A DNA stretch of 64,000 nt from Pacificitalea manganoxidans (GTDB taxonomy: Bacteria; Pseudomonadota; Alphaproteobacteria; Rhodobacterales; Rhodobacteraceae), in assembly GCF_002504165.1 (NCBI RefSeq), contig NZ_CP021404.1, positions 2,108,001 through 2,172,000 on the forward strand, given 5' to 3'. The notes beneath the pieces were generated by a model. It saw nothing but the letters and a program-made list of their open reading frames with translations. It was not told where the DNA came from and did no database searches. Within the stretch, counting starts at the first letter, position 1; every line of letters begins with the position of its first letter. Both the position numbers and the translations under genes were made by a program. Shown piece by piece: positions 1 through 64,000 of this stretch.

Positions 1-74
1 AGCGCCAGCCCGTGGGGGCGGGCAGGCGCTCGCTCTCGCGCCCTTCGGGCTTGTTCGAGAGCGGAGGTGCTCAG
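1..74 (+). repeat. Hairpin repeat family R1, copy 1 (cut by window edge)
   Basis: This is the right half of the 165-bp R1 element. Hairpin 1 has arms AGCGCCAGCCCG and CGGGCAGGCGCT. Hairpin 2 has outer arms CGCTCTCG and CGAGAGCG. Its inner stem is GCCC-TTC-GGGC, whereas most other copies have GGCC-TTC-GGCC, so one G-C pair is swapped for C-G and pairing is kept. Confidence 0.85.
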
Positions 75-78
75 CACG

Positions 79-152
79 ACGGTAGCCTGCCCGTGGGGAC
101 GGGCAGGCGCTCGCCCGCGCGGCCTTCGGCCTTGTTCGCGGGCGGGGGTGTT
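79..152 (+). repeat. Hairpin repeat family R1, copy 2 (internally collapsed)
   Basis: Box 1 (GCCTGCCCGTGGGG) runs straight into the right arm of hairpin 1 (ACGGGCAGGCGC), with the roughly 100 bp that normally separate them missing. GCCCGTGGGG is shared by both boxes, so a deletion between short direct repeats explains it. Hairpin 2 is intact, with outer arms CGCCCGCG and CGCGGGCG. The 95 bp from here to ccmE hold nothing recognisable. Confidence 0.8.
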
Positions 153-248
153 GATGTCCGAGGCTGTTTGGCAACGCGTGGGGGCAAATGTGCCCGGCGC
201 GGGTCTGCGAGGGTGGGGTGGCGTGGGCGGCCTGCCCCGGCTCTCCCG

Positions 249-692
249 TCAGCTTTCCGGCTCGACGTAGACGCCTTGTTCCTTCAAGGCGTCCACGACC
301 TCTTTCGGCATGTAGCTTTCATCATGCTTGGCGAGGATCTCGGTCGCCTCGAACGTGCCGCCGACATAGCTGCCGGTGCCGACCATGCCCTGCCCTTCGC
401 CGAACAGATCCGGCAGAATGCCGCGGAACACCACCGGGACCGAGGCCGCGCCGTCGGTGACGGCGAAGCGTACGCTTTCGCCCGCGCCGCGCTCCAACGA
501 GCCGTCCTCGACCAGCCCGCCGATGCGGAAGGTCTCGTTCGGGCCCGGCGGCGCGTCGACCACTTCCGAGGGCGAGCGGAAGTAATTGATGCCGTCCTTC
601 ATCGCGATGCCGATCATGATCGTCGCCACGACCAACGCCACGATGGTCAGGAGGATGATCTGCACGCGGCGCTTCTTTTTGAGACCCTGCAT
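249..692 (-). CDS. ccmE: Cytochrome c maturation heme chaperone CcmE
   Basis: CcmE covalently binds heme in the periplasm and hands it to apocytochrome c during c-type cytochrome assembly (System I). The 147-residue product has a basic N-terminus, one membrane anchor at about residues 11-30, and a beta-barrel OB-fold domain. The family heme-binding motif HDESY is present, with the heme-linking histidine at residue 123 and a tyrosine four residues on. Length is typical. It lies 21 bp after argC on the same strand and may be co-transcribed. No other ccm gene is in the window. Confidence 0.95.
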   Translation of the reverse strand: MQGLKKKRRVQIILLTIVALVVATIMIGIAMKDGINYFRSPSEVVDAPPGPNETFRIGGLVEDGSLERGAGESVRFAVTDGAASVPVVFRGILPDLFGEGQGMVGTGSYVGGTFEATEILAKHDESYMPKEVVDALKEQGVYVEPES

Positions 693-713
693 GGCCCGGC
701 TCCTTTGTCGCGG

Positions 714-1742
714 TTACGGGAAGACGGGCGCCAGCATCAAGCCAGCGGTCTCGACCTCACCCAGAGCAAGATTGGCATTCTGCACCGCCTGCCCGGAGCT
801 GCCCTTGGTCAGATTGTCGAGCGCGGCATAGATCGTGGCGCGGCCTTCGGCGCGCTCCGCCACCACGCCCAGATGCACGAAGTTCGAGCCGCGCACATGG
901 CGGGTCGACGGCACCTGCCCCATCGGCAGAACATGCAAAAACGGCTCATCCGCATAGGCCGCGCGCATGGCGTCATGGATCGCCTGCGCATCGCCCGAGA
1001 CATAGCTGGCCGACAGGATACCACGGTTGGCGGGCATCAGCGTCGGCGTGAACTGCACCGCAACGGGACGCCCGGCGGCAAGGCTGAATTCCTGATCGAA
1101 CTCCCCCAGATGCCGGTGCGTGCCGCCTGCGGCATAGGGGTGATAGCCCTCGGACAATTCCGCATGGAGCAGGTTTTCCTTCAACGACCGCCCTGCCCCG
1201 GACACGGCGCATTTCATATCGATGATGATGTCATCAAGGCCGATCACACCGGCGCGGATCGCAGGCAGCAGCGAATAAAGCCCGGTCGCGGCGTTGCAGC
1301 CGGTGCCCGCAATGAGCCGCGCCGATTTCAGCGCGTCGCGGTAGAATTCGGTCAGGCCATAGACGGCTTCGCGCTGCAATTCCGGCGCGGCGTGCGGCTT
1401 CCCATACCATTTCTCATAGGCGGCGGCATCGCGCAGCCGGAAATCCGCGGACAGATCGACGATTTTCAGATCGCGGGGCAAGTCGCGAATGACGGCCTGC
1501 GAGGTCGCATGCGGCAGCGCGCAGAACACCAGATCAATGGTCGCAAAATCAAGCTCTTCAATCCGGACGAGATCGGGCAGATCGAGATGCGCGAGATGAG
1601 GAAACACGTCGCGCATGGCCATCCCGGCCTTGCGATCCGCCGAAAGCGCGGCGATCCGCATCGACGGATGGGTGGCGATGATCCGGACCAGTTCCGCGCC
1701 GGTATAGCCGGACGCGCCCAGAATGGCGATATTGTAGGTCAT
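714..1742 (-). CDS. argC: N-acetyl-gamma-glutamyl-phosphate reductase ArgC
   Basis: ArgC reduces N-acetylglutamyl phosphate to N-acetylglutamate semialdehyde with NADPH in arginine biosynthesis. The start at 1742 ([15 protein letters not shown]) places the Rossmann motif [12 protein letters not shown] at the N-terminus. An upstream ATG at 1844 would add 34 non-conserved residues. The 342-residue product keeps the family layout. The nucleophile is read as C149 in GTGCNAATG; the usual form is close to PGCYPTA, so the flanking residues are unusual. It is followed closely by ccmE. Confidence 0.95.
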
Positions 1743-1893
1743 GGTGCTTATGTGTCCCGAGGTTCGTGACAAGATAGGGTGGTTGGGCCCCGTCGCGCAA
1801 CGCGCAGAAGGTCGCGTTTGCGTCATCGCGGGCGCAGGCGGCACGGCGCGCGCGGCGACGCGGACCCCGCCAAAGGGCCCGCGTCAGCCCGCG

Positions 1894-2706
1894 TCAGGCG
1901 GCGGTAAAGTCGATCCGGCGTCGCAGGAATTGTGTGGCCTTGTCGGACACTTTGCGCGGATCGCCGGTGGTCAGGAAAATACGTTCCTCGCCTGCACCGC
2001 GCATCTCAGGGCGCCGGGTCAGATAATCGGCCAGCGACGCGGCAACCAGATCGGGCTGCGAATAGACCGACACATCGGCACCGAGCGCATCGCGGAACAC
2101 GGCTTCGACCAGCGGATAATGGGTGCAGCCCAGCACGGCGGCTTGCGGCTTGGGCATCTTGCGCTTCAGCGCGTCGACATGGCTGCGCACCAAGGCCTCG
2201 GCAAGGATCATATCGCCGTCCTCGATCGCGTCGACAACACCGCCGCAGGCCTGCGCCTCGACATCCACGCCGATGGCGCGGAAGGCCAGTTCACGCTGGA
2301 ACGCGCGGCTTGCGACCGTGGCGGGGGTGGCGAACAGCGCGACATGTTCCACCGCAACCTCGCGCGGGGGGGAATTGTCGCCCCACTGGCGTTCGGTCAG
2401 CGCCTCGATCAGCGGAACGAACACGCCAAGCACGCGCTTGCCTTCGGGGATCCACGATTCCTGCATCCGGCGCAGCGCGGCAGCGGAGGCGGTGTTACAC
2501 GCAAGGATCACCAGATCGCAGCCCGCATCGAACAGCCGGGCGACCCCGGCGGTCGTCAGGTTATAGATATCGTCGGCGTCGCGGACGCCGTAAGGCGCGT
2601 TGAGATTGTCGCCAAGATAGACCAGCGGCAGATCCGGCAAGCGCCGCTCGCAAGCGTCAAGCACCGTCAACCCGCCAAGACCACTATCGAAAATGCCTAC
2701 CGCCAT
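1894..2706 (-). CDS. murI: Glutamate racemase MurI
   Basis: MurI is a cofactor-independent racemase supplying D-glutamate for peptidoglycan. The 270-residue product begins [15 protein letters not shown]. It has the two catalytic cysteines in their family contexts: C70 in ACNTAS and C194 in GCTHYPL. Length is normal. About 150 bp separate it from argC on the same strand, so co-transcription is possible but not shown. Confidence 0.96.
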
Positions 2707-2837
2707 GCGCTGCCGTCCCGGTTCTAAGCGTGCTGGGGGCCACGCCCCCGTCCTCTGCCGCTATAGTCCCGTGCGCCGCGAAACACCATATCAGATGCGC
2801 GGAGCCGACCGCGCCGGGACAGCGGCGAACCAGCCCC

Positions 2838-4031
2838 CTACCGCGCGGCCAGCGGCCCGTCGGTCACGTCATGGTCGTAAATCCAGGCATAGCGCGCTGC
2901 CATCCTGTCGCGCGCCACGCGATCAAGCCCGCGCAGCCCGGCATGGGCAATGCCCCGCACCAAGGGATTGGACAGGTGGTAGTTGCGCGCATTGGCGGTG
3001 GCGGCGGCCACGACCCGGCGCACCCGGGGGGCGCGCAGGGATTGGTAAAGCGCCATCGCGCTGGCGGGGGTGTCGACTTCGCTCAAACAGCGGGCAAGCG
3101 TCCACGCATCCTCCAACGCGAGGTTCGCGCCCTGCGCCAGAAACGGCAGCGTGGGATGGGCGGCATCCCCCACCAGCACCGCGCCGGGGCATTGCGGCGG
3201 ACCGAACCAGCGGTCCGCGACCGGCTGGCGATAAAGCCCCCACAGCATGACCTGCTCGACCTCGCGCAGCCAGCCGCGCACCGGATCACCGAACTGACGA
3301 AACGCCGCGCGGAAAGTGTCGGGATCGCCCGGCTGGGACCAACTGGCATCTTGTGGGGTGTGGCGTTCTTCTACCCCCACCAGATTGATCTGCCGCCCGC
3401 CGCGCAGGGGATAGGCCACCAGATGCCGCCCCGGCCCCATAAAGACCTGCGGCATCGGCGGCGGTGCGCGATCCGGGGTGCAGGGCACCAGCGCGCGCCA
3501 TGCGACCATACCGGAAAATTCAGGTGTCGCGCTGTCGTTCAGCGCCGCGCGCAGGGGCGAGTTGATGCCATCGGCGCCGATCAACAGCGGCGCGTCGGCG
3601 CAGGCGCCCGTCGCGGTGACGAGCCGGGGCACATCGCGATCCAGATCGACCCGCTCGATCCGCTGAAGCAGCCGCAATTCGACCCCCGCCTCCCGCGCGC
3701 CTTCGGCCAGCACGGCGATCAGATCGGCGCGATGCAGCAACTGCACGCCGCCGCCGCCGATGGGCAATGTGATCACAGGCGCGCCGAAATGATCGTTAAG
3801 CCTGACGGCATCGGCGCGCAGAGCCACCCGCGCCAAGGCCTGCCGCAGACCCAGCGCCTCGATCACTGCCGCGCCATTGGGGGAAATCTGAATGCCCGCG
3901 CCCACTTCCGAGATCGCCTCGGCCTGTTCCAGCACCTGCACCCGCGCGCCGCGCATCGCCAAGGCCCGCGCCACCGCCAGCCCCGCGATCCCGGCGCCCA
4001 GCACCGTTACCTTCTGTCCGATCAGGCTCAT
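2838..4031 (-). CDS. FAD-dependent aromatic monooxygenase (salicylate hydroxylase / UbiH-like)
   Basis: This is a class A flavin monooxygenase of 397 residues, expected to hydroxylate an aromatic or related substrate with NAD(P)H and oxygen. The start at 4031 puts the FAD-binding GAGIAGLAVA motif near residue 11. Other family motifs are the DG-type GADGINSPLRAAL near the middle and GDAAHPTLPFLAQGANLALEDA for the flavin ribityl site. An upstream in-frame ATG at 4187 would add 52 unlikely residues. The substrate cannot be read from the sequence. Salicylate hydroxylase, 6-hydroxynicotinate 3-monooxygenase and 3-hydroxybenzoate 6-hydroxylase all have this architecture. No pathway genes adjoin it. 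Confidence 0.8.
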   Translation of the reverse strand: MSLIGQKVTVLGAGIAGLAVARALAMRGARVQVLEQAEAISEVGAGIQISPNGAAVIEALGLRQALARVALRADAVRLNDHFGAPVITLPIGGGGVQLLHRADLIAVLAEGAREAGVELRLLQRIERVDLDRDVPRLVTATGACADAPLLIGADGINSPLRAALNDSATPEFSGMVAWRALVPCTPDRAPPPMPQVFMGPGRHLVAYPLRGGRQINLVGVEERHTPQDASWSQPGDPDTFRAAFRQFGDPVRGWLREVEQVMLWGLYRQPVADRWFGPPQCPGAVLVGDAAHPTLPFLAQGANLALEDAWTLARCLSEVDTPASAMALYQSLRAPRVRRVVAAATANARNYHLSNPLVRGIAHAGLRGLDRVARDRMAARYAWIYDHDVTDGPLAAR

Positions 4032-4187
4032 CGGTTCCCCCGCATGGTGCAGCGCCCGTGCACCGGCTGTCCGGGTCCGCGGCTGCTCGCTGCGGTAGCG
4101 CAGGACCGCCCCTGCGCGCAACCCGCAAGCGCCGCCGCGCAGGCACGGCATGGATGAAGCAACAGCCCTAACCCCTGCCCCGCGCAC

Positions 4188-4216
4188 AAAAAAAAGCCGA
4201 GGGCAGAACCCCCGGC
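4188..4216 (-). terminator. Rho-independent terminator of dksA
   Basis: Read on the minus strand, an eight-pair stem GCCGGGGG/CCCTCGGC (one G-T wobble) with a five-base loop is followed by eight T residues. It lies about 70 bp past the dksA stop. Confidence 0.8.
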
Positions 4217-4286
4217 ATCTTTCGCAATATCATATGCGCTCACACGAGCTGACCCGCTAAAGGGGCCGAACCCGCCGTGGCGTGGA

Positions 4287-4709
4287 TCAATCGTCGCGGT
4301 GGACCTTCTCGCGGCGCTCGTGACGTTCCTGCGCCTCAAGGCTCATGGTGGCGATGGGACGGGCATCCAGCCGCTTGAGCGAGATCGGTTCCCCGGTCAC
4401 GTCGCAATAGCCGTATTCACCGTCGTCGATGCGGCGCAGGGCGGCGTCGATCTTGGACACCAGTTTGCGCTGCCGGTCGCGTGTGCGCAATTCCAGCGCG
4501 CGATCCGTTTCCTCGGACGCGCGGTCGGCGACGTCGGGAATGTTGCGCGTGCCGTCCTGAAGCCCCTCGATCGTGTCACGGCTGTCGGCAAGCAGGTCGT
4601 TCTTCCAGGCGATGAGTTTTCGGCGGAAATATTCGAGCTGCCGATCATTCATGAACGGCTCATCCTCGGCGGGACGATAGTCGTCGGGCAGAAATTGTTC
4701 CTGTTTCAT
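4287..4709 (-). CDS. dksA: RNA polymerase-binding transcription factor DksA
   Basis: DksA inserts into the RNA polymerase secondary channel and works with ppGpp. Starting at 4709 gives 140 residues, typical for alphaproteobacteria; the longer in-frame start at 4760 lacks conservation. The coiled-coil tip has the functional DxxDxA pattern (D59, D62, A64 in PDVADRA). The C-terminal zinc finger has only one cysteine (C102 in YGYCDVTGEPI) instead of four, so classical zinc binding is unlikely. Forms with reduced cysteines are known to work in related bacteria. It is transcribed divergently from the MoxR ATPase. Confidence 0.93.
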   Translation of the reverse strand: MKQEQFLPDDYRPAEDEPFMNDRQLEYFRRKLIAWKNDLLADSRDTIEGLQDGTRNIPDVADRASEETDRALELRTRDRQRKLVSKIDAALRRIDDGEYGYCDVTGEPISLKRLDARPIATMSLEAQERHERREKVHRDD

Positions 4710-4792
4710 ACCTGCTCCCCTTTTGCAGGCCGGGATCTGTTCGTGGACCTGTTCAGACATCCGGCACCCCTTGGGCCGGTCTTACTCCACGA

Positions 4793-4824
4793 GACCCGGC
4801 TTGTCACTGACAAAAAGCCGGGTC
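4793..4824. promoter_or_regulatory. Long imperfect palindrome in the dksA-moxR divergent spacer
   Basis: Arms GACCCGGCTT (4793-4802) and AAGCCGGGTC (4815-4824) are exact reverse complements. Between them, TTGTCA-C-TGACAA extends the pairing, so the whole element is one palindrome with a three-A bulge. No T-run follows on either strand. An operator or a leader hairpin is more likely than a terminator. Confidence 0.55.
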
Positions 4825-4886
4825 AGTGTCGGGAAAAGCCAAATGTGATCGCATGAACCCACCCCGGCAAGAAACGGATATATCGA

Positions 4887-5729
<843 letters not shown>

Positions 5730-5804
5730 GGTCTGGAGCGTGCGGCGTGATTAGGGCCCGGTCGCGTCGCAGGCTCCGCCACGCGTCTGGTGATGGCGCA
5801 AGGT

Positions 5805-5969
5805 GAGCCTGCCCGTGGGGTGGCGCTGTGGCGGCTGGGCGGTGTGCTTTATCCGGGCCACACCCCTCCCCGGTCCGAGGTCAGCGGGAGGTGGCAAAGC
5901 GCCAGCCCGTGGGGACGGGCAGGCGCTCGCCCGCGCGGTTTCGCCTTGTTCGCGGGCGGTTGCGCTTAG
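5805..5969 (+). repeat. Hairpin repeat family R1, copy 3
   Basis: This is a full element: box 1 (GCCTGCCCGTGGGGTGGCGC), the GTGCTTTAT core, GAGGTCAGCG, hairpin 1, and hairpin 2 with CGCCCGCG/CGCGGGCG outer arms. It is the first of three copies in tandem, about 205 bp apart. Confidence 0.85.
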
Positions 5970-6001
5970 GTCGAAGGTTGCGGGACGTCGAGAGGCTAGG
6001 T

Positions 6002-6173
6002 GCAACGTGAGCCTGCCCGTGGGGTGGCGCTGTGGCGGCTGGGCGGTGCGCTTTATCCCGGCCACACCCCTCCCCGCTCCGAGGTCAGCGTGAGATAACA
6101 AAGCGCCAGCCCGTGGGGGCGGGCAGGCGCTCGCCCGCGCGGCTTCGCCTTGTTCGCGGGCGGGGGTGCTTAG
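6002..6173 (+). repeat. Hairpin repeat family R1, copy 4
   Basis: This full element has the CGCCCGCG/CGCGGGCG version of hairpin 2. The inner stem is shortened symmetrically to GGC-TTC-GCC, so pairing is preserved. GTGCAACGTGAGCCTGC precedes box 1, as in the next copy. Confidence 0.85.
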
Positions 6174-6211
6174 GTCGGAGCAGTGCGCCCCATCTACGTT
6201 GTGTAGTAAGT

Positions 6212-6381
6212 GCAACGTGAGCCTGCCCGTGGGGTGGCGCTGTAGCGGCTGGGCGGTGCGCTTTATCCCGGCCATACCCCTCCCCGCTCCGAGGTCAGCG
6301 TGAGGTGGTAAAGCGCCAGCCCGTGGGGACGGGCAGGCGCTCACCCGCGCGGCCTTCGGCCTTGTTCGCGGGCGGGGGTGG
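6212..6381 (+). repeat. Hairpin repeat family R1, copy 5
   Basis: This full element is almost identical to the preceding copy. One outer base of the left arm of hairpin 2 is changed (CACCCGCG). The 123 bp from here to the CBS gene hold no further feature that I can recognise. Confidence 0.85.
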
Positions 6382-6504
6382 GAGGTTCGGAGGCTTCGAT
6401 GGCCCGGCGAGGCAGGTTAACGTGAATGGCGGGCGGCTCTCGCAGCCCGGCACCTTCTTCGCGCGCAGTCGGTCGCGCCGTGCTCCGCCCGCCCGGCTGC
6501 CCGC

Positions 6505-6939
6505 TCAATGCCCCATGATCATGCCTTCGAGCGCGGTTTTCTCCATCGCCAGTTCGGACAGGCGCGCCTTGACCACGTCGCCCAGCGTGATCAGCCCGAC
6601 CATTTCGCCGTTCTCGACCACCGGCAGGTGGCGGAAGCGGCCTTCGGTCATGCGCTCCAGCACCGAATCCGCGCTTTCGTCACGGGCACAGGTATGGGGA
6701 TTGCGGGTCATCATCTGATCGACGGTGTCGCTCAGGCAGTCGGGGCCGCGGCGGCCCACTTCGCGGACAATGTCGCGTTCGGACAGGATGCCTTCTGCGT
6801 GGCGCCCATCGGCGGAGATGACCACCGTGCCGATCCGCTTCTCGCTGAGGATACGGGCGGCGTCGGCGACGCTGGAGCCGGGCTCCACCGTGATCACGGA
6901 ATCGATACCTTTGGATTTGAGAATCTGGTGAACGAGCAT
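6505..6939 (-). CDS. CBS-pair domain protein
   Basis: The 144-residue product consists of little more than two CBS domains (about residues 8-62 and 74-130), which bind adenosine nucleotides as energy or redox sensors. The second domain has the typical ending HLPVVENGEMVGLITLGDVV. The start at 6939 (MLVHQILKSKG) is supported by GGGAGG ten bases upstream. It is a stand-alone gene whose target cannot be inferred. Homologues are common in alphaproteobacteria as short two-CBS proteins. Confidence 0.85.
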   Translation of the reverse strand: MLVHQILKSKGIDSVITVEPGSSVADAARILSEKRIGTVVISADGRHAEGILSERDIVREVGRRGPDCLSDTVDQMMTRNPHTCARDESADSVLERMTEGRFRHLPVVENGEMVGLITLGDVVKARLSELAMEKTALEGMIMGH

Positions 6940-7004
6940 GCGCGGCCCTCCCGTGCCATTTATATATGTGTCAGGGTCAGCGTGGCGGGGCGGCTGGCCT
7001 GCTG

Positions 7005-7901
7005 TCAAGCGGCACCTTCGAGCCGCTCCAACTCCGCCCGGATCTCGCCCACCATGAGCGCGGCGATCCGCGACATCCGGTGCACCCGGCGATCATCGGC
7101 GTGCCGGATGAGCCAGAAACTGCGCGTCAGGGTGCTGTCGCGGGGCAGCACCGGGATCAGTTCCGGCCCGGCAGGCATGGCAAAACCATGCACCATCGCC
7201 AGCCCCGCGCCCTGCCGCGCCCAGTTGAATTGCACCGACACGGAATTCGACGCCAGATCAACGCGGGAGACGCCGATTTCTGACAGGTAGTCCAATTCCT
7301 TGTCGAAAATCATGTCCGGGATGTAGCCGATGATCCTGTGGTTTTTCACATCGTCAAGCGTGGCCAGCGGCGGCGCGTGGTCGAGATAGACGCGGCTGGC
7401 GGCCAGATGCAGGCGGTAATCCGCGATCTTCTGCACCGTGACGCGCCCGGCGGTGGGGGCGGACACACCGATGGCCATGTCGGCCTCGCGCCGGTTCAGG
7501 TTGAACACGCGCGGCAGGGCGACGATCTGCAATTCCAGTTCGGGATGAGCGGCACCAATGCGGCTAAGCACCTGTGGCAGCAGGAAGTTGGCGCAGCCAT
7601 CCGGTGCGCCCACCCGGATCACGCCGGACAGGCGCTCCCCCTGCCCGCGCACCGCATCCTCGGCGGCCAATGCGGCCTGCTCGGCGGCCTGCGCATGAGG
7701 TAGCAGACGCTCCCCCGCGCCGCTGAGCGCGTAGCCCTGCGGGGACTTTACGAAAAGCGGCGCGGTGAGCGCCTCCTCCAGCCGGGCGATGCGCCGCCCC
7801 ACCGTGGCCGGGTCCATGCCCAGCCCCGCCCCCGCCGCCGACAGGCTGCCGCCCCGCGCCACGGACAGGAAAATGCGCAGGTCGTCCCACGATGCCCGCA
7901 T
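7005..7901 (-). CDS. LysR-type transcriptional regulator, probable regulator of mmsA
   Basis: The 298-residue product has an N-terminal winged HTH (MRASWDDLRIFLSVARGGS..., about residues 1-62) followed by a LysR substrate-binding domain. The start at 7901 is chosen because the HTH begins directly there; the in-frame ATG at 7982 would add 27 residues. It is divergent from the methylmalonate-semialdehyde dehydrogenase gene with a 109-bp spacer that holds a LysR-type box. This is the usual arrangement for a LysR regulator and its target. The inducer is unknown. Confidence 0.88.
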   Translation of the reverse strand: MRASWDDLRIFLSVARGGSLSAAGAGLGMDPATVGRRIARLEEALTAPLFVKSPQGYALSGAGERLLPHAQAAEQAALAAEDAVRGQGERLSGVIRVGAPDGCANFLLPQVLSRIGAAHPELELQIVALPRVFNLNRREADMAIGVSAPTAGRVTVQKIADYRLHLAASRVYLDHAPPLATLDDVKNHRIIGYIPDMIFDKELDYLSEIGVSRVDLASNSVSVQFNWARQGAGLAMVHGFAMPAGPELIPVLPRDSTLTRSFWLIRHADDRRVHRMSRIAALMVGEIRAELERLEGAA

Positions 7902-7938
7902 GTGCGCACCCCCATTTATGCAAAACCACTTTGGATCA

Positions 7939-7957
7939 TTGCCGGTTCTCCCTGCAA
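7939..7957. promoter_or_regulatory. Putative LysR operator TTGC-N11-GCAA
   Basis: An exact inverted repeat TTGC-N11-GCAA fits the T-N11-A architecture of LysR-family binding sites. It lies midway between the divergent regulator and mmsA. A second, overlapping TGCAAAGTTGCAA (also T-N11-A) lies just downstream, as expected for paired recognition and activation sites. Confidence 0.55.
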
Positions 7958-8010
7958 AGTTGCAAGGATAATATGGCCGCAACTATGCATCCCCTACGGA
8001 GGTCAAGAAA

Positions 8011-9510
8011 ATGGAAGAGCTGTCCCACTGGATCGGCGGTCGTCACGTCAAAGGCACGTCGGGCCGCTTTGCCGATGTGATGAACCCCGCCACCGGCGAG
8101 GTGCAGGCCCGTGTGCCGCTGGCCAGCCAATCCGAACTTGACGCTGCCGTGGCCGAAGCCGCCGCCGCGCAGCCTGCTTGGGGGGCCACCAACCCGCAGC
8201 GCCGCGCCCGCGTGATGATGAAATTCGTCGAGTTGCTGAACCGCGATATGGACAAGCTGGCCGAGGCCCTGTCGCGCGAACATGGCAAGACCCTGCCCGA
8301 CGCGAAGGGCGACGTGCAGCGCGGGCTGGAGGTTGTCGAATTCTGCATCGGCGCGCCGCATCTGCTGAAGGGCGAATTCACCGACGCCGCCGGGCCGGGC
8401 ATCGATATGTATTCCATGCGTCAGCCGGTGGGCGTGGCGGCGGGCATCACGCCGTTCAACTTCCCCGCCATGATCCCGCTGTGGAAAATGGCGCCTGCGC
8501 TGGTCTGCGGCAACGCCTTTATCCTGAAACCGTCCGAGCGCGATCCGTCGGTGCCGCTGATGCTGGCGGAGCTGTTGCAGGAGGCCGGTCTGCCCGACGG
8601 GCTGCTTCAGGTCGTTAATGGCGACAAGGAAGCGGTGGATGCGATCCTCGACAACGAGACGATCGCGGCGGTGGGCTTTGTCGGCTCCACGCCCATTGCG
8701 CAATATATCTACGCGCGCGGCTGTGCGGCGGGCAAGCGGGTGCAATGTTTCGGCGGCGCCAAGAACCACATGATCGTCATGCCCGACGCCGATATGGATC
8801 AGGCCGCTGATGCGCTGGTGGGCGCGGGCTATGGCGCGGCGGGTGAACGCTGCATGGCGATTTCGGTCGCGGTGCCGGTGGGCGAGGACACCGCAGACCG
8901 CCTGATCGAGAAGCTGGTGCCCCGGATCGAGGCGCTGAAGGTCGGCCCCTACACCGCCGGGACCGATGTGGATTACGGCCCCGTCGTCACGGCGCAGGCG
9001 CGCGACAAGATCCTGGGGCTGGTGCAATCGGGCATCGATCAGGGCGCGGAACTGGTCGTCGACGGGCGCAATTTCGCGCTGCAAGGCTATGAGGACGGGT
9101 TCTTTGTAGGTCCGCATCTGTTCGACCGCGTGACCCCGGACATGGACATCTACCAGCAGGAGATCTTTGGTCCCGTGCTGTCGACCGTGCGCGCCAAGAC
9201 CTACGAGGAAGCGCTGGGTTACGCGATGGATCACGAGATGGGCAATGGCACCGCGATCTTTACCCGCGACGGCGACGCGGCGCGCGATTTCGCGGCGCGG
9301 GTCAATGTGGGCATGGTGGGCATCAACGTGCCGATCCCGGTGCCGCTGGCCTATCACACGTTCGGCGGGTGGAAGAAATCCTCCTTCGGCGACCTCAACC
9401 AGCACGGGCCGGACGCGTTCCGCTTCTACACCCGGACCAAGACCGTGACCTCCCGCTGGCCCTCGGGCATCAAGGAAGGCGGCGAGTTCACGATCCCGAC
9501 GATGGGGTGA
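8011..9510 (+). CDS. mmsA: CoA-acylating methylmalonate-semialdehyde dehydrogenase
   Basis: This enzyme converts (methyl)malonate semialdehyde, CoA and NAD to propionyl- or acetyl-CoA in valine, inositol or beta-alanine catabolism. The 499-residue product has the ALDH fold with PFNFPAMIPLWK near residues 148-159. The catalytic cysteine is C281 in GAAGERCMAISV. The usual ALDH general-base glutamate is absent (CFGGAKNH in place of ELGGK), which is characteristic of the CoA-dependent MMSDH branch. GGAGGT lies seven bases upstream of ATG. The valine-pathway genes that often follow are missing; a tandem repeat lies downstream instead. Confidence 0.92.
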   Translation: MEELSHWIGGRHVKGTSGRFADVMNPATGEVQARVPLASQSELDAAVAEAAAAQPAWGATNPQRRARVMMKFVELLNRDMDKLAEALSREHGKTLPDAKGDVQRGLEVVEFCIGAPHLLKGEFTDAAGPGIDMYSMRQPVGVAAGITPFNFPAMIPLWKMAPALVCGNAFILKPSERDPSVPLMLAELLQEAGLPDGLLQVVNGDKEAVDAILDNETIAAVGFVGSTPIAQYIYARGCAAGKRVQCFGGAKNHMIVMPDADMDQAADALVGAGYGAAGERCMAISVAVPVGEDTADRLIEKLVPRIEALKVGPYTAGTDVDYGPVVTAQARDKILGLVQSGIDQGAELVVDGRNFALQGYEDGFFVGPHLFDRVTPDMDIYQQEIFGPVLSTVRAKTYEEALGYAMDHEMGNGTAIFTRDGDAARDFAARVNVGMVGINVPIPVPLAYHTFGGWKKSSFGDLNQHGPDAFRFYTRTKTVTSRWPSGIKEGGEFTIPTMG

Positions 9511-9547
9511 TCGGAGGCGCGAGCCCGTTCGGCCCGTTACGCATGAA

Positions 9548-9730
9548 GCGAGAAGCGCCCTCCCTCGGGTGGGCGCTTCGAGACGCTCGTGGTCGGCGAT
9601 TTATCTCGTAAGCCCCGGACGAAGGTTGTGCGGCGAATGACGGCACCAAAGCGCCCTCCCTTGCGGGAGGGAGGGCGCGGGCCTGAGGCTAGTCGCCTCC
9701 GGCCCAACAAGCTCAGCGGTTCCGTGTAAT
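9548..9730. repeat. Tandem repeat family R2, unit 1 (183 bp)
   Basis: This is the first of two near-identical direct repeats between mmsA and the marR-type gene. Each unit holds three hairpins: GAAGCGCCC/GGGCGCTTC (9552-9560 with 9571-9579), GCGCCCTCCC/GGGAGGGCGC (9651-9660 with 9669-9678), and a short GAGGC/GCCTC. It shares no sequence with R1. Confidence 0.85.
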
Positions 9731-9893
9731 GCGAGAAGCGCCCTCCCTCGGGTGGGCGCTTCGGGACGCTCGTGGTCGGCGTTTTATCTCGTAAGCCCCG
9801 GACGAGGGTTGTGCGGCGAATGACGGCACCAAAGCGCCCTCCCATGCGGGGAGGGAGGGCGCGGGCCTGAGGCTGGTCGCCTCCGGTCCAGAG
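9731..9893. repeat. Tandem repeat family R2, unit 2
   Basis: The second unit starts exactly 183 bp after the first and has a few substitutions. The loop of the second hairpin differs (ATGCGGGG against TTGCGGGA) while both stems are unchanged. The first hairpin lies close enough to mmsA to act as its terminator, although no T-run follows. Confidence 0.85.
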
Positions 9894-9955
9894 AGCGAAA
9901 CCGATTGGATACTTGCCCCCGTGGGTCAGGATACCCGCCAGCCCCCGTCCCCCCC

Positions 9956-10408
9956 TCAGCTCAACCTTGCGAGCAGTTTGAGGAATGTGCGCCGCTCGCT
10001 CGCGCTCAGCGGGTCGAGGGTGCGCGCGGTGACTTCCTTGGCCTGCTCCACCGCCGTGTTGACCAACGTGACGCCTTCGGCGGTGAGGGAAACCAGATGG
10101 CGGCGGCGGTCGGTCGGATCGGGATCGGTGCGCAGCAGGCCGCGTCCGATCAGCCGGTCCACGACGCCCTTCGTCGTCGCGCCGTCCATCGCCACCGACC
10201 GGCCCAGCAGGTTCTGTGACAGCGGCCCATCCTCTGCCAGCCGATAGAGCACGGAAAACTGGGTCGCGGTCAACCCGCCCGAGACGACCTCGGCGAAAAT
10301 TGTCGCGTTACGCTGATAGGCTTTGCGCAGCAGAAAGCCCGCTTGGTCGTCGAGCACATACCCATGCTCTGCACTGGTCCGGGCGCGATGTTCGGGATCG
10401 TCGCTCAC
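9956..10408 (-). CDS. MarR-family transcriptional regulator
   Basis: The 150-residue product has the winged-HTH MarR layout, including DGATTKGVVDRLIGRGLL as recognition helix and DPTDRRRHLVSLT as the wing. The start is a GTG at 10408, because AGGAGAG sits six bases upstream; the in-frame ATG at 10495 gives an unconserved extension. It lies about 125 bp downstream of the ABC transporter gene livF on the same strand. It is therefore a plausible ligand-responsive repressor of the heterocycle locus, though this is inferred from position only. Confidence 0.85.
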   Translation of the reverse strand: MSDDPEHRARTSAEHGYVLDDQAGFLLRKAYQRNATIFAEVVSGGLTATQFSVLYRLAEDGPLSQNLLGRSVAMDGATTKGVVDRLIGRGLLRTDPDPTDRRRHLVSLTAEGVTLVNTAVEQAKEVTARTLDPLSASERRTFLKLLARLS

Positions 10409-10534
10409 AATTACTCTCCTAGTTCTGTAACCTTGAGCGTTTCCGAAAAAACCGGCGAGTTCAAGAATATACGCCAAAGCTTCTGACGTCGGCAAACATC
10501 TGCATCACGGCGCCCCGCGGACAGGCTGCACAGA

Positions 10535-11236
10535 CTATACGGCGAGGTAGGCATCGCGGATTTCGGGGCTGGCTTCGAGCTGGGTGAAACTGCCGTCAAA
10601 CTTCACCTCGCCGCCTTCGATGATGATGGCACGGTCGGCCACGGCGCGGGCGAAATGGAGGTTTTGTTCAGAAATCATCACCGTCAGCCCCTCGGCCTTC
10701 AGCTTCAGGATGGTGGCGGCCATCTGTTCGACGATAACCGGGGCGATGCCTTCGGAGGGCTCATCGAGCAGCAGCAGGTTCGGGTTGCCCATCAGCGTGC
10801 GCGCGATGGTCAGCATCTGCTGTTCGCCGCCCGACATGGCCTTCCCCTGATTGCGGCGCCGCTCGGCAAGGTTGGGGAAAATCTCGAACAGTTGCTCCAC
10901 CGTCCAATGGGGCGCGCCATCGCGCCGGGGCTGGCGGCCCACTTCCAGATTTTCCAGAACCGTCAGCGCGCCGAAGATCCGCCGTTCCTCGGGCACATAG
11001 CCGACCCCGGCCTTGGCCGCGCGGAAGGCCGGCATCCCGACCAGATCGCGACCCTGAAACAGCACCCGGCCCGTGCGCGGGCGCACCAGCTGGATGATGG
11101 ATTTCATCGTCGTGGTCTTGCCCGCACCATTGCGGCCCAGCAGGGCGACGACCTCGCCACGCTCCACCTTCAGGCTCAGATCGCTGAGGATATGGGCCTT
11201 ACCGTAGAAGCTGTTGATGCGCTCGAGCTCAAGCAT
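10535..11236 (-). CDS. Branched-chain-type ABC transporter ATP-binding protein (LivF-like)
   Basis: The 233-residue product is one of two ATPases of a HAAT-family importer. It carries Walker A GRNGAGKTT, signature MSGGEQQML, and Walker B LLLLDEPSEG. The start at 11236 (MLELERINSFYG) overlaps the livG-like gene by 8 bp, so translation is coupled. It is the last transporter gene of the operon. The substrate is probably the heterocycle handled by the adjacent enzymes rather than an amino acid; this is inferred from context. Confidence 0.9.
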   Translation of the reverse strand: MLELERINSFYGKAHILSDLSLKVERGEVVALLGRNGAGKTTTMKSIIQLVRPRTGRVLFQGRDLVGMPAFRAAKAGVGYVPEERRIFGALTVLENLEVGRQPRRDGAPHWTVEQLFEIFPNLAERRRNQGKAMSGGEQQMLTIARTLMGNPNLLLLDEPSEGIAPVIVEQMAATILKLKAEGLTVMISEQNLHFARAVADRAIIIEGGEVKFDGSFTQLEASPEIRDAYLAV

Positions 11237-12011
11237 GATCGGCCTCCTTGAACAATGTTCCACCGCCCAGATAGACCTCTTGCACCTGTGGATTGGCGCG
11301 CACCGCCGCCGCGTCGCCATCGGCGATCAACTGGCCGCGATTCAGCACCATGATGTGATGGGCATGGGCAAACACGACATCCATGTCGTGTTCGGTGAAC
11401 AGAACGCTGACGCCCTGTTCGCGCACGATATCGGCGGTCAGTTGCATCAGTTCGATCCGGGCGGAGGGCGCCATGCCGGCGGTGGGTTCGTCCATCAAAA
11501 GCAGCCGGGGCCGATGGGTCAGCGCGATGGCCAGTTCCAGCCGTTTCAGATCGCCATAGGCGAGGATCGAACAGGGCCGGTCGGCCTGCGCCTCCATCCC
11601 CACGGTGGCGAGGAATTCCATCGCCTCGTCGCGGTAGAGCTTCCACGCATAAGGGGCCACCGAAAATATCCGCCGGTGGTGAGAGATCAGCGCCATCTGC
11701 ACATTCTCGATCACCGACATGGACTGATAGGTGCCGGTTATCTGGAACGTGCGCCCCACCCCCAGACGCCAGATCTGCCGGGGCTTCAGCCCGGTGATCG
11801 CGCGCCCGTCGAAGGTCACGGTGCCGCGTGTCGGCTTCAACTGCCCCATCAGCATGTTGAAGCAGGTCGATTTGCCTGCGCCATTCGGGCCGATCAGCGC
11901 CTTCAACTCCCCCGGGGCCACGTCAAAGGAGACGTCGTTGACGGCCAGAAAGCCGTCATAGGATTTGGTCAGAGACTCGACCCGCAGGATCGGTTCACGG
12001 ATAGGGTCCAT
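11229..12011 (-). CDS. Branched-chain-type ABC transporter ATP-binding protein (LivG-like)
   Basis: The 260-residue product has Walker A GPNGAGKST and Walker B LLLMDEPTAGM. The signature region is degenerate (LAYGDLKRLELA in place of LSGGQ), as is usual in LivG proteins. A C-terminal EVYLGGG tail is present. It sits between the fused permease gene (1 bp away) and the LivF-like gene (8-bp overlap) and forms the ATPase heterodimer with the latter. Confidence 0.92.
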   Translation of the reverse strand: MDPIREPILRVESLTKSYDGFLAVNDVSFDVAPGELKALIGPNGAGKSTCFNMLMGQLKPTRGTVTFDGRAITGLKPRQIWRLGVGRTFQITGTYQSMSVIENVQMALISHHRRIFSVAPYAWKLYRDEAMEFLATVGMEAQADRPCSILAYGDLKRLELAIALTHRPRLLLMDEPTAGMAPSARIELMQLTADIVREQGVSVLFTEHDMDVVFAHAHHIMVLNRGQLIADGDAAAVRANPQVQEVYLGGGTLFKEADHA

Positions 12012-12012
12012 C

Positions 12013-13872
12013 TCAGGCCTCCTCGCGCGATTTAATAAGCCCGACCCGCGCCGCGACGCGGCGGGTGGTGCCGACGATGCCTTCGGGGAAGAGGATCACC
12101 ACGGCGATGATGACGACGCCAAGGATCAGACGCCAGTATTCCAGCCGCGTCAGCCAATCCTCCACCGTGGCGAGGAAGGTCGCGCCAACGACCCCGCCCG
12201 CAAGCGTTTTCACCCCGCCAAGGAAGACCACGATCAACGCGTCGAAGCTTTTCTCGATCTCCAGCTCGTTGGGGAAGATCGAGCCCTTGGCAAAGACGAA
12301 GAGCCCGCCCGCCAGACCGGCCATCACGCCTGCCAGCGCGAAGGCCATGAACTGCACCTTCTTGACGTCGATGCCCATTGCTTCGGCCTGACGCGGGCTG
12401 TCGCGCCCGGCGCGCAGGGCGTAGCCGAACGGCGCGTGGATGACATGCCGCAGCGCGATGATGCCGCCTGCCCCGATGATCAGCGTGAACAGGTAATAGG
12501 TCGTGGTTCCCGACAGCCAGTCGGCGGGCCAGATGTTGATCAGCCCGTCATCGCCGCGCGTGACCTGCCGCCACTGAAACGCCAGCGACCAGACCAATTG
12601 GCTGAAGGCCAGCGTCAGCATCGCGAAATAGACCCCCGACAGCCGGATGCAGAACCAGCCGATCATCAGCGCCAGCAGCCCGGCGGCGAGCGGCGCAAAG
12701 AGGAACGCCAGTTCCATCGGCGTGTCGGTCCAGTAGACCAGCAGCGCCGCCGCATAGGCCCCGCCCCCAAAGAATGCGGCATGGCCGAAACTCACCAGCC
12801 CGCCGGTGCCGAGGATGAAATGCAGCGAGGCCGCGAACAGGGCGAATATGATGATGTCGGTCAGCAGGATCAGAACGAAGGGCTCGGCGATGAGTGGCAG
12901 CAGCGCCAGCGCCGCCAGCAGCGCCGCGATCACCAGCCGCCCGGTCAGCCCGTAGGGGCGAATGGGTTCTTCGGGGCGGCCAACCTGCCCGTGTTCGCCC
13001 GCAACCTCCTCGCGGCCCAGCAGGCCGTAGGGGCGGATGATGAGCACGATCGCCATCACCACGAACATCAGCACCAGCGTCGATTGCGGCAGGTAGGCCA
13101 CGCCGAACACATTGAGCACAGAGATCAGCACCGCCGCGATGAACGCACCGGGCAACGAGCCCATCCCACCGATCACCACGACGACAAAGACCGAGCCGAT
13201 GATATTGAAATCCATCAACAAATCAGCGCCGCCCTTGGGCAGCTGGATCGCGCCGCCCAGACCCGCCAGCGCGGAGCCAAGCGCGAAGACCCCAGTGAAG
13301 AGCCACGCCTGATTGACGCCGAGCGCGCCGACCATCTCGCGGTCCTGCGTCGCCGCGCGGACCAGAACGCCCAGCCGGGTGCGGGTGATGAGCCACCAAA
13401 GCGCCAGCAGGATCACCGGAGTGATGGCAATGAGGACGATATCGTATTTCGGGATCGGCTCGCCAAAGATTCGCCAGACGCCACGCAGGCCAGGCGCGCG
13501 GGGACCGAGCTTATCCTCCGCGCCGAAAATCATCAGCGCCAGATCCTGAATGACGAGGATCACGCCGAATGTGGCGACAAGCTGGAACAGCTCCGGCGCC
13601 TTGTAGATCGGGCGCAGCACCACGATTTCGACCAGTGCGCCGATCAGCCCGACCGCCAGACCCGACAACAGGATCGCGCCCCAGAAGCCGACATGGCCGG
13701 GCAGCACATCCATGAAGGTGATGCCGATATAGGCACCGAGCATGTAGAAAGAGCCATGCGCGAAATTGACGATCCGGGTGACGCCGAAGATCAGCGACAG
13801 GCCGGAGGCCACGAGGAACAGCGCAGCCGCATTGGCGAGCCCGGTCAGGAGCTGTGCGAAAAAGAATGCCAT
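12013..13872 (-). CDS. Fused LivH-LivM branched-chain-type ABC permease
   Basis: A single 619-residue membrane protein carries both permease halves of a HAAT importer. Residues 1-285 match LivH (NFAHGSFYMLGAY, GGMGSLPGAFIAA). Residues 310-619 match LivM (GHAAFFGGGAYAAALL, GGVKTLAGGVVGA). Most operons encode these as two genes. The LivH-ending motif RPYGLLGR at residue 280 recurs as RPYGLTGR at residue 305, flanking the linker. It is followed 1 bp later by the LivG-like gene. Confidence 0.9.
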   Translation of the reverse strand: MAFFFAQLLTGLANAAALFLVASGLSLIFGVTRIVNFAHGSFYMLGAYIGITFMDVLPGHVGFWGAILLSGLAVGLIGALVEIVVLRPIYKAPELFQLVATFGVILVIQDLALMIFGAEDKLGPRAPGLRGVWRIFGEPIPKYDIVLIAITPVILLALWWLITRTRLGVLVRAATQDREMVGALGVNQAWLFTGVFALGSALAGLGGAIQLPKGGADLLMDFNIIGSVFVVVVIGGMGSLPGAFIAAVLISVLNVFGVAYLPQSTLVLMFVVMAIVLIIRPYGLLGREEVAGEHGQVGRPEEPIRPYGLTGRLVIAALLAALALLPLIAEPFVLILLTDIIIFALFAASLHFILGTGGLVSFGHAAFFGGGAYAAALLVYWTDTPMELAFLFAPLAAGLLALMIGWFCIRLSGVYFAMLTLAFSQLVWSLAFQWRQVTRGDDGLINIWPADWLSGTTTYYLFTLIIGAGGIIALRHVIHAPFGYALRAGRDSPRQAEAMGIDVKKVQFMAFALAGVMAGLAGGLFVFAKGSIFPNELEIEKSFDALIVVFLGGVKTLAGGVVGATFLATVEDWLTRLEYWRLILGVVIIAVVILFPEGIVGTTRRVAARVGLIKSREEA

Positions 13873-14052
13873 CGGGAGGGATCTCGTCTGTCAGGGCGGG
13901 CAGGTTCCGCGCCGCGCGATGCATCGGGTCCGGGTGACGCAGGCCTTGGCGCAGCGGGCGCTGCCGGGCCGGGGTCAGGAACGGCGGTCGGATCTCGCGG
14001 GCGGGGCATCTTGCGGGCGGGGCATCATGCGTGCCGGGGGCCGGGCCGGAAG

Positions 14053-14077
14053 GGCGGCGCGTGATGGACGCGCCGCC
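14053..14077 (-). promoter_or_regulatory. Intercistronic hairpin between binding-protein and permease genes
   Basis: A perfect nine-pair stem GGCGGCGCG/CGCGCCGCC with a seven-base loop lies 36 bp past the stop of the solute-binding protein gene, without a T-run. Such stem-loops commonly stabilise binding-protein mRNA or reduce read-through to permease genes; that role is inferred. The rest of the 240-bp spacer holds only a short direct repeat (GCGGGCGGGGCATC, twice, at about 13998 and 14014). Confidence 0.6.
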
Positions 14078-14112
14078 TGTGATCCGCGCCCCCGGTCCAT
14101 GCCGGGGCTGGC

Positions 14113-15336
14113 TTATTCCGCCGGGCGCATGTCCGACACTTCGGCGTCGGTGGGCATGTAGCTGCCGGGCTCCTTATATTCCCAGTCAACCATCACGCCT
14201 TTGCCATCGCGCAGGTCGATGGTGCCGACATAGGCCCCCAGCGTCGACTGGTTGTCGATCGCCCGGTAGGAGATGTCGCCCACGGGCGTTCCCGGCACGT
14301 CGAGATCCTCGAACGCGGCCAGCAGCGCATCGGTGTCGGTGGACCCGGCGGCATTGATGAGCGCACCCACGGTCTGCGCGGTCATGTAGCCCACCAGCGA
14401 GCCCAGCTTGGGGTCTTCGCCCGTGGCGTCCTGATAGGCCGCGACGAATGCGCCGCCATTGTCGTCGCCCAGATCATACCAGGGATAGCCCGTGACATAC
14501 CAACCGACCGGAGCTTCTTCGCCCAGCGGATCGAGGTATTCCGGCTCGCCGGTCAGCAGGCCATAGACGTCGCGCCCGTCGAACAGACCGCGATCAGTGC
14601 CCTGACGGACGAATTTCGCCAAATCGGTGCCGAAGGTGACGTTGAAAATGGCGTCGGGCTTGGCACGCTCGATGGCCTGCACCTCGGCCCCGGCATCGAT
14701 GTTGAACAGCGCAGGCCACTGTTCGGCGACGAATTCGACCTCGGGCTTCAGCCGCTTGAGGTTTTCCTTGAAGGCCGCGACCGCATCGGTGCCATAGGCA
14801 TAGTTGGGCGCGATGGTGGCATAGGTGACGGCATCGGTCTTGGCCGCCTCTTCCGCCAGCATCGCCGCCTGCACCCATGTCGAGGTGCGCAGCCGGTAGG
14901 TGTAGGGATTGCCCGAGGACCAGATCAGCGTATCGGCCAGCGGCTCGGACGCGAGGTAGAGATAGCCCTTCTCGGCGGCGAAGGAGCTGATGGCGAGCCC
15001 GACATTCGACAGGATCGAGCCGGTCAGCATCACCGCGCCTTCGCGGGTCATCAGTTCCTCGGCGATTTTCACCGCTTCGCCCGGATCGCCCTGATCGTCG
15101 CGGAAGATGAATTCCAGCGGCCGTCCCATCACGCCGCCCTCGGCGTTGATTTCGTCCACGGCAAGTTCGATCCCTTTACGGTAAGGATCAGCAAAAGCCG
15201 CCAGACGTTTGAAATGATTGATTTCCCCGATCTTCACCGGCTCGCCCTCGGCGGCTTGGGCAAACGCTGCGGGGGCCGCAACGGACAGCGCCGCGGCGGC
15301 GGCACCGGCGGCAGCCAGTATGCGTAGCTTCTTCAT
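14113..15336 (-). CDS. Branched-chain-type ABC transporter periplasmic substrate-binding protein
   Basis: The 407-residue product has a clear Sec signal peptide (MKKLRILAAAGAAAAALS..., cleavage near AFAQA at about residue 28) and a periplasmic-binding fold type I domain. It captures the ligand for the HAAT importer. The start at 15336 has AGGAGA upstream. The 185-bp spacer before it shows no clear promoter, so it may be read from the hnr-like operon. The ligand is not predictable from sequence. Confidence 0.9.
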   Translation of the reverse strand: MKKLRILAAAGAAAAALSVAAPAAFAQAAEGEPVKIGEINHFKRLAAFADPYRKGIELAVDEINAEGGVMGRPLEFIFRDDQGDPGEAVKIAEELMTREGAVMLTGSILSNVGLAISSFAAEKGYLYLASEPLADTLIWSSGNPYTYRLRTSTWVQAAMLAEEAAKTDAVTYATIAPNYAYGTDAVAAFKENLKRLKPEVEFVAEQWPALFNIDAGAEVQAIERAKPDAIFNVTFGTDLAKFVRQGTDRGLFDGRDVYGLLTGEPEYLDPLGEEAPVGWYVTGYPWYDLGDDNGGAFVAAYQDATGEDPKLGSLVGYMTAQTVGALINAAGSTDTDALLAAFEDLDVPGTPVGDISYRAIDNQSTLGAYVGTIDLRDGKGVMVDWEYKEPGSYMPTDAEVSDMRPAE

Positions 15337-15521
15337 GAGATGTGTCTCCTGTTGGTCTGGTCTTTGCATGCCGGGTTGATCCCGATCGATGTATGGCAGC
15401 GGCCCGCTTGAAACGGAAGCGCCGGGTGCACCCTGCGTAAGGTGCGGTCAGTGTCGGCTGGGGCGGCGGATCTCCTTGGTGACTGTGACTGCTGGGAAAG
15501 GCAAAGGCGGGACAGGCGCGG

Positions 15522-16139
15522 CTAGCGCAATCCATCCTCGCCGGTGATCTCATCGTGTCGCAGGCCGCCCACGCGCGCCAAGGGCCGCCCGGTCAGCGAC
15601 AGCCCCACAGCGACGAGGATTTCGCCCGCGCGCGGGGCGTCGGACATCCGCACCTCCATCCCGTCGAAATGCGACCGCACATAGGCCGCGTCTTTGTGGC
15701 CCAAGGGCAGATCGAGCACCTGCCCCGGACCTCCCATCCGCTTGGTCGAGGGGATCAGCGCGCGCCCGCCACCGATCACCGCCCGCAAAGGCGCGCCCAT
15801 CGACGGGTGCAGCAGCGCGGCGGCATGTTCCCATTCGCCGTCTTCGCCCACCATTGCGGATTTGCCATAGCCCTGCACTGCCTCCGGTGCGCATCCCAGC
15901 GCGTCGAGCGCCGCGCGGGCCAGCACCTCCCCCAGCGCCGCGCCGGTGTCGATCAGCGGCGTCAGGTCCGGCTCGAAACGTCCGGCGAACGGGTTGGCGA
16001 TGACGGCAGCGGCCAGCGCGCGGATGGCGGGCGGGGTGACCGCCTGCCCCATTTCGCGTTCCGTCCGCTCGACCTGCGTGACCAGTTTCCTGATGCCCAG
16101 ATCGCGCGCCCGTGCGCCCATCTCCGCCGCCGCGCGCAT
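15522..16139 (-). CDS. AA_synth (DUF1185) family protein, copy B
   Basis: The 205-residue product is homologous to the gene just upstream. Shared blocks include VIANPFAGRFEPDLTPL, EWEHAAALLHP, STKRMGGPGQVLD, YVRSHFDGMEV and the ARVGGL ending. The family is annotated as amino acid synthesis on weak grounds and has no firm activity. Its start codon overlaps the stop of copy A (TGATG), so the two are translationally coupled and may form a hetero-oligomer. It probably takes part in the breakdown of the ring cleavage product; that is inference from neighbours. Confidence 0.75.
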   Translation of the reverse strand: MRAAAEMGARARDLGIRKLVTQVERTEREMGQAVTPPAIRALAAAVIANPFAGRFEPDLTPLIDTGAALGEVLARAALDALGCAPEAVQGYGKSAMVGEDGEWEHAAALLHPSMGAPLRAVIGGGRALIPSTKRMGGPGQVLDLPLGHKDAAYVRSHFDGMEVRMSDAPRAGEILVAVGLSLTGRPLARVGGLRHDEITGEDGLR

Positions 16140-16723
16140 CAGCGCAGCCCGTCCTTGCCCTCGACCTCGGAGGATTTGAGACCGCCGACGCGGGCATGGA
16201 TGCGCGAGCCGGTCGACATGACCAGCACCAGCAGCAATTCATCGGCCTTCGGACCATCGGGCAGGCCGACCTCCATCGCGTCGAAATGCGACCGCACATA
16301 GGACGCGTTGGCATGGGTCAGCGGCACGTCGAGCCGGGTGCCGGGGCCGCCGATCTTCTTGGTCGACGGCACGATGGCGGCAGAGGCGGGCATCAATTCG
16401 CGCATCGCATAGCCGCCGGGCACATGCCACAGCGCGCCGTGTTCCAGCTCGCCATTGGTGCCGATGATCGCGCCCTTGCCGTAGCCTTCGATCGCGCCCG
16501 CATCGCCGCCGAGCGCGTCGATCAGATCCTTGGCCATCTGGACGCCCAGCGGCTTCAGATCCTCCATGAAGGGGGCGATCTCCGCGTGGTAGCGCCCGGC
16601 ATAGGGGTTGGCGATCACCGACATCGCGGCGGCGCGGCGCAGCGGCACCTCCGGCGCGGGACCGCCCTCGTGGAAGGTGGTTTCGGTGATGATCGCGGAT
16701 TTCCGCAGCACGATCTCAGGCAA
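16139..16723 (-). CDS. AA_synth (DUF1185) family protein, copy A
   Basis: The 194-residue product is a paralogue of the following gene (VIANPYAGRYHAEIAPF, ELEHGALWHVPGG, STKKIGGPGTRLDVP, YVRSHFDAMEV). The start is a TTG at 16723, because a strong AGGAGGAG lies six bases before it. The ATG at 16741 would place this ribosome-binding site inside the coding sequence. It overlaps the end of the UPF0280 gene by 8 bp. Its biochemical role is unknown, and the family often occurs beside heterocycle-degrading enzymes. Confidence 0.75.
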   Translation of the reverse strand: MPEIVLRKSAIITETTFHEGGPAPEVPLRRAAAMSVIANPYAGRYHAEIAPFMEDLKPLGVQMAKDLIDALGGDAGAIEGYGKGAIIGTNGELEHGALWHVPGGYAMRELMPASAAIVPSTKKIGGPGTRLDVPLTHANASYVRSHFDAMEVGLPDGPKADELLLVLVMSTGSRIHARVGGLKSSEVEGKDGLR

Positions 16724-17588
16724 GGGATAGCTCCTCCTCATGAATGTCGCTCAGCATGCGCCGTTCGCCCGCCAGCGCAAGACAGGCATCGACGATAAGC
16801 CCGGCGCCGCGCATGGCGCGCGCCTGCTCCAGCCCGGCAGCCAGCGCGCAGGCGATGTCCTGCGCCGCCAAGGGCCCGACGGCGGTGGTGACGGCTCGCG
16901 CGCCCAGATCACTGTCGGGCGACAGCAGATGCGCGGGCACACGGGTGATCGCGGGATGACCGGGCAGATCGACGGCATTGGCGATCAGGGTTGCGGCGGC
17001 ATCCGCATGGGCCGCGTCCCGTGCCAGCACCGTCACCGCATCGGCGATGCCCAGGGAATGCGACCGCCCCTGCCAGCCGGATGTGGCAACGCCACCGATG
17101 CCGCTGCCATGGGCGATGCGCGCCATACCGCCGGCGCGGGGCTGTGCGGGATCTTCGCAAATCGCCACGTCAAAGCCCTGCCCCCGGTCCAGCCATAGCG
17201 CGATATCGCCGCCATTGTTCACATGGGCTCGCGTCAGCCCGTGATCGGGGCTGAGCGCGGCGGCCAGCAGGTGATCGGCGACCGCCCCCGCCACGGCGGC
17301 CATCGGCGTCACGAACAGGAACCGGGCCGTCGCGCGCACCATCGCCTGCGCAATCGGTCCCATGGGCATTGGGCCTGTGGCCGTCCGCAGGCGCGGCAAT
17401 TCCTGCGCCAGCGGGGTCAGCACATCGCGAAATGCCGTGGCGACCCGGCGCTGAGCGGCCCGCACCGCCGCCTCCGGCCCATCGGCCACGAAGATCGCGT
17501 CAATCGGACCGTGCAGCAGCCGCAAGCGCCGCCCATCGCGGGAGCGCAGCGCGCGCGGCGCCTCCACGAAGGCGGCAGGGCCGTTCAT
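16716..17588 (-). CDS. UPF0280 family protein (ApbE-like flavin transferase fold)
   Basis: The 290-residue product resembles the ApbE superfamily, with HVNNGGDIALWLD, GIGGVATSGW and a RSHSLGIADAVTVLA block at the places where FMN transferases have NAGGDI, SGDY and HIIDP. ApbE proteins attach FMN to threonines of redox enzymes; UPF0280 members have no proven activity. Its start overlaps the stop of the 6-hydroxynicotinate-reductase homologue (ATGA). It may therefore help to flavinylate or mature that enzyme; this is inference. Confidence 0.78.
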   Translation of the reverse strand: MNGPAAFVEAPRALRSRDGRRLRLLHGPIDAIFVADGPEAAVRAAQRRVATAFRDVLTPLAQELPRLRTATGPMPMGPIAQAMVRATARFLFVTPMAAVAGAVADHLLAAALSPDHGLTRAHVNNGGDIALWLDRGQGFDVAICEDPAQPRAGGMARIAHGSGIGGVATSGWQGRSHSLGIADAVTVLARDAAHADAAATLIANAVDLPGHPAITRVPAHLLSPDSDLGARAVTTAVGPLAAQDIACALAAGLEQARAMRGAGLIVDACLALAGERRMLSDIHEEELSLA

Positions 17589-19171
17589 TCGGCGACCTTG
17601 GGCGTGCGCGGGGTGCCGCCCTCGACCGGCCAAGGCGCGCGCTGCTGCCGGGCCACCGTGCGACGCCCCGACAGCACATGGTCGGACTGACGCCCCGGCA
17701 TGCCCTTCAGCGCCTCCGCCAGCGGAACGACATAATCCATATGCCCGCCAAGCGCGGCGTAATCGGCTGCGGACATGGTGAATTCGATGGGCGCGACCAA
17801 TGCAGGCGTCGGCACATAGCCAAAGGCGTTTTTCGGCATCTGCGTCACATCGGCCATGAAGGTGATGCCACCGCCGGGCCACATCAGCACCGGCGCGCCG
17901 CCCACTGTCACGCGGGTCAGGGCCGATTGCACCGACCGGGTCAACCGCACCGGATTTTCGGTCACGCCGGAGCGCAGCGAGCCGCCTGCCCCCGCCATGA
18001 ACAGCACCGAGGTCAGCGCCGGTTCGCAATTCTCCTCGATCCGCGCAACGGAGGGGCGCAGCCGGTCGGGCATATCCTGCTGCACCGGGATCAGGTCGTC
18101 GTTCAGCTCGTAATAGGCGGCGTTCTCGCCCGTGGTCGACACCATCAGCAGCGTCATGCCCGGACGCGCCTGTTTCGGGTTCCAGTCGCCAAGGATGGTC
18201 AGCGGATCGGTCAGATCGGTGCCGCCCCAGCCGGTGCCGGGCTCGGCCACCTGAAAATAGCGTCCGGGCGTGGAGCGGCGGCCAAGGATCTTGATGCCGG
18301 TCGGCTCCCATCCGATGACCTTGCCCGCCTGATGCTCGGACATGACGCCAGTGATGTGGTCATCGACCACCACCACCTCGTCCACCAGCCCCTGCCACTG
18401 CGCGGCGAACATCCCCACGGTGGCGGAGCCGCAACCGACCCGCATGCGTTCTTCGCGCTGGCCGTTGACGATGGGCGCCTGCCCCGCCGCGATGGTCAGA
18501 TCCGCGCCGCCGTCGATGGTGACGTCGATCGCCGCGCCATTGCACAGCGCCAGCAGCGACGCACAGGTGATGCGGCCTTCTTTCTTCGAGCCGCCGGTGA
18601 GGTGATGCACCCCGCCGAGCGACAGCATCTGACTGCCATATTCGGACGTGGTGACATGGCCGATGGGTTCGCCATCCACCCGCACCGGGGCGCATTCGGG
18701 GCCCAGATGCCGGTCGGTGTCGATTTTCACCTTGGCGCCGCAATAGCTGAAAATGCCCTCAGTCACGATGGTGACCATATCGGCCCCGCGATATTCCGAT
18801 GCGACGATGAAGGGCGCGGGCTTATAATCGGGATAGGTCGTGCCAGCCCCGACAGCGGTGACGAAATGTTCCTCTCCGGTGATCAGGTCGCCATCCCATT
18901 CGCGGTCCAGAAACGGCACCAGATCCCCCTCGCCGCCCGCGCTTTCGCGATTTTCGATGATGGTGAGCGGGTCGAGCCGCACCAATTGCCCATCCTCGTT
19001 GGCATAGCGGTCGCACGCGCCGGAGCGGCCCTCGGCGATGTAGCACATCACCGGGCAGGCATCGCAGCGGATCTTCTCGGCGCGCGCACGGGCGGGCGCG
19101 GCGGCGGGCGCGGGCGCGGGCGCGGTGTCTGGCTGCGGCTGGGCGGTCGAAGGCGGGATGGTGTCGGTCAC
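17585..19171 (-). CDS. 6-hydroxynicotinate reductase homologue (iron-sulfur protein)
   Basis: The 528-residue product resembles 6-hydroxynicotinate reductase, which reductively dearomatises 6-hydroxynicotinate to a tetrahydro-6-oxo acid in anaerobic nicotinate degradation. After a Pro/Ala-rich stretch (residues 1-30) comes a cysteine motif C36-x2-C39-x3-C43-x9-C53 for an iron-sulfur cluster. More cysteines and glycine-rich blocks follow (SYCGAKVKID, MRVGCGSATVGMF). The start is GTG at 19171 with GGAG eight bases upstream. It heads the minus-strand operon, divergent from the molybdenum hydroxylase genes. The true substrate may not be 6-hydroxynicotinate. Confidence 0.8.
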   Translation of the reverse strand: MTDTIPPSTAQPQPDTAPAPAPAAAPARARAEKIRCDACPVMCYIAEGRSGACDRYANEDGQLVRLDPLTIIENRESAGGEGDLVPFLDREWDGDLITGEEHFVTAVGAGTTYPDYKPAPFIVASEYRGADMVTIVTEGIFSYCGAKVKIDTDRHLGPECAPVRVDGEPIGHVTTSEYGSQMLSLGGVHHLTGGSKKEGRITCASLLALCNGAAIDVTIDGGADLTIAAGQAPIVNGQREERMRVGCGSATVGMFAAQWQGLVDEVVVVDDHITGVMSEHQAGKVIGWEPTGIKILGRRSTPGRYFQVAEPGTGWGGTDLTDPLTILGDWNPKQARPGMTLLMVSTTGENAAYYELNDDLIPVQQDMPDRLRPSVARIEENCEPALTSVLFMAGAGGSLRSGVTENPVRLTRSVQSALTRVTVGGAPVLMWPGGGITFMADVTQMPKNAFGYVPTPALVAPIEFTMSAADYAALGGHMDYVVPLAEALKGMPGRQSDHVLSGRRTVARQQRAPWPVEGGTPRTPKVAE

Positions 19172-19242
19172 GTCGCATGCTCCGTTGGGTGCGGATGACG
19201 GACGGGCGCACGGGATGCGCTGGCTGTCTCCGCCCTTGCGGG

Positions 19243-19260
19243 TTTGTTTGTATACGAACG
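19243..19260. promoter_or_regulatory. Operator-like site 1 upstream of the hnr-like operon
   Basis: TTTGTTTGTATACGAACG contains the near-palindrome TTTGTATACGAA, of the TTGTATACAA type bound by many GntR/FCD regulators. It matches two other sites in the same spacer (19439 and 19541) read in the opposite direction. It lies about 75 bp before the GTG start of the reductase gene. A TTGACA hexamer occurs on the minus strand at 19278-19283. Confidence 0.5.
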
Positions 19261-19438
19261 CATATGAGTCGGCGTTCTGTCAATCGTTTCGATGATCGCC
19301 GCAGGTCGCGAGGCGCTGAACGAAAAATACGACCAAATTTTAGGCATCACCGCCCCCGCCCCACGCCCAGCGAGGCGATGCTATCGCCGCCAGCCCGCCG
19401 ATACTGCCCGCGAAATAGGCAGATCGGCTGACCGTTAT

Positions 19439-19456
19439 CGTATGCATACAAACAAA
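19439..19456. promoter_or_regulatory. Operator-like site 2
   Basis: CGTATGCATACAAACAAA contains the perfect ten-base palindrome GTATGCATAC. Its reverse complement matches site 1 at 15 of 18 positions. It lies 45 bp upstream of the -35 box of the plus-strand operon. Confidence 0.5.
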
Positions 19457-19500
19457 ATGACGTGAAAGCGCCTTTTCCTGCCGCCGCGTCGCAAAGCGCA

Positions 19501-19530
19501 TTGACAGAATTTCAGGCGACTCCCTAGGCT
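19501..19530 (+). promoter_or_regulatory. Sigma-70-like promoter of the molybdenum hydroxylase operon
   Basis: TTGACA (19501-19506), an 18-bp spacer and TAGGCT (19525-19530) make a good housekeeping promoter directed at the gene starting at 19633. Operator-like site 3 begins 10 bp after the -10 box, over the expected transcription start. This suggests repression. Confidence 0.6.
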
Positions 19531-19540
19531 AAGCACAAGA

Positions 19541-19558
19541 CGTATGCACACAAATGAA
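19541..19558. promoter_or_regulatory. Operator-like site 3 over the expected +1
   Basis: CGTATGCACACAAATGAA is a degenerate version of site 2 (GTATGCACAC against GTATGCATAC) in the same orientation. It sits where a bound repressor would block transcription from the TTGACA/TAGGCT promoter. No GntR gene occurs in the window. Confidence 0.45.
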
Positions 19559-19632
19559 GTGCGCCAAACAACAAGCGTCGCCCGCCAACAGCTGCTATCC
19601 TTCGCGGATGGCCCGCCGACAGGAGGTTCGCC

Positions 19633-20469
19633 ATGACCCTGCATCGCCCGCAGACGCTCGACGCCGCGCTGGAGCTTGCGGCGCGCGGCCTGCCCATATT
19701 GGCCGGGGGGACGGATCTCTATCCTGCCCTGCGCGACGGCCCTGCCCCCGATGCCATGCTGGACCTGACCGCCGTGGCCGGGTTGCGCGGCATTGCGCTG
19801 GACGCAGGTCACTGGCGGATCGGGGCGGCGACGACATGGACCGACATCATCCGCGCTGGTCTGCCGCCGCAATTCGCCGGGCTGGTGGCCGCCGCGCGGG
19901 AAGTAGGCTCGGTGCAGATCCAGAACACCGCGACCGTCGCCGGAAACCTGTGCAATGCCTCCCCCGCCGCCGATGGGGTGCCGCCGCTGCTGACGCTGGA
20001 TGCGGAAGTGGAATTGGCGGGGCGTGACGGGCTGCGGCGGCTGCCTCTCGCGAGGTTCATCACCGGCGTGCGGCGCACCGCGCGCGATCCCGGCGAAATC
20101 GTCACCGCCATCCACATCCCCGACCGTCCCACCGCGCGCGCAGGCTTCGTCAAGCTGGGCGCGCGCAGGTATCTGGTGATCTCCATCGCGATGACCGCCG
20201 TGCTGATCGAGACGGAGGGGGAGGTCATCACCCGCGCGGCGGTGGCCGTGGGCGCCTGTTCGCCCGTGGCGCAGCGGCTTGCGACGCTGGAGACGGCGCT
20301 GACGGGCGCACGAATGGCCGATATGCCTGAGATCTGCGCCGACACGCCATTGCCGGAACTGACACCCATCGACGACATCCGCGCCAGCGCCGCCTACCGC
20401 ATCACCGCGCCGCGCACCCTGATCGCGCGCGCGCTGACGCAGGCCCTTTCCACCCCGGACGCGGAGTAG
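19633..20469 (+). CDS. Molybdenum hydroxylase (xanthine dehydrogenase family) FAD subunit
   Basis: The 278-residue product is the FAD-binding subunit of a xanthine-dehydrogenase-family hydroxylase. It passes electrons from the iron-sulfur clusters to NAD or another acceptor. The FAD motifs LAGGTDLYPALR (about residue 23) and TVAGNLCNASPAAD (about residue 100) are present, followed by a CO-dehydrogenase-flavoprotein-like C-terminal domain. AGGAGG lies seven bases upstream of ATG. The gene is first in the plus-strand operon and is separated from the next by 4 bp. Confidence 0.9.
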   Translation: MTLHRPQTLDAALELAARGLPILAGGTDLYPALRDGPAPDAMLDLTAVAGLRGIALDAGHWRIGAATTWTDIIRAGLPPQFAGLVAAAREVGSVQIQNTATVAGNLCNASPAADGVPPLLTLDAEVELAGRDGLRRLPLARFITGVRRTARDPGEIVTAIHIPDRPTARAGFVKLGARRYLVISIAMTAVLIETEGEVITRAAVAVGACSPVAQRLATLETALTGARMADMPEICADTPLPELTPIDDIRASAAYRITAPRTLIARALTQALSTPDAE

Positions 20470-20473
20470 CCCC

Positions 20474-23203
20474 ATGTCGCTCGACCTTGCCCATCCGCAG
20501 ATCACCCTGACGCTGAACGGCGAAACGCTCGCCCTGCCCGCCCGCGCCACCGACCGGCTGTCGGAGGTGCTGCGCGATCGCGCCGGGGCAAAGGACGTCA
20601 AGATCGGTTGCAATGCGGGCGATTGCGGGGCCTGCACCGTGCTGCTGGACGGCGCGCCGGTCTGTGCCTGCATCACCGCCGCCGGGCAAGCCGAAGGCCG
20701 CCGGGTCGAGACGCTGAGCGGGCTGGTGGCGCAAGATCCGCTGGCGCAGGGGCTGGCACGGGCGTTCCAAGCACGGCAAGCGGCGCAATGCGGTATCTGC
20801 ACGCCCGGCATGATGGTATCCGCCGTGGCGCTGCTGCGCCAAGGCCCGCCACAGGGTGAAACGGAGGTCGCCGATGCCTTGGGCGGCGTGCTGTGTCGCT
20901 GCACCGGCTATCGCAAGATCATTGACGCGGTTCTGGATGCAGGCGCGGATCTGCCCAACCCCGCCGCGGGCGGTGTTGGCACCGCGATGCCCCGGCTCGA
21001 TGGCTGGGCTAAGGTCTCGGGCACCGAACGCTTCGCCGATGATGTCGCCCCGTCGGATGCGCTCTATGCCCGCGTGATCCGCTCGCCCCACCACCGCGCG
21101 CGGTTCCGCTTCGGCGATCTGGAAGCGTTTCGCGCCGATAACGGGCTGGCGCTGGTGCTGACGGCCGCTGACATTCCCGGCGAAAACAGCTTTGGCGTCA
21201 TTCCGGGCTTCATCGACCAGCCGGTCATGGCCGAGGGCGAAGCGCGGTTCCGGGGCGAACCGGTCGCCTGCGTCGTGGGCGATCCCGCCGCGCTGGAGGC
21301 AATGGCCGACTTCCCCGTGACATGGGAGGAACTGACCCCGGTGCTGGAAAGCGCTCAGGCGCGCGGCGGCGATCTGCTGCATGCAGGCCGGGCCGAGAAC
21401 ATCATGACCCGCGGCTGGGTCAATCGGGGCGATACCGACGCCGCGCTGGCACAGGCCGCGCATGTGGTGGAGGGCAATTTTTCGACCGGTTTCATCGAAC
21501 ATGGCTATATCGAGCCAGAGGCCAGCGTGGCCCGGCGCGTGGGCGACCGGATCGAGGTGCAGTGCTGCACGCAGGCCCCCTTCATGAACCGCGAAGCGCT
21601 GGCCCGGATCATGGCCCTGCCCGAAGACGCGGTGCGGATCATCCCCACGGCGGTCGGCGGCGGATTCGGATCGAAGCTTGACCTGACGACCCAGCCTTTT
21701 ACCGCGCTGGCCGCGTGGCGGTTGGGGGTGCCTGTGCGGCTGGCCCTGACGCGGGTGGAATCGATCAGCTCCTCGACCAAGCGGCATCCTTCGGCGATCC
21801 ATATGCGCATCGGGGCGGATGCCGAGGGCCGGATTGTCGCCGCCGATTTCAAGGGCGATTTCAACACCGGCGCCTATTCCAGCTGGGGCCCGACTGTGGC
21901 GAACCGGGTGCCGATCCATGCCTCCGGCCCCTATCGCACCCCCAATTACCGGGCAGAAAGTTTCGGCCTGCATACCAATTGCGCGCCAGCGGGGGCGTTT
22001 CGCGGCTTCGGCGTGCCGCAATCGGCGGTGGCGCAGGAGCAGCTTTATGATGAGATGGCGCTTGCGCTTGGCATCGACCGGCTGCGCTTCCGCCGGATGA
22101 ACTGCCTGCAAAACGGCGATCCCACCGGAACGGGGCAAGTGTTCGAGCGCGGCATGGGGATCGATGCCTGTTTTGACGCGCTGATCCCAGCATGGGAGCG
22201 CGCGCAGGCCGAGGTCGCCGCCTATAACGCGCGCGCAGCGGCAGACGGCCTGCGCATCCGGCGCGGCATCGGCGTGGCGGGCGGCTGGTATGGCTGCGGC
22301 AACACCTCGATCTCGAACCCTTCGACCATCCGCGCGGGCGTGACGCCGCAGGGCGAGATCCGGCTGCATCAGGGCGCGGTCGATATCGGACAGGGCGCCA
22401 ATACCGTTATCACCCAGATCTTCGCCACCGCGCTGGGGGTCAGCCCCGATGCGATCACGATCATCGGCCCCGATACCGATGTGACGCCTGACGCGGGCAA
22501 GACCTCGGCCAGCCGCCAGACCTTCATCACCGGCAATGCCGCGCGGCTCTGTGGCGAGGCGCTGCGCGCGCAGATCCTGCGGCTGGGCAATGTTTCTGAC
22601 GCCGCGATGATCGGCACCGGGCCCGAAGGACTGACACTCAGCGATGGCGGTGAGCCGCGCCGCGTCACCCTGCCCGACCCGGTGGGCGATTACGCGCTGG
22701 AAGCGGTGGAAAGCTACGATCCGCCGACCACCCCGCTGGATGACAACGGCCAAGGCGACCCCTATGCGGTGTTCGGCACCACCGCGCAGATGTGCGAATT
22801 GGAGGTCGATCTGGATCTCGGCACCGTCAAGCTGCTGAAGATCACCGCCGCCCATGATCTGGGCCGGGCCATCAACCCGCTGCTGGTCGAAGGTCAGGTG
22901 GAGGGCGGCGTGGCCCAAGGCATCGGGCTGGCGCTGATGGAGGAATTCCTGCCCGGCCGCACCGAAAACCTGCATGACTACCTGATCCCGACCATCGGCG
23001 ACGTGCCCCCCATCGAGACGCTGATCATCGAAAGCGGCGACATGCACGGCCCCTATGGCGCCAAGGGTCTGGGCGAGCATTGCCTGATCCCGACCGCGCC
23101 CGCTGTGCTTAACGCGATCGCGGATGCGACCGGCATCCGCATCCGCCACCTGCCCGCCACGCCGGACCGCATCCGCGCCGCCATCGCCGAAAGCAACGCA
23201 TGA
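20474..23203 (+). CDS. Molybdenum hydroxylase, fused 2Fe-2S and molybdopterin subunit
   Basis: The 909-residue product fuses the small iron-sulfur subunit to the large catalytic subunit. Residues about 10-160 carry the plant-type 2Fe-2S motif (CNAGDCGACTVLLDGAPVC) and the second cluster (QCGICTPGM, CRCTGYRK). Residues about 165-909 form the molybdopterin-cytosine-dinucleotide domains, with GGGFGSK, GAFRGFG and the C-terminal GAKGLGEHC block holding the active-site glutamate. It should hydroxylate an N-heteroaromatic ring carbon next to nitrogen, as nicotinate dehydrogenases do. The next gene overlaps by 4 bp (ATGA). Confidence 0.9.
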   Translation: MSLDLAHPQITLTLNGETLALPARATDRLSEVLRDRAGAKDVKIGCNAGDCGACTVLLDGAPVCACITAAGQAEGRRVETLSGLVAQDPLAQGLARAFQARQAAQCGICTPGMMVSAVALLRQGPPQGETEVADALGGVLCRCTGYRKIIDAVLDAGADLPNPAAGGVGTAMPRLDGWAKVSGTERFADDVAPSDALYARVIRSPHHRARFRFGDLEAFRADNGLALVLTAADIPGENSFGVIPGFIDQPVMAEGEARFRGEPVACVVGDPAALEAMADFPVTWEELTPVLESAQARGGDLLHAGRAENIMTRGWVNRGDTDAALAQAAHVVEGNFSTGFIEHGYIEPEASVARRVGDRIEVQCCTQAPFMNREALARIMALPEDAVRIIPTAVGGGFGSKLDLTTQPFTALAAWRLGVPVRLALTRVESISSSTKRHPSAIHMRIGADAEGRIVAADFKGDFNTGAYSSWGPTVANRVPIHASGPYRTPNYRAESFGLHTNCAPAGAFRGFGVPQSAVAQEQLYDEMALALGIDRLRFRRMNCLQNGDPTGTGQVFERGMGIDACFDALIPAWERAQAEVAAYNARAAADGLRIRRGIGVAGGWYGCGNTSISNPSTIRAGVTPQGEIRLHQGAVDIGQGANTVITQIFATALGVSPDAITIIGPDTDVTPDAGKTSASRQTFITGNAARLCGEALRAQILRLGNVSDAAMIGTGPEGLTLSDGGEPRRVTLPDPVGDYALEAVESYDPPTTPLDDNGQGDPYAVFGTTAQMCELEVDLDLGTVKLLKITAAHDLGRAINPLLVEGQVEGGVAQGIGLALMEEFLPGRTENLHDYLIPTIGDVPPIETLIIESGDMHGPYGAKGLGEHCLIPTAPAVLNAIADATGIRIRHLPATPDRIRAAIAESNA

Positions 23204-25299
23204 ATATCGAGACGCAAGTGACTGTAGATAAATCCGAAACCAAGTCCGCTGGCGCTGGCATCGTGGCCGGGGTCGATGTCGGCGGCACCTTTACTGATCT
23301 GGTGTTCTATGACGCGCCGAAGGGCGAAGTGCGGCTGGCCAAGGTGCCGACGACGCTCGACAATCAGGCAATTGGCGTGGTGGCGACGCTGGATGCGGCG
23401 GATGTCGATATCGCCGCGCTCGACCTGATCGTGCATGGCACCACGACAACGACCAACGCCGTACTGGAACGCACCCTGTGCAAGACCGGGCTGATCACCA
23501 CCATGGGCTTCCGCGACGTGCTGGAACTGGGCCGCCGCACCCGCCCGCAAGCCTATGGGATGAAGGGTGATTTCAAACCTTTAATCCCCCGCGATCTGCG
23601 CCGCGAGGTGCCGCAGCGGATGGATTACACCGGCGCCGTGCTGACCGACCTGGACGAAGACGCTCTGCGCGATGAATTGCGCGCACTGGTGGCGGAGGGT
23701 TGCGAAGCATTGGTGATCCATTTCCTCCACGCCTATGCCAACCCGGCGCATGAGTTGCGCGCAGGCGAAATCGCCGCCGAGATCTGGCCCAACGGCAATA
23801 TCACCATGGGCCACGCGCTGCTGTCGGAAAGCCGCGAGTTCGAGCGCGGGGTGACGGCGGCGGTCAATGCCTCGGTCCAGCCGCTGCTGCGGCGCTATGT
23901 CGAGCGGCTGGCCGATACGCTGGCGGCACGCGGCTACCGCCATGACGTGCTGGTGATGAACGGCAATGGCGGCATGGTTTCCGCCCGGATCGTCGCGCGC
24001 GAGGCCGCTAAGACGGTGATGAGCGGCCCGGCGTCTGGCGTGATGGCCGCGGCCTATACCGGGCGGCGTGCGGGCATTCCCGATCTGCTGACCTATGACA
24101 TGGGCGGCACCTCCACCGATGTGGCGATGATCCGCGGCGCGGAGCCTGCGGTGAGCCACGAGATCGAGGTCGAATATGCGATGCCGATCCATGTGCCGAT
24201 GGTCGATGTGCGCACCGTGGGTGCAGGCGGCGGCTCCATCGCGCGGGTGACGGCGGCGGGGTTGTTGCAGGTCGGTCCTGAAAGCGCAGGCTCCACCCCC
24301 GGCCCCATTTGCTACGGGCGCGGCGGCACGGAGCCCACGATCTCAGACGCCAATCTGCTGTTGGGGCGGATGAACCCCGACAAACTCAACGCGCAGTCCT
24401 CGCCTGTGTCGCTGGACACGATCCGCGCGGCCTTTGCAGATAAACTGGGCACGCCACTGGGGCTGGACCCGGTGCAGGCAGCGGCGGCGGTGCTGCGGCT
24501 GGGCACGGCGCGGATGGCCGATGCGGTGCGCATGGTGTCCATTTCGCTGGGCGAAGACCCGCGCGATTTCGCGCTGTTTGCATTTGGCGGTGCGGGGCCG
24601 CTCCACGCCACGGCAATCGCGCGGGAACTGGGCGTGCCGCGCGTGCTGGTCCCGGCGCGGCCCGGCATCACCAATGCGCTGGGATGCGTGGTGGCCGATT
24701 TGCGCCATGACTTCGTGCAGACGGTGAACCGCCCGCTCGATCAGGCCGATATGGAGGAGGTGCACGCGATCTTTGCCCGCCAGATCGCCGAGGGCACCGC
24801 CGCGATCCGCGCCGAAGCGGTGGAGGTCGAAGAAATCCGCGTCATCTGCAACGTCGAGATGCAGTTCATCGGCCAGACCCACCTGCTGCGCGTCGAATTG
24901 CCCGGCCCCACGCCCAGCCGAGACGCGCTGCAACAGGCGTTCGAGGCAGCGTATTTCAAGCGGTTTCAGGTCAACCTGCCCGAAATCCGGCCCGCACTGG
25001 TGAACGTCAACACCTCTGTCATCGGGCGCCGGGCGGAGATCGATCTGGCCAAGCTGATCGACGCCGAAGGCCGCAAACCCACGCTGACGGAGGCCCAGAC
25101 CGGCACACGGCAGGTGCATTTCGACGGCTGGGTCGAAACGCCGATCTACTGGCGCGATCACCTGCCGCTCGACGCGCAGCTCACCGGTCCCGCGATCATC
25201 GAGCAGATGGACACCACCATCGTGCTGGAGCCGGGCGACCGCGCCGATCAGGACCGGGACGGCAATATCATCATCACGCTGGGGAGCACCGCCGCATGA
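23200..25299 (+). CDS. Hydantoinase/oxoprolinase subunit A (HyuA family)
   Basis: The 699-residue product has the ASKHA-type ATP-binding start GVDVGGTFTD (residues about 24-33), HGTTTTTNAVLER and DMGGTSTDVAM. Together with subunit B it is expected to hydrolyse a lactam or imide bond using ATP, as 5-oxoprolinase and N-methylhydantoinase do. It overlaps both neighbours by ATGA, so the stoichiometry of the complex is likely coupled. In this locus it is the best candidate for ring opening, because no enamidase or ring-opening amidohydrolase gene is present. Confidence 0.9.
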   Translation: MNIETQVTVDKSETKSAGAGIVAGVDVGGTFTDLVFYDAPKGEVRLAKVPTTLDNQAIGVVATLDAADVDIAALDLIVHGTTTTTNAVLERTLCKTGLITTMGFRDVLELGRRTRPQAYGMKGDFKPLIPRDLRREVPQRMDYTGAVLTDLDEDALRDELRALVAEGCEALVIHFLHAYANPAHELRAGEIAAEIWPNGNITMGHALLSESREFERGVTAAVNASVQPLLRRYVERLADTLAARGYRHDVLVMNGNGGMVSARIVAREAAKTVMSGPASGVMAAAYTGRRAGIPDLLTYDMGGTSTDVAMIRGAEPAVSHEIEVEYAMPIHVPMVDVRTVGAGGGSIARVTAAGLLQVGPESAGSTPGPICYGRGGTEPTISDANLLLGRMNPDKLNAQSSPVSLDTIRAAFADKLGTPLGLDPVQAAAAVLRLGTARMADAVRMVSISLGEDPRDFALFAFGGAGPLHATAIARELGVPRVLVPARPGITNALGCVVADLRHDFVQTVNRPLDQADMEEVHAIFARQIAEGTAAIRAEAVEVEEIRVICNVEMQFIGQTHLLRVELPGPTPSRDALQQAFEAAYFKRFQVNLPEIRPALVNVNTSVIGRRAEIDLAKLIDAEGRKPTLTEAQTGTRQVHFDGWVETPIYWRDHLPLDAQLTGPAIIEQMDTTIVLEPGDRADQDRDGNIIITLGSTAA

Positions 25300-27071
25300 G
25301 CCTTCACCCGACATCCTCCCCCGCCGCCGATGCCGCCGCGCTGGACCCGATCACCCTGTCGGTGATCCAGTCCGGGCTGCAACAGGTCTGCGACGAGATG
25401 GATCTGAGCTTCTCCCGCGCCGCGTTCTCGCCGGTGATCGCAGAGGCCAATGACCGCTCCGACGGGATCTATTCGGCCCAAGATGGCAGCTTGATCGCCC
25501 AAGGCTCCCAAGGGCTGCCGGTGTTCGTCGGCACCATGCAATACAGCACCCGCACCCTGATTTCGATGATCGCCGAGGGCCGCGCCGCCGCGCCGAAGCC
25601 GGGCGACATCTATATCGTCAACGACCCCTATCTGGGCGGCACGCATCTGATGGATGTGCGGTTTGCCATGCCGGTCTGGCGGGGGGGCGAGATTTTCTGC
25701 TGGCTGTCGAATACCGGCCATTGGCCCGATACGGGCGGCGCGGTGCCGGGCGGGTTTTCAGCCTCCGCCACCAGTGTCGAGCAAGAGGGTCTGCGCCTGC
25801 CGCCGGTTCGGCTGTTCAAGGAAGGTGAACTGGATCAGGAGATCTATTCGATCATCTGTTCCAACATCCGTGTCGCCGATCAGCGCATCGGTGATGTAAA
25901 GGCACAGGCCGCCGCGCTTTATGTCGGCGAAGCCCGGCTGACCCGGATGCTGGACCGTTACGGCGACGCCACCGTGCGCGATGCCATTGCGGAGTTGCGC
26001 CGCCGCGCCGCCGATCAGATGCGCGCCAATGTCGCGCTGATCCCGCCGGGCACCTACCGCTCCACCGCCTATGTCGACAGCGATGGCGTGGTGGATACGC
26101 CGCTGGAGATTCGGCTGGCGATCCATGCCGATGGCACCAAACTGCGATTCGATTTCGAAGGCTCCTCGCCGCCCTGCATGGGGCCGATGAATTCGGTGCT
26201 GGCGACGACACACAGTTCCGTCTACCTCGCGATGCGCCATATCTTCCCCGATGTGCCGATCAGCGCCGGGGCGTTCGAGCCGTTGGAGATCACCCGCCCC
26301 GAGGGCACATTCCTTGACGCGCAATATCCGCGCCCCGTGTCGGGCTGCGCGGCAGAGGTCAGCCAGCGCATCGCCGAGGCGGTGTTTGCGGCGCTGGTCG
26401 AGGCCCTGCCCGACCGTGTCACCGCTGCCCCTGCGGGCAGCTCCGGCAACTTCGCGCTCGGCGGGTCGGTCCCCGAAGAGGGGCGCAACTTCGTCATGTA
26501 TCAGATTTCCGGCGGGGGCTATGGCGGCTATGCGGGCGGCGACGGCATCTCCAATGGCTGTTCCACCATCGGCATTTCCAAAGCGCCGCCGGTCGAAATC
26601 ATGGAGCAGCAATTCCCGGTGCTGTATCACCGCTACGCCCTGCGCGAAGGGTCCGGCGGCGCGGGCCAGCATCGCGGCGGGTTCGGGCTGGATTACGAGG
26701 TCGAGTTGCGCCGGGGCGAAGCGCGGGCGAGCTTCGTCATGGATCACGGGCGCTTCGGGCCCCAAGGCGCGCTTGGCGGGGCGGATGGCGCGGTCAACAG
26801 CGTGGTGGTTACCCAAGGCGGCCAGAGCTTTACCCCGCCGCACCTGTCCAAGGCACAAGACATCCCCCTCAAGGCTGGCGACCGCGTGCGCGTGGGCACA
26901 CCCGGCGGCGGCGGCTACGGCAACCCGCTGACCCGCGATCCGTCGCTGGTCGCCGAAGACGTCCGCTTGGGCCGCTACACCCCGACGCAGGCGCGCGACA
27001 TGTTCGGCGTGGCGGTGGACAGGGCCGGGCTGGTGGATGGACCGGGGACCGAGGCGCTCCGCGCCGGGTGA
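25296..27071 (+). CDS. Hydantoinase/oxoprolinase subunit B (HyuB family)
   Basis: The 591-residue product has HyuB family blocks: DPITLSVIQSGLQQVCDEMD, NDPYLGGTHLMD, the glycine-rich SGGGYGGYAGGDGI, and a C-terminal GTPGGGGYGNP. It partners HyuA. It is the last gene of the plus-strand operon; about 70 bp later an R1 repeat pair begins. The presence of B next to A favours the hydantoinase/acetone-carboxylase-like superfamily over single-chain 5-oxoprolinase. Confidence 0.9.
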   Translation: MSLHPTSSPAADAAALDPITLSVIQSGLQQVCDEMDLSFSRAAFSPVIAEANDRSDGIYSAQDGSLIAQGSQGLPVFVGTMQYSTRTLISMIAEGRAAAPKPGDIYIVNDPYLGGTHLMDVRFAMPVWRGGEIFCWLSNTGHWPDTGGAVPGGFSASATSVEQEGLRLPPVRLFKEGELDQEIYSIICSNIRVADQRIGDVKAQAAALYVGEARLTRMLDRYGDATVRDAIAELRRRAADQMRANVALIPPGTYRSTAYVDSDGVVDTPLEIRLAIHADGTKLRFDFEGSSPPCMGPMNSVLATTHSSVYLAMRHIFPDVPISAGAFEPLEITRPEGTFLDAQYPRPVSGCAAEVSQRIAEAVFAALVEALPDRVTAAPAGSSGNFALGGSVPEEGRNFVMYQISGGGYGGYAGGDGISNGCSTIGISKAPPVEIMEQQFPVLYHRYALREGSGGAGQHRGGFGLDYEVELRRGEARASFVMDHGRFGPQGALGGADGAVNSVVVTQGGQSFTPPHLSKAQDIPLKAGDRVRVGTPGGGGYGNPLTRDPSLVAEDVRLGRYTPTQARDMFGVAVDRAGLVDGPGTEALRAG

Positions 27072-27132
27072 TCCGCGAAATAGGGAGATTTCGAGGATTT
27101 ACTCCATGGTATCAGAAAACGCAGTTATTCTG

Positions 27133-27308
27133 GCGCAACCGAAGCCTGCCCGTGGGGTGGCGCTGCAACATCCGAGCGGGTGTGCTTTATCCCACCCACA
27201 TACCTCCACGCTCTAAGGTCAGCGTGAGATGGCGAAGCGCCAGCCCGCAGGGACGGGCAGGCGCTCGCTCTCGCGGCCTGCGGCCTTGTCCGAGAGCGGA
27301 AGCGCTGG
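27133..27308 (+). repeat. Hairpin repeat family R1, copy 6
   Basis: This full element has the CGCTCTCG/CGAGAGCG version of hairpin 2 and an inner GGCC-TGC-GGCC stem-loop. The hairpin 1 loop is CAGGGA instead of TGGGGA. It is tandem with the next copy downstream of hyuB. Confidence 0.85.
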
Positions 27309-27340
27309 GTTCGGTCGTTGTGGAACGCTGACCTTTCAGG

Positions 27341-27514
27341 CGCACCGCAGGCCTGCCCGTGGGGTGGCGCTGCAACAGGTGACCGGCGCGCTTTATCCCA
27401 GCCAAGCCCTTTCCCGCTCCGAGGTTAGCGCAAGATGACAAAGCGCCAGCCCGCCGGGGCGGGCAGGCGCTCGCTCTCGCGGCCTTCGGCCTTGTCCGAG
27501 AGCGGATGCGCTGA
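27341..27514 (+). repeat. Hairpin repeat family R1, copy 7
   Basis: This full element has CGCTCTCG/CGAGAGCG outer arms, a GGCC-TTC-GGCC inner stem, and a CCGGGG loop in hairpin 1. Confidence 0.85.
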
Positions 27515-27523
27515 GCGGTAAGG

Positions 27524-27554
27524 GGGCGCTCCCGACATATCTCGCGGAGCGCCC
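27524..27554 (-). terminator. Terminator-like hairpin after the RTX gene
   Basis: A perfect nine-pair stem GGGCGCTCC/GGAGCGCCC with a 13-base loop lies 4 bp beyond the RTX stop codon. No T-run follows, so termination may depend on Rho or the hairpin may only protect the transcript. Confidence 0.6.
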
Positions 27555-27557
27555 AGC

Positions 27558-30500
27558 TCAGCTTACCAGCAGAACCGCCTCGTGCCGTTTCAGCGTCTTG
27601 CGCGCGGCTTGGTAGGCCGTGCGGCCCTCGGCTTGGCGCAGGTCGGGGAACAGATCGAAGATCTCAGCACGCTGGTCCTGATCCATGCCCTTCAACGAAT
27701 AGTCGCCGGGCTGGAAGCTTTCGGTCCATGTGCCGTCGGACAGGACCACCTCGTGGTTGTCGAACATGAAGTGGATGTAGGTCGCCTGCGTGGCGCGGGC
27801 CCGCTCGACCCCGTCGTGGTTCAGCAAATGCTTGGCCGCGACCAGAACCTCGCGCTCCTCGAAATAGAGGCTCGCCCGGTCCGACGCGATCAGCATCCGA
27901 TGGTTGGGCGACACCAGCATGTCCCGTTCGGGCAGGTTGTTGCCCAGCGATCCGGCACGGATCAGCACCGGCTGTAGATGCGGGCTTTGGCGCAGGCCAT
28001 CCCAATCCAGCAGCTTCTGCCCGGTCCAGCGGATTTCCTGAATGCCGTTGTCGCGGGTGATGACCCGGTCGCCCTCGCGCAGATCCTCGACCCGGCGTTC
28101 GCCCATCGGCGTCGCGATGAGCGTGCCGGGGGTGAAGCAAGGAATGACATTCTCGATCTCCTCGAACGTCATGGTGGAGCCATCGGCGAAGTTGACGATG
28201 CCATCTTCGCGGTCGTCCGACGTGTAGGTGATGGACGACACATTGGACCCGGTCAGATCCAGCGTGTCGAAATCATCGCCGCCCGAGCCGCCGTCGACAT
28301 GGTCGCCACCATTGCCGCCAAGGAACAGATCGCGGTCATCGCCCCCAAAGAGCGTATCCTCGCCCTCGCCACCGATGATCGTGTCATTGCCAGCGCCGCC
28401 ATAGATGGTGTCGTCGTCGATGCCACCGTCGATATAGTCGTTTCCGGCATCGCCGTAGATTTCGTCATCGTCATCCTGACCGAAAATCCGGTCATCGCCG
28501 TCGCCGCCATGGATCACGTCGCGCCCGTTATCGGGGCGCTCGTCGGTATCGTCGGGCACATTCAGGCTGTCGGGGAAGGCCGGGTCCAGACCGCCATAGA
28601 TCGTATCGTTGCCCTCGCCGCCATAAATGGTGTCGGAGCCTTCGCCGCCGACGATGTAATCATCGCCCTTGCCGCCATCGACAAAGTCATCGTCGAACCC
28701 GGCATCGATCCGGTCGTTGCCCGCACCACCATAGATGGTGTCGTTGTCATCGCCGGTGATGATCGTGTCGTTGCCGTTGCCGCCTTCGACATAGTCGCGA
28801 TCGTTGTTGGGATCGGCATCGCCCGGGAACAGCCCCGGATAGCCACGGTCCGGCAGCGGATTGGCGGAATTCGGAGCGGCGGTGTTGATGTAATCGTCGC
28901 CATCATCGCCATACACGGTGTCAGAGCCATCGCCGCCGGTGATGCGGTCATTGCCCGCGCCGCCTTTGATGATGTCATCGCCCGCGCCGCCATCGACAAC
29001 GTCATCGCCGCTCATCGCGTCGATGGTGTCATTGCCGGAGCCGCCCTTGATCGTATCCGCGTCGGAGCCGCCCTTGATGGTGTCGTTGCCGGCACCGCCG
29101 TCGATGGTGTCTTCGCCACCTTCGCCGTTGATGTCGTCGTCACCGTCACCGCCCAGCAGCGTGTCATTATCGGCGGAGCCACGGATGTAGTCGTCGCCTG
29201 CGCCACCGTCGATGTAGTCGTCGCCGCCATTGCCGTAGAGCGTGTCGTTCCCGGCCTCGCCGTAGATCTCATCCGCGCCTTCACCGCCGAACACCTTATC
29301 ATCGCCTGCGCCCGCACGGATCAGGTCATCACCTTCGCCGCCATAGATCAGGTCGGCGTTGTTGTTGCCGATGATCGTGTCGTTGCCCGCGCCGCCCTTC
29401 AGCGTGTCGTTTCCGCCGCCACCGTCGATGTAGTCGTCACCGTCGCCGCCATCGACAACATCGTCGCCGCCCATAGCGTAGATCGTGTCATTGCCCGATC
29501 CCCCGGTGATGTTGTCAGCGTCCGATCCGCCACGGATCGTGTCATTGCCCGCACCGCCGTCGATGGTGTCCCGGCCGCCTTCGCCGTTGATGTCGTCGTC
29601 ACCGTCACCGCCCAGCAGCGTGTCGTCATCGGCACCGCCACGGATGAAATCATTCCCCGCGCCGCCATCGATGTAATCGTCACCGCCATTGCCGTAGAGC
29701 GTGTCGTTCCCGGCCTCGCCGTAGATCTCGTCATTGCCCGCGCCGCCGAAGACCTTATCGTCGCTGGCGCCCGCGCGGATCAGGTCATCGCCTTCACCGC
29801 CATAGATCAGGTCGGCGTTGTTGTTGCCGATGATCGTGTCGTTGCCCGCGCCGCCCTTCAGCGTGTCGTCGCCGCCACCGCCATCGATGTAGTCGTCGCC
29901 GTCGCCGCCATCGACAACATCGTCGCCGCCCATGGCGTAGATCGTGTCATTGCCCGAACCGCCGGTGATGTTGTCCGCGTCGGAGCCGCCCTTGATGGTG
30001 TCGTTCCCGGCACCGCCGTCGATGGTGTCTTCGCCACCTTCGCCGTTGATGTCGTCGTCACCGTCACCGCCCAGCAGCGTGTCATTATCGGCGGAGCCAC
30101 GGATATAGTCGTCGCCTGCGCCACCGTCGATGTAATCGTCGCCGCCATTGCCGTAGAGCGTGTCGTTCCCGGCCTCGCCGTAGATCGTGTCGTTGCCCTC
30201 GCCGCCGAATACGGTGTCATCGCCGTCACCGCCATAGATGGTGTCGTCGCCCGTGCCACCATGCAGGCGGTCATTGCCGCCTTCCCCATAAAGCGTGTCA
30301 TTCCCCGCTTCGCCATAGAGGACGTCGTCGCCCGCGCCGGTGTCGGTCGCCGCGCTCGTCGCACCGCCGCCGTCATACTGGGTGCCGTTGCTGTCGCCAT
30401 AGATGACGTCATCGCCCTCGCCGCCCCGGACCGTGTCGCTGCCGGACCCTGCATAGACCTCGTCATCCCCCGCGCCCGACAGCACCGTGTCGTCGCCATC

Positions 30501-31223
30501 CCCGGCCAGCACGATATCGTCCTGCGGGGCCTCGCCGGGCAGCAGCGCGTCGGAATTGTCGATGAAATCGCCTTCGGGGTCGTCCGCATAGGCCGCGTCG
30601 ATCAGATCTCCGGCCAGCGTGCCTTCGACCAGACCGTCGCGGGGCAGCTGCGGCTCGTTGTCTTCGTCGTCGATGCAATCGAAGGCAAATTCCGACAGGC
30701 CGATCGTGCCCGCGCTGCTGCTGCTGTCACCGTCCGTATGGATCACCTGAATCGAGGAAACCGGGCCGGGGATGGTCACTGTCACGCTGTCCGCGGCACC
30801 GGACCCGTCCACGCCGGGATTGACGTTGCCGCCCCCTTCGATGGTGTTGCCGTTGACCTGATGGTGCGAAGTGAGGTTCGAGAAAGTCACCGGCAGCACA
30901 TTGCCTTCGGCATCCTTGGCGATGACCGTCACCCGGTCATCCCAGCCCCGGCCCGCATCGACGTCATAGATGGCAAAGGTCACATTCTCGACCGGCTCGG
31001 AGAAGTCGACATAGGCTTTCGACGTGTTGCAGCCCGGCGATGACCAGAGCACCCCGTTATACCATTTGAACCCCGCATCCCCGTGGCCGTCGGGCGTTTT
31101 CAGCGTGACATCCACGTCGCCACAGCTGGAGGTGACGTCGTCGTCATCGTCCCTGTCGCACTTGTCCCAGTCGGTCTTGTAGTCGTGATCACGGCTGTGA
31201 TGGTCATCGGAACGGTAGGTCAT
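27558..31223 (-). CDS. RTX calcium-binding protein with C-terminal Hint domain
   Basis: The 1221-residue acidic protein is expected to leave the cell by a type I system. Residues 1-210 are a non-repeat beta-rich region. Residues about 240-1010 are nonapeptide RTX repeats (GGxGxDxIx) that fold as calcium-bound beta rolls. From C1029 (CFTPGTLIATPMGERRVEDL) runs a Hint-type domain, related to hedgehog/intein self-splicing domains and frequent in rhodobacterial RTX proteins. The repeats contain a near-exact 153-residue tandem duplication. GAGGATT precedes the ATG. No type I exporter genes are adjacent. A role in adhesion or matrix is possible but unproven. Confidence 0.88.
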   Translation of the reverse strand: MTYRSDDHHSRDHDYKTDWDKCDRDDDDDVTSSCGDVDVTLKTPDGHGDAGFKWYNGVLWSSPGCNTSKAYVDFSEPVENVTFAIYDVDAGRGWDDRVTVIAKDAEGNVLPVTFSNLTSHHQVNGNTIEGGGNVNPGVDGSGAADSVTVTIPGPVSSIQVIHTDGDSSSSAGTIGLSEFAFDCIDDEDNEPQLPRDGLVEGTLAGDLIDAAYADDPEGDFIDNSDALLPGEAPQDDIVLAGDGDDTVLSGAGDDEVYAGSGSDTVRGGEGDDVIYGDSNGTQYDGGGATSAATDTGAGDDVLYGEAGNDTLYGEGGNDRLHGGTGDDTIYGGDGDDTVFGGEGNDTIYGEAGNDTLYGNGGDDYIDGGAGDDYIRGSADNDTLLGGDGDDDINGEGGEDTIDGGAGNDTIKGGSDADNITGGSGNDTIYAMGGDDVVDGGDGDDYIDGGGGDDTLKGGAGNDTIIGNNNADLIYGGEGDDLIRAGASDDKVFGGAGNDEIYGEAGNDTLYGNGGDDYIDGGAGNDFIRGGADDDTLLGGDGDDDINGEGGRDTIDGGAGNDTIRGGSDADNITGGSGNDTIYAMGGDDVVDGGDGDDYIDGGGGNDTLKGGAGNDTIIGNNNADLIYGGEGDDLIRAGAGDDKVFGGEGADEIYGEAGNDTLYGNGGDDYIDGGAGDDYIRGSADNDTLLGGDGDDDINGEGGEDTIDGGAGNDTIKGGSDADTIKGGSGNDTIDAMSGDDVVDGGAGDDIIKGGAGNDRITGGDGSDTVYGDDGDDYINTAAPNSANPLPDRGYPGLFPGDADPNNDRDYVEGGNGNDTIITGDDNDTIYGGAGNDRIDAGFDDDFVDGGKGDDYIVGGEGSDTIYGGEGNDTIYGGLDPAFPDSLNVPDDTDERPDNGRDVIHGGDGDDRIFGQDDDDEIYGDAGNDYIDGGIDDDTIYGGAGNDTIIGGEGEDTLFGGDDRDLFLGGNGGDHVDGGSGGDDFDTLDLTGSNVSSITYTSDDREDGIVNFADGSTMTFEEIENVIPCFTPGTLIATPMGERRVEDLREGDRVITRDNGIQEIRWTGQKLLDWDGLRQSPHLQPVLIRAGSLGNNLPERDMLVSPNHRMLIASDRASLYFEEREVLVAAKHLLNHDGVERARATQATYIHFMFDNHEVVLSDGTWTESFQPGDYSLKGMDQDQRAEIFDLFPDLRQAEGRTAYQAARKTLKRHEAVLLVS
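29022..30182 (-). repeat. 459-bp tandem repeat inside the RTX gene (about 2.5 copies)
   Basis: The same sequence recurs with an exact period of 459 bp (anchor TGCCGTAGAG at 29231, 29690 and 30149). Each unit encodes 17 nonapeptides (153 residues). Two full units and about nine nonapeptides of a third are present. Homology at DNA level shows recent duplication, and copy number may vary between strains. Confidence 0.85.
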
Positions 31224-32063
31224 AATCGGTAATCCTCACATGAACGCTGGGCGGACGGCGTGCCTCAGCGGGCACAGGCGTGAATGGCGCAAGATCGCGG
31301 CAGTGGCGTGACGGGGTCGGACAGATACGGCGACAAAAGCGCGGCGGACCATGAAACTCGGATTGACCTCACGGCAGGCCGCCGCGCCGGGGCGGCTGGT
31401 GCCAAGGCGCGCCGCACGATCTGCGCCACCGGTGCGGCAGCACAGCAGCGCGACCGGAAACGATCCGGTCCGCGACGCAGCGGTGCTGAAAAATCGGGTG
31501 GTGCGAGACACGAGCAGCTTCCTTGACTGCCCCCAGAGAGATCATCCCGGATGCGGTGAAGCCGTCCCTGAAACCGCCGCACGAAGATCGCAGCAGACTG
31601 TCACGCGCCCAAGGCAGCCGGCGCCACGGGCAAGCCGCGGTCCTATCCGTTATATGCTCGGGTATCCTGCAGACACGCGAGACAGACGTGACGGTCGGCC
31701 GGACGCGCCATAGACACGCCAACGCCGGTTTCCGAAACGGCCGCCCCCGCAGCCAGATATGTCACCCCCCAGTCGGGCACGTTAAGTTATAGGTCAGCAG
31801 GACCGACCGGGCCAGCATATTTCTGCCGCATTTCAGCCGCGAACGAAGCACATTCTCGCCCATAAAGTCATGCCGATCAGCAATTTGCGCGCTTAGGTTG
31901 AGTTGATTGTTTCCGCTGCGGAACCAACGCGCCACCGCCTTTGATTGCAAATTGCATATATTAAGAAGAAATCGCGCATCTCGCGCCCGATCAGGCACTG
32001 CTGACTGCCCGACATCGCAGGATTGTTCACGCCCCAACCCGCACCGCCGCAGGATGAAAAAAT
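31224..32063. other. Gene-free interval upstream of the RTX gene
   Basis: About 840 bp separate the RTX start from a hairpin at 32064. No open frame here has convincing coding character or recognisable similarity. The part from about 31780 to 32060 is noticeably less GC-rich, with AT tracts such as GCATATATTAAGAAG, and may hold the RTX promoter or an untranslated RNA. Confidence 0.5.
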
Positions 32064-32093
32064 TTTTGGGCCCCTGCCCTAATCTGCCCAAAA
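32064..32093. promoter_or_regulatory. Isolated hairpin TTTTGGGC/GCCCAAAA
   Basis: An eight-pair stem (32064-32071 with 32086-32093) encloses a 14-base loop and is preceded by an A/T run. It could terminate an unannotated short transcript on either strand. No gene is assigned. Confidence 0.35.
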
Positions 32094-32165
32094 CCACACC
32101 AGATCGGGGCGCAAATGTGGCGAAACTGTGACCCAGTCCCGCCATCCGAATCACGCGACGCCAAA

Positions 32166-32197
32166 CGAAAAGCGCCCGCCGAATGGGGCGGGCGCTT
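32166..32197 (-). terminator. Terminator of the stress operon
   Basis: Read on the minus strand, AAGCGCCCGCC and GGCGGGCGCTT form an eleven-pair stem with a short loop and run into TTTT. It lies 25 bp past the stop of the DUF3618 gene. Confidence 0.8.
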
Positions 32198-32221
32198 CTG
32201 TAACTACTTCAGGGGTCGAGA

Positions 32222-33388
32222 TCAGGAACCGGGCTTGCCCAGCTTCTCTTCCTCGGCCTTGGACTTGGCGGCTTCGGCCACCCGGCGCACGGAATCTTCC
32301 GCACGGTCGACGACCGCATCGGCGGCGGAACCGCTGCCTTGAGTCTTGTCGTCGGCGGTGTCTTTCACCGAACGCGCAACATCCTCGGCGTCGGACCGGG
32401 CTTTCTCACCCTGCTTGCGGGCCTCGCCCATCGCGGCATCCGCGACGCGCAGCGCCTTGGCTTTTTCTTCGGCAAAGATCGCTTCGGCCTCATGGTAGAG
32501 GCGGTCGCTATCCTCTCCGAAATGCTCGTCCTCCATGCGGGTGCGCGGCAGCGCCCCGGCAATGGCGGCACCCACGGCAAAGGCCAGCGCGCCTGCGACG
32601 ATCGGATGCTCCTCGAAGAAGTCCTGCGCCTGATCGACCCCGCGGGAGGCGTAGCGCCCCGCTTGCTCGCGCGCCTCGATGGCACGTTCACGGGCCGCGA
32701 TGATGCGCTCACGCGCGCTTTCGCTCAGGCTTTCGGTGCCTTCGGACAGGCTCCGCGCAATCGCCTCGGACCGATCCCGCACCCGGCCTGCGCCGCGCGA
32801 CACACCGTCCGAGACGCTGGCCCCGGCGGCCCGCACGCTGTCGCTTGCCGACCGACCAGCCGCGCCGACACGGGCCCCCGCATCGGACACGCGATCCCCG
32901 GCGGCGCTCATCTTATCGCTCGCCGCGCTTTGGGCGTTGTGCAGACCGGCGCGGGCGCGCTGGCTTGCCGTCGGACCATGCCCCGCATCGGTGAACCACG
33001 CCGGACCATCGCCCGAAGGCACCGGACCGCGCGGCGGGATGAACGCGTCATTGCGCGCGTCACGACGCCCGGCACGGGTGCCCTTTGCCGGATCGCGGCG
33101 GCTCAGGTCACGGGCGCGATCCTCGATACGATCGGCGCTCGGCCCCTGACCGAAAATCAGCCACCCCAGACCAACGCCGGTCAAGGCGAGGGCCAGCGGA
33201 TTATCCCGCGCGGCGGTCGAAATGGACTTGCCGATATCGCCGCCATGGGCGCGGAAATTGCTGGTGACGGTGCGCATGATATTCTCGGGCGAGAAGGTAT
33301 CTTGCAGGCTTTCCACCGAATGCTTCAGCTGTTCGCGATCCCGCTCCAGCTCGCGTTCGATCTCGTCGGTTGATCTTGTATCGCTCAT
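32222..33388 (-). CDS. DUF3618 domain protein, stress operon
   Basis: The 388-residue product starts with the DUF3618 block (STDEIERELERDREQLKHSVESLQ, residues about 6-45). It has two short hydrophobic segments (NPLALALTGVGLGWLIFG near residue 63 and HPIVAGALAFAVGAAIAGAL near residue 260). Between and after them are long Ala/Ser/Arg-rich helical stretches resembling LEA-like or apolipoprotein-like sequences. It is the last gene of an operon with a holin-like protein and a nutrient-deprivation-type protein, a set common in alphaproteobacteria. Its molecular function is unknown; a membrane-associated stress role is likely. Confidence 0.8.
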   Translation of the reverse strand: MSDTRSTDEIERELERDREQLKHSVESLQDTFSPENIMRTVTSNFRAHGGDIGKSISTAARDNPLALALTGVGLGWLIFGQGPSADRIEDRARDLSRRDPAKGTRAGRRDARNDAFIPPRGPVPSGDGPAWFTDAGHGPTASQRARAGLHNAQSAASDKMSAAGDRVSDAGARVGAAGRSASDSVRAAGASVSDGVSRGAGRVRDRSEAIARSLSEGTESLSESARERIIAARERAIEAREQAGRYASRGVDQAQDFFEEHPIVAGALAFAVGAAIAGALPRTRMEDEHFGEDSDRLYHEAEAIFAEEKAKALRVADAAMGEARKQGEKARSDAEDVARSVKDTADDKTQGSGSAADAVVDRAEDSVRRVAEAAKSKAEEEKLGKPGS

Positions 33389-33389
33389 A

Positions 33390-33812
33390 TTACACCGCCT
33401 CTTTCACGGCCTCGCCATCACGGCGCACGTTCTTTGCGGTCCGCGTCGGCGCGAGGGATTTCAGTTTCAGGTCATTAAGACCCTTCTTGGCCAGCAGACC
33501 GGCGATCACGGCGAAGAGAACGCCCACGATCAGCGCGGACCAACCGGCATCGATGCCCAGTTCGACAAGTCCTGCGACCAGCGCACTGGCCAGCACGTTC
33601 AGCGCGGTCAGCAGGATCACCACACCGGCGACAATCATGCCGACAGCAGCGCCCGCCTTGCGGAGGTTTTCGTCAACCTCGGCGCGGAACAGGTCCATCT
33701 CGCCGCGCACCAGCTTCGTCACTTGGGCAAGCACATCGCCCACAAGACCGCTGGTTTCGCGGATCTGGTGGCGAACACCCTCATCGCCATGGGGAGTATT
33801 GGGGTCGGTCAT
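33390..33812 (-). CDS. Phage-holin-family (DUF1469) membrane protein
   Basis: The 140-residue product has an N-terminal amphipathic segment followed by two membrane helices (about residues 55-80 and 87-108, ending LLAKKGLNDLKL). This is the Phage_holin_3_6 / DUF1469 layout. Despite the family name, it is a cellular membrane protein with no sign of phage genes nearby. Start and stop overlap or nearly touch the neighbours (TGATG upstream, 1 bp downstream), so it belongs to the stress operon. Confidence 0.85.
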   Translation of the reverse strand: MTDPNTPHGDEGVRHQIRETSGLVGDVLAQVTKLVRGEMDLFRAEVDENLRKAGAAVGMIVAGVVILLTALNVLASALVAGLVELGIDAGWSALIVGVLFAVIAGLLAKKGLNDLKLKSLAPTRTAKNVRRDGEAVKEAV

Positions 33813-34399
33813 CAGTAGGCTCCTCCGATCTTGGGCGCGGTGGACGGGCCACCGGGTGCCGGGGTGCCGGTCGCCGGAGCGGCGCTGGCAGGGGTCTGGG
33901 TGATGCCGCCGGAGACAGGCGTGGCGGCGGGCGTCGTGGCAGGCGTGGTCGCGGGCGACGACACGGCGGGCTGCGGTGTGCCGGCCTTGGCAAAGCGCGT
34001 CACGGCAAACCCGGCCAAAGCCGCACCGCCAAGAAACGCCAGCGGATTGCGCCGGGCGAAGTTGCTGACTTCGCTGGCAAGCTCACCGATGTCACGGTCG
34101 CGCACGGCGTCGGACGCATCGGCAAGGCTTTCGGCGATCTGGCCAAAGGTCCGCTCCTGCGGGGAGCCGCTGCGCATGGATTCGGCGGCCTTGCGCAGAC
34201 CGTCCGCGATACCGCTGATTTCCGACGCGGCGCTGTCCTTGGCGCTTTCGGCGCGGCTTTCGGCCTCGCTGCGGGCGCGGGTCGCGGCGTCACGGGCCAG
34301 CGACTTCGCGTCATCGGCGACACGGCGCGCGGCGTTTTCAGCATCGGCGCGCGCTTCGCTGCCGGGCGCGCTGGGGTTTGTGGGGTCTTGATGGGTCAT
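33812..34399 (-). CDS. Nutrient-deprivation-induced-type membrane protein
   Basis: The 195-residue product has an Ala/Asp/Arg-rich N-terminal helix (residues about 15-70) and one hydrophobic segment (NPLAFLGGAALAGFAVTRF at about residue 133). Its tail is Pro/Thr/Ala-rich. It resembles proteins annotated as nutrient deprivation-induced in Rhodobacterales. GGAGGAAATCCC lies directly before the ATG. The 22-residue membrane peptide gene ends 17 bp upstream and an EcfG-type promoter lies before that. Confidence 0.78.
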   Translation of the reverse strand: MTHQDPTNPSAPGSEARADAENAARRVADDAKSLARDAATRARSEAESRAESAKDSAASEISGIADGLRKAAESMRSGSPQERTFGQIAESLADASDAVRDRDIGELASEVSNFARRNPLAFLGGAALAGFAVTRFAKAGTPQPAVSSPATTPATTPAATPVSGGITQTPASAAPATGTPAPGGPSTAPKIGGAY

Positions 34400-34416
34400 T
34401 GGGATTTCCTCCGGTT

Positions 34417-34485
34417 TCAGGCGATAACGTTCACGAGAAACAGAACGACGACGACCAACCCGACGAGGTAGATGAGGCTATGCAT
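34417..34485 (-). CDS. 22-residue single-pass membrane peptide
   Basis: This short frame encodes MHSLIYLVGL followed by a run of Val/Leu and ends in NVIA: one hydrophobic helix and nothing else. AAGGA lies seven bases before the ATG. It is the first gene after the EcfG-type promoter and ends 17 bp before the next gene, so it sits in the correct place for the first cistron of the stress operon. Small hydrophobic stress peptides of this kind are known in alphaproteobacteria. Its function is unknown. Confidence 0.65.
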   Translation of the reverse strand: MHSLIYLVGLVVVVLFLVNVIA

Positions 34486-34536
34486 GGGACGTCCTTCTTT
34501 CTGGGTGCCGGGGTTCGTCCCGGCTTCTGGCAGGAC

Positions 34537-34561
34537 AACGTCATTTCGCGCCTCGCGTTCC
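34537..34561 (-). promoter_or_regulatory. EcfG (general stress response) promoter
   Basis: On the minus strand GGAAC-N16-CGTTG matches the alphaproteobacterial EcfG consensus (GGAAC, 16-17 bp, CGTT) exactly. The -10 element lies 52 bp before the start of the membrane peptide gene. The operon content (stress and membrane proteins) agrees with EcfG control. Confidence 0.75.
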
Positions 34562-34732
34562 GTTCACTGCAAAATGAATAGACAGCATCGGCGCGTGTCC
34601 GGGTCCGCGCCCCTCCCGCGCGCGCCAACAACCATTGCGTGCGAAGACCGCCCTACGCCGTCGTCCGTGGCCCCGTTCACATTCGCGACAGCCCGATGGA
34701 CAGCCCCGCGCGCCTGCGGCAAGGATCGGACC

Positions 34733-35125
34733 ATGCGCGCGCTTCGCACCCTATTCCTGACCCTGTTGGTGGTCAGCCTCCTACCATGGGGGGCCTATCA
34801 CGCCCGTGCCCGCACGGTGGCGGAGCCGGAGGTGACCCTGCGCGTCGCGGATATGGTGGTGGATGAACTGGACGGCGTCGAACTCGCACGCCGCCCCGTT
34901 TTGCGCAGCACCAGCGCCGCCCCGGCCCCCCGGGTCGAGATCCGCGCCCAGCGATGCCGCACCGCGACCCTGCCCGGCGCTGGCTGCGGCGGCGATCACG
35001 CGCTGATCGGCGTGCCGCCCACCCTGCCCCGGTCCGAACGCGAAGCGACCCTGCTGCCCGCGGACACCACCCTGCGGCCCAGCCATGACGAGGCACCGCC
35101 CCGCTCCCCTCCGCGCATCGGTTGA
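34733..35125 (+). CDS. Secreted hypothetical protein
   Basis: The 130-residue product has a Sec-type signal peptide (MRALRTLFLTLLVVSLLPWG, cleavage probably near AHARA at about residue 25). The start at 34733 has AAGGA upstream. The mature part is Pro/Arg-rich, with two cysteines in QRCRTATLPGAGCGGD and no recognised domain. It lies 55 bp before the L,D-transpeptidase gene on the same strand. I cannot assign a function. Confidence 0.6.
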   Translation: MRALRTLFLTLLVVSLLPWGAYHARARTVAEPEVTLRVADMVVDELDGVELARRPVLRSTSAAPAPRVEIRAQRCRTATLPGAGCGGDHALIGVPPTLPRSEREATLLPADTTLRPSHDEAPPRSPPRIG

Positions 35126-35180
35126 TCGGCACGACAGGCGCCCTGCGCGCCATCCCGATTGACTGAGCAAGGAGATACCC

Positions 35181-35885
35181 ATGTTGACCAGACGCAGCTT
35201 TGCCGCGCTCGGCGCGGTGGCCGGACTGTCCGCCTGCGCCCGCGTCCCCGAAGAGGCCCCGTCGCGCGCGGTGGCGACCCCCGCCGCCGCCCCGATCCCG
35301 CCGCTTCCGGATTTTTACGGTGCGATCACGACCGAGCCGTTTCCCATCCCCGCCATCCCCGAAGGCGTGCTGCCCCCGGAATCGTGGCGGCGCGAAATGC
35401 CCAACCCGTGGCCGGACCGGCGCCGGGGCACAATCATCATCGACCCTGACGCGGCAGTGCTGCATTTCGTGCAATCGCCTGAACAGGCCATGCGATACCG
35501 CGTCAGCGTTGGCGCCGAAGGCTTCGCTTGGGAAGGCACCGCGCGGTTGCAGTTCACCCGCAAATGGCCGCGCTGGAAAGTGCCCGCGACAATGATCGAG
35601 CGGCAGCCGGAGCTGGAACCCTATTCCGTCGCCAATGGCGGTATGGACCCCGGCCCCGATAACCCGCTCGGCGCCCGCGCCCTTTATCTGTTCAAAAACG
35701 GCAAAGACACGCTTTACCGCGTGCATGGCGACGCGGTCCCGCAGGAATTGGGTAAGGCCGTGTCGTCAGGCTGTATCCGAATGTTGGATCAGGACGTGAT
35801 CGATCTTTACGACCGGTCGGTTCACGGCGCCGAGGTGACGGTGCTGCCGTCGATGAAACCGCAACAGGTCAGCCAGCTTTATTGA
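35181..35885 (+). CDS. L,D-transpeptidase (YkuD family) lipoprotein
   Basis: The 234-residue product should form 3-3 peptidoglycan cross-links or anchor proteins to peptidoglycan in the periplasm. It has a twin-arginine-like start (TRRSFAALG) and a lipobox LSAC with the lipidated cysteine at residue 19. The YkuD active site reads HGD (H182) and SSGCIRM (C198). AAGGAGATACCC precedes the ATG. A strong hairpin follows the stop. Confidence 0.92.
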   Translation: MLTRRSFAALGAVAGLSACARVPEEAPSRAVATPAAAPIPPLPDFYGAITTEPFPIPAIPEGVLPPESWRREMPNPWPDRRRGTIIIDPDAAVLHFVQSPEQAMRYRVSVGAEGFAWEGTARLQFTRKWPRWKVPATMIERQPELEPYSVANGGMDPGPDNPLGARALYLFKNGKDTLYRVHGDAVPQELGKAVSSGCIRMLDQDVIDLYDRSVHGAEVTVLPSMKPQQVSQLY

Positions 35886-35909
35886 GCGGCCCGCTTTACT
35901 CAGACGACA

Positions 35910-35956
35910 CGCGCTGCCCCGAAGATTATTTGAATATGCGGGATCGGGGCAGCGCG
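35910..35956 (+). terminator. Hairpin after the L,D-transpeptidase gene
   Basis: A perfect thirteen-pair stem CGCGCTGCCCCGA/TCGGGGCAGCGCG encloses a 21-base AT-rich loop, without a clear T-run. It marks the edge of the GC-rich backbone; sequence after it is markedly AT-richer. Confidence 0.65.
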
Positions 35957-36067
35957 AAACAGTCAGCGTAAAAGATCTTATTGCAACTGCTGAGTGCTTT
36001 AAGCAGGATAGCCGCTAATTTATCCCTAATTGGAGCCCAACCGCAGGCTCTTAAAAGGACATGATGT

Positions 36068-36925
36068 ATGCCCGACAGACTATACGTTAGCGGACTTTGG
36101 CACGTGAGCGAGAATAAGAAGCGTGACGCGAGCCATTACCAAAATCTCCTGCCCGGAACACTGGAGCTCCTAGCGGGCTCGAAATTGATATTCTATACCG
36201 ACATCGTCGAAGTGAGGGATCAGGTTGCTAGCCTTGCAAACCGGCAGCGCATCGACGTTGAGTTCAAAGATGTCAGCATTCGACATCTTCCGGCCTGGAA
36301 ACATTCGCAAGACGCTGTTGAAGCATGCCAACTGATGGCCCTTGACCTCATCCCCAGACCGTCAAGCTTCGGTCGCGAAAAAGGAACTATACATTACTGG
36401 CGAGATCTCAAGGGCAGCGGAGCAGATGCATACCGAAAAATTTTAGCCATTTGGCTAAGCAAGGTAGCGTTGACAACCAGAGCAGCAGAAGTTGCACAAC
36501 AGGAGTCAGTCGCTTGGGTCGATGCGTCCGTTTCTCGCTTCAACAAGAAAAGAAAGAAGTGGAATTTTACAAAAGACGCCGGAAGCTCGCATCAGGTTTC
36601 CCACTTCGGCAGTAATATGAACTTTTATGGAGATAGACTGCCGCTTAACGCCAGTTACCTCGAAGCCCATCCGTCTACCTGGGCGCAGGTCGAGAAAATG
36701 TATAGCGACATGTCAGTTCACGCCCTCCAAATGCCGTATGGGCACGATGAAGAAACGATTTTAGGTCAATGTGTGAAAGCTCATCCTCAAATGTTCCGTA
36801 GAATAGACGGAAATTTGCAGCCGACTTGGAGGATGTGGCGCCAGAGTATCTTAAAAAAACCAGCAAACACAGCTGGTACCCGAGGCCGGACTCGAACCGG
36901 CACGCCTTGCGGCGGGGGATTTTGA
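36068..36925 (+). CDS. HtrL/WlaTC-like glycosyltransferase-type protein, low GC, 3' end inside tRNA-Leu
   Basis: The 285-residue frame resembles HtrL_YibB / WlaTC-type proteins, thought to be glycosyltransferases. Weak landmarks are LPGTLELLAGSKLIFYTD near the start, AWVDASVSRF in the middle, and GHDEETILGQC late. The match is by pattern only. Base composition (about half A+T) and codons (AAA, ATA, TTA) differ sharply from the surroundings, suggesting transfer. The last 20-odd codons are the antisense of the tRNA terminator and tRNA 3' half, so the native C-terminus has probably been lost or replaced. Confidence 0.45.
   Translation: MPDRLYVSGLWHVSENKKRDASHYQNLLPGTLELLAGSKLIFYTDIVEVRDQVASLANRQRIDVEFKDVSIRHLPAWKHSQDAVEACQLMALDLIPRPSSFGREKGTIHYWRDLKGSGADAYRKILAIWLSKVALTTRAAEVAQQESVAWVDASVSRFNKKRKKWNFTKDAGSSHQVSHFGSNMNFYGDRLPLNASYLEAHPSTWAQVEKMYSDMSVHALQMPYGHDEETILGQCVKAHPQMFRRIDGNLQPTWRMWRQSILKKPANTAGTRGRTRTGTPCGGGF
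36853..36876 (-). terminator. Rho-independent terminator of tRNA-Leu
   Basis: On the minus strand CCAGC-TGTGTTT-GCTGG is followed by seven T residues. The first three bases of the stem are the CCA end of the tRNA. Confidence 0.85.
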
Positions 36926-36957
36926 ATCCCCTGCGTCTACCATTCCGCCACTCGGGC
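36874..36957 (-). tRNA. tRNA-Leu (anticodon CAA)
   Basis: The 84-nt gene folds as a class II tRNA. The acceptor pairs GCCCGAG with CTCGGGT. The anticodon stem GGGGA/TCCCC has loop TTCAAAA, giving anticodon CAA. A long variable arm (CGCCGCAAGGCG) and T-arm GCCGG-TTCGAGT-CCGGC follow, and CCA is encoded. Its 3' end overlaps the foreign-looking plus-strand gene. tRNA 3' ends are common integration sites. Confidence 0.95.
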
Positions 36958-37031
36958 CGGGGCGGAGCGCGCTGCTCCGATTCCCGCGCGGGCAGAGGTA
37001 GCAAACCCCGCGCCCGCGCGAAAGGGGAATG

Positions 37032-37895
37032 TCACAATTGGCGGGCGCTGAACGTATCGCATTGCGCCAGTTCCCCGCTTTCATAACCGCGCGCGAACCA
37101 GCGCTGACGCTGCTCGGCGGTGCCGTGGGTGAATGTATGCGGCTGCGGCACCCGGCCTGCATTGCGCTGCAACACATCATCCCCGATCTGGCGGGCGGCA
37201 TTCAGCGCCTCGTCCACATCGCCGGGCTCCAACGAGCCGAAACGGGCCTCCGCCCGCTGCGCCCAGAGCCCCGAAAAACAGTCGGCCTGCAATTCGATCA
37301 TCACGCTGATGCGGTTCGATTGCGCCTCGGACGCGCCCGCGCGGGCACGATTGGCTTCGGGCAGGATGCCCAGTTCGTTCTGAACATGGTGGGCGATTTC
37401 ATGCGCCACGACATAGGCGGCGGCAAAGTCGCCATCCGCGCCCAGACGATCACGCATCGTGGCGAAAAACGCGGTGTCCAGATAGGCCTTTTTATCCGCC
37501 GGGCAGTAGAACGGCCCGGTCGCTCCGGACGCGCCGCCACAGGGCGACGTGGTGCGCTGCGAAAACAGCACCAGCACCGGCGCGTCATAGCTGCGGCCCA
37601 GTTGCCGGTCGAAAATCTCGGTCCAGACCTCTTCGGTGTCGGCCAGAGTGACGGCGACGAATTCGCCCGCGGCTTGTTCCTGCGCGGTCAGTTCCCGGGT
37701 CTGCGTGGTCTGCGTGCCGCCGCCCAGCCCGTCCTCCAACAGTGGCGTTACATCGATGCCAAGGAAATAGCCGATGGCGAGAACCGCCAGAACCCCGACG
37801 CCCCCGACACCGCCCAACCGGATGCCGCCGCCGCCACCGGATCGACCGCGCCGATCCTCGATATTCCGGCTTCCCCGCCGTCCACGCCATTTCAT
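37032..37895 (-). CDS. Neutral zinc metallopeptidase (YpfJ family)
   Basis: The 287-residue product has a basic N-terminus, one membrane anchor (GGVGGVGVLAVLAIGYFLG, about residues 28-46), a short Thr/Gln linker, and an extracytoplasmic peptidase domain. The zinc motif is HEIAHH, with SNRISVMIELQADCFSG as the third-ligand region. Length is normal for the family. Physiological substrates are unknown. It is divergent from the DedA-DsbB pair. Confidence 0.9.
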   Translation of the reverse strand: MKWRGRRGSRNIEDRRGRSGGGGGIRLGGVGGVGVLAVLAIGYFLGIDVTPLLEDGLGGGTQTTQTRELTAQEQAAGEFVAVTLADTEEVWTEIFDRQLGRSYDAPVLVLFSQRTTSPCGGASGATGPFYCPADKKAYLDTAFFATMRDRLGADGDFAAAYVVAHEIAHHVQNELGILPEANRARAGASEAQSNRISVMIELQADCFSGLWAQRAEARFGSLEPGDVDEALNAARQIGDDVLQRNAGRVPQPHTFTHGTAEQRQRWFARGYESGELAQCDTFSARQL

Positions 37896-38029
37896 CTGTT
37901 GTCACGATCCTCTGTTGGGGTCCCGGGTCAGCGGCGCCCGCGCGGGTCTGTGATCGCCGGTCCGGGATCATCACTTGACCCCGCGGCCGCTGCGTGGTGC
38001 ATGGCTCGAAAACGCGCCGAGGCCTGAAC

Positions 38030-38608
38030 ATGTTCCGCCCCCTCTACGACTGGACTTTGGCACAGGCCGGGCACCGCCACGCGCTGTGGGTTCTGGCCGC
38101 CGTATCCTTCATCGAAAGCTCGGTCTTTCCAATCCCCCCTGACGTGCTGATGATCCCGATGATCATCGCCCGCCGCGACCGCGCCTTCCTGATCGCGGCG
38201 GTGGCGACGGTCGCGTCCGTGCTGGGGGGGCTTCTGGGCTATGGCATCGGGATGTTCGCCTTTGACGCGGTGGGCCAGCCGATCCTCGCCTCGCTGGGCA
38301 AGGCCGACGCGATGGCCGAATTCGCCACCCGCTTCAACGATCACGGGTTCTGGGCGGTTCTGATCGCCGGGCTGACCCCCTTCCCCTACAAGGTCATCAC
38401 CATCATGTCGGGCGTCACCGCGATGCCTTTGGCCACATTCGTCGTCACCTCGATCGTGGCGCGGGCGCTGCGGTTCTTCATCGTCGCGGCGCTGCTGTGG
38501 AAATTCGGCCCGCCCGTGCGCGATTTCATCGAGCGGCGTCTGGGCCTGATGATCACCCTCTTCCTCGCGATTCTGATCGCGGGTTTCGTCGCAGTGAGGT
38601 TCCTATGA
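38030..38608 (+). CDS. DedA/SNARE-associated family membrane protein (YqaA-like)
   Basis: The 192-residue product has four to five membrane helices and the DedA core (FIESSVFPIPPDVLMIPMII, then GYGIGMFAF, and GLTPFPYKVITIMSG with the conserved Pro-Phe). DedA proteins are implicated in lipid scrambling and envelope maintenance. The start at 38030 is preferred over an in-frame ATG at 37994 because the conserved sequence begins there. It overlaps the DsbB-like gene by 4 bp (ATGA). Confidence 0.9.
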   Translation: MFRPLYDWTLAQAGHRHALWVLAAVSFIESSVFPIPPDVLMIPMIIARRDRAFLIAAVATVASVLGGLLGYGIGMFAFDAVGQPILASLGKADAMAEFATRFNDHGFWAVLIAGLTPFPYKVITIMSGVTAMPLATFVVTSIVARALRFFIVAALLWKFGPPVRDFIERRLGLMITLFLAILIAGFVAVRFL

Positions 38609-39084
38609 CACGCCAATTCTCCGTTTTGATCGCTGCCGCCGGATCGGCCCTGTTGCTGGCCGGGGCGTGGACGTTCCAAGCGATGGGCTATCTGCCCTGC
38701 GCCATGTGCTATTGGCAGCGCTGGCCGCATATGGCGGCGGTCGTGATCGGGATCGCGGCGCTGCTGATCGGGGTGCGCAGCGGCGCGGGCCGGGCCTTGG
38801 CATGGCTGGGGGCGTTGGCCGCCGCGATCACCTCGGGCATCGGCATGTTTCATGCCGGCGTGGAGAAAAAATGGTGGCCCGGCCCGTCCTCCTGCACCGG
38901 ATCGGGTCAGGATCTCGGCACGCTCAGCGGGGCGGATCTGCTGGCCACCGACAGCGCACCGCGCCTGATCATGTGCGATCAGGTCAGCTGGGAAATGTGG
39001 GGCCTCTCCATGGCCGGTTGGAACGCGCTGTTCTCGCTGATCCTCGTGGGTATCTGGGTCTACGCCGCCACCCGGCGGGCTTGA
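38605..39084 (+). CDS. Disulfide bond formation protein DsbB family
   Basis: The 159-residue product has four membrane helices and two periplasmic cysteine pairs. The first pair is C-x2-C (YLPCAMCYWQRWPH). The second is in the second loop (PSSCTGSG and IMCDQVSW). This is the DsbB pattern for re-oxidising DsbA with quinones in the inner membrane. It is translationally coupled to the upstream DedA gene. Confidence 0.92.
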   Translation: MTRQFSVLIAAAGSALLLAGAWTFQAMGYLPCAMCYWQRWPHMAAVVIGIAALLIGVRSGAGRALAWLGALAAAITSGIGMFHAGVEKKWWPGPSSCTGSGQDLGTLSGADLLATDSAPRLIMCDQVSWEMWGLSMAGWNALFSLILVGIWVYAATRRA

Positions 39085-39091
39085 GTGCTTC

Positions 39092-39970
39092 TCACGGCCA
39101 CGCCGCAAAAGAGCCATCCGCCGCCCCCTCCCGTTTGCGGATGGAGCGGCGCAGCCGCCCCGGCGACACCCCCTCCATCCGAGTGAAAAAGCGGTTGAAG
39201 TAGGCGGGATCGGCAAAGCCCAGCCGGAACGCCACCTGCGATACCTGCATTTCCGAGCCCAGCAGCAATTCGCGCGCGTCCCGGTGCAGTTCGCGGTGGA
39301 TATAGGCCTGCGGCGACAGCCCCGTCGCGGCGCGACAGATCCGCCCCAGCCGGTCGCGTCCGATCTCCAGCCGCCGACAGTAATCCTCCACCGTCCAGTG
39401 ATCGCGGCAATGCAGCCCGACCAGCAGCACGAACCTGTCGGCAAGGCTGCGATCCGCCGTGCCCGCCGCGATGTTTTGCTTGCGCGCCAGCCGCCACAGC
39501 CGGATCAGCACCAGTGTCAACTGATGTTCGACCATCGCCAGATGCCCCGGCTCGGAGGCGTGCAGCTCCGCCCGGATCTCGGCCAGCGACTGGGCCAACT
39601 GCTGGCGCATCTCGGCATCGGTCAGCGGCAAAACCAGCGCCTGCGCCAGCATCCGCCGCAATTCATCCCCGAACGCCGCCGTGGGCACCCCGCGCGCCAG
39701 CACCGCCTCCGGCAGTTCCAGCACCTCGCCGCTGCTGCCGGGGTGAAGCGACAGTTTCTGCGCCGCGCCGGGGGGCAGCCAGATCAGGCGCGGGGCATCC
39801 ACCTGCCGCAGTTCCCCGCCGCTGGTGATGTCACCGCCCCCCGCGACCGCCACGACCAGATAGCCCCGCTCCGCCCGCAGACCGAACGCGCGGCTCTGCA
39901 ACCCCGGTCGCAAGGCGTGGGCGACGGGCAATTGCCGCCGTGGCATCCGGGCCGTGGTCGTGACGCGCAT
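39092..39970 (-). CDS. AraC-family transcriptional regulator
   Basis: The 292-residue product has an N-terminal cupin-like sensing region (about residues 1-180) and a C-terminal double-HTH domain (YCRRLEIGRDRLGRICRAATGLSPQAYIHREL, then VSQVAFRLGFADPAYFNRFFTRMEGVSPGRLRR). The start at 39970 has CAGGAG nine bases upstream. It is divergent from the collapsed ABC operon and the aldehyde dehydrogenase-TRAP genes, and probably controls them in response to an aromatic or keto acid. The stop lies 7 bp from that of the DsbB-like gene. Confidence 0.88.
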   Translation of the reverse strand: MRVTTTARMPRRQLPVAHALRPGLQSRAFGLRAERGYLVVAVAGGGDITSGGELRQVDAPRLIWLPPGAAQKLSLHPGSSGEVLELPEAVLARGVPTAAFGDELRRMLAQALVLPLTDAEMRQQLAQSLAEIRAELHASEPGHLAMVEHQLTLVLIRLWRLARKQNIAAGTADRSLADRFVLLVGLHCRDHWTVEDYCRRLEIGRDRLGRICRAATGLSPQAYIHRELHRDARELLLGSEMQVSQVAFRLGFADPAYFNRFFTRMEGVSPGRLRRSIRKREGAADGSFAAWP

Positions 39971-40008
39971 TACAAACTCCTGAAATTGGCCGCGCGATTT
40001 GCAGCATC

Positions 40009-40039
40009 TGTGCAATTTCTAGCAACACCCGTGCATTTT
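40009..40039. promoter_or_regulatory. Putative AraC operator: direct repeats 21 bp apart
   Basis: TGTGCAATTT (40009-40018) and CGTGCATTTT (40030-40039) are direct repeats starting exactly 21 bp apart, two helical turns. This is the classic layout for an AraC-family dimer. They lie 39 bp upstream of the araC-type gene and before the plus-strand remnant. Confidence 0.55.
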
Positions 40040-40143
40040 CGCATCCTCTTTCGTCGAGTAGCGTCAATTCACTGATCCATGCCCGGAGATTTTCGGGCCG
40101 CTGTCGGGAGGACAGGCGCATCGGGTCATCGTGGGAGGACATC

Positions 40144-40541
40144 ATGATCAGACTTACCCGGCGCGCAGCGCTGCACGTCATGGCCGCGCGCGTCGTCTCC
40201 GCAGCCTGATCGCGGGCACCATGTCCGGCGGGGCACAGCAGAGGGTGGCGAACGGACGGGCGCTGACGTCCACCGCCGATCTGCTGCTGCGCGACGCGCC
40301 AAGCCTCGGGCTGACGCCGATCGTGGTGCAGCAGGACTTTGCCGCGCGTGCCGGGATCCGCGCCACGGGCCTGACGGGGATCATGGTCGAGCAAAACGCC
40401 CGCGCCAGCCTGAAGCTCGCAGATCGCGGCGATCTGATCGGCGCGGGGCGGATCGTAGGGCACGGCACCGCCAGCGCCCTGTCAGAAAGTTCAGACGTGC
40501 AAGCGGCCTTTCTGGGCGGCAGCACGGTGAAAACGGAATGA
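40144..40541 (+). pseudogene. Collapsed branched-chain ABC transporter operon (signal peptide plus LivF C-terminus)
   Basis: GGGAGGACATC then ATG opens a 21-codon frame (MIRLTRRAALHVMAARVVSAA) that looks like the Tat/Sec signal of a binding protein and stops at 40209. Immediately after comes the C-terminal half of a LivF ATPase: signature TMSGGAQQRVANGRAL, then APSLGLTPIVVQQ, IMVEQNARASLKLADRG, and an AAFLGG tail. Walker A is absent and Walker B is ruined (LLLRDAPS, catalytic Glu changed to Ala). The middle of an operon of four to five genes seems to have been deleted, leaving its first and last pieces. Confidence 0.75.
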
Positions 40542-40559
40542 GAAACGGAGGGTAAACCC

Positions 40560-42008
40560 TTGGATACACTAGATCTATTCATTGCAGGCAAGATGGTTCC
40601 GGCCAGCAACGGCGCTACGTTCGAGCGCGCCAACCCGGTGACGGGGGCCACCGCCACCCGCGCCGCCGCTGCCACTGTCGAAGATGCCCGCAGCGCGGCC
40701 GATGCCGCCGCAGCGGCCTTCCCCAAATGGTCCGCCACCCCGGCGGGCGAGCGGCGGCGTATCCTGTTGCGCGCCGCCGATGCGCTTGGCGCGCGCACCG
40801 ATGACATCGTCGCCGCGATGAAAGACGAAGTCGGCGCGACCGAAGCATGGGCACGGTTCAATTGCATGCTGGCGGGCGAAATGCTGATCGAGGCCGCGGG
40901 CCTCACGACGCAGATCAAGGGCGAAATCGTGCCTTCGAACCGCCCCGGCACCACCGCCTATGCCACTCGTCAGGCCGCAGGCGTCGTGCTGGCGATGGCC
41001 CCGTGGAACGCGCCGGTGATCCTTGGCGTGCGCTCTATCGCGACGCCGCTTGCCTGCGGCAACACGGTGGTGATGAAAACCTCCGAACTTTGCCCGCGCA
41101 CCCACGCGCTCATCCTCGAAGCGGTGGCCGAGGCAGGCTTCCCCGAAGGGGCGGTCAACGCCATCTCCAACGCCCCCGATGACGCACCCGAGATTGTCGA
41201 AGCGCTGATCGCGCACCCGGCGGTGCGGCGCGTCAATTTCACCGGCTCCACCCGCGTGGGCCGGATCATCGCCGAAAGCGCCGCGCGCCACCTGAAGCCC
41301 GCGCTGCTGGAACTGGGCGGCAAGGCCCCGCTGGTCGTGCTCGACGATGCCGATCTCGACGCCGCCGTCGCGGCTGCCGCATTTAGCGCCTACATGAACC
41401 AAGGCCAGATCTGCATGTCGACCGAACGGATCGTGGTGGTCGATGCCATCGCCGATCAGTTCGTCGAAAAATTCGCGGCCAAGGTCGCCAGCCTCACCGC
41501 AGGCGATCCGCTGGAGGCCGCGCATCCGCTGGGCTCTCTCGTCAACACCGCCGCTGCCGAACGGGTCGAAGGCCTGATCGAAGACGCGGTTGCCAAAGGC
41601 GCGACGCTGATCGCGGGCGGCGGCGAGGGCACGATCCTCAACGCAGCCGCGCTGGACCGCGTGACGCCGCAGATGCGGATCTACAGCGAAGAAAGCTTTG
41701 GCCCCGTCGCCGCGATCATCCGCGCCAGCGACACCGACGAGGCCGTGCGCATCGCCAATGACACCGAATTCGGCCTGTCGGCTGCGGTGTTCGGGCGTGA
41801 CACCGCCCGCGCGATGGCCGTGGCGCAACGGATCGAAAGCGGCATCTGTCACGTCAACGGCCCGACCGTGCATGACGAGGCGCAAATGCCATTCGGCGGC
41901 GTGAAGGATTCGGGCTACGGTCGCTTCGGCGGTGTCTGGAGCGTTGCCGAATTCACCGAGCTCCGCTGGATCACCGTGCAGGACGGCCCCCTGCACTACC
42001 CGATTTGA
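40560..42008 (+). CDS. NAD(P)-dependent aldehyde dehydrogenase (benzaldehyde/vanillin/salicylaldehyde type)
   Basis: The 482-residue product has the complete ALDH site: APWNAPVILGVRS (about residues 147-159), FTGSTRVGR, E251 in ELGGKAP, and C285 in NQGQICMSTER. It resembles the aromatic aldehyde branch. The start is TTG at 40560 with GGAGGG about seven bases upstream. The gene leads into a TRAP transporter and a ThDP-dependent decarboxylase-like enzyme, which would make the aldehyde. The precise substrate is not known. Confidence 0.85.
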   Translation: MDTLDLFIAGKMVPASNGATFERANPVTGATATRAAAATVEDARSAADAAAAAFPKWSATPAGERRRILLRAADALGARTDDIVAAMKDEVGATEAWARFNCMLAGEMLIEAAGLTTQIKGEIVPSNRPGTTAYATRQAAGVVLAMAPWNAPVILGVRSIATPLACGNTVVMKTSELCPRTHALILEAVAEAGFPEGAVNAISNAPDDAPEIVEALIAHPAVRRVNFTGSTRVGRIIAESAARHLKPALLELGGKAPLVVLDDADLDAAVAAAAFSAYMNQGQICMSTERIVVVDAIADQFVEKFAAKVASLTAGDPLEAAHPLGSLVNTAAAERVEGLIEDAVAKGATLIAGGGEGTILNAAALDRVTPQMRIYSEESFGPVAAIIRASDTDEAVRIANDTEFGLSAAVFGRDTARAMAVAQRIESGICHVNGPTVHDEAQMPFGGVKDSGYGRFGGVWSVAEFTELRWITVQDGPLHYPI

Positions 42009-42033
42009 CCAAGGGCCAATGGGAGGACCCAAC

Positions 42034-43086
42034 ATGACAACCAAGATGACCTATAAAACCCTGCTCGGCGGCGGACTTGCCGCATCGCTGCTGGCGCTTA
42101 CCGCTGGCACCGCCTCGGCGCAGGATTATACCTTCCGTCTGCATCATTTCCTCGGTGCGCAATCGCCCGCCCAGACCCAGATGCTGGAGCCGTGGGCCCG
42201 CGCGGTGGAGGAAAACTCCGGCGGTCAGGTAAAGATCGAGATCTTCCCGTCCATGACCCTTGGCGGGCGCCCGACCGAACTGGTCAGTCAGGCCCGTGAC
42301 GGCGTGGTCGATCTGATCTGGGTGGTGAACGGCTACACGCCGGGGCTGTTCCCGCGCACCGAAGCGTTCGAACTGCCGACCGTTTATCTCAACGATCCGG
42401 TCGCCACGAACCTTGCCATGTTCGACATGTTTGATGGCAGCTTGGCCGAGGATTACCGCGGGCTGGAGGTGATGTTCCTGCATGTCCATGCCGGTCAGGG
42501 CATCCAGATGGCCAGCAAGGAGGTCCGCAGCCCCGACGATATCGCCGGGACCGATCTGCGCATCCCCACCCGCACGGGCGCATGGGTGATCGAGGCGCTC
42601 GGCGCCAACCCGGTCGCGATGCCGGTGCCGGAATTGCCGCAGGCCCTGTCGAAAGGCGTGGTCGACGGCGCCTTCATCCCGTGGGAAATCATCCCCGCCC
42701 TGAACGTTCAGGATCAGACCGACTATCAGATCGAAGGCGCGGACATGACCCGCTTCGGCACCACCACGTTCCAGGTGTCGATGAACCAAGGCCGCTGGGA
42801 CGGTCTGCCCGAAGACATCCAGAAAGCGTTCCGCGACGCGTCGGACCGTGACTGGGTGGCGGAGGTCGGCCAAATCTGGCGCGACATCGACAATGCGGGG
42901 ATCAAGGTCGCGACCGATGCGGGCAACACCCACATCACCCTGACCGAAGACGAGACCGCCGCGTTCATGGACAAACTCGGGCCGGTCGTTGACCGCTGGG
43001 TCGAGGAGGTCTCGGGCCAGAATATCGACGGCGCCGCGCTGGTCGAAGAAGCCCGCGCCGCGATCGAGAAGAACGCCGCGCAATGA
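42034..43086 (+). CDS. TRAP transporter substrate-binding protein (DctP family)
   Basis: The 350-residue product has a signal peptide (MTTKMTYKTLLGGGLAASLL, cleavage after ASAQ near residue 29) and the DctP fold, with DLRIPTR carrying the conserved arginine for the substrate carboxylate. It delivers an organic acid to the DctQM permease. The start at 42034 follows GGGAGGA. It overlaps the DctQ gene by 4 bp. Context suggests an aryl 2-oxo acid or related hydroxy acid as ligand. Confidence 0.9.
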   Translation: MTTKMTYKTLLGGGLAASLLALTAGTASAQDYTFRLHHFLGAQSPAQTQMLEPWARAVEENSGGQVKIEIFPSMTLGGRPTELVSQARDGVVDLIWVVNGYTPGLFPRTEAFELPTVYLNDPVATNLAMFDMFDGSLAEDYRGLEVMFLHVHAGQGIQMASKEVRSPDDIAGTDLRIPTRTGAWVIEALGANPVAMPVPELPQALSKGVVDGAFIPWEIIPALNVQDQTDYQIEGADMTRFGTTTFQVSMNQGRWDGLPEDIQKAFRDASDRDWVAEVGQIWRDIDNAGIKVATDAGNTHITLTEDETAAFMDKLGPVVDRWVEEVSGQNIDGAALVEEARAAIEKNAAQ

Positions 43087-43604
43087 CCGAGATGCGCCTT
43101 GGCGCAGACCGCACCGGGTTTTCCGGTGCGGTCGCGCGCATCGTGGCCGGGTGGGCATTGCTGGGCGGGCTGGTCCTGCTAGTGGTGATCGCGGTCAATA
43201 TGATCTCGGTGATGGGCGCGGTGTTCGGCCATCCCTTTCCCGGTGATTTCGAACTGACGGAAATGGGGGTCGCGATCGCGGTTTTCGCTTTCCTGCCCTA
43301 TTGTCAGATCACGGATGCGAATGTCACCGCAGATATCTTTACCGCCCGCGCCGGGCCGCGGCTGCTGGCCGCGCTGCGTGCGCTGGCCTCGCTCATCGCG
43401 TTTCTCTTCGCCGCGATCCTCGTCTGGCGGATGTCCGACGGGATGCTCGATCAGCGCGAATACAATTATGCCACGACGATCCTGCAACTGCCGATCTGGC
43501 TGGCCTATCTGCCGATCCTGCTGTCGCTGGCGCTGCTGGTGGCCGCGTCGCTGGTGACCCTGACCGAGTCGCTCCGCGCGACCCAAGGAGGCCGCAATGG
43601 CTGA
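43083..43604 (+). CDS. TRAP transporter small permease (DctQ family)
   Basis: The 173-residue product has four membrane helices with the DctQ-type ELTEMGVAIAVFAFLPYCQ block. It couples the binding protein to the large permease. Overlaps with both neighbours (4 and 8 bp) indicate a single operon. Confidence 0.88.
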   Translation: MTEMRLGADRTGFSGAVARIVAGWALLGGLVLLVVIAVNMISVMGAVFGHPFPGDFELTEMGVAIAVFAFLPYCQITDANVTADIFTARAGPRLLAALRALASLIAFLFAAILVWRMSDGMLDQREYNYATTILQLPIWLAYLPILLSLALLVAASLVTLTESLRATQGGRNG

Positions 43605-44955
43605 CGCCGTATCCATCGGGCTGGGCGCGCTTGCCCTGCTTGTCGCGCTGATCGCGATCCGTATTCCCATCGCCTATGCCATGATCCTCGTCGGCGGCAT
43701 CGGCATCGCCATCGTCAACGGCCCGGCCGTGCTGCTGAGCCAGTTGAAGACGCTCGCCTACGGGCAGTTCTCGGTCTACGACCTGTCGGTGGTGCCGATG
43801 TTCATCCTGATGGGCGAACTCGCCGTGGTCGCCGGGCTGTCGCAGGCGCTGTTCCGGGGCGCGAATGCGTGGCTGGGCTGGATGCGCGGCGGCACCGCAA
43901 TGGCCGCCATCGCCGGCTGTGCGGGCTTCGGCGCGGTCTGCGGCTCCTCGCTCGCCACCGCCTCCACGATGGGCAAGGTCGCCCTGCCGGAGCTGAAGCG
44001 CTACAACTATTCCGGCGCGCTCGCCACCGGCAGCCTTGCGGCGGGCGGGGTACTGGGCATCCTCATTCCGCCCTCCGTCGTGCTCATCATCTACGCCATC
44101 ATCGTCGAGGCCAACATCGTCACCATGTTCGCCGCGGCCCTGCTGCCCGGCCTGCTGGCGGTGCTGCTGTTCATGCTGACCATCGCGCTCTACGTCCTGA
44201 TCTTCCCCAAGGCGGGGCCCAAGGGCGGCGCCGCGGACCGGCGCGAATTCATCGCCGCGACGCTGGGCATGCTGCCCGTCATCGTGATCTTCGGTCTGGT
44301 GCTGGGCGGGATTTATGGCGGCTTTTTCAATCCGACCCCGGCGGCAGCCGTGGGTGTGGTGCTGGTGTGGATCTACGGCGCGTTTCGCGGGCGGATCGGC
44401 TGGGCGGCGATGAAGCTGGCGCTGCTGGCGACCGCAGGCACCACCGGCATGATCTATCTGATCCTGCTCGGCGCGGAATTGATGAAGATCTTCATGTCCC
44501 GCATCGGCCTGCCGCAACAGGCCGCGCAATGGATCGCCGAGGCGGGATTTTCGCCGATGATGGTCATGGTCATGCTGCTGTTGGCGCTGATCGTGCTGGG
44601 CTGCCTGATGGACAGCCTGTCGATGATCCTGCTGGTGATCCCGTTTTTCTGGCCGATGCTGCTGGAACTCAACGGCGGGCTCTATCAGGGCGCGGATGGC
44701 GCGGGCTTCGGCATGTCGACCGCCGATCTGAAAATCTGGTTCGGGATACTTGCGCTGATCGTGGTGGAGTTGGGGCTGATCACGCCGCCCGTGGGCATGA
44801 ACGTGTTCGTCATCTCCGCGCTCGCCAAGGACACCCCGATGATCGAGACGTTCAAGGGCGTCGCTCCTTTCTTCATGGCAGAACTGCTGCGCGTAGGGCT
44901 GATCTTGGTGTTCCCCGCGCTGACACTGTGGCTGCCGCAACTCTTGGGAGGCTGA
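43597..44955 (+). CDS. TRAP transporter large permease (DctM family)
   Basis: The 452-residue product has about twelve hydrophobic segments and DctM landmarks: GFGAVCGSSLATASTMGKVALPE, GSLAAGGVLGILIPPSVVLIIY, and a C-terminal TPPVGMNVFVI. It is the sodium-coupled translocation channel. It overlaps dctQ by 8 bp and ends 1 bp before the ThDP enzyme gene. Confidence 0.92.
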   Translation: MADAVSIGLGALALLVALIAIRIPIAYAMILVGGIGIAIVNGPAVLLSQLKTLAYGQFSVYDLSVVPMFILMGELAVVAGLSQALFRGANAWLGWMRGGTAMAAIAGCAGFGAVCGSSLATASTMGKVALPELKRYNYSGALATGSLAAGGVLGILIPPSVVLIIYAIIVEANIVTMFAAALLPGLLAVLLFMLTIALYVLIFPKAGPKGGAADRREFIAATLGMLPVIVIFGLVLGGIYGGFFNPTPAAAVGVVLVWIYGAFRGRIGWAAMKLALLATAGTTGMIYLILLGAELMKIFMSRIGLPQQAAQWIAEAGFSPMMVMVMLLLALIVLGCLMDSLSMILLVIPFFWPMLLELNGGLYQGADGAGFGMSTADLKIWFGILALIVVELGLITPPVGMNVFVISALAKDTPMIETFKGVAPFFMAELLRVGLILVFPALTLWLPQLLGG

Positions 44956-44956
44956 C

Positions 44957-46711
44957 ATGGAAAGCATGACATTGCCCGAAACGATCCCCACCCGCCACAA
45001 TGCCGACACGCCCGCCGAGGCCGAAACGATGGCGGCAGGCGGCGCGATCTTCCCCCGGCTGAAGGCGCTCGGCGTCGATTACGTCTTTGCCAATTCCGGC
45101 ACGGATTTCCCGCCGATCATCGAAGGGCTGGCCGAGGCCGCCGCGCTTGGCATCGACCTGCCCCGCGCCGTGGTGATCCCGCATGAACATGCCGCGATGG
45201 GCATGGCGCATGGCTATTACCTAATTTCCGGTCAGGCGCAGGCGGTGATGCTGCACACCAATGTGGGGCTGGCCAACGGCTCCATCGGGGCGATCAACGC
45301 CGCCTGCGAACATGTGCCCATGGTGCTAATGTCGGGCCGCACGCCAGTGACCGAAGAGGGCCGTTTTGGCGCGCGCACCGTGCCCATCGGCTGGGGGCAG
45401 GAAATGCGCGACCAGACCGCGCTGGTGCGCGAGGCCGCCAAATGGGACTATGAGCTGAAGTTCCCCGAACAGATCGCCGGTCTGCTCGACCGGGCCCATG
45501 CCATCGCCAATTCCACGCCGAAAGGGCCGACCTATCTGTCGATCCCGCGCGAGGTGCTGTGCGAACCGACCCCGCGCGCCGGGCTCGACGCCGGGCCCTC
45601 GATGCAGCCCGCCACCACCGCGCCCGACCCGGCCGCCATCGCGCAGGCCGCCGAATGGCTGCGCGAGGCCCGCGCGCCGCTCGTCATCGCCCAGCGTGGC
45701 GCAGGCGATGCCGACAGCTTCGCCGCGTTTTCGGCATGGGCCGAGGCGTGGGGCATCGCCGTGTCGTCTTGGTGGGCCACCCATCTGGCCTTGCCCACCG
45801 ATCATCCCTGCCATGTCGGCGCCGATCCCGGCCCGTGGATGGCCGAGGCCGATGTGGTCGTCGTGCTGGATTGTCTGGCACCGTGGTGGCCCGATAAGCA
45901 TAAGCTCGCCGCCGATGCCCGCGTGATCCATATCGGACCTGACCCGCTCTTTGCCCGCTATCCGGTGCGCAATTTCCGCTCTGATCTCAGCATCACCGGC
46001 GAAAGCGCCGCGACCATCCCGGCCCTGATCGCCGCGATGGGAGACGCGCCTGACAGCACCGCGCCGCGTCGCGCAGCCCTTGCGGAGGCATCGGATCTGG
46101 AGCGCGCCCGCCTGTCGCAACTGGCGCGGATCGATCCGGCCTCGGCGGGCCTGACCAAGGCGCAGGTGAGCCGCGCGCTGTCGGATGCACTGGGAACGCG
46201 CAAATCCAGCGTGTTTTCCGAACTGGGCACCCAGCTTGGCGCGCTGGAACGGCGCGCGCCCCAGTCGTGGTTTCAGGAGCCGCATTCCGGCGGGCTTGGC
46301 TGGTGCTTCCCCGCCGCGCTTGGCGCGCAGCTTGCCGACCCGGACCGGATCTGCGTGGCGACGATGGGGGACGGCTCCTACATGTTTGCCAATCCCACCG
46401 TGTGCCATCAGATCGCCGAGGCGCTGGAACTGCCGGTTCTGATCCTTGTCCTCAATAACGAGGAATGGGGCGCGGTGCGCGGCTCCGTCGCCGGGCTCTA
46501 CCCCGATGGCCATGCCGCGCGCGCCAATCAGATGCCGCTGACGGCGCTCAGCCCGGTGCCTGATTTCACCGCAACCGCCCGCGCCAGCCGCGCCCATGCC
46601 GTCCGGGTAGACACCCCGGCCGAGTTGCGGCCCGCGCTGGATGAGGCGCTGCGCGTGGTGCAGGAAGACCGCCGCTGCGCGCTCCTCGACATCCGCATCC
46701 TGCCGGACTGA
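44957..46711 (+). CDS. Thiamine diphosphate-dependent enzyme (2-oxoacid decarboxylase / acetolactate synthase-like)
   Basis: The 584-residue product has the three-domain ThDP architecture. The cofactor-activating glutamate is E77 in IPHEHAAMGMAHGYY. The ThDP motif is GDGS at residues 471-474, ending in NN at 500-501. The active-site helper residues differ from acetolactate synthase. The neighbouring aromatic-type aldehyde dehydrogenase suggests a decarboxylase that turns an aryl 2-oxoacid (for example benzoylformate) into an aldehyde. It starts 1 bp after dctM with GGGAGG in the spacer. The substrate remains an inference. Confidence 0.8.
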   Translation: MESMTLPETIPTRHNADTPAEAETMAAGGAIFPRLKALGVDYVFANSGTDFPPIIEGLAEAAALGIDLPRAVVIPHEHAAMGMAHGYYLISGQAQAVMLHTNVGLANGSIGAINAACEHVPMVLMSGRTPVTEEGRFGARTVPIGWGQEMRDQTALVREAAKWDYELKFPEQIAGLLDRAHAIANSTPKGPTYLSIPREVLCEPTPRAGLDAGPSMQPATTAPDPAAIAQAAEWLREARAPLVIAQRGAGDADSFAAFSAWAEAWGIAVSSWWATHLALPTDHPCHVGADPGPWMAEADVVVVLDCLAPWWPDKHKLAADARVIHIGPDPLFARYPVRNFRSDLSITGESAATIPALIAAMGDAPDSTAPRRAALAEASDLERARLSQLARIDPASAGLTKAQVSRALSDALGTRKSSVFSELGTQLGALERRAPQSWFQEPHSGGLGWCFPAALGAQLADPDRICVATMGDGSYMFANPTVCHQIAEALELPVLILVLNNEEWGAVRGSVAGLYPDGHAARANQMPLTALSPVPDFTATARASRAHAVRVDTPAELRPALDEALRVVQEDRRCALLDIRILPD

Positions 46712-46717
46712 CCCAAG

Positions 46718-46739
46718 CCCCCGCCCCTCGGGGCGGGGC
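46718..46739 (+). terminator. GC hairpin after the ThDP enzyme gene
   Basis: CCCCGCCCC and GGGGCGGGG are separated by two bases, giving a very stable hairpin 7 bp after the stop. There is no T-run. Confidence 0.55.
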
Positions 46740-46792
46740 GCATCGCAGGCCCGAGGGCCGGTGACGATTGCGCGTGGGTAACCTGACAACAG

Positions 46793-46954
46793 AGCCTGCG
46801 CGTGGGATGGCGCCGAAACGGTTGAGCGGCGCGCTTTATAGCGCAACCAACCTCCCCGCCCCGAGGTCAGCGAGCGATAACAAAGCGCCAGCCCGCCGCG
46901 ACGGGCAGGCGCTCGCTCTCGCGGCCTTTGGCCTTGTCCGAGAGCGGTTGCGCT
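46793..46954 (+). repeat. Hairpin repeat family R1, copy 8
   Basis: This full element has a divergent box 1 (GCCTGCGCGTGGGATGGCGC). The hairpin 1 loop is CCGCGA, and hairpin 2 has CGCTCTCG/CGAGAGCG with inner GGCC-TTT-GGCC. Confidence 0.85.
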
Positions 46955-46987
46955 CAGTTCAGAGGCAACGAGGCATAGCTAATCCGA

Positions 46988-47157
46988 GTGCAACGCCAGC
47001 CTGCCCGTGGGATGGCGCCACAACACCTGAACGGCGCGCTTTATGGTGCAACCAACCTCTCCGCCCAAAGGTCAGCGCGAGGTGGCCAAGCGCCAGCCCG
47101 CCGGGACGGGCAGGCGCTCGCCCGCGCGCTTCGCTTGTTCGCGGGCGGGTGCGCGCA
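46988..47157 (+). repeat. Hairpin repeat family R1, copy 9
   Basis: This full element has CGCCCGCG/CGCGGGCG outer arms and the shortest inner stem (GC-TTC-GC), again trimmed symmetrically. Confidence 0.85.
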
Positions 47158-47159
47158 GC

Positions 47160-47236
47160 ACAACGGTAGCCCGCCCGTGGGATGGCGCCCCACCGACCAA
47201 GCCCCACGCTTTATCGCGACACGTCCCCCCCCGGCA
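47160..47236 (+). repeat. Hairpin repeat family R1, copy 10 (left half only)
   Basis: Box 1 (GCCCGCCCGTGGGATGGCGC) and the CGCTTTATCG core are present. The element breaks off before the hairpins and abuts the 3' end of the dehydrogenase gene. Confidence 0.7.
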
Positions 47237-47241
47237 CCTGC

Positions 47242-48111
47242 CTATTTCTGCGTCAGCCTGCGGATCAGCGCCGAGGTGTCCCAGCGCCCGCCGCCCATCT
47301 GTTGCAGATCCTTGTAGAACTGATGCACCAGCGCGGTCACGGGCAGTTGCGCGCCGGTTTCCTCGGCGGTCTGCAGGCAGATCCCCAGATCCTTGCGCAT
47401 CCAGTCCACCGCAAAGCCGTGCTCGAAATCATCGTCCAGCATCGTCTCGTGGCGGTTCACCATCTGCCAGCTGCCCGCCGCGCCGCCTTTGATCACGTCT
47501 ACCACCGCGCGCCCGTCGAGCCCGGCCTTCTCGGCAAAGGCCAGCCCCTCGGACAGGCCCTGCACCAGACCCGCGATGCAGATCTGGTTGACCATCTTGG
47601 TCAGCTGACCCGCGCCACTGTCGCCCAGACGCCGGACGGTCTTGCCATAGGCGGCCATGATCGGTTCGGCGCGGGCAAAGGCCTCGGCCTCGCCGCCGCA
47701 CATCACCGACAGCACGCCGGTGGTCGCACCGCCCTGCCCGCCCGATACCGGCGCATCGACGAAACTGATCTGACGGGCGGCCGCGGCCTCGTGCATCTCG
47801 CGGGTGACTTCGGCCGAAACGGTCGTGTGATCGACAAAGATCGACCCGGACTTCATCCCCGAAAACGCGCCCTCCGCACCGGTGCAGATCATCCGCAGGT
47901 CGTTGTCGTTGCCCACGCAGGACATCACGAATTCGGCACCTTCGACCGCCTCCGCCGGGGTATGCGCAAAGCCGCCGCCATAGGTGTCCACCCAGTCCCG
48001 CGCCTTTTGCGTGGTGCGATTATAGACCGTGACCTCATGCCCGGCGCGGACAAGATGCCCTGCCATCGGAAACCCCATCACGCCAAGTCCAAGGAATGCG
48101 CATCGTGCCAT
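47242..48111 (-). CDS. NAD(P)-dependent beta-hydroxyacid dehydrogenase (3-hydroxyisobutyrate / tartronate semialdehyde type)
   Basis: The 289-residue product has the N-terminal Rossmann motif FLGLGVMGFPMAGHL and the family substrate block FVDAPVSGGQGGATTG. The catalytic lysine sits in GAGQLTKMVNQIC. It should interconvert a 3-hydroxy acid and its semialdehyde. The start at 48111 (MARCAFLG) is chosen over an ATG 18 bp upstream. Which semialdehyde is used cannot be told; mmsA lies 38 kb away and is not linked. Confidence 0.88.
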   Translation of the reverse strand: MARCAFLGLGVMGFPMAGHLVRAGHEVTVYNRTTQKARDWVDTYGGGFAHTPAEAVEGAEFVMSCVGNDNDLRMICTGAEGAFSGMKSGSIFVDHTTVSAEVTREMHEAAAARQISFVDAPVSGGQGGATTGVLSVMCGGEAEAFARAEPIMAAYGKTVRRLGDSGAGQLTKMVNQICIAGLVQGLSEGLAFAEKAGLDGRAVVDVIKGGAAGSWQMVNRHETMLDDDFEHGFAVDWMRKDLGICLQTAEETGAQLPVTALVHQFYKDLQQMGGGRWDTSALIRRLTQK

Positions 48112-48191
48112 GGGTTTATCCTCCCCCACCGTTGTCTTACCCTTCCTGTCTGAGTAAACGCTGCCACCATCGCGTCAACCCGAGGGATGTC

Positions 48192-50660
48192 ATGGCCCGA
48201 ACTTTCCGCTGGCTTCTGCGCATCTTCGTGGCGGTCTCGCTGCTGGCCCTGACCGGGGCGATGGGCATCTATTGGCTCGCCGCGCGCTCGCTGCCCGATT
48301 ACGACGCCACCCACGAAGTCGCCGGCCTGACCGGCCCCGTCGAAATCGTGCGCGACCATGCCAACGTGCCGCATATCTTTGGCGACAGCGATCCTGACGT
48401 GTTCTTCGGTCTGGGCTTTGCCCATGCGCAGGACCGGCTGTGGCAGATGACGGTGATGCGCCGCACCGCGCAGGGCCGCCTGTCAGAACTGTTCGGCGCG
48501 CGCACCCTGCGCACGGATGAATTGCTGCGCCGCATGGATCTCTACGGTGCCGCCGTCGCCTCGGTCGCCGATCAGGACGCCGCGACGCGCACGGCGCTGG
48601 AGGCCTACGCCGCCGGGGTCAATGCGTGGATCGACACGGTGAACGAGGACGCGCTGGGGCGCGGTGCCCCGGAATTTTTCCTGTTCACGCCGGAAATTCA
48701 GCCGTGGCGGCCCGCCGACAGCATCGCCATTGTCAAGCTGATGGCCCTGCAACTGACCTCCGCCATGCCGCAGGAGGTGCTGCGCGCCCGTGCCTCGCTC
48801 GCCCTGTCGCCGGAGCGGCTGCGCGACATCCTCCCCGATGCGCCCGGCACGCCGGTTACCGCGCTGCCGCAATATGGCAGCCTGTTCCCGAACCTGCCCG
48901 CCAACACCCCGCTGGTGCCGCGCGACGGGGAACATGGCTACGCGATGCTGCCGGTGCCAGAGATCGACCTTGCCGGCGCATCGAATGCCTGGGCCGCCGC
49001 GCCCGATCGCTCCGCCGCTGGCGGCTCGCTCCTCGCCTCCGACCCGCATCTGGGCCTGTCGGCCCCGTCGATCTGGTATCTCGCCCGGCTCGAACTGGAC
49101 ACGGGCGGGGTGATCGGCGGCACCATTCCCGGCATCCCGATGGTGCTGAACGGACGCTCCGACGCGCTTGGCTGGGGCATCACCGCGACGGGCATGGACG
49201 ACCAAGACGTATTCATCGAGGAGGTGAACCCCGCCGACCCCGCGCAATATCGCAGCCCGCGCGGCTGGGTTGATTTCGAGACCCGCCGCTCGATCATCCG
49301 GGTCAAGGACGCAGCCCCCGTGACCGTCGAATTGCGCCGCACCCAGAACGGGCCGGTCATGCCGGGCGGGCATTTCGGGCTGGCCAACGTGACCCCGCCG
49401 GGCCATGTCGCGGCACTGGCATGGACCGCGCTGGACCGCGACGACCGTTCACTGTCGGCGGCAATGGGTCTGATGCATGCGCGCACGGTGGATGAGGCCA
49501 TCGACGCGATGGAGGATTTCGTGGCGCCCGCGCTGAACCTCACCCTCGCCGACCGCAGCGAAATCGGCTTCAAGATGGTGGGCAAGCAACCCGCCCGCTC
49601 CGCCGATCAGCGCGGACAGGGGCGCATCCCGTCGCTGGGCTGGCAGATGGCGAACCGCTGGCAAGGCACCCTGCCCTATGCCGAAAACCCGGAGGTCCGC
49701 GAACCGGCCAGCGGCATTCTTGGCAACACCAATAACAAGATCACCGACCGGCCTTTCCCCAATCACATCACCTTCGACTGGGGCGACACGCAGCGCATCC
49801 AGCGCTGGCAGAAGCTGATGCAGGACCGGCAGGTCCACACCCGCGAAAGCTTCATCGACGCGCAGCTCGACACCGTGTCGTTTACCGCCCGGTCGCTGCT
49901 GCCGCTCATCGCCGCCGATCTGTGGTTCACCGGCGAGGCCGCCGAGGACGGCACCCCCGAACGCCAGCGTCAGCGCGCGCTCGAACTGCTGGCCAACTGG
50001 AACGGCGAGATGAACGAGCATCTGCCCGAACCGCTGATCTACGCGGCGTGGTTGCGGCAGCTTCAGACGCGGTTGATCCGCGACGAACTGGGGCCGCTGG
50101 CCGCCGAATTCCACCACCCCGACCCGATCTTTATCGAGCGGGTGTTCCGCGACATCGACGGCGCGTCCGCATGGTGCGACGTGGTGCAAAGCGCGATCAC
50201 CGAAACCTGCACCGACCTTGCCCGCATCGCGCTGGACGAGGCGCTGATCTGGATCGGTGAAAACCATGGCCGCGCGCTGGAATCCCTGCGCTGGGGCGAT
50301 GCCCATATCGCGCGTCACGACCACGCCGTGCTGGGCGACGTGCCGGTGCTGAAATGGATCGTCAACATCCGGCAGAGCACATCGGGCGGCGACAACACGC
50401 TGCAACGGGGCCAGACCATCGGCACCGGGCCGGAACCCTTCGCCAATGTCCATGCCGCGGGCTATCGCGGCGTCTATGATCTGGCCGATCCGGACAGCTC
50501 GCTATTTGTGCTGGCGACGGGGCAATCCGGGCATCCGCTGAGCCGCCATTACGACGATCTGGGCGAGCTGTGGCGGCGCGGCGATTACATTCCGATGTCG
50601 CTCGATCCCGAATTGGCCCGCGCCGCGGCGGTCGGGGTGACGGAGCTAATCCCCGAATAA
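48192..50660 (+). CDS. Penicillin acylase family protein (Ntn hydrolase)
   Basis: The 822-residue precursor should be exported and self-cleaved into two chains. It has an N-terminal membrane or signal segment (LLRIFVAVSLLALTGAMGIYWLA, about residues 8-30). The alpha-chain region carries RDHANVPHIFGDSDPDVFFGLGFAHAQDRLWQM. The predicted autocleavage is before S264 (GASNAW), the nucleophile of the beta chain. Family members deacylate penicillins or acyl-homoserine lactones; long two-chain members in proteobacteria often quench quorum signals. The substrate here is unknown. The start at 48192 has GAGGG upstream. Confidence 0.88.
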   Translation: MARTFRWLLRIFVAVSLLALTGAMGIYWLAARSLPDYDATHEVAGLTGPVEIVRDHANVPHIFGDSDPDVFFGLGFAHAQDRLWQMTVMRRTAQGRLSELFGARTLRTDELLRRMDLYGAAVASVADQDAATRTALEAYAAGVNAWIDTVNEDALGRGAPEFFLFTPEIQPWRPADSIAIVKLMALQLTSAMPQEVLRARASLALSPERLRDILPDAPGTPVTALPQYGSLFPNLPANTPLVPRDGEHGYAMLPVPEIDLAGASNAWAAAPDRSAAGGSLLASDPHLGLSAPSIWYLARLELDTGGVIGGTIPGIPMVLNGRSDALGWGITATGMDDQDVFIEEVNPADPAQYRSPRGWVDFETRRSIIRVKDAAPVTVELRRTQNGPVMPGGHFGLANVTPPGHVAALAWTALDRDDRSLSAAMGLMHARTVDEAIDAMEDFVAPALNLTLADRSEIGFKMVGKQPARSADQRGQGRIPSLGWQMANRWQGTLPYAENPEVREPASGILGNTNNKITDRPFPNHITFDWGDTQRIQRWQKLMQDRQVHTRESFIDAQLDTVSFTARSLLPLIAADLWFTGEAAEDGTPERQRQRALELLANWNGEMNEHLPEPLIYAAWLRQLQTRLIRDELGPLAAEFHHPDPIFIERVFRDIDGASAWCDVVQSAITETCTDLARIALDEALIWIGENHGRALESLRWGDAHIARHDHAVLGDVPVLKWIVNIRQSTSGGDNTLQRGQTIGTGPEPFANVHAAGYRGVYDLADPDSSLFVLATGQSGHPLSRHYDDLGELWRRGDYIPMSLDPELARAAAVGVTELIPE

Positions 50661-50698
50661 CCGCCCGTATCCCTGGGGGCCGCGCCAGTAAAACCTAA

Positions 50699-50730
50699 AA
50701 CGCCGCCCGCGGTTGTCCGGGGGCGGCGTT
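50699..50730. terminator. Bidirectional terminator-like hairpin
   Basis: AACGCCGCCC (50699-50708) and GGGCGGCGTT (50721-50730) form a ten-pair stem. AAAA precedes it and TTAATTTA follows, so it can serve both the acylase gene and the convergent phosphatase-family gene. Confidence 0.75.
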
Positions 50731-50768
50731 AATTTAGGGTGCGGTCCGGGTGCGATCCGGCGCGCAGG

Positions 50769-51596
50769 TCAGAGCAGCGGCGTGAAATGTGCGTGCACGG
50801 CATCCCAATGCTCGCGCGAGGCGGCAGCAAGCAACGTGCCATCGCGCACACCGGGGCCGTAGCTGCGCCCATCGAGCATGGCGACATGACCGCCCGCCTC
50901 CTGCACCAGCAACACCCCCGCCGCGTGATCCCACGGCCAAAGCGTGCCCGACAGCGCAAACCCGGCATGCCCGGCGGCGATCGTGCGGTATTCGTGGCAG
51001 GCGCAGCGCAGCGACAGGATGCGGCGGAAGGACGGGAAGCTGGCTGCGATCTTGGACTGGCGCTGCTGCGGCATCATCGGCAGCGGCACATAGCCCACCA
51101 TGTCAGGCAGCCGTTCAGGCGCACGGGTCTGCAACCGCTGCGGCGCGCCGCCGCGCCGGTTGTGCCATGCGCCCTCGCCCTTATGCGCGGTCATCCAGTC
51201 ATCGTTGACCGGATCGTAAAGCAGGCCAAACTGGGTTTCGCCGTTGAAGCTGACCGCCAGCATCACGCCAAAGGTCGACAGACCCGACGCGAAATTCCAT
51301 GTGCCGTCCACGGGATCGAGGATCACGCACCAGCCGGGTGCGCCGGGTTCGTCGAGCAACGCGGGATTGCCGACCGAGGCTTCTTCGCCAAGGAACCGCG
51401 CTTCGGGCAGGATATCAGACACCGCTTCAGTGATGATCGCCTCGGCGGCGAGATCGGCTGCGGTGACCAGATCGTCCGGACCGGATTTGGCCCGGATATC
51501 CTCGGCGCCCATTGCGCGGAACCGGGGTAGGATCTCGGACTTGGCGGCCCTTCGGACGGCCGAAACAAGCGCTTCGGCAATGCGGGGGTCGAGCAT
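50769..51596 (-). CDS. Inositol monophosphatase family protein
   Basis: The 275-residue product has all metal-binding motifs of the Li-sensitive phosphatase family: GEEAS near residue 70, DPVDGTWNF near residue 94, and WPWDHAAGVLLVQEAGG near residue 222. Members hydrolyse inositol-1-phosphate, 3'-phosphoadenosine phosphates or histidinol phosphate. The sequence does not settle which. It is convergent with the penicillin acylase gene. Confidence 0.88.
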   Translation of the reverse strand: MLDPRIAEALVSAVRRAAKSEILPRFRAMGAEDIRAKSGPDDLVTAADLAAEAIITEAVSDILPEARFLGEEASVGNPALLDEPGAPGWCVILDPVDGTWNFASGLSTFGVMLAVSFNGETQFGLLYDPVNDDWMTAHKGEGAWHNRRGGAPQRLQTRAPERLPDMVGYVPLPMMPQQRQSKIAASFPSFRRILSLRCACHEYRTIAAGHAGFALSGTLWPWDHAAGVLLVQEAGGHVAMLDGRSYGPGVRDGTLLAAASREHWDAVHAHFTPLL

Positions 51597-52023
51597 GGGA
51601 TCGTCTCCGACTACTGTCCAGGCGCGCGGCGGTGCCGTGGCGCGTCTCCGGGGGATCGGGCGTCAGTCGCCGCCCAGCCGGAGCGCCGCCGCGCTCGCGC
51701 GAGGGGTGCCCTGTGTGGCCCCGAAAGGCAAGCGCCAATGGCTGCAATCGCAGCAAAACCCGACGACAGGCAGCGGGAGCCGCTGTAATTGCACGCGAAT
51801 TCGGCGCGCGGGGTTGATCGTGCCGCCCCCAAGGCGGCGTTATGAACGCGCCCGACCCGGCCCGCCGCACGCAGCAGGCCCGGTGGTCTGGAATGGCGAC
51901 CGCGCCGAAATGGCGCGGGCATAACATGTGTAGAAGGGAAAGAGAGAGGCAGGCACCGACCGGATCCCACGGCCGCCCAAACCGTCACAGGGGGGACGGG
52001 GCGGCCGGATCGGGGTCAGCGGA
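51597..52023. other. Intergenic interval, nothing assigned
   Basis: The 427 bp lie upstream of the phosphatase-family gene and past the end of the DUF882 gene. Apart from a small GCCGCC/GGCGGC hairpin near 51825-51841 I see no gene or clear motif. Confidence 0.5.
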
Positions 52024-52683
52024 TCAGCTGCCCCAGCTGCGGACCGGGCCGCAATCCATGTGCACGAAGTTGGAGCCGGAATAGCGGCCGACACCGCCAG
52101 CATTGCAAGATGCCGCAGCGCGCGCCATCTGGCTGACCGAACGGGAGCCCAGACGCAGGTCGGCGGCCTTGCCGGTCATGTGAAGGGAGCTTTTCGCCAC
52201 GCCGGAGGACCGGGCGCGCAGCATCGCGTTGGTGGCGGGGGAGCGGTAGCCGGAGAGCAGAACGTAAGGTTCGCTCACATCCAGCAGGGCATGGGACGCG
52301 GCCATGATATCGAGGGTGCGGGTGTCGATGCGGATCACTTCGTTGCGGCGCCAGTCCCGCATGAAGTGGTTCACCTCGGCCAGCGCGTCGCCGATATAGT
52401 CGCCTTCGACCCAGTAGATCGTGTCCATGCTTTCGCCGGTGCGACCGTTATACATCTTGATCCGGCGGATATCGCCCGCGCCTTTCAAGAAGCCGAAAGC
52501 GTTGGCATAAGTCGGTGCTGCGACGAGCGAGGTGGCGGCAAATGCCTGCAATAATCCACGCCGAGAGACACCCTTGGAGGCTGTGTTGTCCATGGTCGGT
52601 CCTGCCTGTCCCGTTTCCTTGGACCGCACGTTGGCGGCCCCTTTATTCATCTCATCCCCAGATGTGCGATTGTTATAGGTCAT
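52024..52683 (-). CDS. DUF882 / YcbK-type Tat-exported murein peptidase-like protein
   Basis: The 219-residue product has a twin-arginine signal (SRRGLLQAFAATSLVA at about residue 29, cleavage near ANAFG). Its C-terminal M15-type domain carries SGYRSPATNAML and the metal-binding HMTGKAADLRL and NFVHMDCG blocks. Family members resemble the endopeptidase MepK/YcbK that trims peptidoglycan cross-links. The start at 52683 has GGAGA six bases upstream; a later ATG (MDNTASKG) is possible. It is divergent from a YcbB-type L,D-transpeptidase, making a functional pairing likely. Confidence 0.88.
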   Translation of the reverse strand: MTYNNRTSGDEMNKGAANVRSKETGQAGPTMDNTASKGVSRRGLLQAFAATSLVAAPTYANAFGFLKGAGDIRRIKMYNGRTGESMDTIYWVEGDYIGDALAEVNHFMRDWRRNEVIRIDTRTLDIMAASHALLDVSEPYVLLSGYRSPATNAMLRARSSGVAKSSLHMTGKAADLRLGSRSVSQMARAAASCNAGGVGRYSGSNFVHMDCGPVRSWGS

Positions 52684-52890
52684 GCAATTTCTCCGGCCAA
52701 GGGCGCATTAGAGTGGCGCGTTACTCATGCGGGTCAGTAGGCAAGAATTTGCTTAACACCGGGTGAGCGTTGCAAATTTACCAAGGCCGGAGACGAAACT
52801 CACAGCCCATAATATAAGGCGTGAGCGGACCGTGAGCGCCTAAACCACTGAAAAGCCTGACATCACAGCCTAAAATTCGAGCAAAATGCG

Positions 52891-52925
52891 CACCAACAAA
52901 GAGTTCCATGAAACTTTTGTTGGTG
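52891..52925. promoter_or_regulatory. Hairpin/inverted repeat in the divergent DUF882-transpeptidase spacer
   Basis: CACCAACAAA (52891-52900) and TTTGTTGGTG (52916-52925) are perfect inverted arms around a 15-base loop, 65 bp before the transpeptidase start. The surrounding 306-bp spacer is AT-richer than average and presumably holds both promoters. The element could be an operator or a leader hairpin. Confidence 0.5.
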
Positions 52926-52989
52926 GACAGGTGATGAGCCGGGTGAGACTCTTGAAACAAACGACATCACCCCCGCCGAGGTGCTCCCC

Positions 52990-54702
52990 ATGACGATCTC
53001 CCCGCCCCGCTTCGCGCCCCGGACCCGCGCGCGCCGCCCGCTCGCCGTGCTGTTTGGCACCGCTGCTCTGCTCACCTTGCCGCTCGCCGCCCTGCCCGTC
53101 GCGGCGGTCGCGCAGTCGAGCCTGTCCGCCCCCGTCCAAACCGCCCCCGCCCAGACCACCGCCGCCGAAGGCACGGTCCGCGGGCTGGCCAAAACCGCCG
53201 CCTTCAAACAGGCCATCGCCGCCGCAGCGGCCGAAGACGAAGCGATTGCCACATTCTATCGGCAGACCGATTACCAGCAGATCTTTACCGGACCTGACGA
53301 CGCCGCCCGGCGGGAGGCATTGCTTAGCGCGCTGGCAACGGCGGGCGATCACGCGCTGCCCGTGGCTCGCTATGATCTGAACGGATTGATGCAGACCCTG
53401 CGCGATGTGCGCAGCCAGCGCGATCTGGGCCGGGCCGAGGTCGCCGCCGCGCGCGCCTTCCTGAGCTACGCCCGCGATGTGCAGACCGGCGCACTGGAGC
53501 CGAGCCGCGTCGATTCCGGTATCGTGCGGGACATCCCGCGCCGCGACCCGGTCACCCTGTTGCAGGACTTCGCCGACGCACAGCCGCGCGCCTATATGCG
53601 CGGGCTGGCGCCGCGCACCCCGGAATATGCCCGCCTGATGAAAGAGAAGATGCGCCTTCAGCGTCTTATCGCGGCGGGTGGCTGGGGCGAGGCCGTGCGC
53701 AGCGGCGCGCTCAAACCCGGTGCCGAAGGGGCCGAGGTCATCGCCCTGCGCAATCGCCTGATCGCGATGGATTACCTGCCCCGCACCGTCAGCGTCAGCT
53801 ATGACGCCGCCATGCAGCAGGCCGTGCAGCGGTTTCAGGCCGATCACGGGCTTGAAACCGACGGCGTGGCCGGTCCCTCGACATTGCAGGAGGTGAACGT
53901 CCCCGCCAGCAAACGGCTCGAGTCGGTCGTCGTCGCGATGGAACGCGAACGCTGGCTGAACTTCGACCGGGGCAGCCGCCATGTGCTGGTCAACATCGCC
54001 GATTTCAGCGCCAAGATCGTGGATGACGGCGAGGTCACCTTCCGCACTCGCTCCGTTGTCGGGGCGGATGCGTCGGACCGGCGCACGCCGGAATTCTCCG
54101 ACCAGATGGAACACATGGTCATCAACCCGACATGGCATATCCCGCGGTCGATCGTGACCAAGGAATATCTGCCGCAGATGCAGCGCAATCCCAATGCGGT
54201 CAGCCATCTGAACGTGGTCGACAATCGCGGGCGCGTGGTGCCGCGCGGGGCCGTGAATTTCCGTGCCTACACCGCGCGCACCTTCCCCTTTGCCATGAAA
54301 CAGCCGCCCTCGCAGACCAATGCGCTGGGGCTCGTGAAATTCATGTTCCCCAACAAATACAACATCTACCTGCATGACACGCCGTCCAAGAGCCTGTTTG
54401 CCCGCGAAAGCCGCGCGTTTTCCCATGGCTGCGTCCGGCTCGGCGATCCGTTCGATTTCGCCTATGCGCTGCTGGCGCCGCAGACCGACAATCCCGAGGC
54501 GTTCTTTCAGGCCAAGCTGCGCAGCGGGCAGGAAACCACGGTAAAGCTGGATCAACCGGTGCCGGTGCATCTGATCTACCGCACCGCGGTGGCGGAGCCG
54601 CAGGGTAAGATCAACTTCCGCCGCGACGTCTATGGCCGCGATGCCCGTCTCTTTGACGCGCTGGTCGCCGCCGGGGTGGTCTTGTCCGATCTGGAAAGCT
54701 AA
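52990..54702 (+). CDS. YcbB-type L,D-transpeptidase with peptidoglycan-binding domain
   Basis: The 570-residue product should form 3-3 cross-links in the periplasm. It has a long basic N-region and hydrophobic signal ([20 protein letters not shown], cleavage near AVAQS). A scaffold region and a PG_binding_1 domain (about residues 243-310, ending [13 protein letters not shown]) follow. The YkuD catalytic site is SHGCVRL, with H479 and C481. The ATG at 52990 (GAGGTG upstream) is preferred over a GTG at 52981. It is divergent from the DUF882 protein gene. Confidence 0.92.
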
Positions 54703-54826
54703 ACCGCAAGGGTGCGCCGCGCCCTGCCCCGCCAGACCTTTGGGACCGGGCCGCATTGCGCGCCCGGTCTTTTCATGTCCGGTCCGGTCACCTCAGTGCA
54801 GCCCGCACCATGTTTGGGAGAACGCG

Positions 54827-55993
54827 ATGAGCCGTCGAGGCACCGATCACAGCATTGCCGAGATCGCAGCCGCGCTTGGCGCCCGGCACGCAGGCGACGG
54901 CACGCTGCGGATCACCGGCGCGGCAGAGCCCGCACAGGCCGGTCGCGGTCATCTGGCCCTCGCGATGGACCCGCGCTACGCCGACGGTCTGGCACAGGGG
55001 CAGGCCCGCGCGGCGGTGCTGTGGGATGGGGCCGATTGGCAGGCGCTGGGGCTCGATGCCGCGATCTTTGTTGCGCGCCCGCGCTATGCGATGGCCGGTC
55101 TGACCGCCCATCTGGCCGCCCCGCGCGCCATTCCGCCCGGCATTCACCCCTCTGCCGCGATTGACGCCAGCGCGCTGATCGGGCCGGGCGCGGCCATCGG
55201 TCCGTTCGTCAGCATCGGCCCCGGCGCGCGCATCGGCGCCAATGCCCGCATCGCCGCGCAGGCCAGCATCGGTGCGGGCGCGGTGATCGGGGCGGATGCG
55301 CTGATCCTCGAAGGTGTGCGGATCGGCCATGACGTGCGCATCGGCGACCGGTTCATCGCGCAGCCCAATGCGGTGATCGGCGGCGACGGGTTCAGCTTCG
55401 TCACGCCGGAACCCGGCGCGGTCGAGGCCGTGCGCCGCAGTCTGGGCGATACCGGCGGCGCCACGCAATCCGCCTATGCCCGCATCCATTCGCTGGGCGC
55501 GGTCGCAATCGGCGATGATGTCGAGGTGGGCGCGAATGCCTGTATCGACCGGGGCACCGTCGCCGACACGGTGATCGGGCGCGGCACCAAGATCGACAAC
55601 CTCGTGCAGGTCGGCCACAATGTCCGCGTGGGCGAGGATTGCCTGCTCTGCGGCCAGACCGGGATCGCGGGATCGACCCGGCTGGGCAATCGTGTCGTGC
55701 TGGGCGGTCAGGTCGGCGTCACCGATCACCTGACCATTGGCGACGACGTGATCGCCGGGGCGGGCACCTTGCTGCGCACCAATCAGGCCAAGGGCCGGGT
55801 GATGCTGGGCAATCCGGCGATGCCGATGGCGGCCTCCGTCGAAAGCTACAAAGCCCTGCGCCGCCTACCCCGCCTGCTGGCACGGCTGGGCGCGGAACGC
55901 GGCACGGGGCGCGGCACAGAGCACAGCGCGGAGCGCGGCACGGGGGCCACAGGCGACAACAACAGACTTCCAAACCGGGGCGAGACCGACTAA
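54827..55993 (+). CDS. lpxD: UDP-3-O-acylglucosamine N-acyltransferase LpxD
   Basis: LpxD adds the N-linked 3-hydroxyacyl chain in lipid A synthesis using acyl-ACP. The 388-residue product has a short uridine-binding N-domain and then a left-handed beta-helix of hexapeptide repeats from about residue 105. The catalytic histidine lies in [10 protein letters not shown] Gly/Arg/Glu-rich tail of about 35 residues ([17 protein letters not shown]) is unusual and probably disordered. GGGAG precedes the ATG. It is followed by an acyl carrier protein and a ketosynthase gene rather than fabZ-lpxA. Confidence 0.93.
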
Positions 55994-56037
55994 ATGACCG
56001 GCAACAGGCACAGGCAGTTACCAGAAAGGCCCCGCGC

Positions 56038-56310
56038 ATGAGCGAGACCGTCAAAGACAAGGTAATCGAGATCATCGCCGAACAGGCCGTGCTGGACAGA
56101 TCCGACGTGACGATGGACGCGACGCTGGAGGATCTGGGCATCGACAGCCTCGGGCTTGTCGAAAGCATCTTCGCCATCGAGGAAGCCTTCGACATCGAAG
56201 TGCCGTTCAACGCCAACGAACCCGAACAAAGCGATTTCGACATCTCCTCCGTCGCGGCCATCGTCGGCGCGGTCGAGGGGCTTGTCGCCGCGCAGCATCA
56301 GGGCGCCTGA
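56038..56310 (+). CDS. Acyl carrier protein, probable AcpXL-type for lipid A acylation
   Basis: The 90-residue product has the phosphopantetheine site DLGIDSLGLVE with S37 modified. It is more divergent than housekeeping AcpP and contains an insertion after helix 3 (NANEPEQSDFDISS). This is typical of the special AcpXL proteins that carry very-long-chain or hydroxy acyl groups to lipid A. Its position between lpxD and a KAS II-type ketosynthase supports this. AAAGG lies nine bases before the ATG. Confidence 0.82.
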   Translation: MSETVKDKVIEIIAEQAVLDRSDVTMDATLEDLGIDSLGLVESIFAIEEAFDIEVPFNANEPEQSDFDISSVAAIVGAVEGLVAAQHQGA

Positions 56311-56379
56311 CCGGCCCGCGCCGGCGTGACGGGCCGCCGACCACCGGCCCACCACCGCAGAGCAGACCAAGGGAAGCGT

Positions 56380-57588
56380 ATGAAACGGGTCGTCATCACC
56401 GGACAGGGCACGGTCAATGCGCTTGGCATGAACGCGCCCGACACCTGCGCCGCGCTGGCCGAAGGGCGCTGCGGCATCAGCGCCATCAATGTCCGCGACG
56501 TCGAACGCCTGTCGATCCGCATCGGCGGGCAGGTGCGCGGGTTCGAGCCTGAAGACTACTTCAACCGTCAGCAGATCGCGCTCTACGACCGGTTCACCCA
56601 ATTCACCGTGCTGGCCGCGCGCGAGGCGATTGCCCAATCCGGCATCGATTTCAGCGGCGATCTGGCGCTGGAGGCGGGCGTGGTGCTGGGCACTGCCGGG
56701 GGCGGCGTGAACACGTGGGACGAAAATTACCGCACCGTCTATGAGGACGGCAAAAACCGCGTGCATCCCTTTGTCGTGCCGAAGCTGATGAACAATGCCG
56801 CCGCCAGCCATGTGTCGATGGAAAACAACCTGATGGGGCCGAGCTTCTCGGTGTCCACGGCGTGCTCGTCGTCGAACCACGCGATGGGACAGGCGTTTCA
56901 CCTGATCCGCGGCGGCGTCACCCGCGCCATGGTCACCGGCGGGTCGGAGGCGATGCTGTCCTTTGGCGGGATCAAGGCTTGGGAAGGCCTGCGCGTCATG
57001 TCTCGCGATGCCTGCCGCCCGTTTTCCGCCAACCGCAACGGCATGGTGCAGGGCGAAGGCGCTGCCGTATTCGTGTTCGAGGAATACGAGCACGCCCGCG
57101 CCCGCGGCGCCGAAATCCTTGCCGAGGTGGTGGGTTTTGCCATGACCTCGGACGCCGCCGATATCGTCATGCCGTCCAAACAAGGGGCAGCCCGCGCGAT
57201 TGCGGGCGCGCTGCGCGATGCCCGGCTGAACCCCGACCAGATCGGCTATATCAACGCGCATGGCACCGGCACCGCCGCCAATGACAAAACCGAATGCGCC
57301 GCCGTGGCCGACGTGTTCGGCGCGCATTCCGATGCCTTGATGATCTCCTCCACCAAATCCATGCACGGCCATCTGATCGGCGGCACCGGCGCGGTGGAAT
57401 TGCTGGCCTGCATCATGGCGCTGAAGGACGGGATCATCGCGCCCACCATCGGCTACGAAGAGCCGGACCCCGAATGCGCGCTCGATGTCGTGCCGAACGA
57501 GGCGCGCGAGGCGCAGGTGGATGCGGTGTTGTCGAACGCGTTTGCCTTTGGCGGGCTGAACGCGGTGCTGGCCCTGCAAAAGGTCTGA
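56380..57588 (+). CDS. 3-oxoacyl-ACP synthase, KAS II (FabF) type, probably partner of the adjacent ACP
   Basis: The 402-residue product has the thiolase-fold Cys-His-His triad: C162 in STACSSSN, one histidine in NAHGTGTAANDKTE, and one in KSMHGHLIGGTGAVE. It elongates acyl-ACP by two carbons. Its place after the special ACP suggests a dedicated system for lipid A fatty acids rather than bulk synthesis. AAGGGA precedes the ATG. It is convergent with holC. Confidence 0.88.
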   Translation: MKRVVITGQGTVNALGMNAPDTCAALAEGRCGISAINVRDVERLSIRIGGQVRGFEPEDYFNRQQIALYDRFTQFTVLAAREAIAQSGIDFSGDLALEAGVVLGTAGGGVNTWDENYRTVYEDGKNRVHPFVVPKLMNNAAASHVSMENNLMGPSFSVSTACSSSNHAMGQAFHLIRGGVTRAMVTGGSEAMLSFGGIKAWEGLRVMSRDACRPFSANRNGMVQGEGAAVFVFEEYEHARARGAEILAEVVGFAMTSDAADIVMPSKQGAARAIAGALRDARLNPDQIGYINAHGTGTAANDKTECAAVADVFGAHSDALMISSTKSMHGHLIGGTGAVELLACIMALKDGIIAPTIGYEEPDPECALDVVPNEAREAQVDAVLSNAFAFGGLNAVLALQKV

Positions 57589-57653
57589 ACGCCGCGCGCG
57601 CCGTCGGCGCAGCACCTTTACTCCCCCCCCCGCAACACGCGGCGGCGCAGGGG

Positions 57654-58127
57654 TCAGTCCGTGCCGCCGCTTTGGGTTTTCATCTGCCAGCGGCCCGTTT
57701 CCTCGGACCAGTATTGCGCCACGCAGCCCGCGCCGGTCAGTGCTTTCCATTGCAGGCGCGCCTGTGCCGTGGCGTCTGCATCGCGCCCATCAAACAGGAT
57801 ACAGACCCGTTCCAGCGCCGCGACATCATCCGCGCTGACCGCTGCGCCGTCGATGCAGATCAGACAGACCGCGCCGTTGGTGGCTGGCAGGGCCTCCTCG
57901 CCCGCCAGCAGCACGGGTTGATCGGCGTCGTGATCGCCCCCCGCCAGCCCATGCGGCAGGAAGCTGTCTTCGCCTTTCCACAGCAGCTGATCGAGCCGCC
58001 CAAGCCGCGCCGGATCGCCGCCGCGCACCAGCACCCGCCAGCCGCGTTCCAGCGATTTTTCCAGCAGCATCGGCAGGGTCCGCTCCAGCGGGCCCTGCGT
58101 CAGGTGGTAGAACAGCGCGTTGCCCAT
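57654..58127 (-). CDS. holC: DNA polymerase III chi subunit HolC
   Basis: The 157-residue product matches HolC, which links the clamp loader to single-strand binding protein. It has the starting block ALFYHLTQGPLERTLPMLLEK, then a GWRVLVR strand and LWKGEDSFLPHG. The start at 58127 places this block at the N-terminus, 8 bp after the pepA stop. The pepA-holC order is conserved in many proteobacteria, which supports the call. Confidence 0.92.
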   Translation of the reverse strand: MGNALFYHLTQGPLERTLPMLLEKSLERGWRVLVRGGDPARLGRLDQLLWKGEDSFLPHGLAGGDHDADQPVLLAGEEALPATNGAVCLICIDGAAVSADDVAALERVCILFDGRDADATAQARLQWKALTGAGCVAQYWSEETGRWQMKTQSGGTD

Positions 58128-58135
58128 GCCGGGGC

Positions 58136-59614
58136 TCAGCCCTGCTCGTAGCGGTCGCGGACCAGCCGGTCGAGCGCCAGAACACCCCAGCCCGAGGCGC
58201 CTTTCGGGGCCAGCGCAGGCTCGGCGGCGGGCTGGGCCACGCCCGCGATATCGAGGTGGATCCACGGCAGCCCTTCGGGCACGAAGCGGTGCAGGAACTC
58301 GGCGGCAGTGGCGGAGCCCGCCGCGCGACCGCCGACGTTTTTGACATCCGCCTTGTCGCTTTTCAGCAGCTTGGCATAGCCGGTGCCCAAGGGCATCCGC
58401 CACGCGCCTTCGCCCTCGGCATCGGCGGCCTTCAGGAAGGCACCGCAGAAATCGTCGTCGTTGGAAAAGACGCCCGCATTGTCATGGCCAAGCGCCACGA
58501 TGATCGCGCCGGTCAGCGTCGCCAGATCGACCATCGCCGCAGGCTTGAACCGCTCGGCGGCATACCACATCACGTCGCACAGAACGAGCCGACCTTCGGC
58601 ATCGGTGTTGATGACTTCGACCGTGTCGCCCTTCATCGAGGTGACGATATCGCCGGGGCGCTGCGCCCGCCCGTCGGGCATGTTTTCGACCAGACCGACC
58701 AGCGCCACGACATTGGCCGGGGCCTTGCGGCTGGCGATCGTCTTCATCGCGCCCGCGACGGTGCCCGCGCCGCCCATGTCCATGGTCATCGCTTCCATCC
58801 CGGCGGCGGGTTTCAGGCTGATGCCGCCGGTGTCGAACACCACGCCCTTGCCGATCAAGGCCAGCGGCGCGGCGTCATCGGCGCCGCCCTTCCACTGCAT
58901 CACCACCGTTTTCGACGGGCTTTCGGAGCCATGCCCGACCGCGAGCAGGCAATTCATGCCAAGCTCCGCCATCTGAGCCTCATCCAGCACCTCGACCTCG
59001 ACCGCCAGCGCCGACAGATCCTGCAACTGCGCGGCAAAGCTTTCGGTCGTCAGCACATTGGCGGGCGCGTTGACCAGATCGCGGGTGAAATAGACGCCAT
59101 CGACCAGCGCCTGCACCGCGTCCAGATCGAGGGTGGAGGGATCGGTCAGCGCCACGGTGATGGCGCCGATTTCGGTCTCCGGCTCGGACTTCATCGCCGT
59201 ATAGGCGTAGCTCCGCAGCGCACAGCCCAGCACCACATCGGCCAGCCCGGTCTGCTGCGGCGCGACGATCAGGACCGCGCCCGTGCCCGCGGCCTTGCCG
59301 ATAGCGGCCCCTGCGGCGCGCGTGGCTACGGTGAACTCCGCCCCCCGGCCCCGGCGCGACAGTTTCACCACCTGCACCGCCTCAGCCGCCATGCCCGCAG
59401 GCCATGCCAGATCGACGGCGGCGCCTTCGGTCAGTTTCTCAAACGCGTCCGAGGCGGTGAGCCGCTCGACCGCGCCCTTGGTCAGCCGGTTAATCCGCCG
59501 CGCGCCGGTGTCGAGCTTCCCATCCGGCGTGGCAAAGATCGCGACCCGCCCGGTCACGGTGGCGAGCGTGTCAAGATCGAGGGCGGTGGCGGTCAGGGTC
59601 GGCGTAGCGGTCAT
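58136..59614 (-). CDS. pepA: Cytosol aminopeptidase PepA (leucyl aminopeptidase)
   Basis: The 492-residue product is a two-zinc M17 aminopeptidase. The family signature NTDAEGRL lies at about residues 335-342. Metal and active-site blocks LIGKGVVFDTGGISLKP and MDMGGAGTVAGAM precede it. The N-terminal domain is less conserved. GAGGA lies before the ATG. It is followed by holC. Confidence 0.95.
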   Translation of the reverse strand: MTATPTLTATALDLDTLATVTGRVAIFATPDGKLDTGARRINRLTKGAVERLTASDAFEKLTEGAAVDLAWPAGMAAEAVQVVKLSRRGRGAEFTVATRAAGAAIGKAAGTGAVLIVAPQQTGLADVVLGCALRSYAYTAMKSEPETEIGAITVALTDPSTLDLDAVQALVDGVYFTRDLVNAPANVLTTESFAAQLQDLSALAVEVEVLDEAQMAELGMNCLLAVGHGSESPSKTVVMQWKGGADDAAPLALIGKGVVFDTGGISLKPAAGMEAMTMDMGGAGTVAGAMKTIASRKAPANVVALVGLVENMPDGRAQRPGDIVTSMKGDTVEVINTDAEGRLVLCDVMWYAAERFKPAAMVDLATLTGAIIVALGHDNAGVFSNDDDFCGAFLKAADAEGEGAWRMPLGTGYAKLLKSDKADVKNVGGRAAGSATAAEFLHRFVPEGLPWIHLDIAGVAQPAAEPALAPKGASGWGVLALDRLVRDRYEQG

Positions 59615-59750
59615 GGGCTGTCCTCTAATGCAAAACCGGCGCGGTCATGTGGCCCGCTGCCGGGGGTCGCACATGTCTAGGCCGCGCTCCGGGGCGCTGC
59701 AAGGCGGCGGGGCTTGCGCGGCGGTGCGGCGCGGGTGTCTAGTCGCGGCC

Positions 59751-60221
59751 ATGATGCACCCTGCCCCGATGCCGCCCGCCCTTCTGCGGCCTGCCACGCC
59801 CCATGACCTGCCTGCGATCACCCGGCTGATCGGGCAGGCGTTTGGACCCTATCGGGTGCTGATCGGGCGCGACCCCGCGCCCATCAAGGCGGATCACGCG
59901 GCGCATGTCGCGCGCAGGGAGGTGGAGGTGTTGCAGGCGGAGGCCGGTCTGATCGCTGTGCTGATCCATTACGCGGATGGCGCGGATTGGCATCTCGATA
60001 CCGTGGCGGTCGATCCCGCCCATGCAGGGGCCGGTCACGGCAAACGCCTGATCGCCCATGCCGAAGCGCGCGCCCGGGCGGAGGGCTGTGCGCGCATCAC
60101 GCTTTACACAAACGAAAAGATGCGGGCGAACCGGGTGATGTACCCCCGGCTCGGCTATGCCGAAACCGGGCGCAGCATCACCGACGGCTTCGCCCGCATC
60201 CATTACGCCAAGCCGAATTAG
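59751..60221 (+). CDS. GNAT-family N-acetyltransferase
   Basis: The 156-residue product has the GNAT fold with the acetyl-CoA pyrophosphate loop VAVDPAHAGAGHGKRLIAHAEARA near residues 82-105. The late motif MYPRLGYAETGRS follows. The substrate is unknown. Two adjacent ATG codons (59751, 59754) could both serve as start. It is divergent from pepA and convergent with the YceI gene. Confidence 0.85.
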   Translation: MMHPAPMPPALLRPATPHDLPAITRLIGQAFGPYRVLIGRDPAPIKADHAAHVARREVEVLQAEAGLIAVLIHYADGADWHLDTVAVDPAHAGAGHGKRLIAHAEARARAEGCARITLYTNEKMRANRVMYPRLGYAETGRSITDGFARIHYAKPN

Positions 60222-60255
60222 GCCCCGGGGGTGCGCGGCTGCGGCTGTGTCAGGA

Positions 60256-60831
60256 TCAGTCGGCCTTCATCGCCTCGATCGAGATTTGCAATTCCACCTC
60301 GTCGGACACGGCAGGCGCGAACATGTCGAGCCCGTAATCGGACCGCAGCACGGTGCCGGTCGCGGTGAACCCGGCCCAGTCCTTACCCTCCATCGGGTGG
60401 GCGCCTGCGGAGGTCAGCTGCGCGTCGAGCACAAGCGGCGCGGTGGTGCCATTGATCGTCAGATCGCCGGTGATGGTCGCCGTGTCATCGCCGGTCACCT
60501 CGATGCCGGTGGAGGTGAAGGTGACCACGGGGCTTTCTTCGGCATTGAAGAAATTGTCCGACATGAAGTGCGTTTTGCGCTCATCCCAGCCGGTGATCAT
60601 GCTGTCGGTCGGCAATTCGATGGTGACGGAACTGTTGGCCGGATCTTCCTGATCGAACTGGATTTGCCCGTCAAAGCCGGAAAACAGACCCCAGGTGGTG
60701 GAGAAGCCAAGGTGTTCGTAGGAAAACAGGATCTGGCTGTGCGAGGGGTCCAGCACATAGGCTTCGGGTGCGGCCTGCGCGCCGGTGGCCATGATGGCGG
60801 CGATACTGGCGGCGGCGAGGGTCTTGGTCAT
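60256..60831 (-). CDS. YceI-family periplasmic lipocalin-like protein
   Basis: The 191-residue product has a Sec signal peptide (MTKTLAAASIAAIMATGAQA) and the YceI beta-barrel, which binds polyprenoid chains such as quinones. It opens YVLDPSHSQILFSYEHLGFSTTWG. The start at 60831 has AGGAT upstream; an ATG at 60852 lacks one. Two palindromes lie in the 370-bp region upstream. Confidence 0.9.
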   Translation of the reverse strand: MTKTLAAASIAAIMATGAQAAPEAYVLDPSHSQILFSYEHLGFSTTWGLFSGFDGQIQFDQEDPANSSVTIELPTDSMITGWDERKTHFMSDNFFNAEESPVVTFTSTGIEVTGDDTATITGDLTINGTTAPLVLDAQLTSAGAHPMEGKDWAGFTATGTVLRSDYGLDMFAPAVSDEVELQISIEAMKAD

Positions 60832-60933
60832 GACTGTGATCCTATTGCTCAAGGGTTCGGGCCGCAGGGGGACCGAACCGGTGTGACTGCGGGCAAACTT
60901 GTCGCTGCGCCGCGTCGGAGCAATACCGCAAAA

Positions 60934-60952
60934 CCGAACATTCCCTGTTCGG
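60934..60952. promoter_or_regulatory. Palindrome CCGAACA-N5-TGTTCGG
   Basis: Seven-base perfect arms separated by five bases lie about 100 bp upstream of the YceI start. This is a likely dimeric regulator site. The GAAC-N7-GTTC spacing is palindromic, unlike the direct-repeat LexA site of most alphaproteobacteria. Confidence 0.45.
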
Positions 60953-61043
60953 CGTTGATCAGCCGGACGGCCCGCGGCGTAGGTGCGCAGGCGGCGGATG
61001 CGAATCGCAGGGGCGAGTGAAAGTGAGGCAAGGCGTCTGACCC

Positions 61044-61065
61044 ATTGTTTCGCACGCGAAACAAT
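61044..61065. promoter_or_regulatory. 22-bp palindrome (ATTGTTTCGC and its reverse complement)
   Basis: Ten-base perfect arms ATTGTTTCGC and GCGAAACAAT are separated by AC. The length and symmetry suit a TetR- or GntR-like operator. No regulator gene lies next to it, and the nearest gene start is YceI, 213 bp away. Confidence 0.5.
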
Positions 61066-61198
61066 TTACGGCTCGGCAAGGGATCTGGCGGGATTATCCG
61101 GCGGGATACTGCCGCTGAACCACAGGCCGGACGGGCTGTCAGGGAATTTTTAAGCGGTGATCGGGGGCGGGCATACGCGGGGCTGGTGGTGGGGCGTG

Positions 61199-61373
61199 CG
61201 CAACGGGAGCCTGCCCGTGGGGTGGCGCGGGGACGGTGGGGCGGGTGTGCTTTATAGCGCCAGATCCCTCACCGATCAGAGGTCAGCGTGAGGTGGCAAA
61301 GCGCCAGCCCGTGGGGACGGGCAGGCGCTCGCTCTCGCGGCCTTCGGCCTTGTTCGAGAGCGGGGGTGCTTCG
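61199..61373 (+). repeat. Hairpin repeat family R1, copy 11
   Basis: This full element has CGCTCTCG/CGAGAGCG outer arms, a GGCC-TTC-GGCC inner stem, and the TGGGGA loop in hairpin 1. A stub of a twelfth copy (GCGCAACGCGAGCCTGCCC) follows at 61405-61422 and stops inside box 1. Confidence 0.85.
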
Positions 61374-61460
61374 TTCGGAGATGGCTGAGCACCGGAAGGC
61401 CGGGCGCAACGCGAGCCTGCCCCTGATGCGTCGCCGCAAGTCCGCCCCGCCCCCTGCCCG

Positions 61461-61745
61461 TCAATGCAGCTTATATTCCCCGACCACATGCCGCCATTCG
61501 CCGGGGGCGATTTCGCGGCGGTGGGTGAAGGAGACCGAATGCAGCGGGCCCTCGATCTCGGCCTGCCAGAACTCGATGAAACCAAAAAGTTTCGGGTGGT
61601 CCGGGGCCAGATCATAGTCCTGCCAGATGAAGCTGTTGAGCACCGAACGGTAGTCCGGCATCCGGTAGTAGAGTTCCGCCGTGGTCAGCCCGTAGCCCTG
61701 CAGCATCAGCTCCACCGGGGTGGTATATGTGCGCGCCTGTTGCAT
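61461..61745 (-). CDS. usg: Usg family protein
   Basis: The 94-residue product matches the short Usg family, found beside tryptophan genes in some alphaproteobacteria. It has [22 protein letters not shown] near the start, [18 protein letters not shown] in the middle, and [18 protein letters not shown] at the end. The start at 61745 has AGG close upstream. The function is unknown. No trp gene is adjacent here; gyrA lies divergently. Confidence 0.85.
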
Positions 61746-61953
61746 CCTGCACCTCGTGTCCTTGACGAGGCCCCAATGGCCCCGCAAAGAAAATTCTGCC
61801 ACGGCTTCGTTACTTTTCAACGAAAACAATATGTTGGCAGTCCGCCCTTCTGGCTGCCAGAACCATCCCCTCCCCGCCCATTGCACCCGATATGGCGTAT
61901 GGGATAAGATCGCTCAACAATATCTAGACAATGCCCCCAACACAGGCAGCTTC

Positions 61954-64000
61954 ATGACCGATACGCCAGAACCCCCTGAAAACGATGAGGAAACGGGCAC
62001 CCCGCCCACTGGCTGGAGCGGTCCGCGCATCTCGATCGAGGAGGAAATGCGCACCTCCTTCATGGATTACGCGATGTCGGTCATCGTCAGCCGCGCGATC
62101 CCGGATCTGCGCGACGGGCTGAAGCCGGTGCACCGCCGCATTCTCTATACCTTGTGGGAAAACGGCCAGACGCAGGCGAAACCCTACCGGAAATGCGCCA
62201 CCGCCGTCGGTGACGTGATGGGCCGCTATCACCCGCATGGGGACAGCGCGGTCTACGAGTCGCTGGTGCGGATGGCGCAGGATTTCTCCATGTCTGTGCC
62301 GCTGATCGACGGTCAGGGCAATTTCGGCTCGATGGATGGCGACCCCGCCGCCGCCTACCGCTATACCGAAGCCCGTCTGGCCAAGGTGGCGGAACAACTG
62401 CTGAGCGACATCGAGAAAGACACGGTCGATTACGTTCCCAACTACGCCAACGAACGGCAGGAACCCACGGTTCTGCCCGCGCGCTATCCGAACCTGCTGG
62501 TCAACGGGTCCGAGGGCATCGCGGTCGGCATGGCCACGCGGATCCCGCCGCATAATCTGGGCGAGGTGATCGACGCGACGCTGGCCCTGATCGCCAATCC
62601 CGACCTCACCTCCGAGGAACTGATCGAGTATGTCCCTGCCCCGGATTTCCCGACGGGCGGCACGATCCTTGGCCGCACCGGCGCGCGGAAAGCCTATCTC
62701 GAAGGGCGCGGCTCTGTCGTGATCCGGGCCAAGACGCGGGTCGAGGAGTTGCGCAAGGACCGCTACGCCATCGTCATCGACGAGATCCCCTATCAGGTGA
62801 ACAAGGCCACGATGATCGAGCGGATCGCGGAAACCGCCCGCGACAAAAAGATCGAAGGCATCGCGCATGTCCAGGATGAAAGCGACCGCAACGGCGTACG
62901 CGTGGTCGTCGAACTGAAGCGTGACGCGACCGCCGAGGTGGTGCTGAACCAGCTTTACCGCTTTACCCCGATGCAGGTGAGTTTCGGCGCGAATATGCTG
63001 GCGCTGAATGGGGGCCGCCCCGAGCAGCTGACCCTGCGCCGGTTCCTTGAGAGCTTCATCACCTTCCGCGAGGAGGTCGTCGCGCGGCGCACGGCGTATG
63101 AATTGCGCAAGGCCCGCGAGCGCAGCCACATCCTGTGCGGTCTGGCCGTTGCGGTGTCGAACGTGGATGAGGTCGTCGCGGCGATCCGGTCCTCCGCCGA
63201 TGCCGCCGAGGCGCGCGAGAAGCTGATGACCCGGCGCTGGCCCGCCCATGACATCGCGCCCTATATCCGGCTGATCGATGATCCGACCCATACGGTGAAC
63301 GAAGACGGCACCTATAACCTGTCGGAAATTCAGGCCCGCGCGATTTTGGACCTGCGCCTGCAGCGCCTGACCCAGATCGGCGTCAAGGAAGTCACCGACG
63401 AGCTGCAGGAACTGGCCGCCGCAATCCGTGAATATCTGGCGATCCTGCGGTCGCGCGAACGGATCATGGAAATCATCGGCGACGAGCTGAAGACCGTGCG
63501 CGACCAATTCGCCGTGCCCCGCCGCACGGAGATCGTCGATTGGTCCGGCGACATGGATGACGAGGATCTGATCGAGCGCGAAGACGTGGTCGTGACCGTC
63601 ACCCAATCGGGCTATATCAAGCGCACGCCACTGACCGATTTCCGCGCCCAGCGGCGCGGCGGCAAGGGGCTGAGTTCGATGGCCACCAAAGAAGACGACG
63701 TGGTCACCACGCTGTTCGTGGCCAACACGCATACGCAGCTTCTGTTCTTTACCACCGACGGGATGGTCTACAAGCTGAAGGCATGGCGTCTGCCCTCGGG
63801 CGGGCGCACCGCACGTGGCAAGGCGATCGTCAATATCCTGCCGCTGGCGCAGGGCGTGTCCGTGGCCGCGATCATGCCGGTGGACCGCGACGAGGCCGAT
63901 TGGGGCGATCTGCAGATCATCTTCTCGACCACGGCGGGCGATGTCCGGCGCAACGCGCTGTCGGATTTCACCAATGTCATGCGCAACGGCAAGATCGCGA
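61954..64000 (+). CDS. gyrA: DNA gyrase subunit A, 5' part (runs off window end)
   Basis: At least 682 codons of GyrA are present; the stop lies beyond the window. The N-terminus has an acidic leader (about 20 residues) before [38 protein letters not shown]. The DNA-cleaving tyrosine is Y137 ([10 protein letters not shown]). The quinolone region reads [15 protein letters not shown], with S98 and E102 at the E. coli positions 83 and 87. The tower domain follows, and the GyrA-box C-terminal domain begins before the window ends. The ribosome-binding site is weak. It is divergent from usg with a 208-bp spacer. Confidence 0.97.

Follow-up and report, generated by a model that had tools for sequence, protein, structure and literature searches.

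The 64,000 nucleotides of DNA analysed here (the window, C1:2108001-2172000 of the 3.96-Mb genome of Pacificitalea manganoxidans, referred to below as the host) contain five arrays of a repeat that we read, at a probability of roughly 0.5, as a dispersed palindromic DNA element of Rhodobacteraceae with two ends, non-autonomous, REPIN-like and RAYT-less, that acts as folded single-stranded DNA. The folds of the repeat are kept across genera while their sequence changes, and its copies are dispersed and do not occupy orthologous sites.

The repeat unit of about 165 bases consists of a left end, A (AGCCTGCCCGTGGGRTGGCGC in the window units), about 70 nt containing a GCTTTAT..GCCA motif, hairpin 1 (H1), with the arms AGCGCCAGCCCG..CGGGCAGGCGCT, and, directly after it, hairpin 2 (H2), in which a bulge on one side (TTGTT or TTGTC) separates an outer stem from a short inner one. 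The hairpin part of single copies folds at -41 to -43 kcal/mol, with z of about -2.4 to -2.8, and the A half folds no better than its shuffles. The eight full units of the window could be aligned with a mean column identity of 84%. In most first copies of the host arrays the distance from A to H1 is 89-91 nt, and conservation in first copies begins about 9 bases upstream of A; the conserved central motif suggests a function beyond spacing.

All of the window copies lie on the plus strand. Array 1 (1..152) holds the end of one unit (H1 and H2, 1-71) and a second, deleted unit whose left end runs straight into the 3' arm of H1 (covariance model match at 79-152). Array 2 is made up of three units, at 5806..5973 (A 5806-5826, GCTTTAT 5846-5852, H1 5898-5927, H2 5928-5958), at 6010..6177, 204 bp past the first, and at 6220..6390, 210 bp past the second. 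The two units of array 3 are found at 27143..27314 (H1 27236-27265, H2 27266-27298 in the CTCTC form) and 27350..27516. Array 4 comprises units at 46793..46963 and 46998..47160, the latter in the CCCGC form with a short inner stem, and a terminal part unit at 47168..47236 with only the left end and the GCTTTAT motif, and array 5 a full unit at 61208..61382, which has the top score of all genome copies with the model R1, and a leftover of the next left end (AGCCTGCCCCT, 61414..61424). All the copies reported by the earlier note, ten or more at five loci with incomplete ones counted, are present where it had placed them; its description of H1, with invariant arms and a variable loop, and of H2, with two outer-stem forms and inner-stem variants, is also accurate for the window, in which 99.5% of cells are paired and 3 pairs have changed on both sides, against 27-45% paired in slid controls. 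The length of 165 bp that it gave applies to the unit, while the period of the arrays is about 204 bp because a spacer of about 40 bp repeats along with the unit. On the minus strand of array 2, a frame in which the repeat has no stop codons stays open for 197 codons (5751-6344); it was not taken as a gene, since the units do not follow one another at a constant multiple of three. The second unit of array 3 is followed after 42 bp by the end of an ORF of 1221 aa with many GGxGxDxx-type, RTX-like repeats, on the minus strand at 27558-31223.

A search of the whole genome with a 73-nt covariance model of the repeat detected at least 150 copies, to which the stretches read added 7 further strong ones, so that 157 were aligned. 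They form 71 intergenic arrays of 1-6 units with a unit spacing of about 204, and 10 of the 71 end in a remnant of A behind their last copy. The copies are unevenly spread, being scarce at less than 0.5 Mb from the origin. Identity between units is 82% within an array and 78% between arrays, and no more than 53 of 140 units have their nearest relative in their own array, so that units have been exchanged or have spread between arrays to a substantial extent. One rearranged unit (C1:111472-111573 of the host, G000; locus L047, 5001-5102), in which a second left end splits the halves of H1, is evidence of recombination between units.

The two forms of H2 need to be considered separately within the host genome and across genera. 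Among 150 aligned host copies the outer stem is CGCCCGCG/CGCGGGCG in 73 and CGCTCTCG/CGAGAGCG in 46, and about 10 copies are mixed, with their two arms belonging to different forms or with an arm that is only half changed; the claim that the forms change always on both sides together therefore holds in the window and breaks down genome-wide. By the main measures, pair counts in the host exceed those of every shuffled and slid control. When the H2 form is mapped on a tree of low signal built from the remaining unit sequence, it changes 34 times, compared with 33.7 for shuffled labels. The outer form is associated with the inner-stem type (p 2e-6, host copies), so that H2 appears to pass between copies as one piece. 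The paired changes within the host genome are thus best seen as two alleles swapped between copies, not as many independent compensatory events. The mismatch types in the stems point clearly to neither strand, the ratio of G-T to A-C being 24:32 in the 150 host copies and 20:9 on the H1-H2 strand across genera (p 0.06).

Across genera the picture is broader. Five relatives have the same layout with different stem sequences, and in 68 sequences from about 35 genera 97% of cells pair and 17 of the 23 stem pairs have changed on both sides, which indicates that the pairing is truly conserved. The cross-genus covariation score is 0.264, versus 0.061 when shuffled and at most 0.048 when slid, in an alignment that was fitted to the structure and is biased towards it, the changes being nonetheless plain in the raw sequences. 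The view of the earlier note that compensatory change is strong evidence of a selected fold is thus upheld for the pairing of H1 and H2, which is conserved beyond sequence, but not for the host stem forms, which behave as alleles. Template switching at DNA hairpins can generate multi-base compensatory changes in one event (PMC8794818), and covariation alone is therefore no proof of selection; the simplest explanation of what is seen across genera is nonetheless that folded DNA is selected, with a possible contribution from template switching.

A third arm takes part in the fold. The outer 8 nt of the left end agree with the reverse complement of the 5' arm of H2 at 6.83 of 8 positions, versus 5.34 when shuffled (0/5000; one sequence per genus, about 30 genera), and taxon-specific versions of the left end, such as GCCGTGCC and CAGGGGCC, follow the H2 arm. 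Host copies no longer have this outer left arm (2.57/8 versus 2.59 shuffled). Since in most genera the left end is the reverse complement of the H2 5' arm, the element can fold over its full length into a single hairpin, and its ends are inverted over about 30 bp. RNAalifold, applied to 24 genera, prefers one long end-to-end hairpin, with H1 plus H2 as the alternative. The left end and the H1/H2 right end are inverted copies with about 75 nt between them, and the loops and the inner motif GCTTTAT..GCCA are conserved across genera outside any stem.

A pattern search for A plus CTWTAT retrieved at least 120 stretches from about 35 genera, and every match listed comes from a genus that we take to belong to Rhodobacteraceae in the wide sense. 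With a second covariance model, 97 of 247 sampled genera of this family matched, a lower bound because only 20 candidates per genome were scored, and among 241 genomes sampled from Alphaproteobacteria, of which a few besides the host belong to the same family, only the host matched. Copies per genome range from 1 to 150+, Pseudoroseicyclus tamaricis having at least 149, and plasmids of Salipiger and Pseudosulfitobacter carry copies that are unannotated there. No exact match was obtained in viral contigs and no match in phages, and phage origin or carriage was rejected on these searches. In Alloyangia, Puniceibacterium and Sediminimonas (loci L167 2224-2363, L164 4207-4302, L183 and L232), the loop or arm of H1 harbours additional hairpins of the type GCACCTCTGGTGC, one nested in the other, which seem to be a different short palindromic repeat that has inserted into the H1 loop. 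An Rfam scan of the window returned tRNA alone and a relaxed scan of the five loci nothing over the repeat, in line with the earlier note, which knew of no named family with this architecture; a named Rhodobacteraceae repeat of this kind was likewise absent from the open-access papers searched, and a description elsewhere is possible.

The host arrays, judged against genes from our own gene caller, all lie between genes without overlapping any of them, 35 in convergent, 34 in tandem and 2 in divergent gaps, compared with 14/90/55 among array-free host gaps of >150 bp; the corresponding numbers for the copies of Pseudoroseicyclus are 27/46/2. Copies are placed downstream of genes and avoid divergent promoters. 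Within the tandem gaps of both genomes together, the strand of the element agrees with that of the genes in 44 cases and disagrees in 36 (p 0.43), which is no gene-strand preference. A preference is found with respect to replication. C1 probably begins at the origin because dnaA is at C1:1278, and with the terminus taken at half the chromosome length, 51 of the 69 chromosomal host arrays point against the replication fork (51:18, p 9e-5), as do 25 of 34 at convergent sites alone (25:9). Counts against the fork in three other genera, made by hand with approximate contig sizes and the origin set at dnaA, were 18:7, 26:17 and 8:5 (together p 0.014), and these are supporting figures since copies in tandem are not independent. 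Of the two forms proposed for the fold by the earlier note, RNA or DNA cruciform, DNA fits better than a cis-acting RNA, given that orientation follows replication and not the gene strand. The loop of the inner hairpin, similar across genera, is nearly always TNC or TNT with a closing C-G pair, with T first in 125 of 126 host copies, and its opposite strand mostly reads C(GNA)G, an unusually stable DNA mini-hairpin. When the element is in its favoured orientation, it is the C(GNA)G strand that lies on the lagging-strand template, and loop type and strand placement are suggestive, without being proof, of DNA-level folding.

Only 10 of 142 flanking genes are shared between the copies of the host and those of Pseudoroseicyclus, near the approximately 6 expected for random placement, so most copies are not ancestral fixed sites, and a reading as orthologous, anciently fixed sites was rejected. 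Copies are found near pheT in six genera (loci L091, L104, L189, L203, L225 and L230); their sites and orientations differ, which likewise goes against orthologous sites, and the neighbourhood of pheT is a possible hot spot. A search for RAYT (Y1 transposase, PF01797), positive in E. coli and four other named genomes as controls, found none in the host genome or in 14 of 16 repeat-rich relatives, the gene being present in 2/16 of these versus 2/14 repeat-free genomes. Genes beside copies include no recurring family other than housekeeping genes and no linked transposase gene, and no autonomous version of the element was seen in the loci read.

Several known systems resemble the element in part. 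Miniature inverted-repeat elements (MITEs) are short, non-coding and dispersed, with inverted ends, and so is the Rhodobacteraceae element, but its H2 is partly outside the inverted ends and no matching full transposon was found. With REPINs (PMC3116915) it shares two inverted palindromic ends around a spacer, the alternative of one long hairpin or separate end hairpins, many intergenic copies, common compensatory changes and the occurrence of ordered clusters. Inverted REP-like ends able to form one long hairpin were found in about 30 genera (24 by RNAalifold), their outer part being lost in the host, and the distribution is high-copy and extragenic (150+ copies, no called-gene overlap). It differs from REPINs in that the host and most repeat-rich relatives have no RAYT gene, in its length of about 165 bp, which exceeds that of the Pseudomonas GI type, in its unequal ends with the extra H2 on the right, and in its conserved spacer motif. 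The absent RAYT gene rules out membership as a RAYT-driven REPIN, and for this reason, together with the extra right-end hairpin, we call the element REPIN-like, not REPIN. BIME/REP elements, both RAYT-associated ones (PMC2817692) and the GTAG- and CGTC-tagged REPs (PMC3733652), are likewise high-copy extragenic palindromes in mosaics of inverted units, whereas the Rhodobacteraceae unit is much longer and has a fixed A-to-H1 spacing and a replichore orientation bias; inspection of the alignments revealed no GTAG or CGTC tag at the unit ends, which are of the GCCGGGCG or GCGCAACG type. Sub-terminal hairpins, and the orientation bias expected of insertion into the lagging-strand template, are reminiscent of the IS200/IS605 family (IS608; PMC6006769), from which the element differs by having neither Y1 transposase nor coding capacity and by ends that are inverted repeats.

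From these findings we infer a lagging-strand step, a mobilising enzyme and actual transposition. The folded single strand would be exposed on the lagging-strand template, where a putative enzyme supplied in trans might recognise and copy it; insertions would survive mainly 3' of genes, and unequal recombination between copies would produce the tandem 204-bp arrays and the swapped H2 forms. As the outer left arm is lost in the host, arrays there now probably spread more by recombination than by transposition. A stronger form of this proposal, which we put forward tentatively, is that the repeat represents a class of replication-coupled single-stranded DNA elements specific to Rhodobacteraceae, in which three mutually complementary arms would alternate between a single long hairpin and a pair of end hairpins, and which would be moved by a putative non-RAYT enzyme.

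The same polarity could also be expected of functional chromosomal sites, bound by gyrase, a nucleoid protein or a segregation factor, that were selected at gene ends with an orientation tied to replication. The replichore bias even at convergent sites, the location of half of the host arrays between convergent genes, where positive supercoils build up, and the strong conservation of GCTTTAT..GCCA would agree with such sites, but a repeat that is present in only 97 of 247 genera, varies so widely in copy number, is scarce near the origin and has no conserved positions between genera makes this explanation unlikely. A structured cis RNA in 3' untranslated regions, as a terminator or mRNA-end stabiliser, or a multicopy small RNA, is rather more doubtful. 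It could account for stable hairpins downstream of genes, for their cross-genus covariation and for the slight predominance of G-T over A-C mismatches that the H1-H2 strand has in the cross-genus set, yet that predominance is absent from the 150 host copies, no preference for the flanking-gene strand is seen, the AAA before H1 is not kept in Pseudoroseicyclus, and Rfam gave no match. The consensus has no T-run, reaching no more than TTT, behind H1 on the opposite strand and not kept in Pseudoroseicyclus, and this and the lack of gene-strand preference rule out an intrinsic terminator.

Covariation might even arise without selection, if the repeat were a decaying relic whose arms stayed complementary through gene conversion from copy to copy and through template switching at DNA hairpins. 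The block changes in both arms, of a kind that template switching is documented to cause (PMC8794818), and the lack of correlation between the H2 form and the rest of the unit are what this explanation would predict, but it is improbable in view of three separated arms, the left end and both H2 arms, that stay in step over about 30 genera, of loops and an inner motif conserved outside any stem, and of the persistence of the repeat throughout the family.

REPINs are thought to need RAYT, and the spread of an element of similar structure through Rhodobacteraceae without RAYT would imply another mobilising enzyme or another route of multiplication. The replichore polarity makes the lagging-strand model directly testable, and the copy-rich and copy-free genera of this large and ecologically important family offer a ready comparison for finding the enzyme. 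The repeat also explains much of the unannotated intergenic DNA in these genomes.

Follow-up and report, generated by a model that had tools for sequence, protein, structure and literature searches.

Organisation of the locus

The window (the whole 64,000-nucleotide stretch analysed here, positions 2,108,001 to 2,172,000 of contig NZ_CP021404.1 of Pacificitalea manganoxidans) carries on its minus strand a very short open reading frame (ORF), which lies between a promoter motif of the EcfG type and three protein genes. EcfG controls the general stress response (GSR) of Alphaproteobacteria. In the direction of reading, the features are:

34536..34561, minus strand: EcfG-type promoter motif GGAAC-N16-CGTTG, GGAACGCGAGGCGCGAAATGACGTTG; the only exact match in the window, recurring 5' of homologous peptides
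34492..34498, minus strand: ribosome-binding site AGAAGGA, 6 nt 5' of the start codon, read from the sequence
34417..34485, minus strand: 22-aa hydrophobic peptide MHSLIYLVGLVVVVLFLVNVIA, by translation from ATG to TGA (22 codons plus stop); member of a conserved family
33812..34399, minus strand: 195-aa 'nutrient deprivation-induced'-type protein, with its ATG 17 bp past the peptide stop
33390..33812, minus strand: PF07332 holin-superfamily-like membrane protein, 140 aa (Pfam E 2.6e-27)
32222..33388, minus strand: DUF3618 protein, 388 aa (Pfam E 5.6e-10)

The initial annotation had described a good ribosome-binding site and a 22-residue frame ending 17 bp short of a nutrient-deprivation-type gene, and both are exactly as stated in the sequence. 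The single hydrophobic helix it had claimed corresponds to one hydrophobic segment of membrane-span length at positions 4-18, and the mean hydropathy of the window peptide is 2.49. The exact promoter motif is also present, but its distance to the frame had been given as 52 bp, while the ATG at 34485 is 50 bp from the last base of CGTTG. A scan for sigma-70-type promoters found none on either strand. The 195-aa protein has no Pfam match above cut-off; in Rhizobium leguminosarum the gene in its position beside the holin is annotated as 'nutrient deprivation-induced protein'. Farther along the minus strand (27558-31223) lies a 1221-aa repeat-rich protein, matched below their cut-offs by RTX and calcium-binding repeat models. 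Upstream of the peptide locus there is a YkuD-type L,D-transpeptidase gene (35181-35885, plus strand) and, farther off, tRNA-Leu(caa) (36874-36957, minus strand).

A conserved family of short hydrophobic peptides

A lack of conservation in relatives had been named beforehand as refuting the proposal; the frame turns out to be kept as a protein in many genera. A search with the single sequence gave matches at E up to 1 in 16 of 121 genomes. These relatives, together with four loci reached independently via the holin gene (one of which, L051, has the same sequence as L049), were combined into an alignment of 21 sequences, in which Tyr6 and Gly9 are invariant. The resulting profile found relatives in 57 of the 248 genera sampled in the family (one genome per genus), in 20 of 289 genomes sampled across the class and in 30 of 299 sampled across the phylum, nine of the latter outside the class.

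The fetched loci, which come mostly from genomes preselected by a peptide match and for the phylum search comprise 20 stretches covering part of the listed places, yielded 117 genes for 114 distinct peptides of 21-25 aa (24 residues in 80, 22 in 30, 25 in three and 21 in one); L157, L206 and L230 have no peptide by our scoring and are outside the denominators. Gly9 is present in all 114 peptides, Val12 in 113 and Tyr or Trp at position 6 in 113. Positions 4-18 consist almost wholly of I, L, V, F, A, G and Y, with only two or three residues ahead of this hydrophobic segment, and purine-rich sites precede most homologues.

Across these peptides mean pN is 0.27 against pS of 0.62, for genes collected by similarity at the protein level, a route that favours low pN. 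For eight peptides that were reached via the holin gene or lie in the window itself, pN is 0.31 against 0.54, and lower in 26 of 28 pairs. No helical face of conservation was significant at 100 degrees per residue (p 0.62). No model in Pfam or NCBIfam matches the peptide or the family consensus, and tblastn of the 24-residue consensus found nothing on plasmids, in a search where a query of this kind is probably masked by the low-complexity filter. Plasmid loci do carry the peptide in Gemmobacter aquarius, Rhodobacteraceae bacterium SC52 and Mesorhizobium ciceri, where the gene table, itself incomplete, is blank. The MHSLIYLVGLVVVVLFLVNVIA ORF is thus very probably a real gene, and we describe the family as microproteins of 21-25 residues predicted to insert as a single span in the inner membrane.

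Promoter motif upstream of the peptide

Taken alone, the motif in the window is weak evidence: one exact site is seen against 0.16 expected, at least one appears in 13 of 100 shuffles, and counts of the looser pattern GGAAC-N15..18-CGTT over the entire genome (109, against 152 for the reversed-pattern control) show no enrichment. What makes it significant is its recurrence 5' of homologous peptides. The strict pattern GGAAC-N16/17-YGTT lies within 150 nt upstream at 40 of 92 loci, compared with 0.17 in shuffles, none downstream, none in distant and three in antisense controls. The EcfG motif of Sphingomonas melonis is published as GGAAC-N17-20-GTT (PMC6599016), which the peptide's motif fits in sequence, spacing and position. 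Narrowed to N17-18 and to the same 150 nt upstream, this published-type motif is found at 65 of 111 loci, with GGAAC 48 to 110 nt 5' of the start, against 0.41 in shuffles, two downstream, none distant and six antisense. Second copies of tandem pairs were excluded from both sets.

The motif signal tracks the sigma factor. Two of nine loci have the motif in those genomes of the family that lack NepR (G441, at 92% completeness, and G482, which is 64% complete and has a strong PhyR match). In the other alphaproteobacterial genomes 63 of 93 loci have it and 30 do not, and none of eight has it outside the class. We consider it very likely that the peptide is EcfG-regulated in this genome, and for the family as a whole the inferred link to stress is strong.

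Association with the PhyR/NepR/EcfG response

The genome of the window has a canonical phyR / nepR-ecfG locus (NepR E 6.5e-15, PhyR sigma2 E 7.6e-25), in which an EcfG-like ECF sigma frame adjoins nepR and the phyR-nepR region bears EcfG-type motifs on each strand, so that the genome encodes the three components of the known EcfG/PhyR/NepR system. In the family sample NepR is found in 49 of the 57 genomes with the peptide and in 61 of the 191 without it (odds ratio 13, p 2e-13; such p-values overstate independence because the genomes are related, an effect that sampling one genome per genus softens without removing it). The class sample gives 17 of 20 carriers versus 31 of 269 non-carriers. 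Carriage of DUF3618 is similarly associated, with NepR in 45 of 47 DUF3618 genomes versus 65 of 201 others; among DUF3618-negative genomes NepR still accompanies the peptide, in 21 of 29 carriers versus 44 of 172 non-carriers.

The three NepR-less carriers of the class sample have strong PhyR sigma2 matches. Among the eight of the family sample, a PhyR-type match exists in three and none in five. Controls lacking both NepR and the peptide have PF22029 matches in four of eight cases, one of them below the family cut-off, and an ECF sigma factor is likewise picked up by this model (E 8.8e-10); weak PF22029 hits are therefore no proof of PhyR. Carriers outside the class have PF22029 matches in six of nine cases, two of them strong. 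Exclusive dependence on EcfG can be dismissed, given the eight motif-less loci outside the class and the five carriers with neither NepR nor a PhyR match.

The initial annotation had proposed the peptide as an overlooked member of the general stress response. This proposal is supported by the conserved frame, by the motif at most loci and by the prevalence of NepR genomes among carriers, and the peptide is very probably an overlooked stress gene, with its family spread across many alphaproteobacteria.

Genomic contexts

The peptide heads an NDI-holin-DUF3618 operon, as in the window, at 16 of 110 loci. At 18 it lies immediately before a membrane protein of ~300 aa with no Pfam or NCBIfam family, and at 15 it shares the strand of the ATP synthase operon and lies upstream of its atpI/atpB genes. 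The other 61 loci fall outside these three recurrent contexts; genes recurring nearby include CsbD, DUF892, BrkB/YihY and ECF sigma factors (the latter at 7/110 loci). In the atpI/atpB group (L120, L121, L122, L123, L125, L126, L127, L139, L142, L143, L151, L161, L169, L178 and L180) the peptide often follows a drug/metabolite-transporter-like gene. The peptide is thus a modular unit, found more often outside the NDI-holin-DUF3618 operon than inside it.

The operon was also approached from its holin gene, which gave 20 operon loci. Here the motif occurs upstream at 15, downstream at one and antisense at seven (with divergent genes in some); L055 and L242, whose motif sites are identical, are probably near-duplicates. 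The initial annotation had suggested looking for the peptide upstream of homologous operons; it is there in seven of the 20 (L050, L051, L054, L056, L244, L245 and L246) and missing from the others. With the motif at 15/20 and the peptide at 7/20, the operon appears to belong to the stress regulon whether or not the peptide is there. The operon had been called a stress operon, and the near-confinement of DUF3618 to NepR genomes agrees with this, since it gives the operon the appearance of a GSR-type unit. The notion that the peptide is an obligatory part of the DUF3618 operon does not survive these counts (16/110 and 7/20).

Possible role of the peptide

What does the peptide do then? We favour, with a probability of roughly 0.55, the reading that in most carriers it is a conserved single-span microprotein of the EcfG/PhyR/NepR response, packing against a membrane partner. 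Stress would release EcfG, allowing transcription from the GGAAC-N16-CGTTG site. The peptide, as the first product of the transcript, would insert into the inner membrane and pack via Tyr6, Gly9 and Val12 against a partner membrane protein. Along with the holin-like and DUF3618 proteins from the same transcript, it may help to remodel or stabilise the envelope. Conservation, motif position and NepR co-occurrence are observed; from these we infer transcription by EcfG, translation and membrane insertion. The packing is a conjecture, and we put the partner-protein mechanism forward only tentatively. CydX and KdpF are accessory membrane micropeptides, each a single hydrophobic helix of ~25-40 residues that packs against a larger membrane protein. 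Our peptide resembles them in being a single hydrophobic helix, but each of them belongs to one fixed complex, whereas the peptide has several different neighbours. Such diverse neighbourhoods speak for a modular component more than for the subunit of a single complex.

The position of the frame, first in the transcript and with its stop 17 bp before the next start, invites the alternative that it acts in cis, as a leader or upstream ORF: its translation would be coupled to that of the stress gene behind it and regulate this gene, and the peptide itself would be incidental. The 18/110 loci directly before one type of membrane protein fit such a leader, but the invariant and near-invariant residues indicate constraint at the amino-acid level, and the family precedes several unrelated genes, with most loci outside the recurrent contexts. 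We regard a leader as unlikely.

Size, hydrophobicity and a stress-type promoter motif would suit a stress-induced peptide that depolarises the membrane and slows growth under stress, in the manner of the type I toxin families TisB and Ibs, and tandem copies of the peptide do occur at some loci (e.g. L126, L138, L139 and L241). However, specific residues are conserved over a wide taxonomic range and the peptide heads operons of ordinary envelope genes, which makes a toxin improbable.

A further alternative makes the peptide a regulatory membrane subunit of the stress pathway, working in the manner of Prli42. The latter, from Listeria, is likewise a single-span membrane miniprotein with a role in a general stress response, and its partner is RsbR of the stressosome (PMC6614362). 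The co-occurrence with NepR and the ECF sigma genes near the peptide at seven loci point the same way. The pathway is, however, a different one, and it is the basic cytosolic N-terminal tail of Prli42 that binds RsbR, while our peptide is almost tailless, with hardly any residues outside the membrane span for a soluble partner. The peptide is also present outside the class, and the stress pathway evidently runs without it, since 61 of the 191 non-carriers have NepR. A Prli42-like subunit is accordingly doubtful. Equally doubtful is a regulatory or sensory transmembrane element that tunes the response by contacting GSR kinases or other membrane proteins through its helix; it would then be conserved across the class and have escaped notice for being below annotation length. 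Lastly, brevity and the lack of a family-library match might imply that the frame arose by chance within the 5' UTR of the stress operon, but this can be rejected as highly improbable because the frame is conserved across genera, with homologues in unrelated contexts and constraint on the amino acids.

On the favoured reading of a stress-response microprotein, the family is of practical interest. Many genes in EcfG-type regulons are without known function, and a conserved microprotein right behind the promoter, in several operon contexts, is a concrete target for functional work. It further suggests that genes too small to be annotated are absent from the regulon lists in print.

Relation to reported small proteins and additional observations

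In the small-protein and general stress response literature searched we found no description of the peptide, and six 9-residue strings of it do not occur in the papers covered. SEP6 of Sinorhizobium meliloti, a protein of under 30 aa with a predicted transmembrane helix, is reported to be found mainly in the pellet fraction, and its small ORF is conserved in Hyphomicrobiales (PMC10117765). Compared by description only, it is similarly short with a predicted membrane helix, and may or may not be a member of the family. In the same organism most RpoE2-dependent protein genes are without predicted function, and RpoE2-dependent intergenic regions and new ORFs are also reported (PMC3616915), some of which could be genes of this kind. 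Anonymous entries of the family may likewise exist among the 965 million small ORFs of a catalogue whose predictions start at a length of 30 nucleotides (PMC11364881).

Two further arrangements were seen at the fetched loci. L046 contains (2566-2637, plus strand) a second conserved hydrophobic peptide of 22-25 aa, MPALIAWLLGAPLLVVIIIALLL, with a ribosome-binding site. This peptide or close variants of it also occur in L048, L068, L085, L105 and L132, and three of the loci (L046, L048, L132) have it ~1 kb downstream from the first peptide, past the ~300-aa membrane protein. On plasmid pSC52_2 of Rhodobacteraceae bacterium SC52 (L245:163-1776) a sigma factor, a short regulator and a response regulator adjoin the peptide-holin-DUF3618 operon, as if a stress switch and the operon had travelled together on the plasmid.
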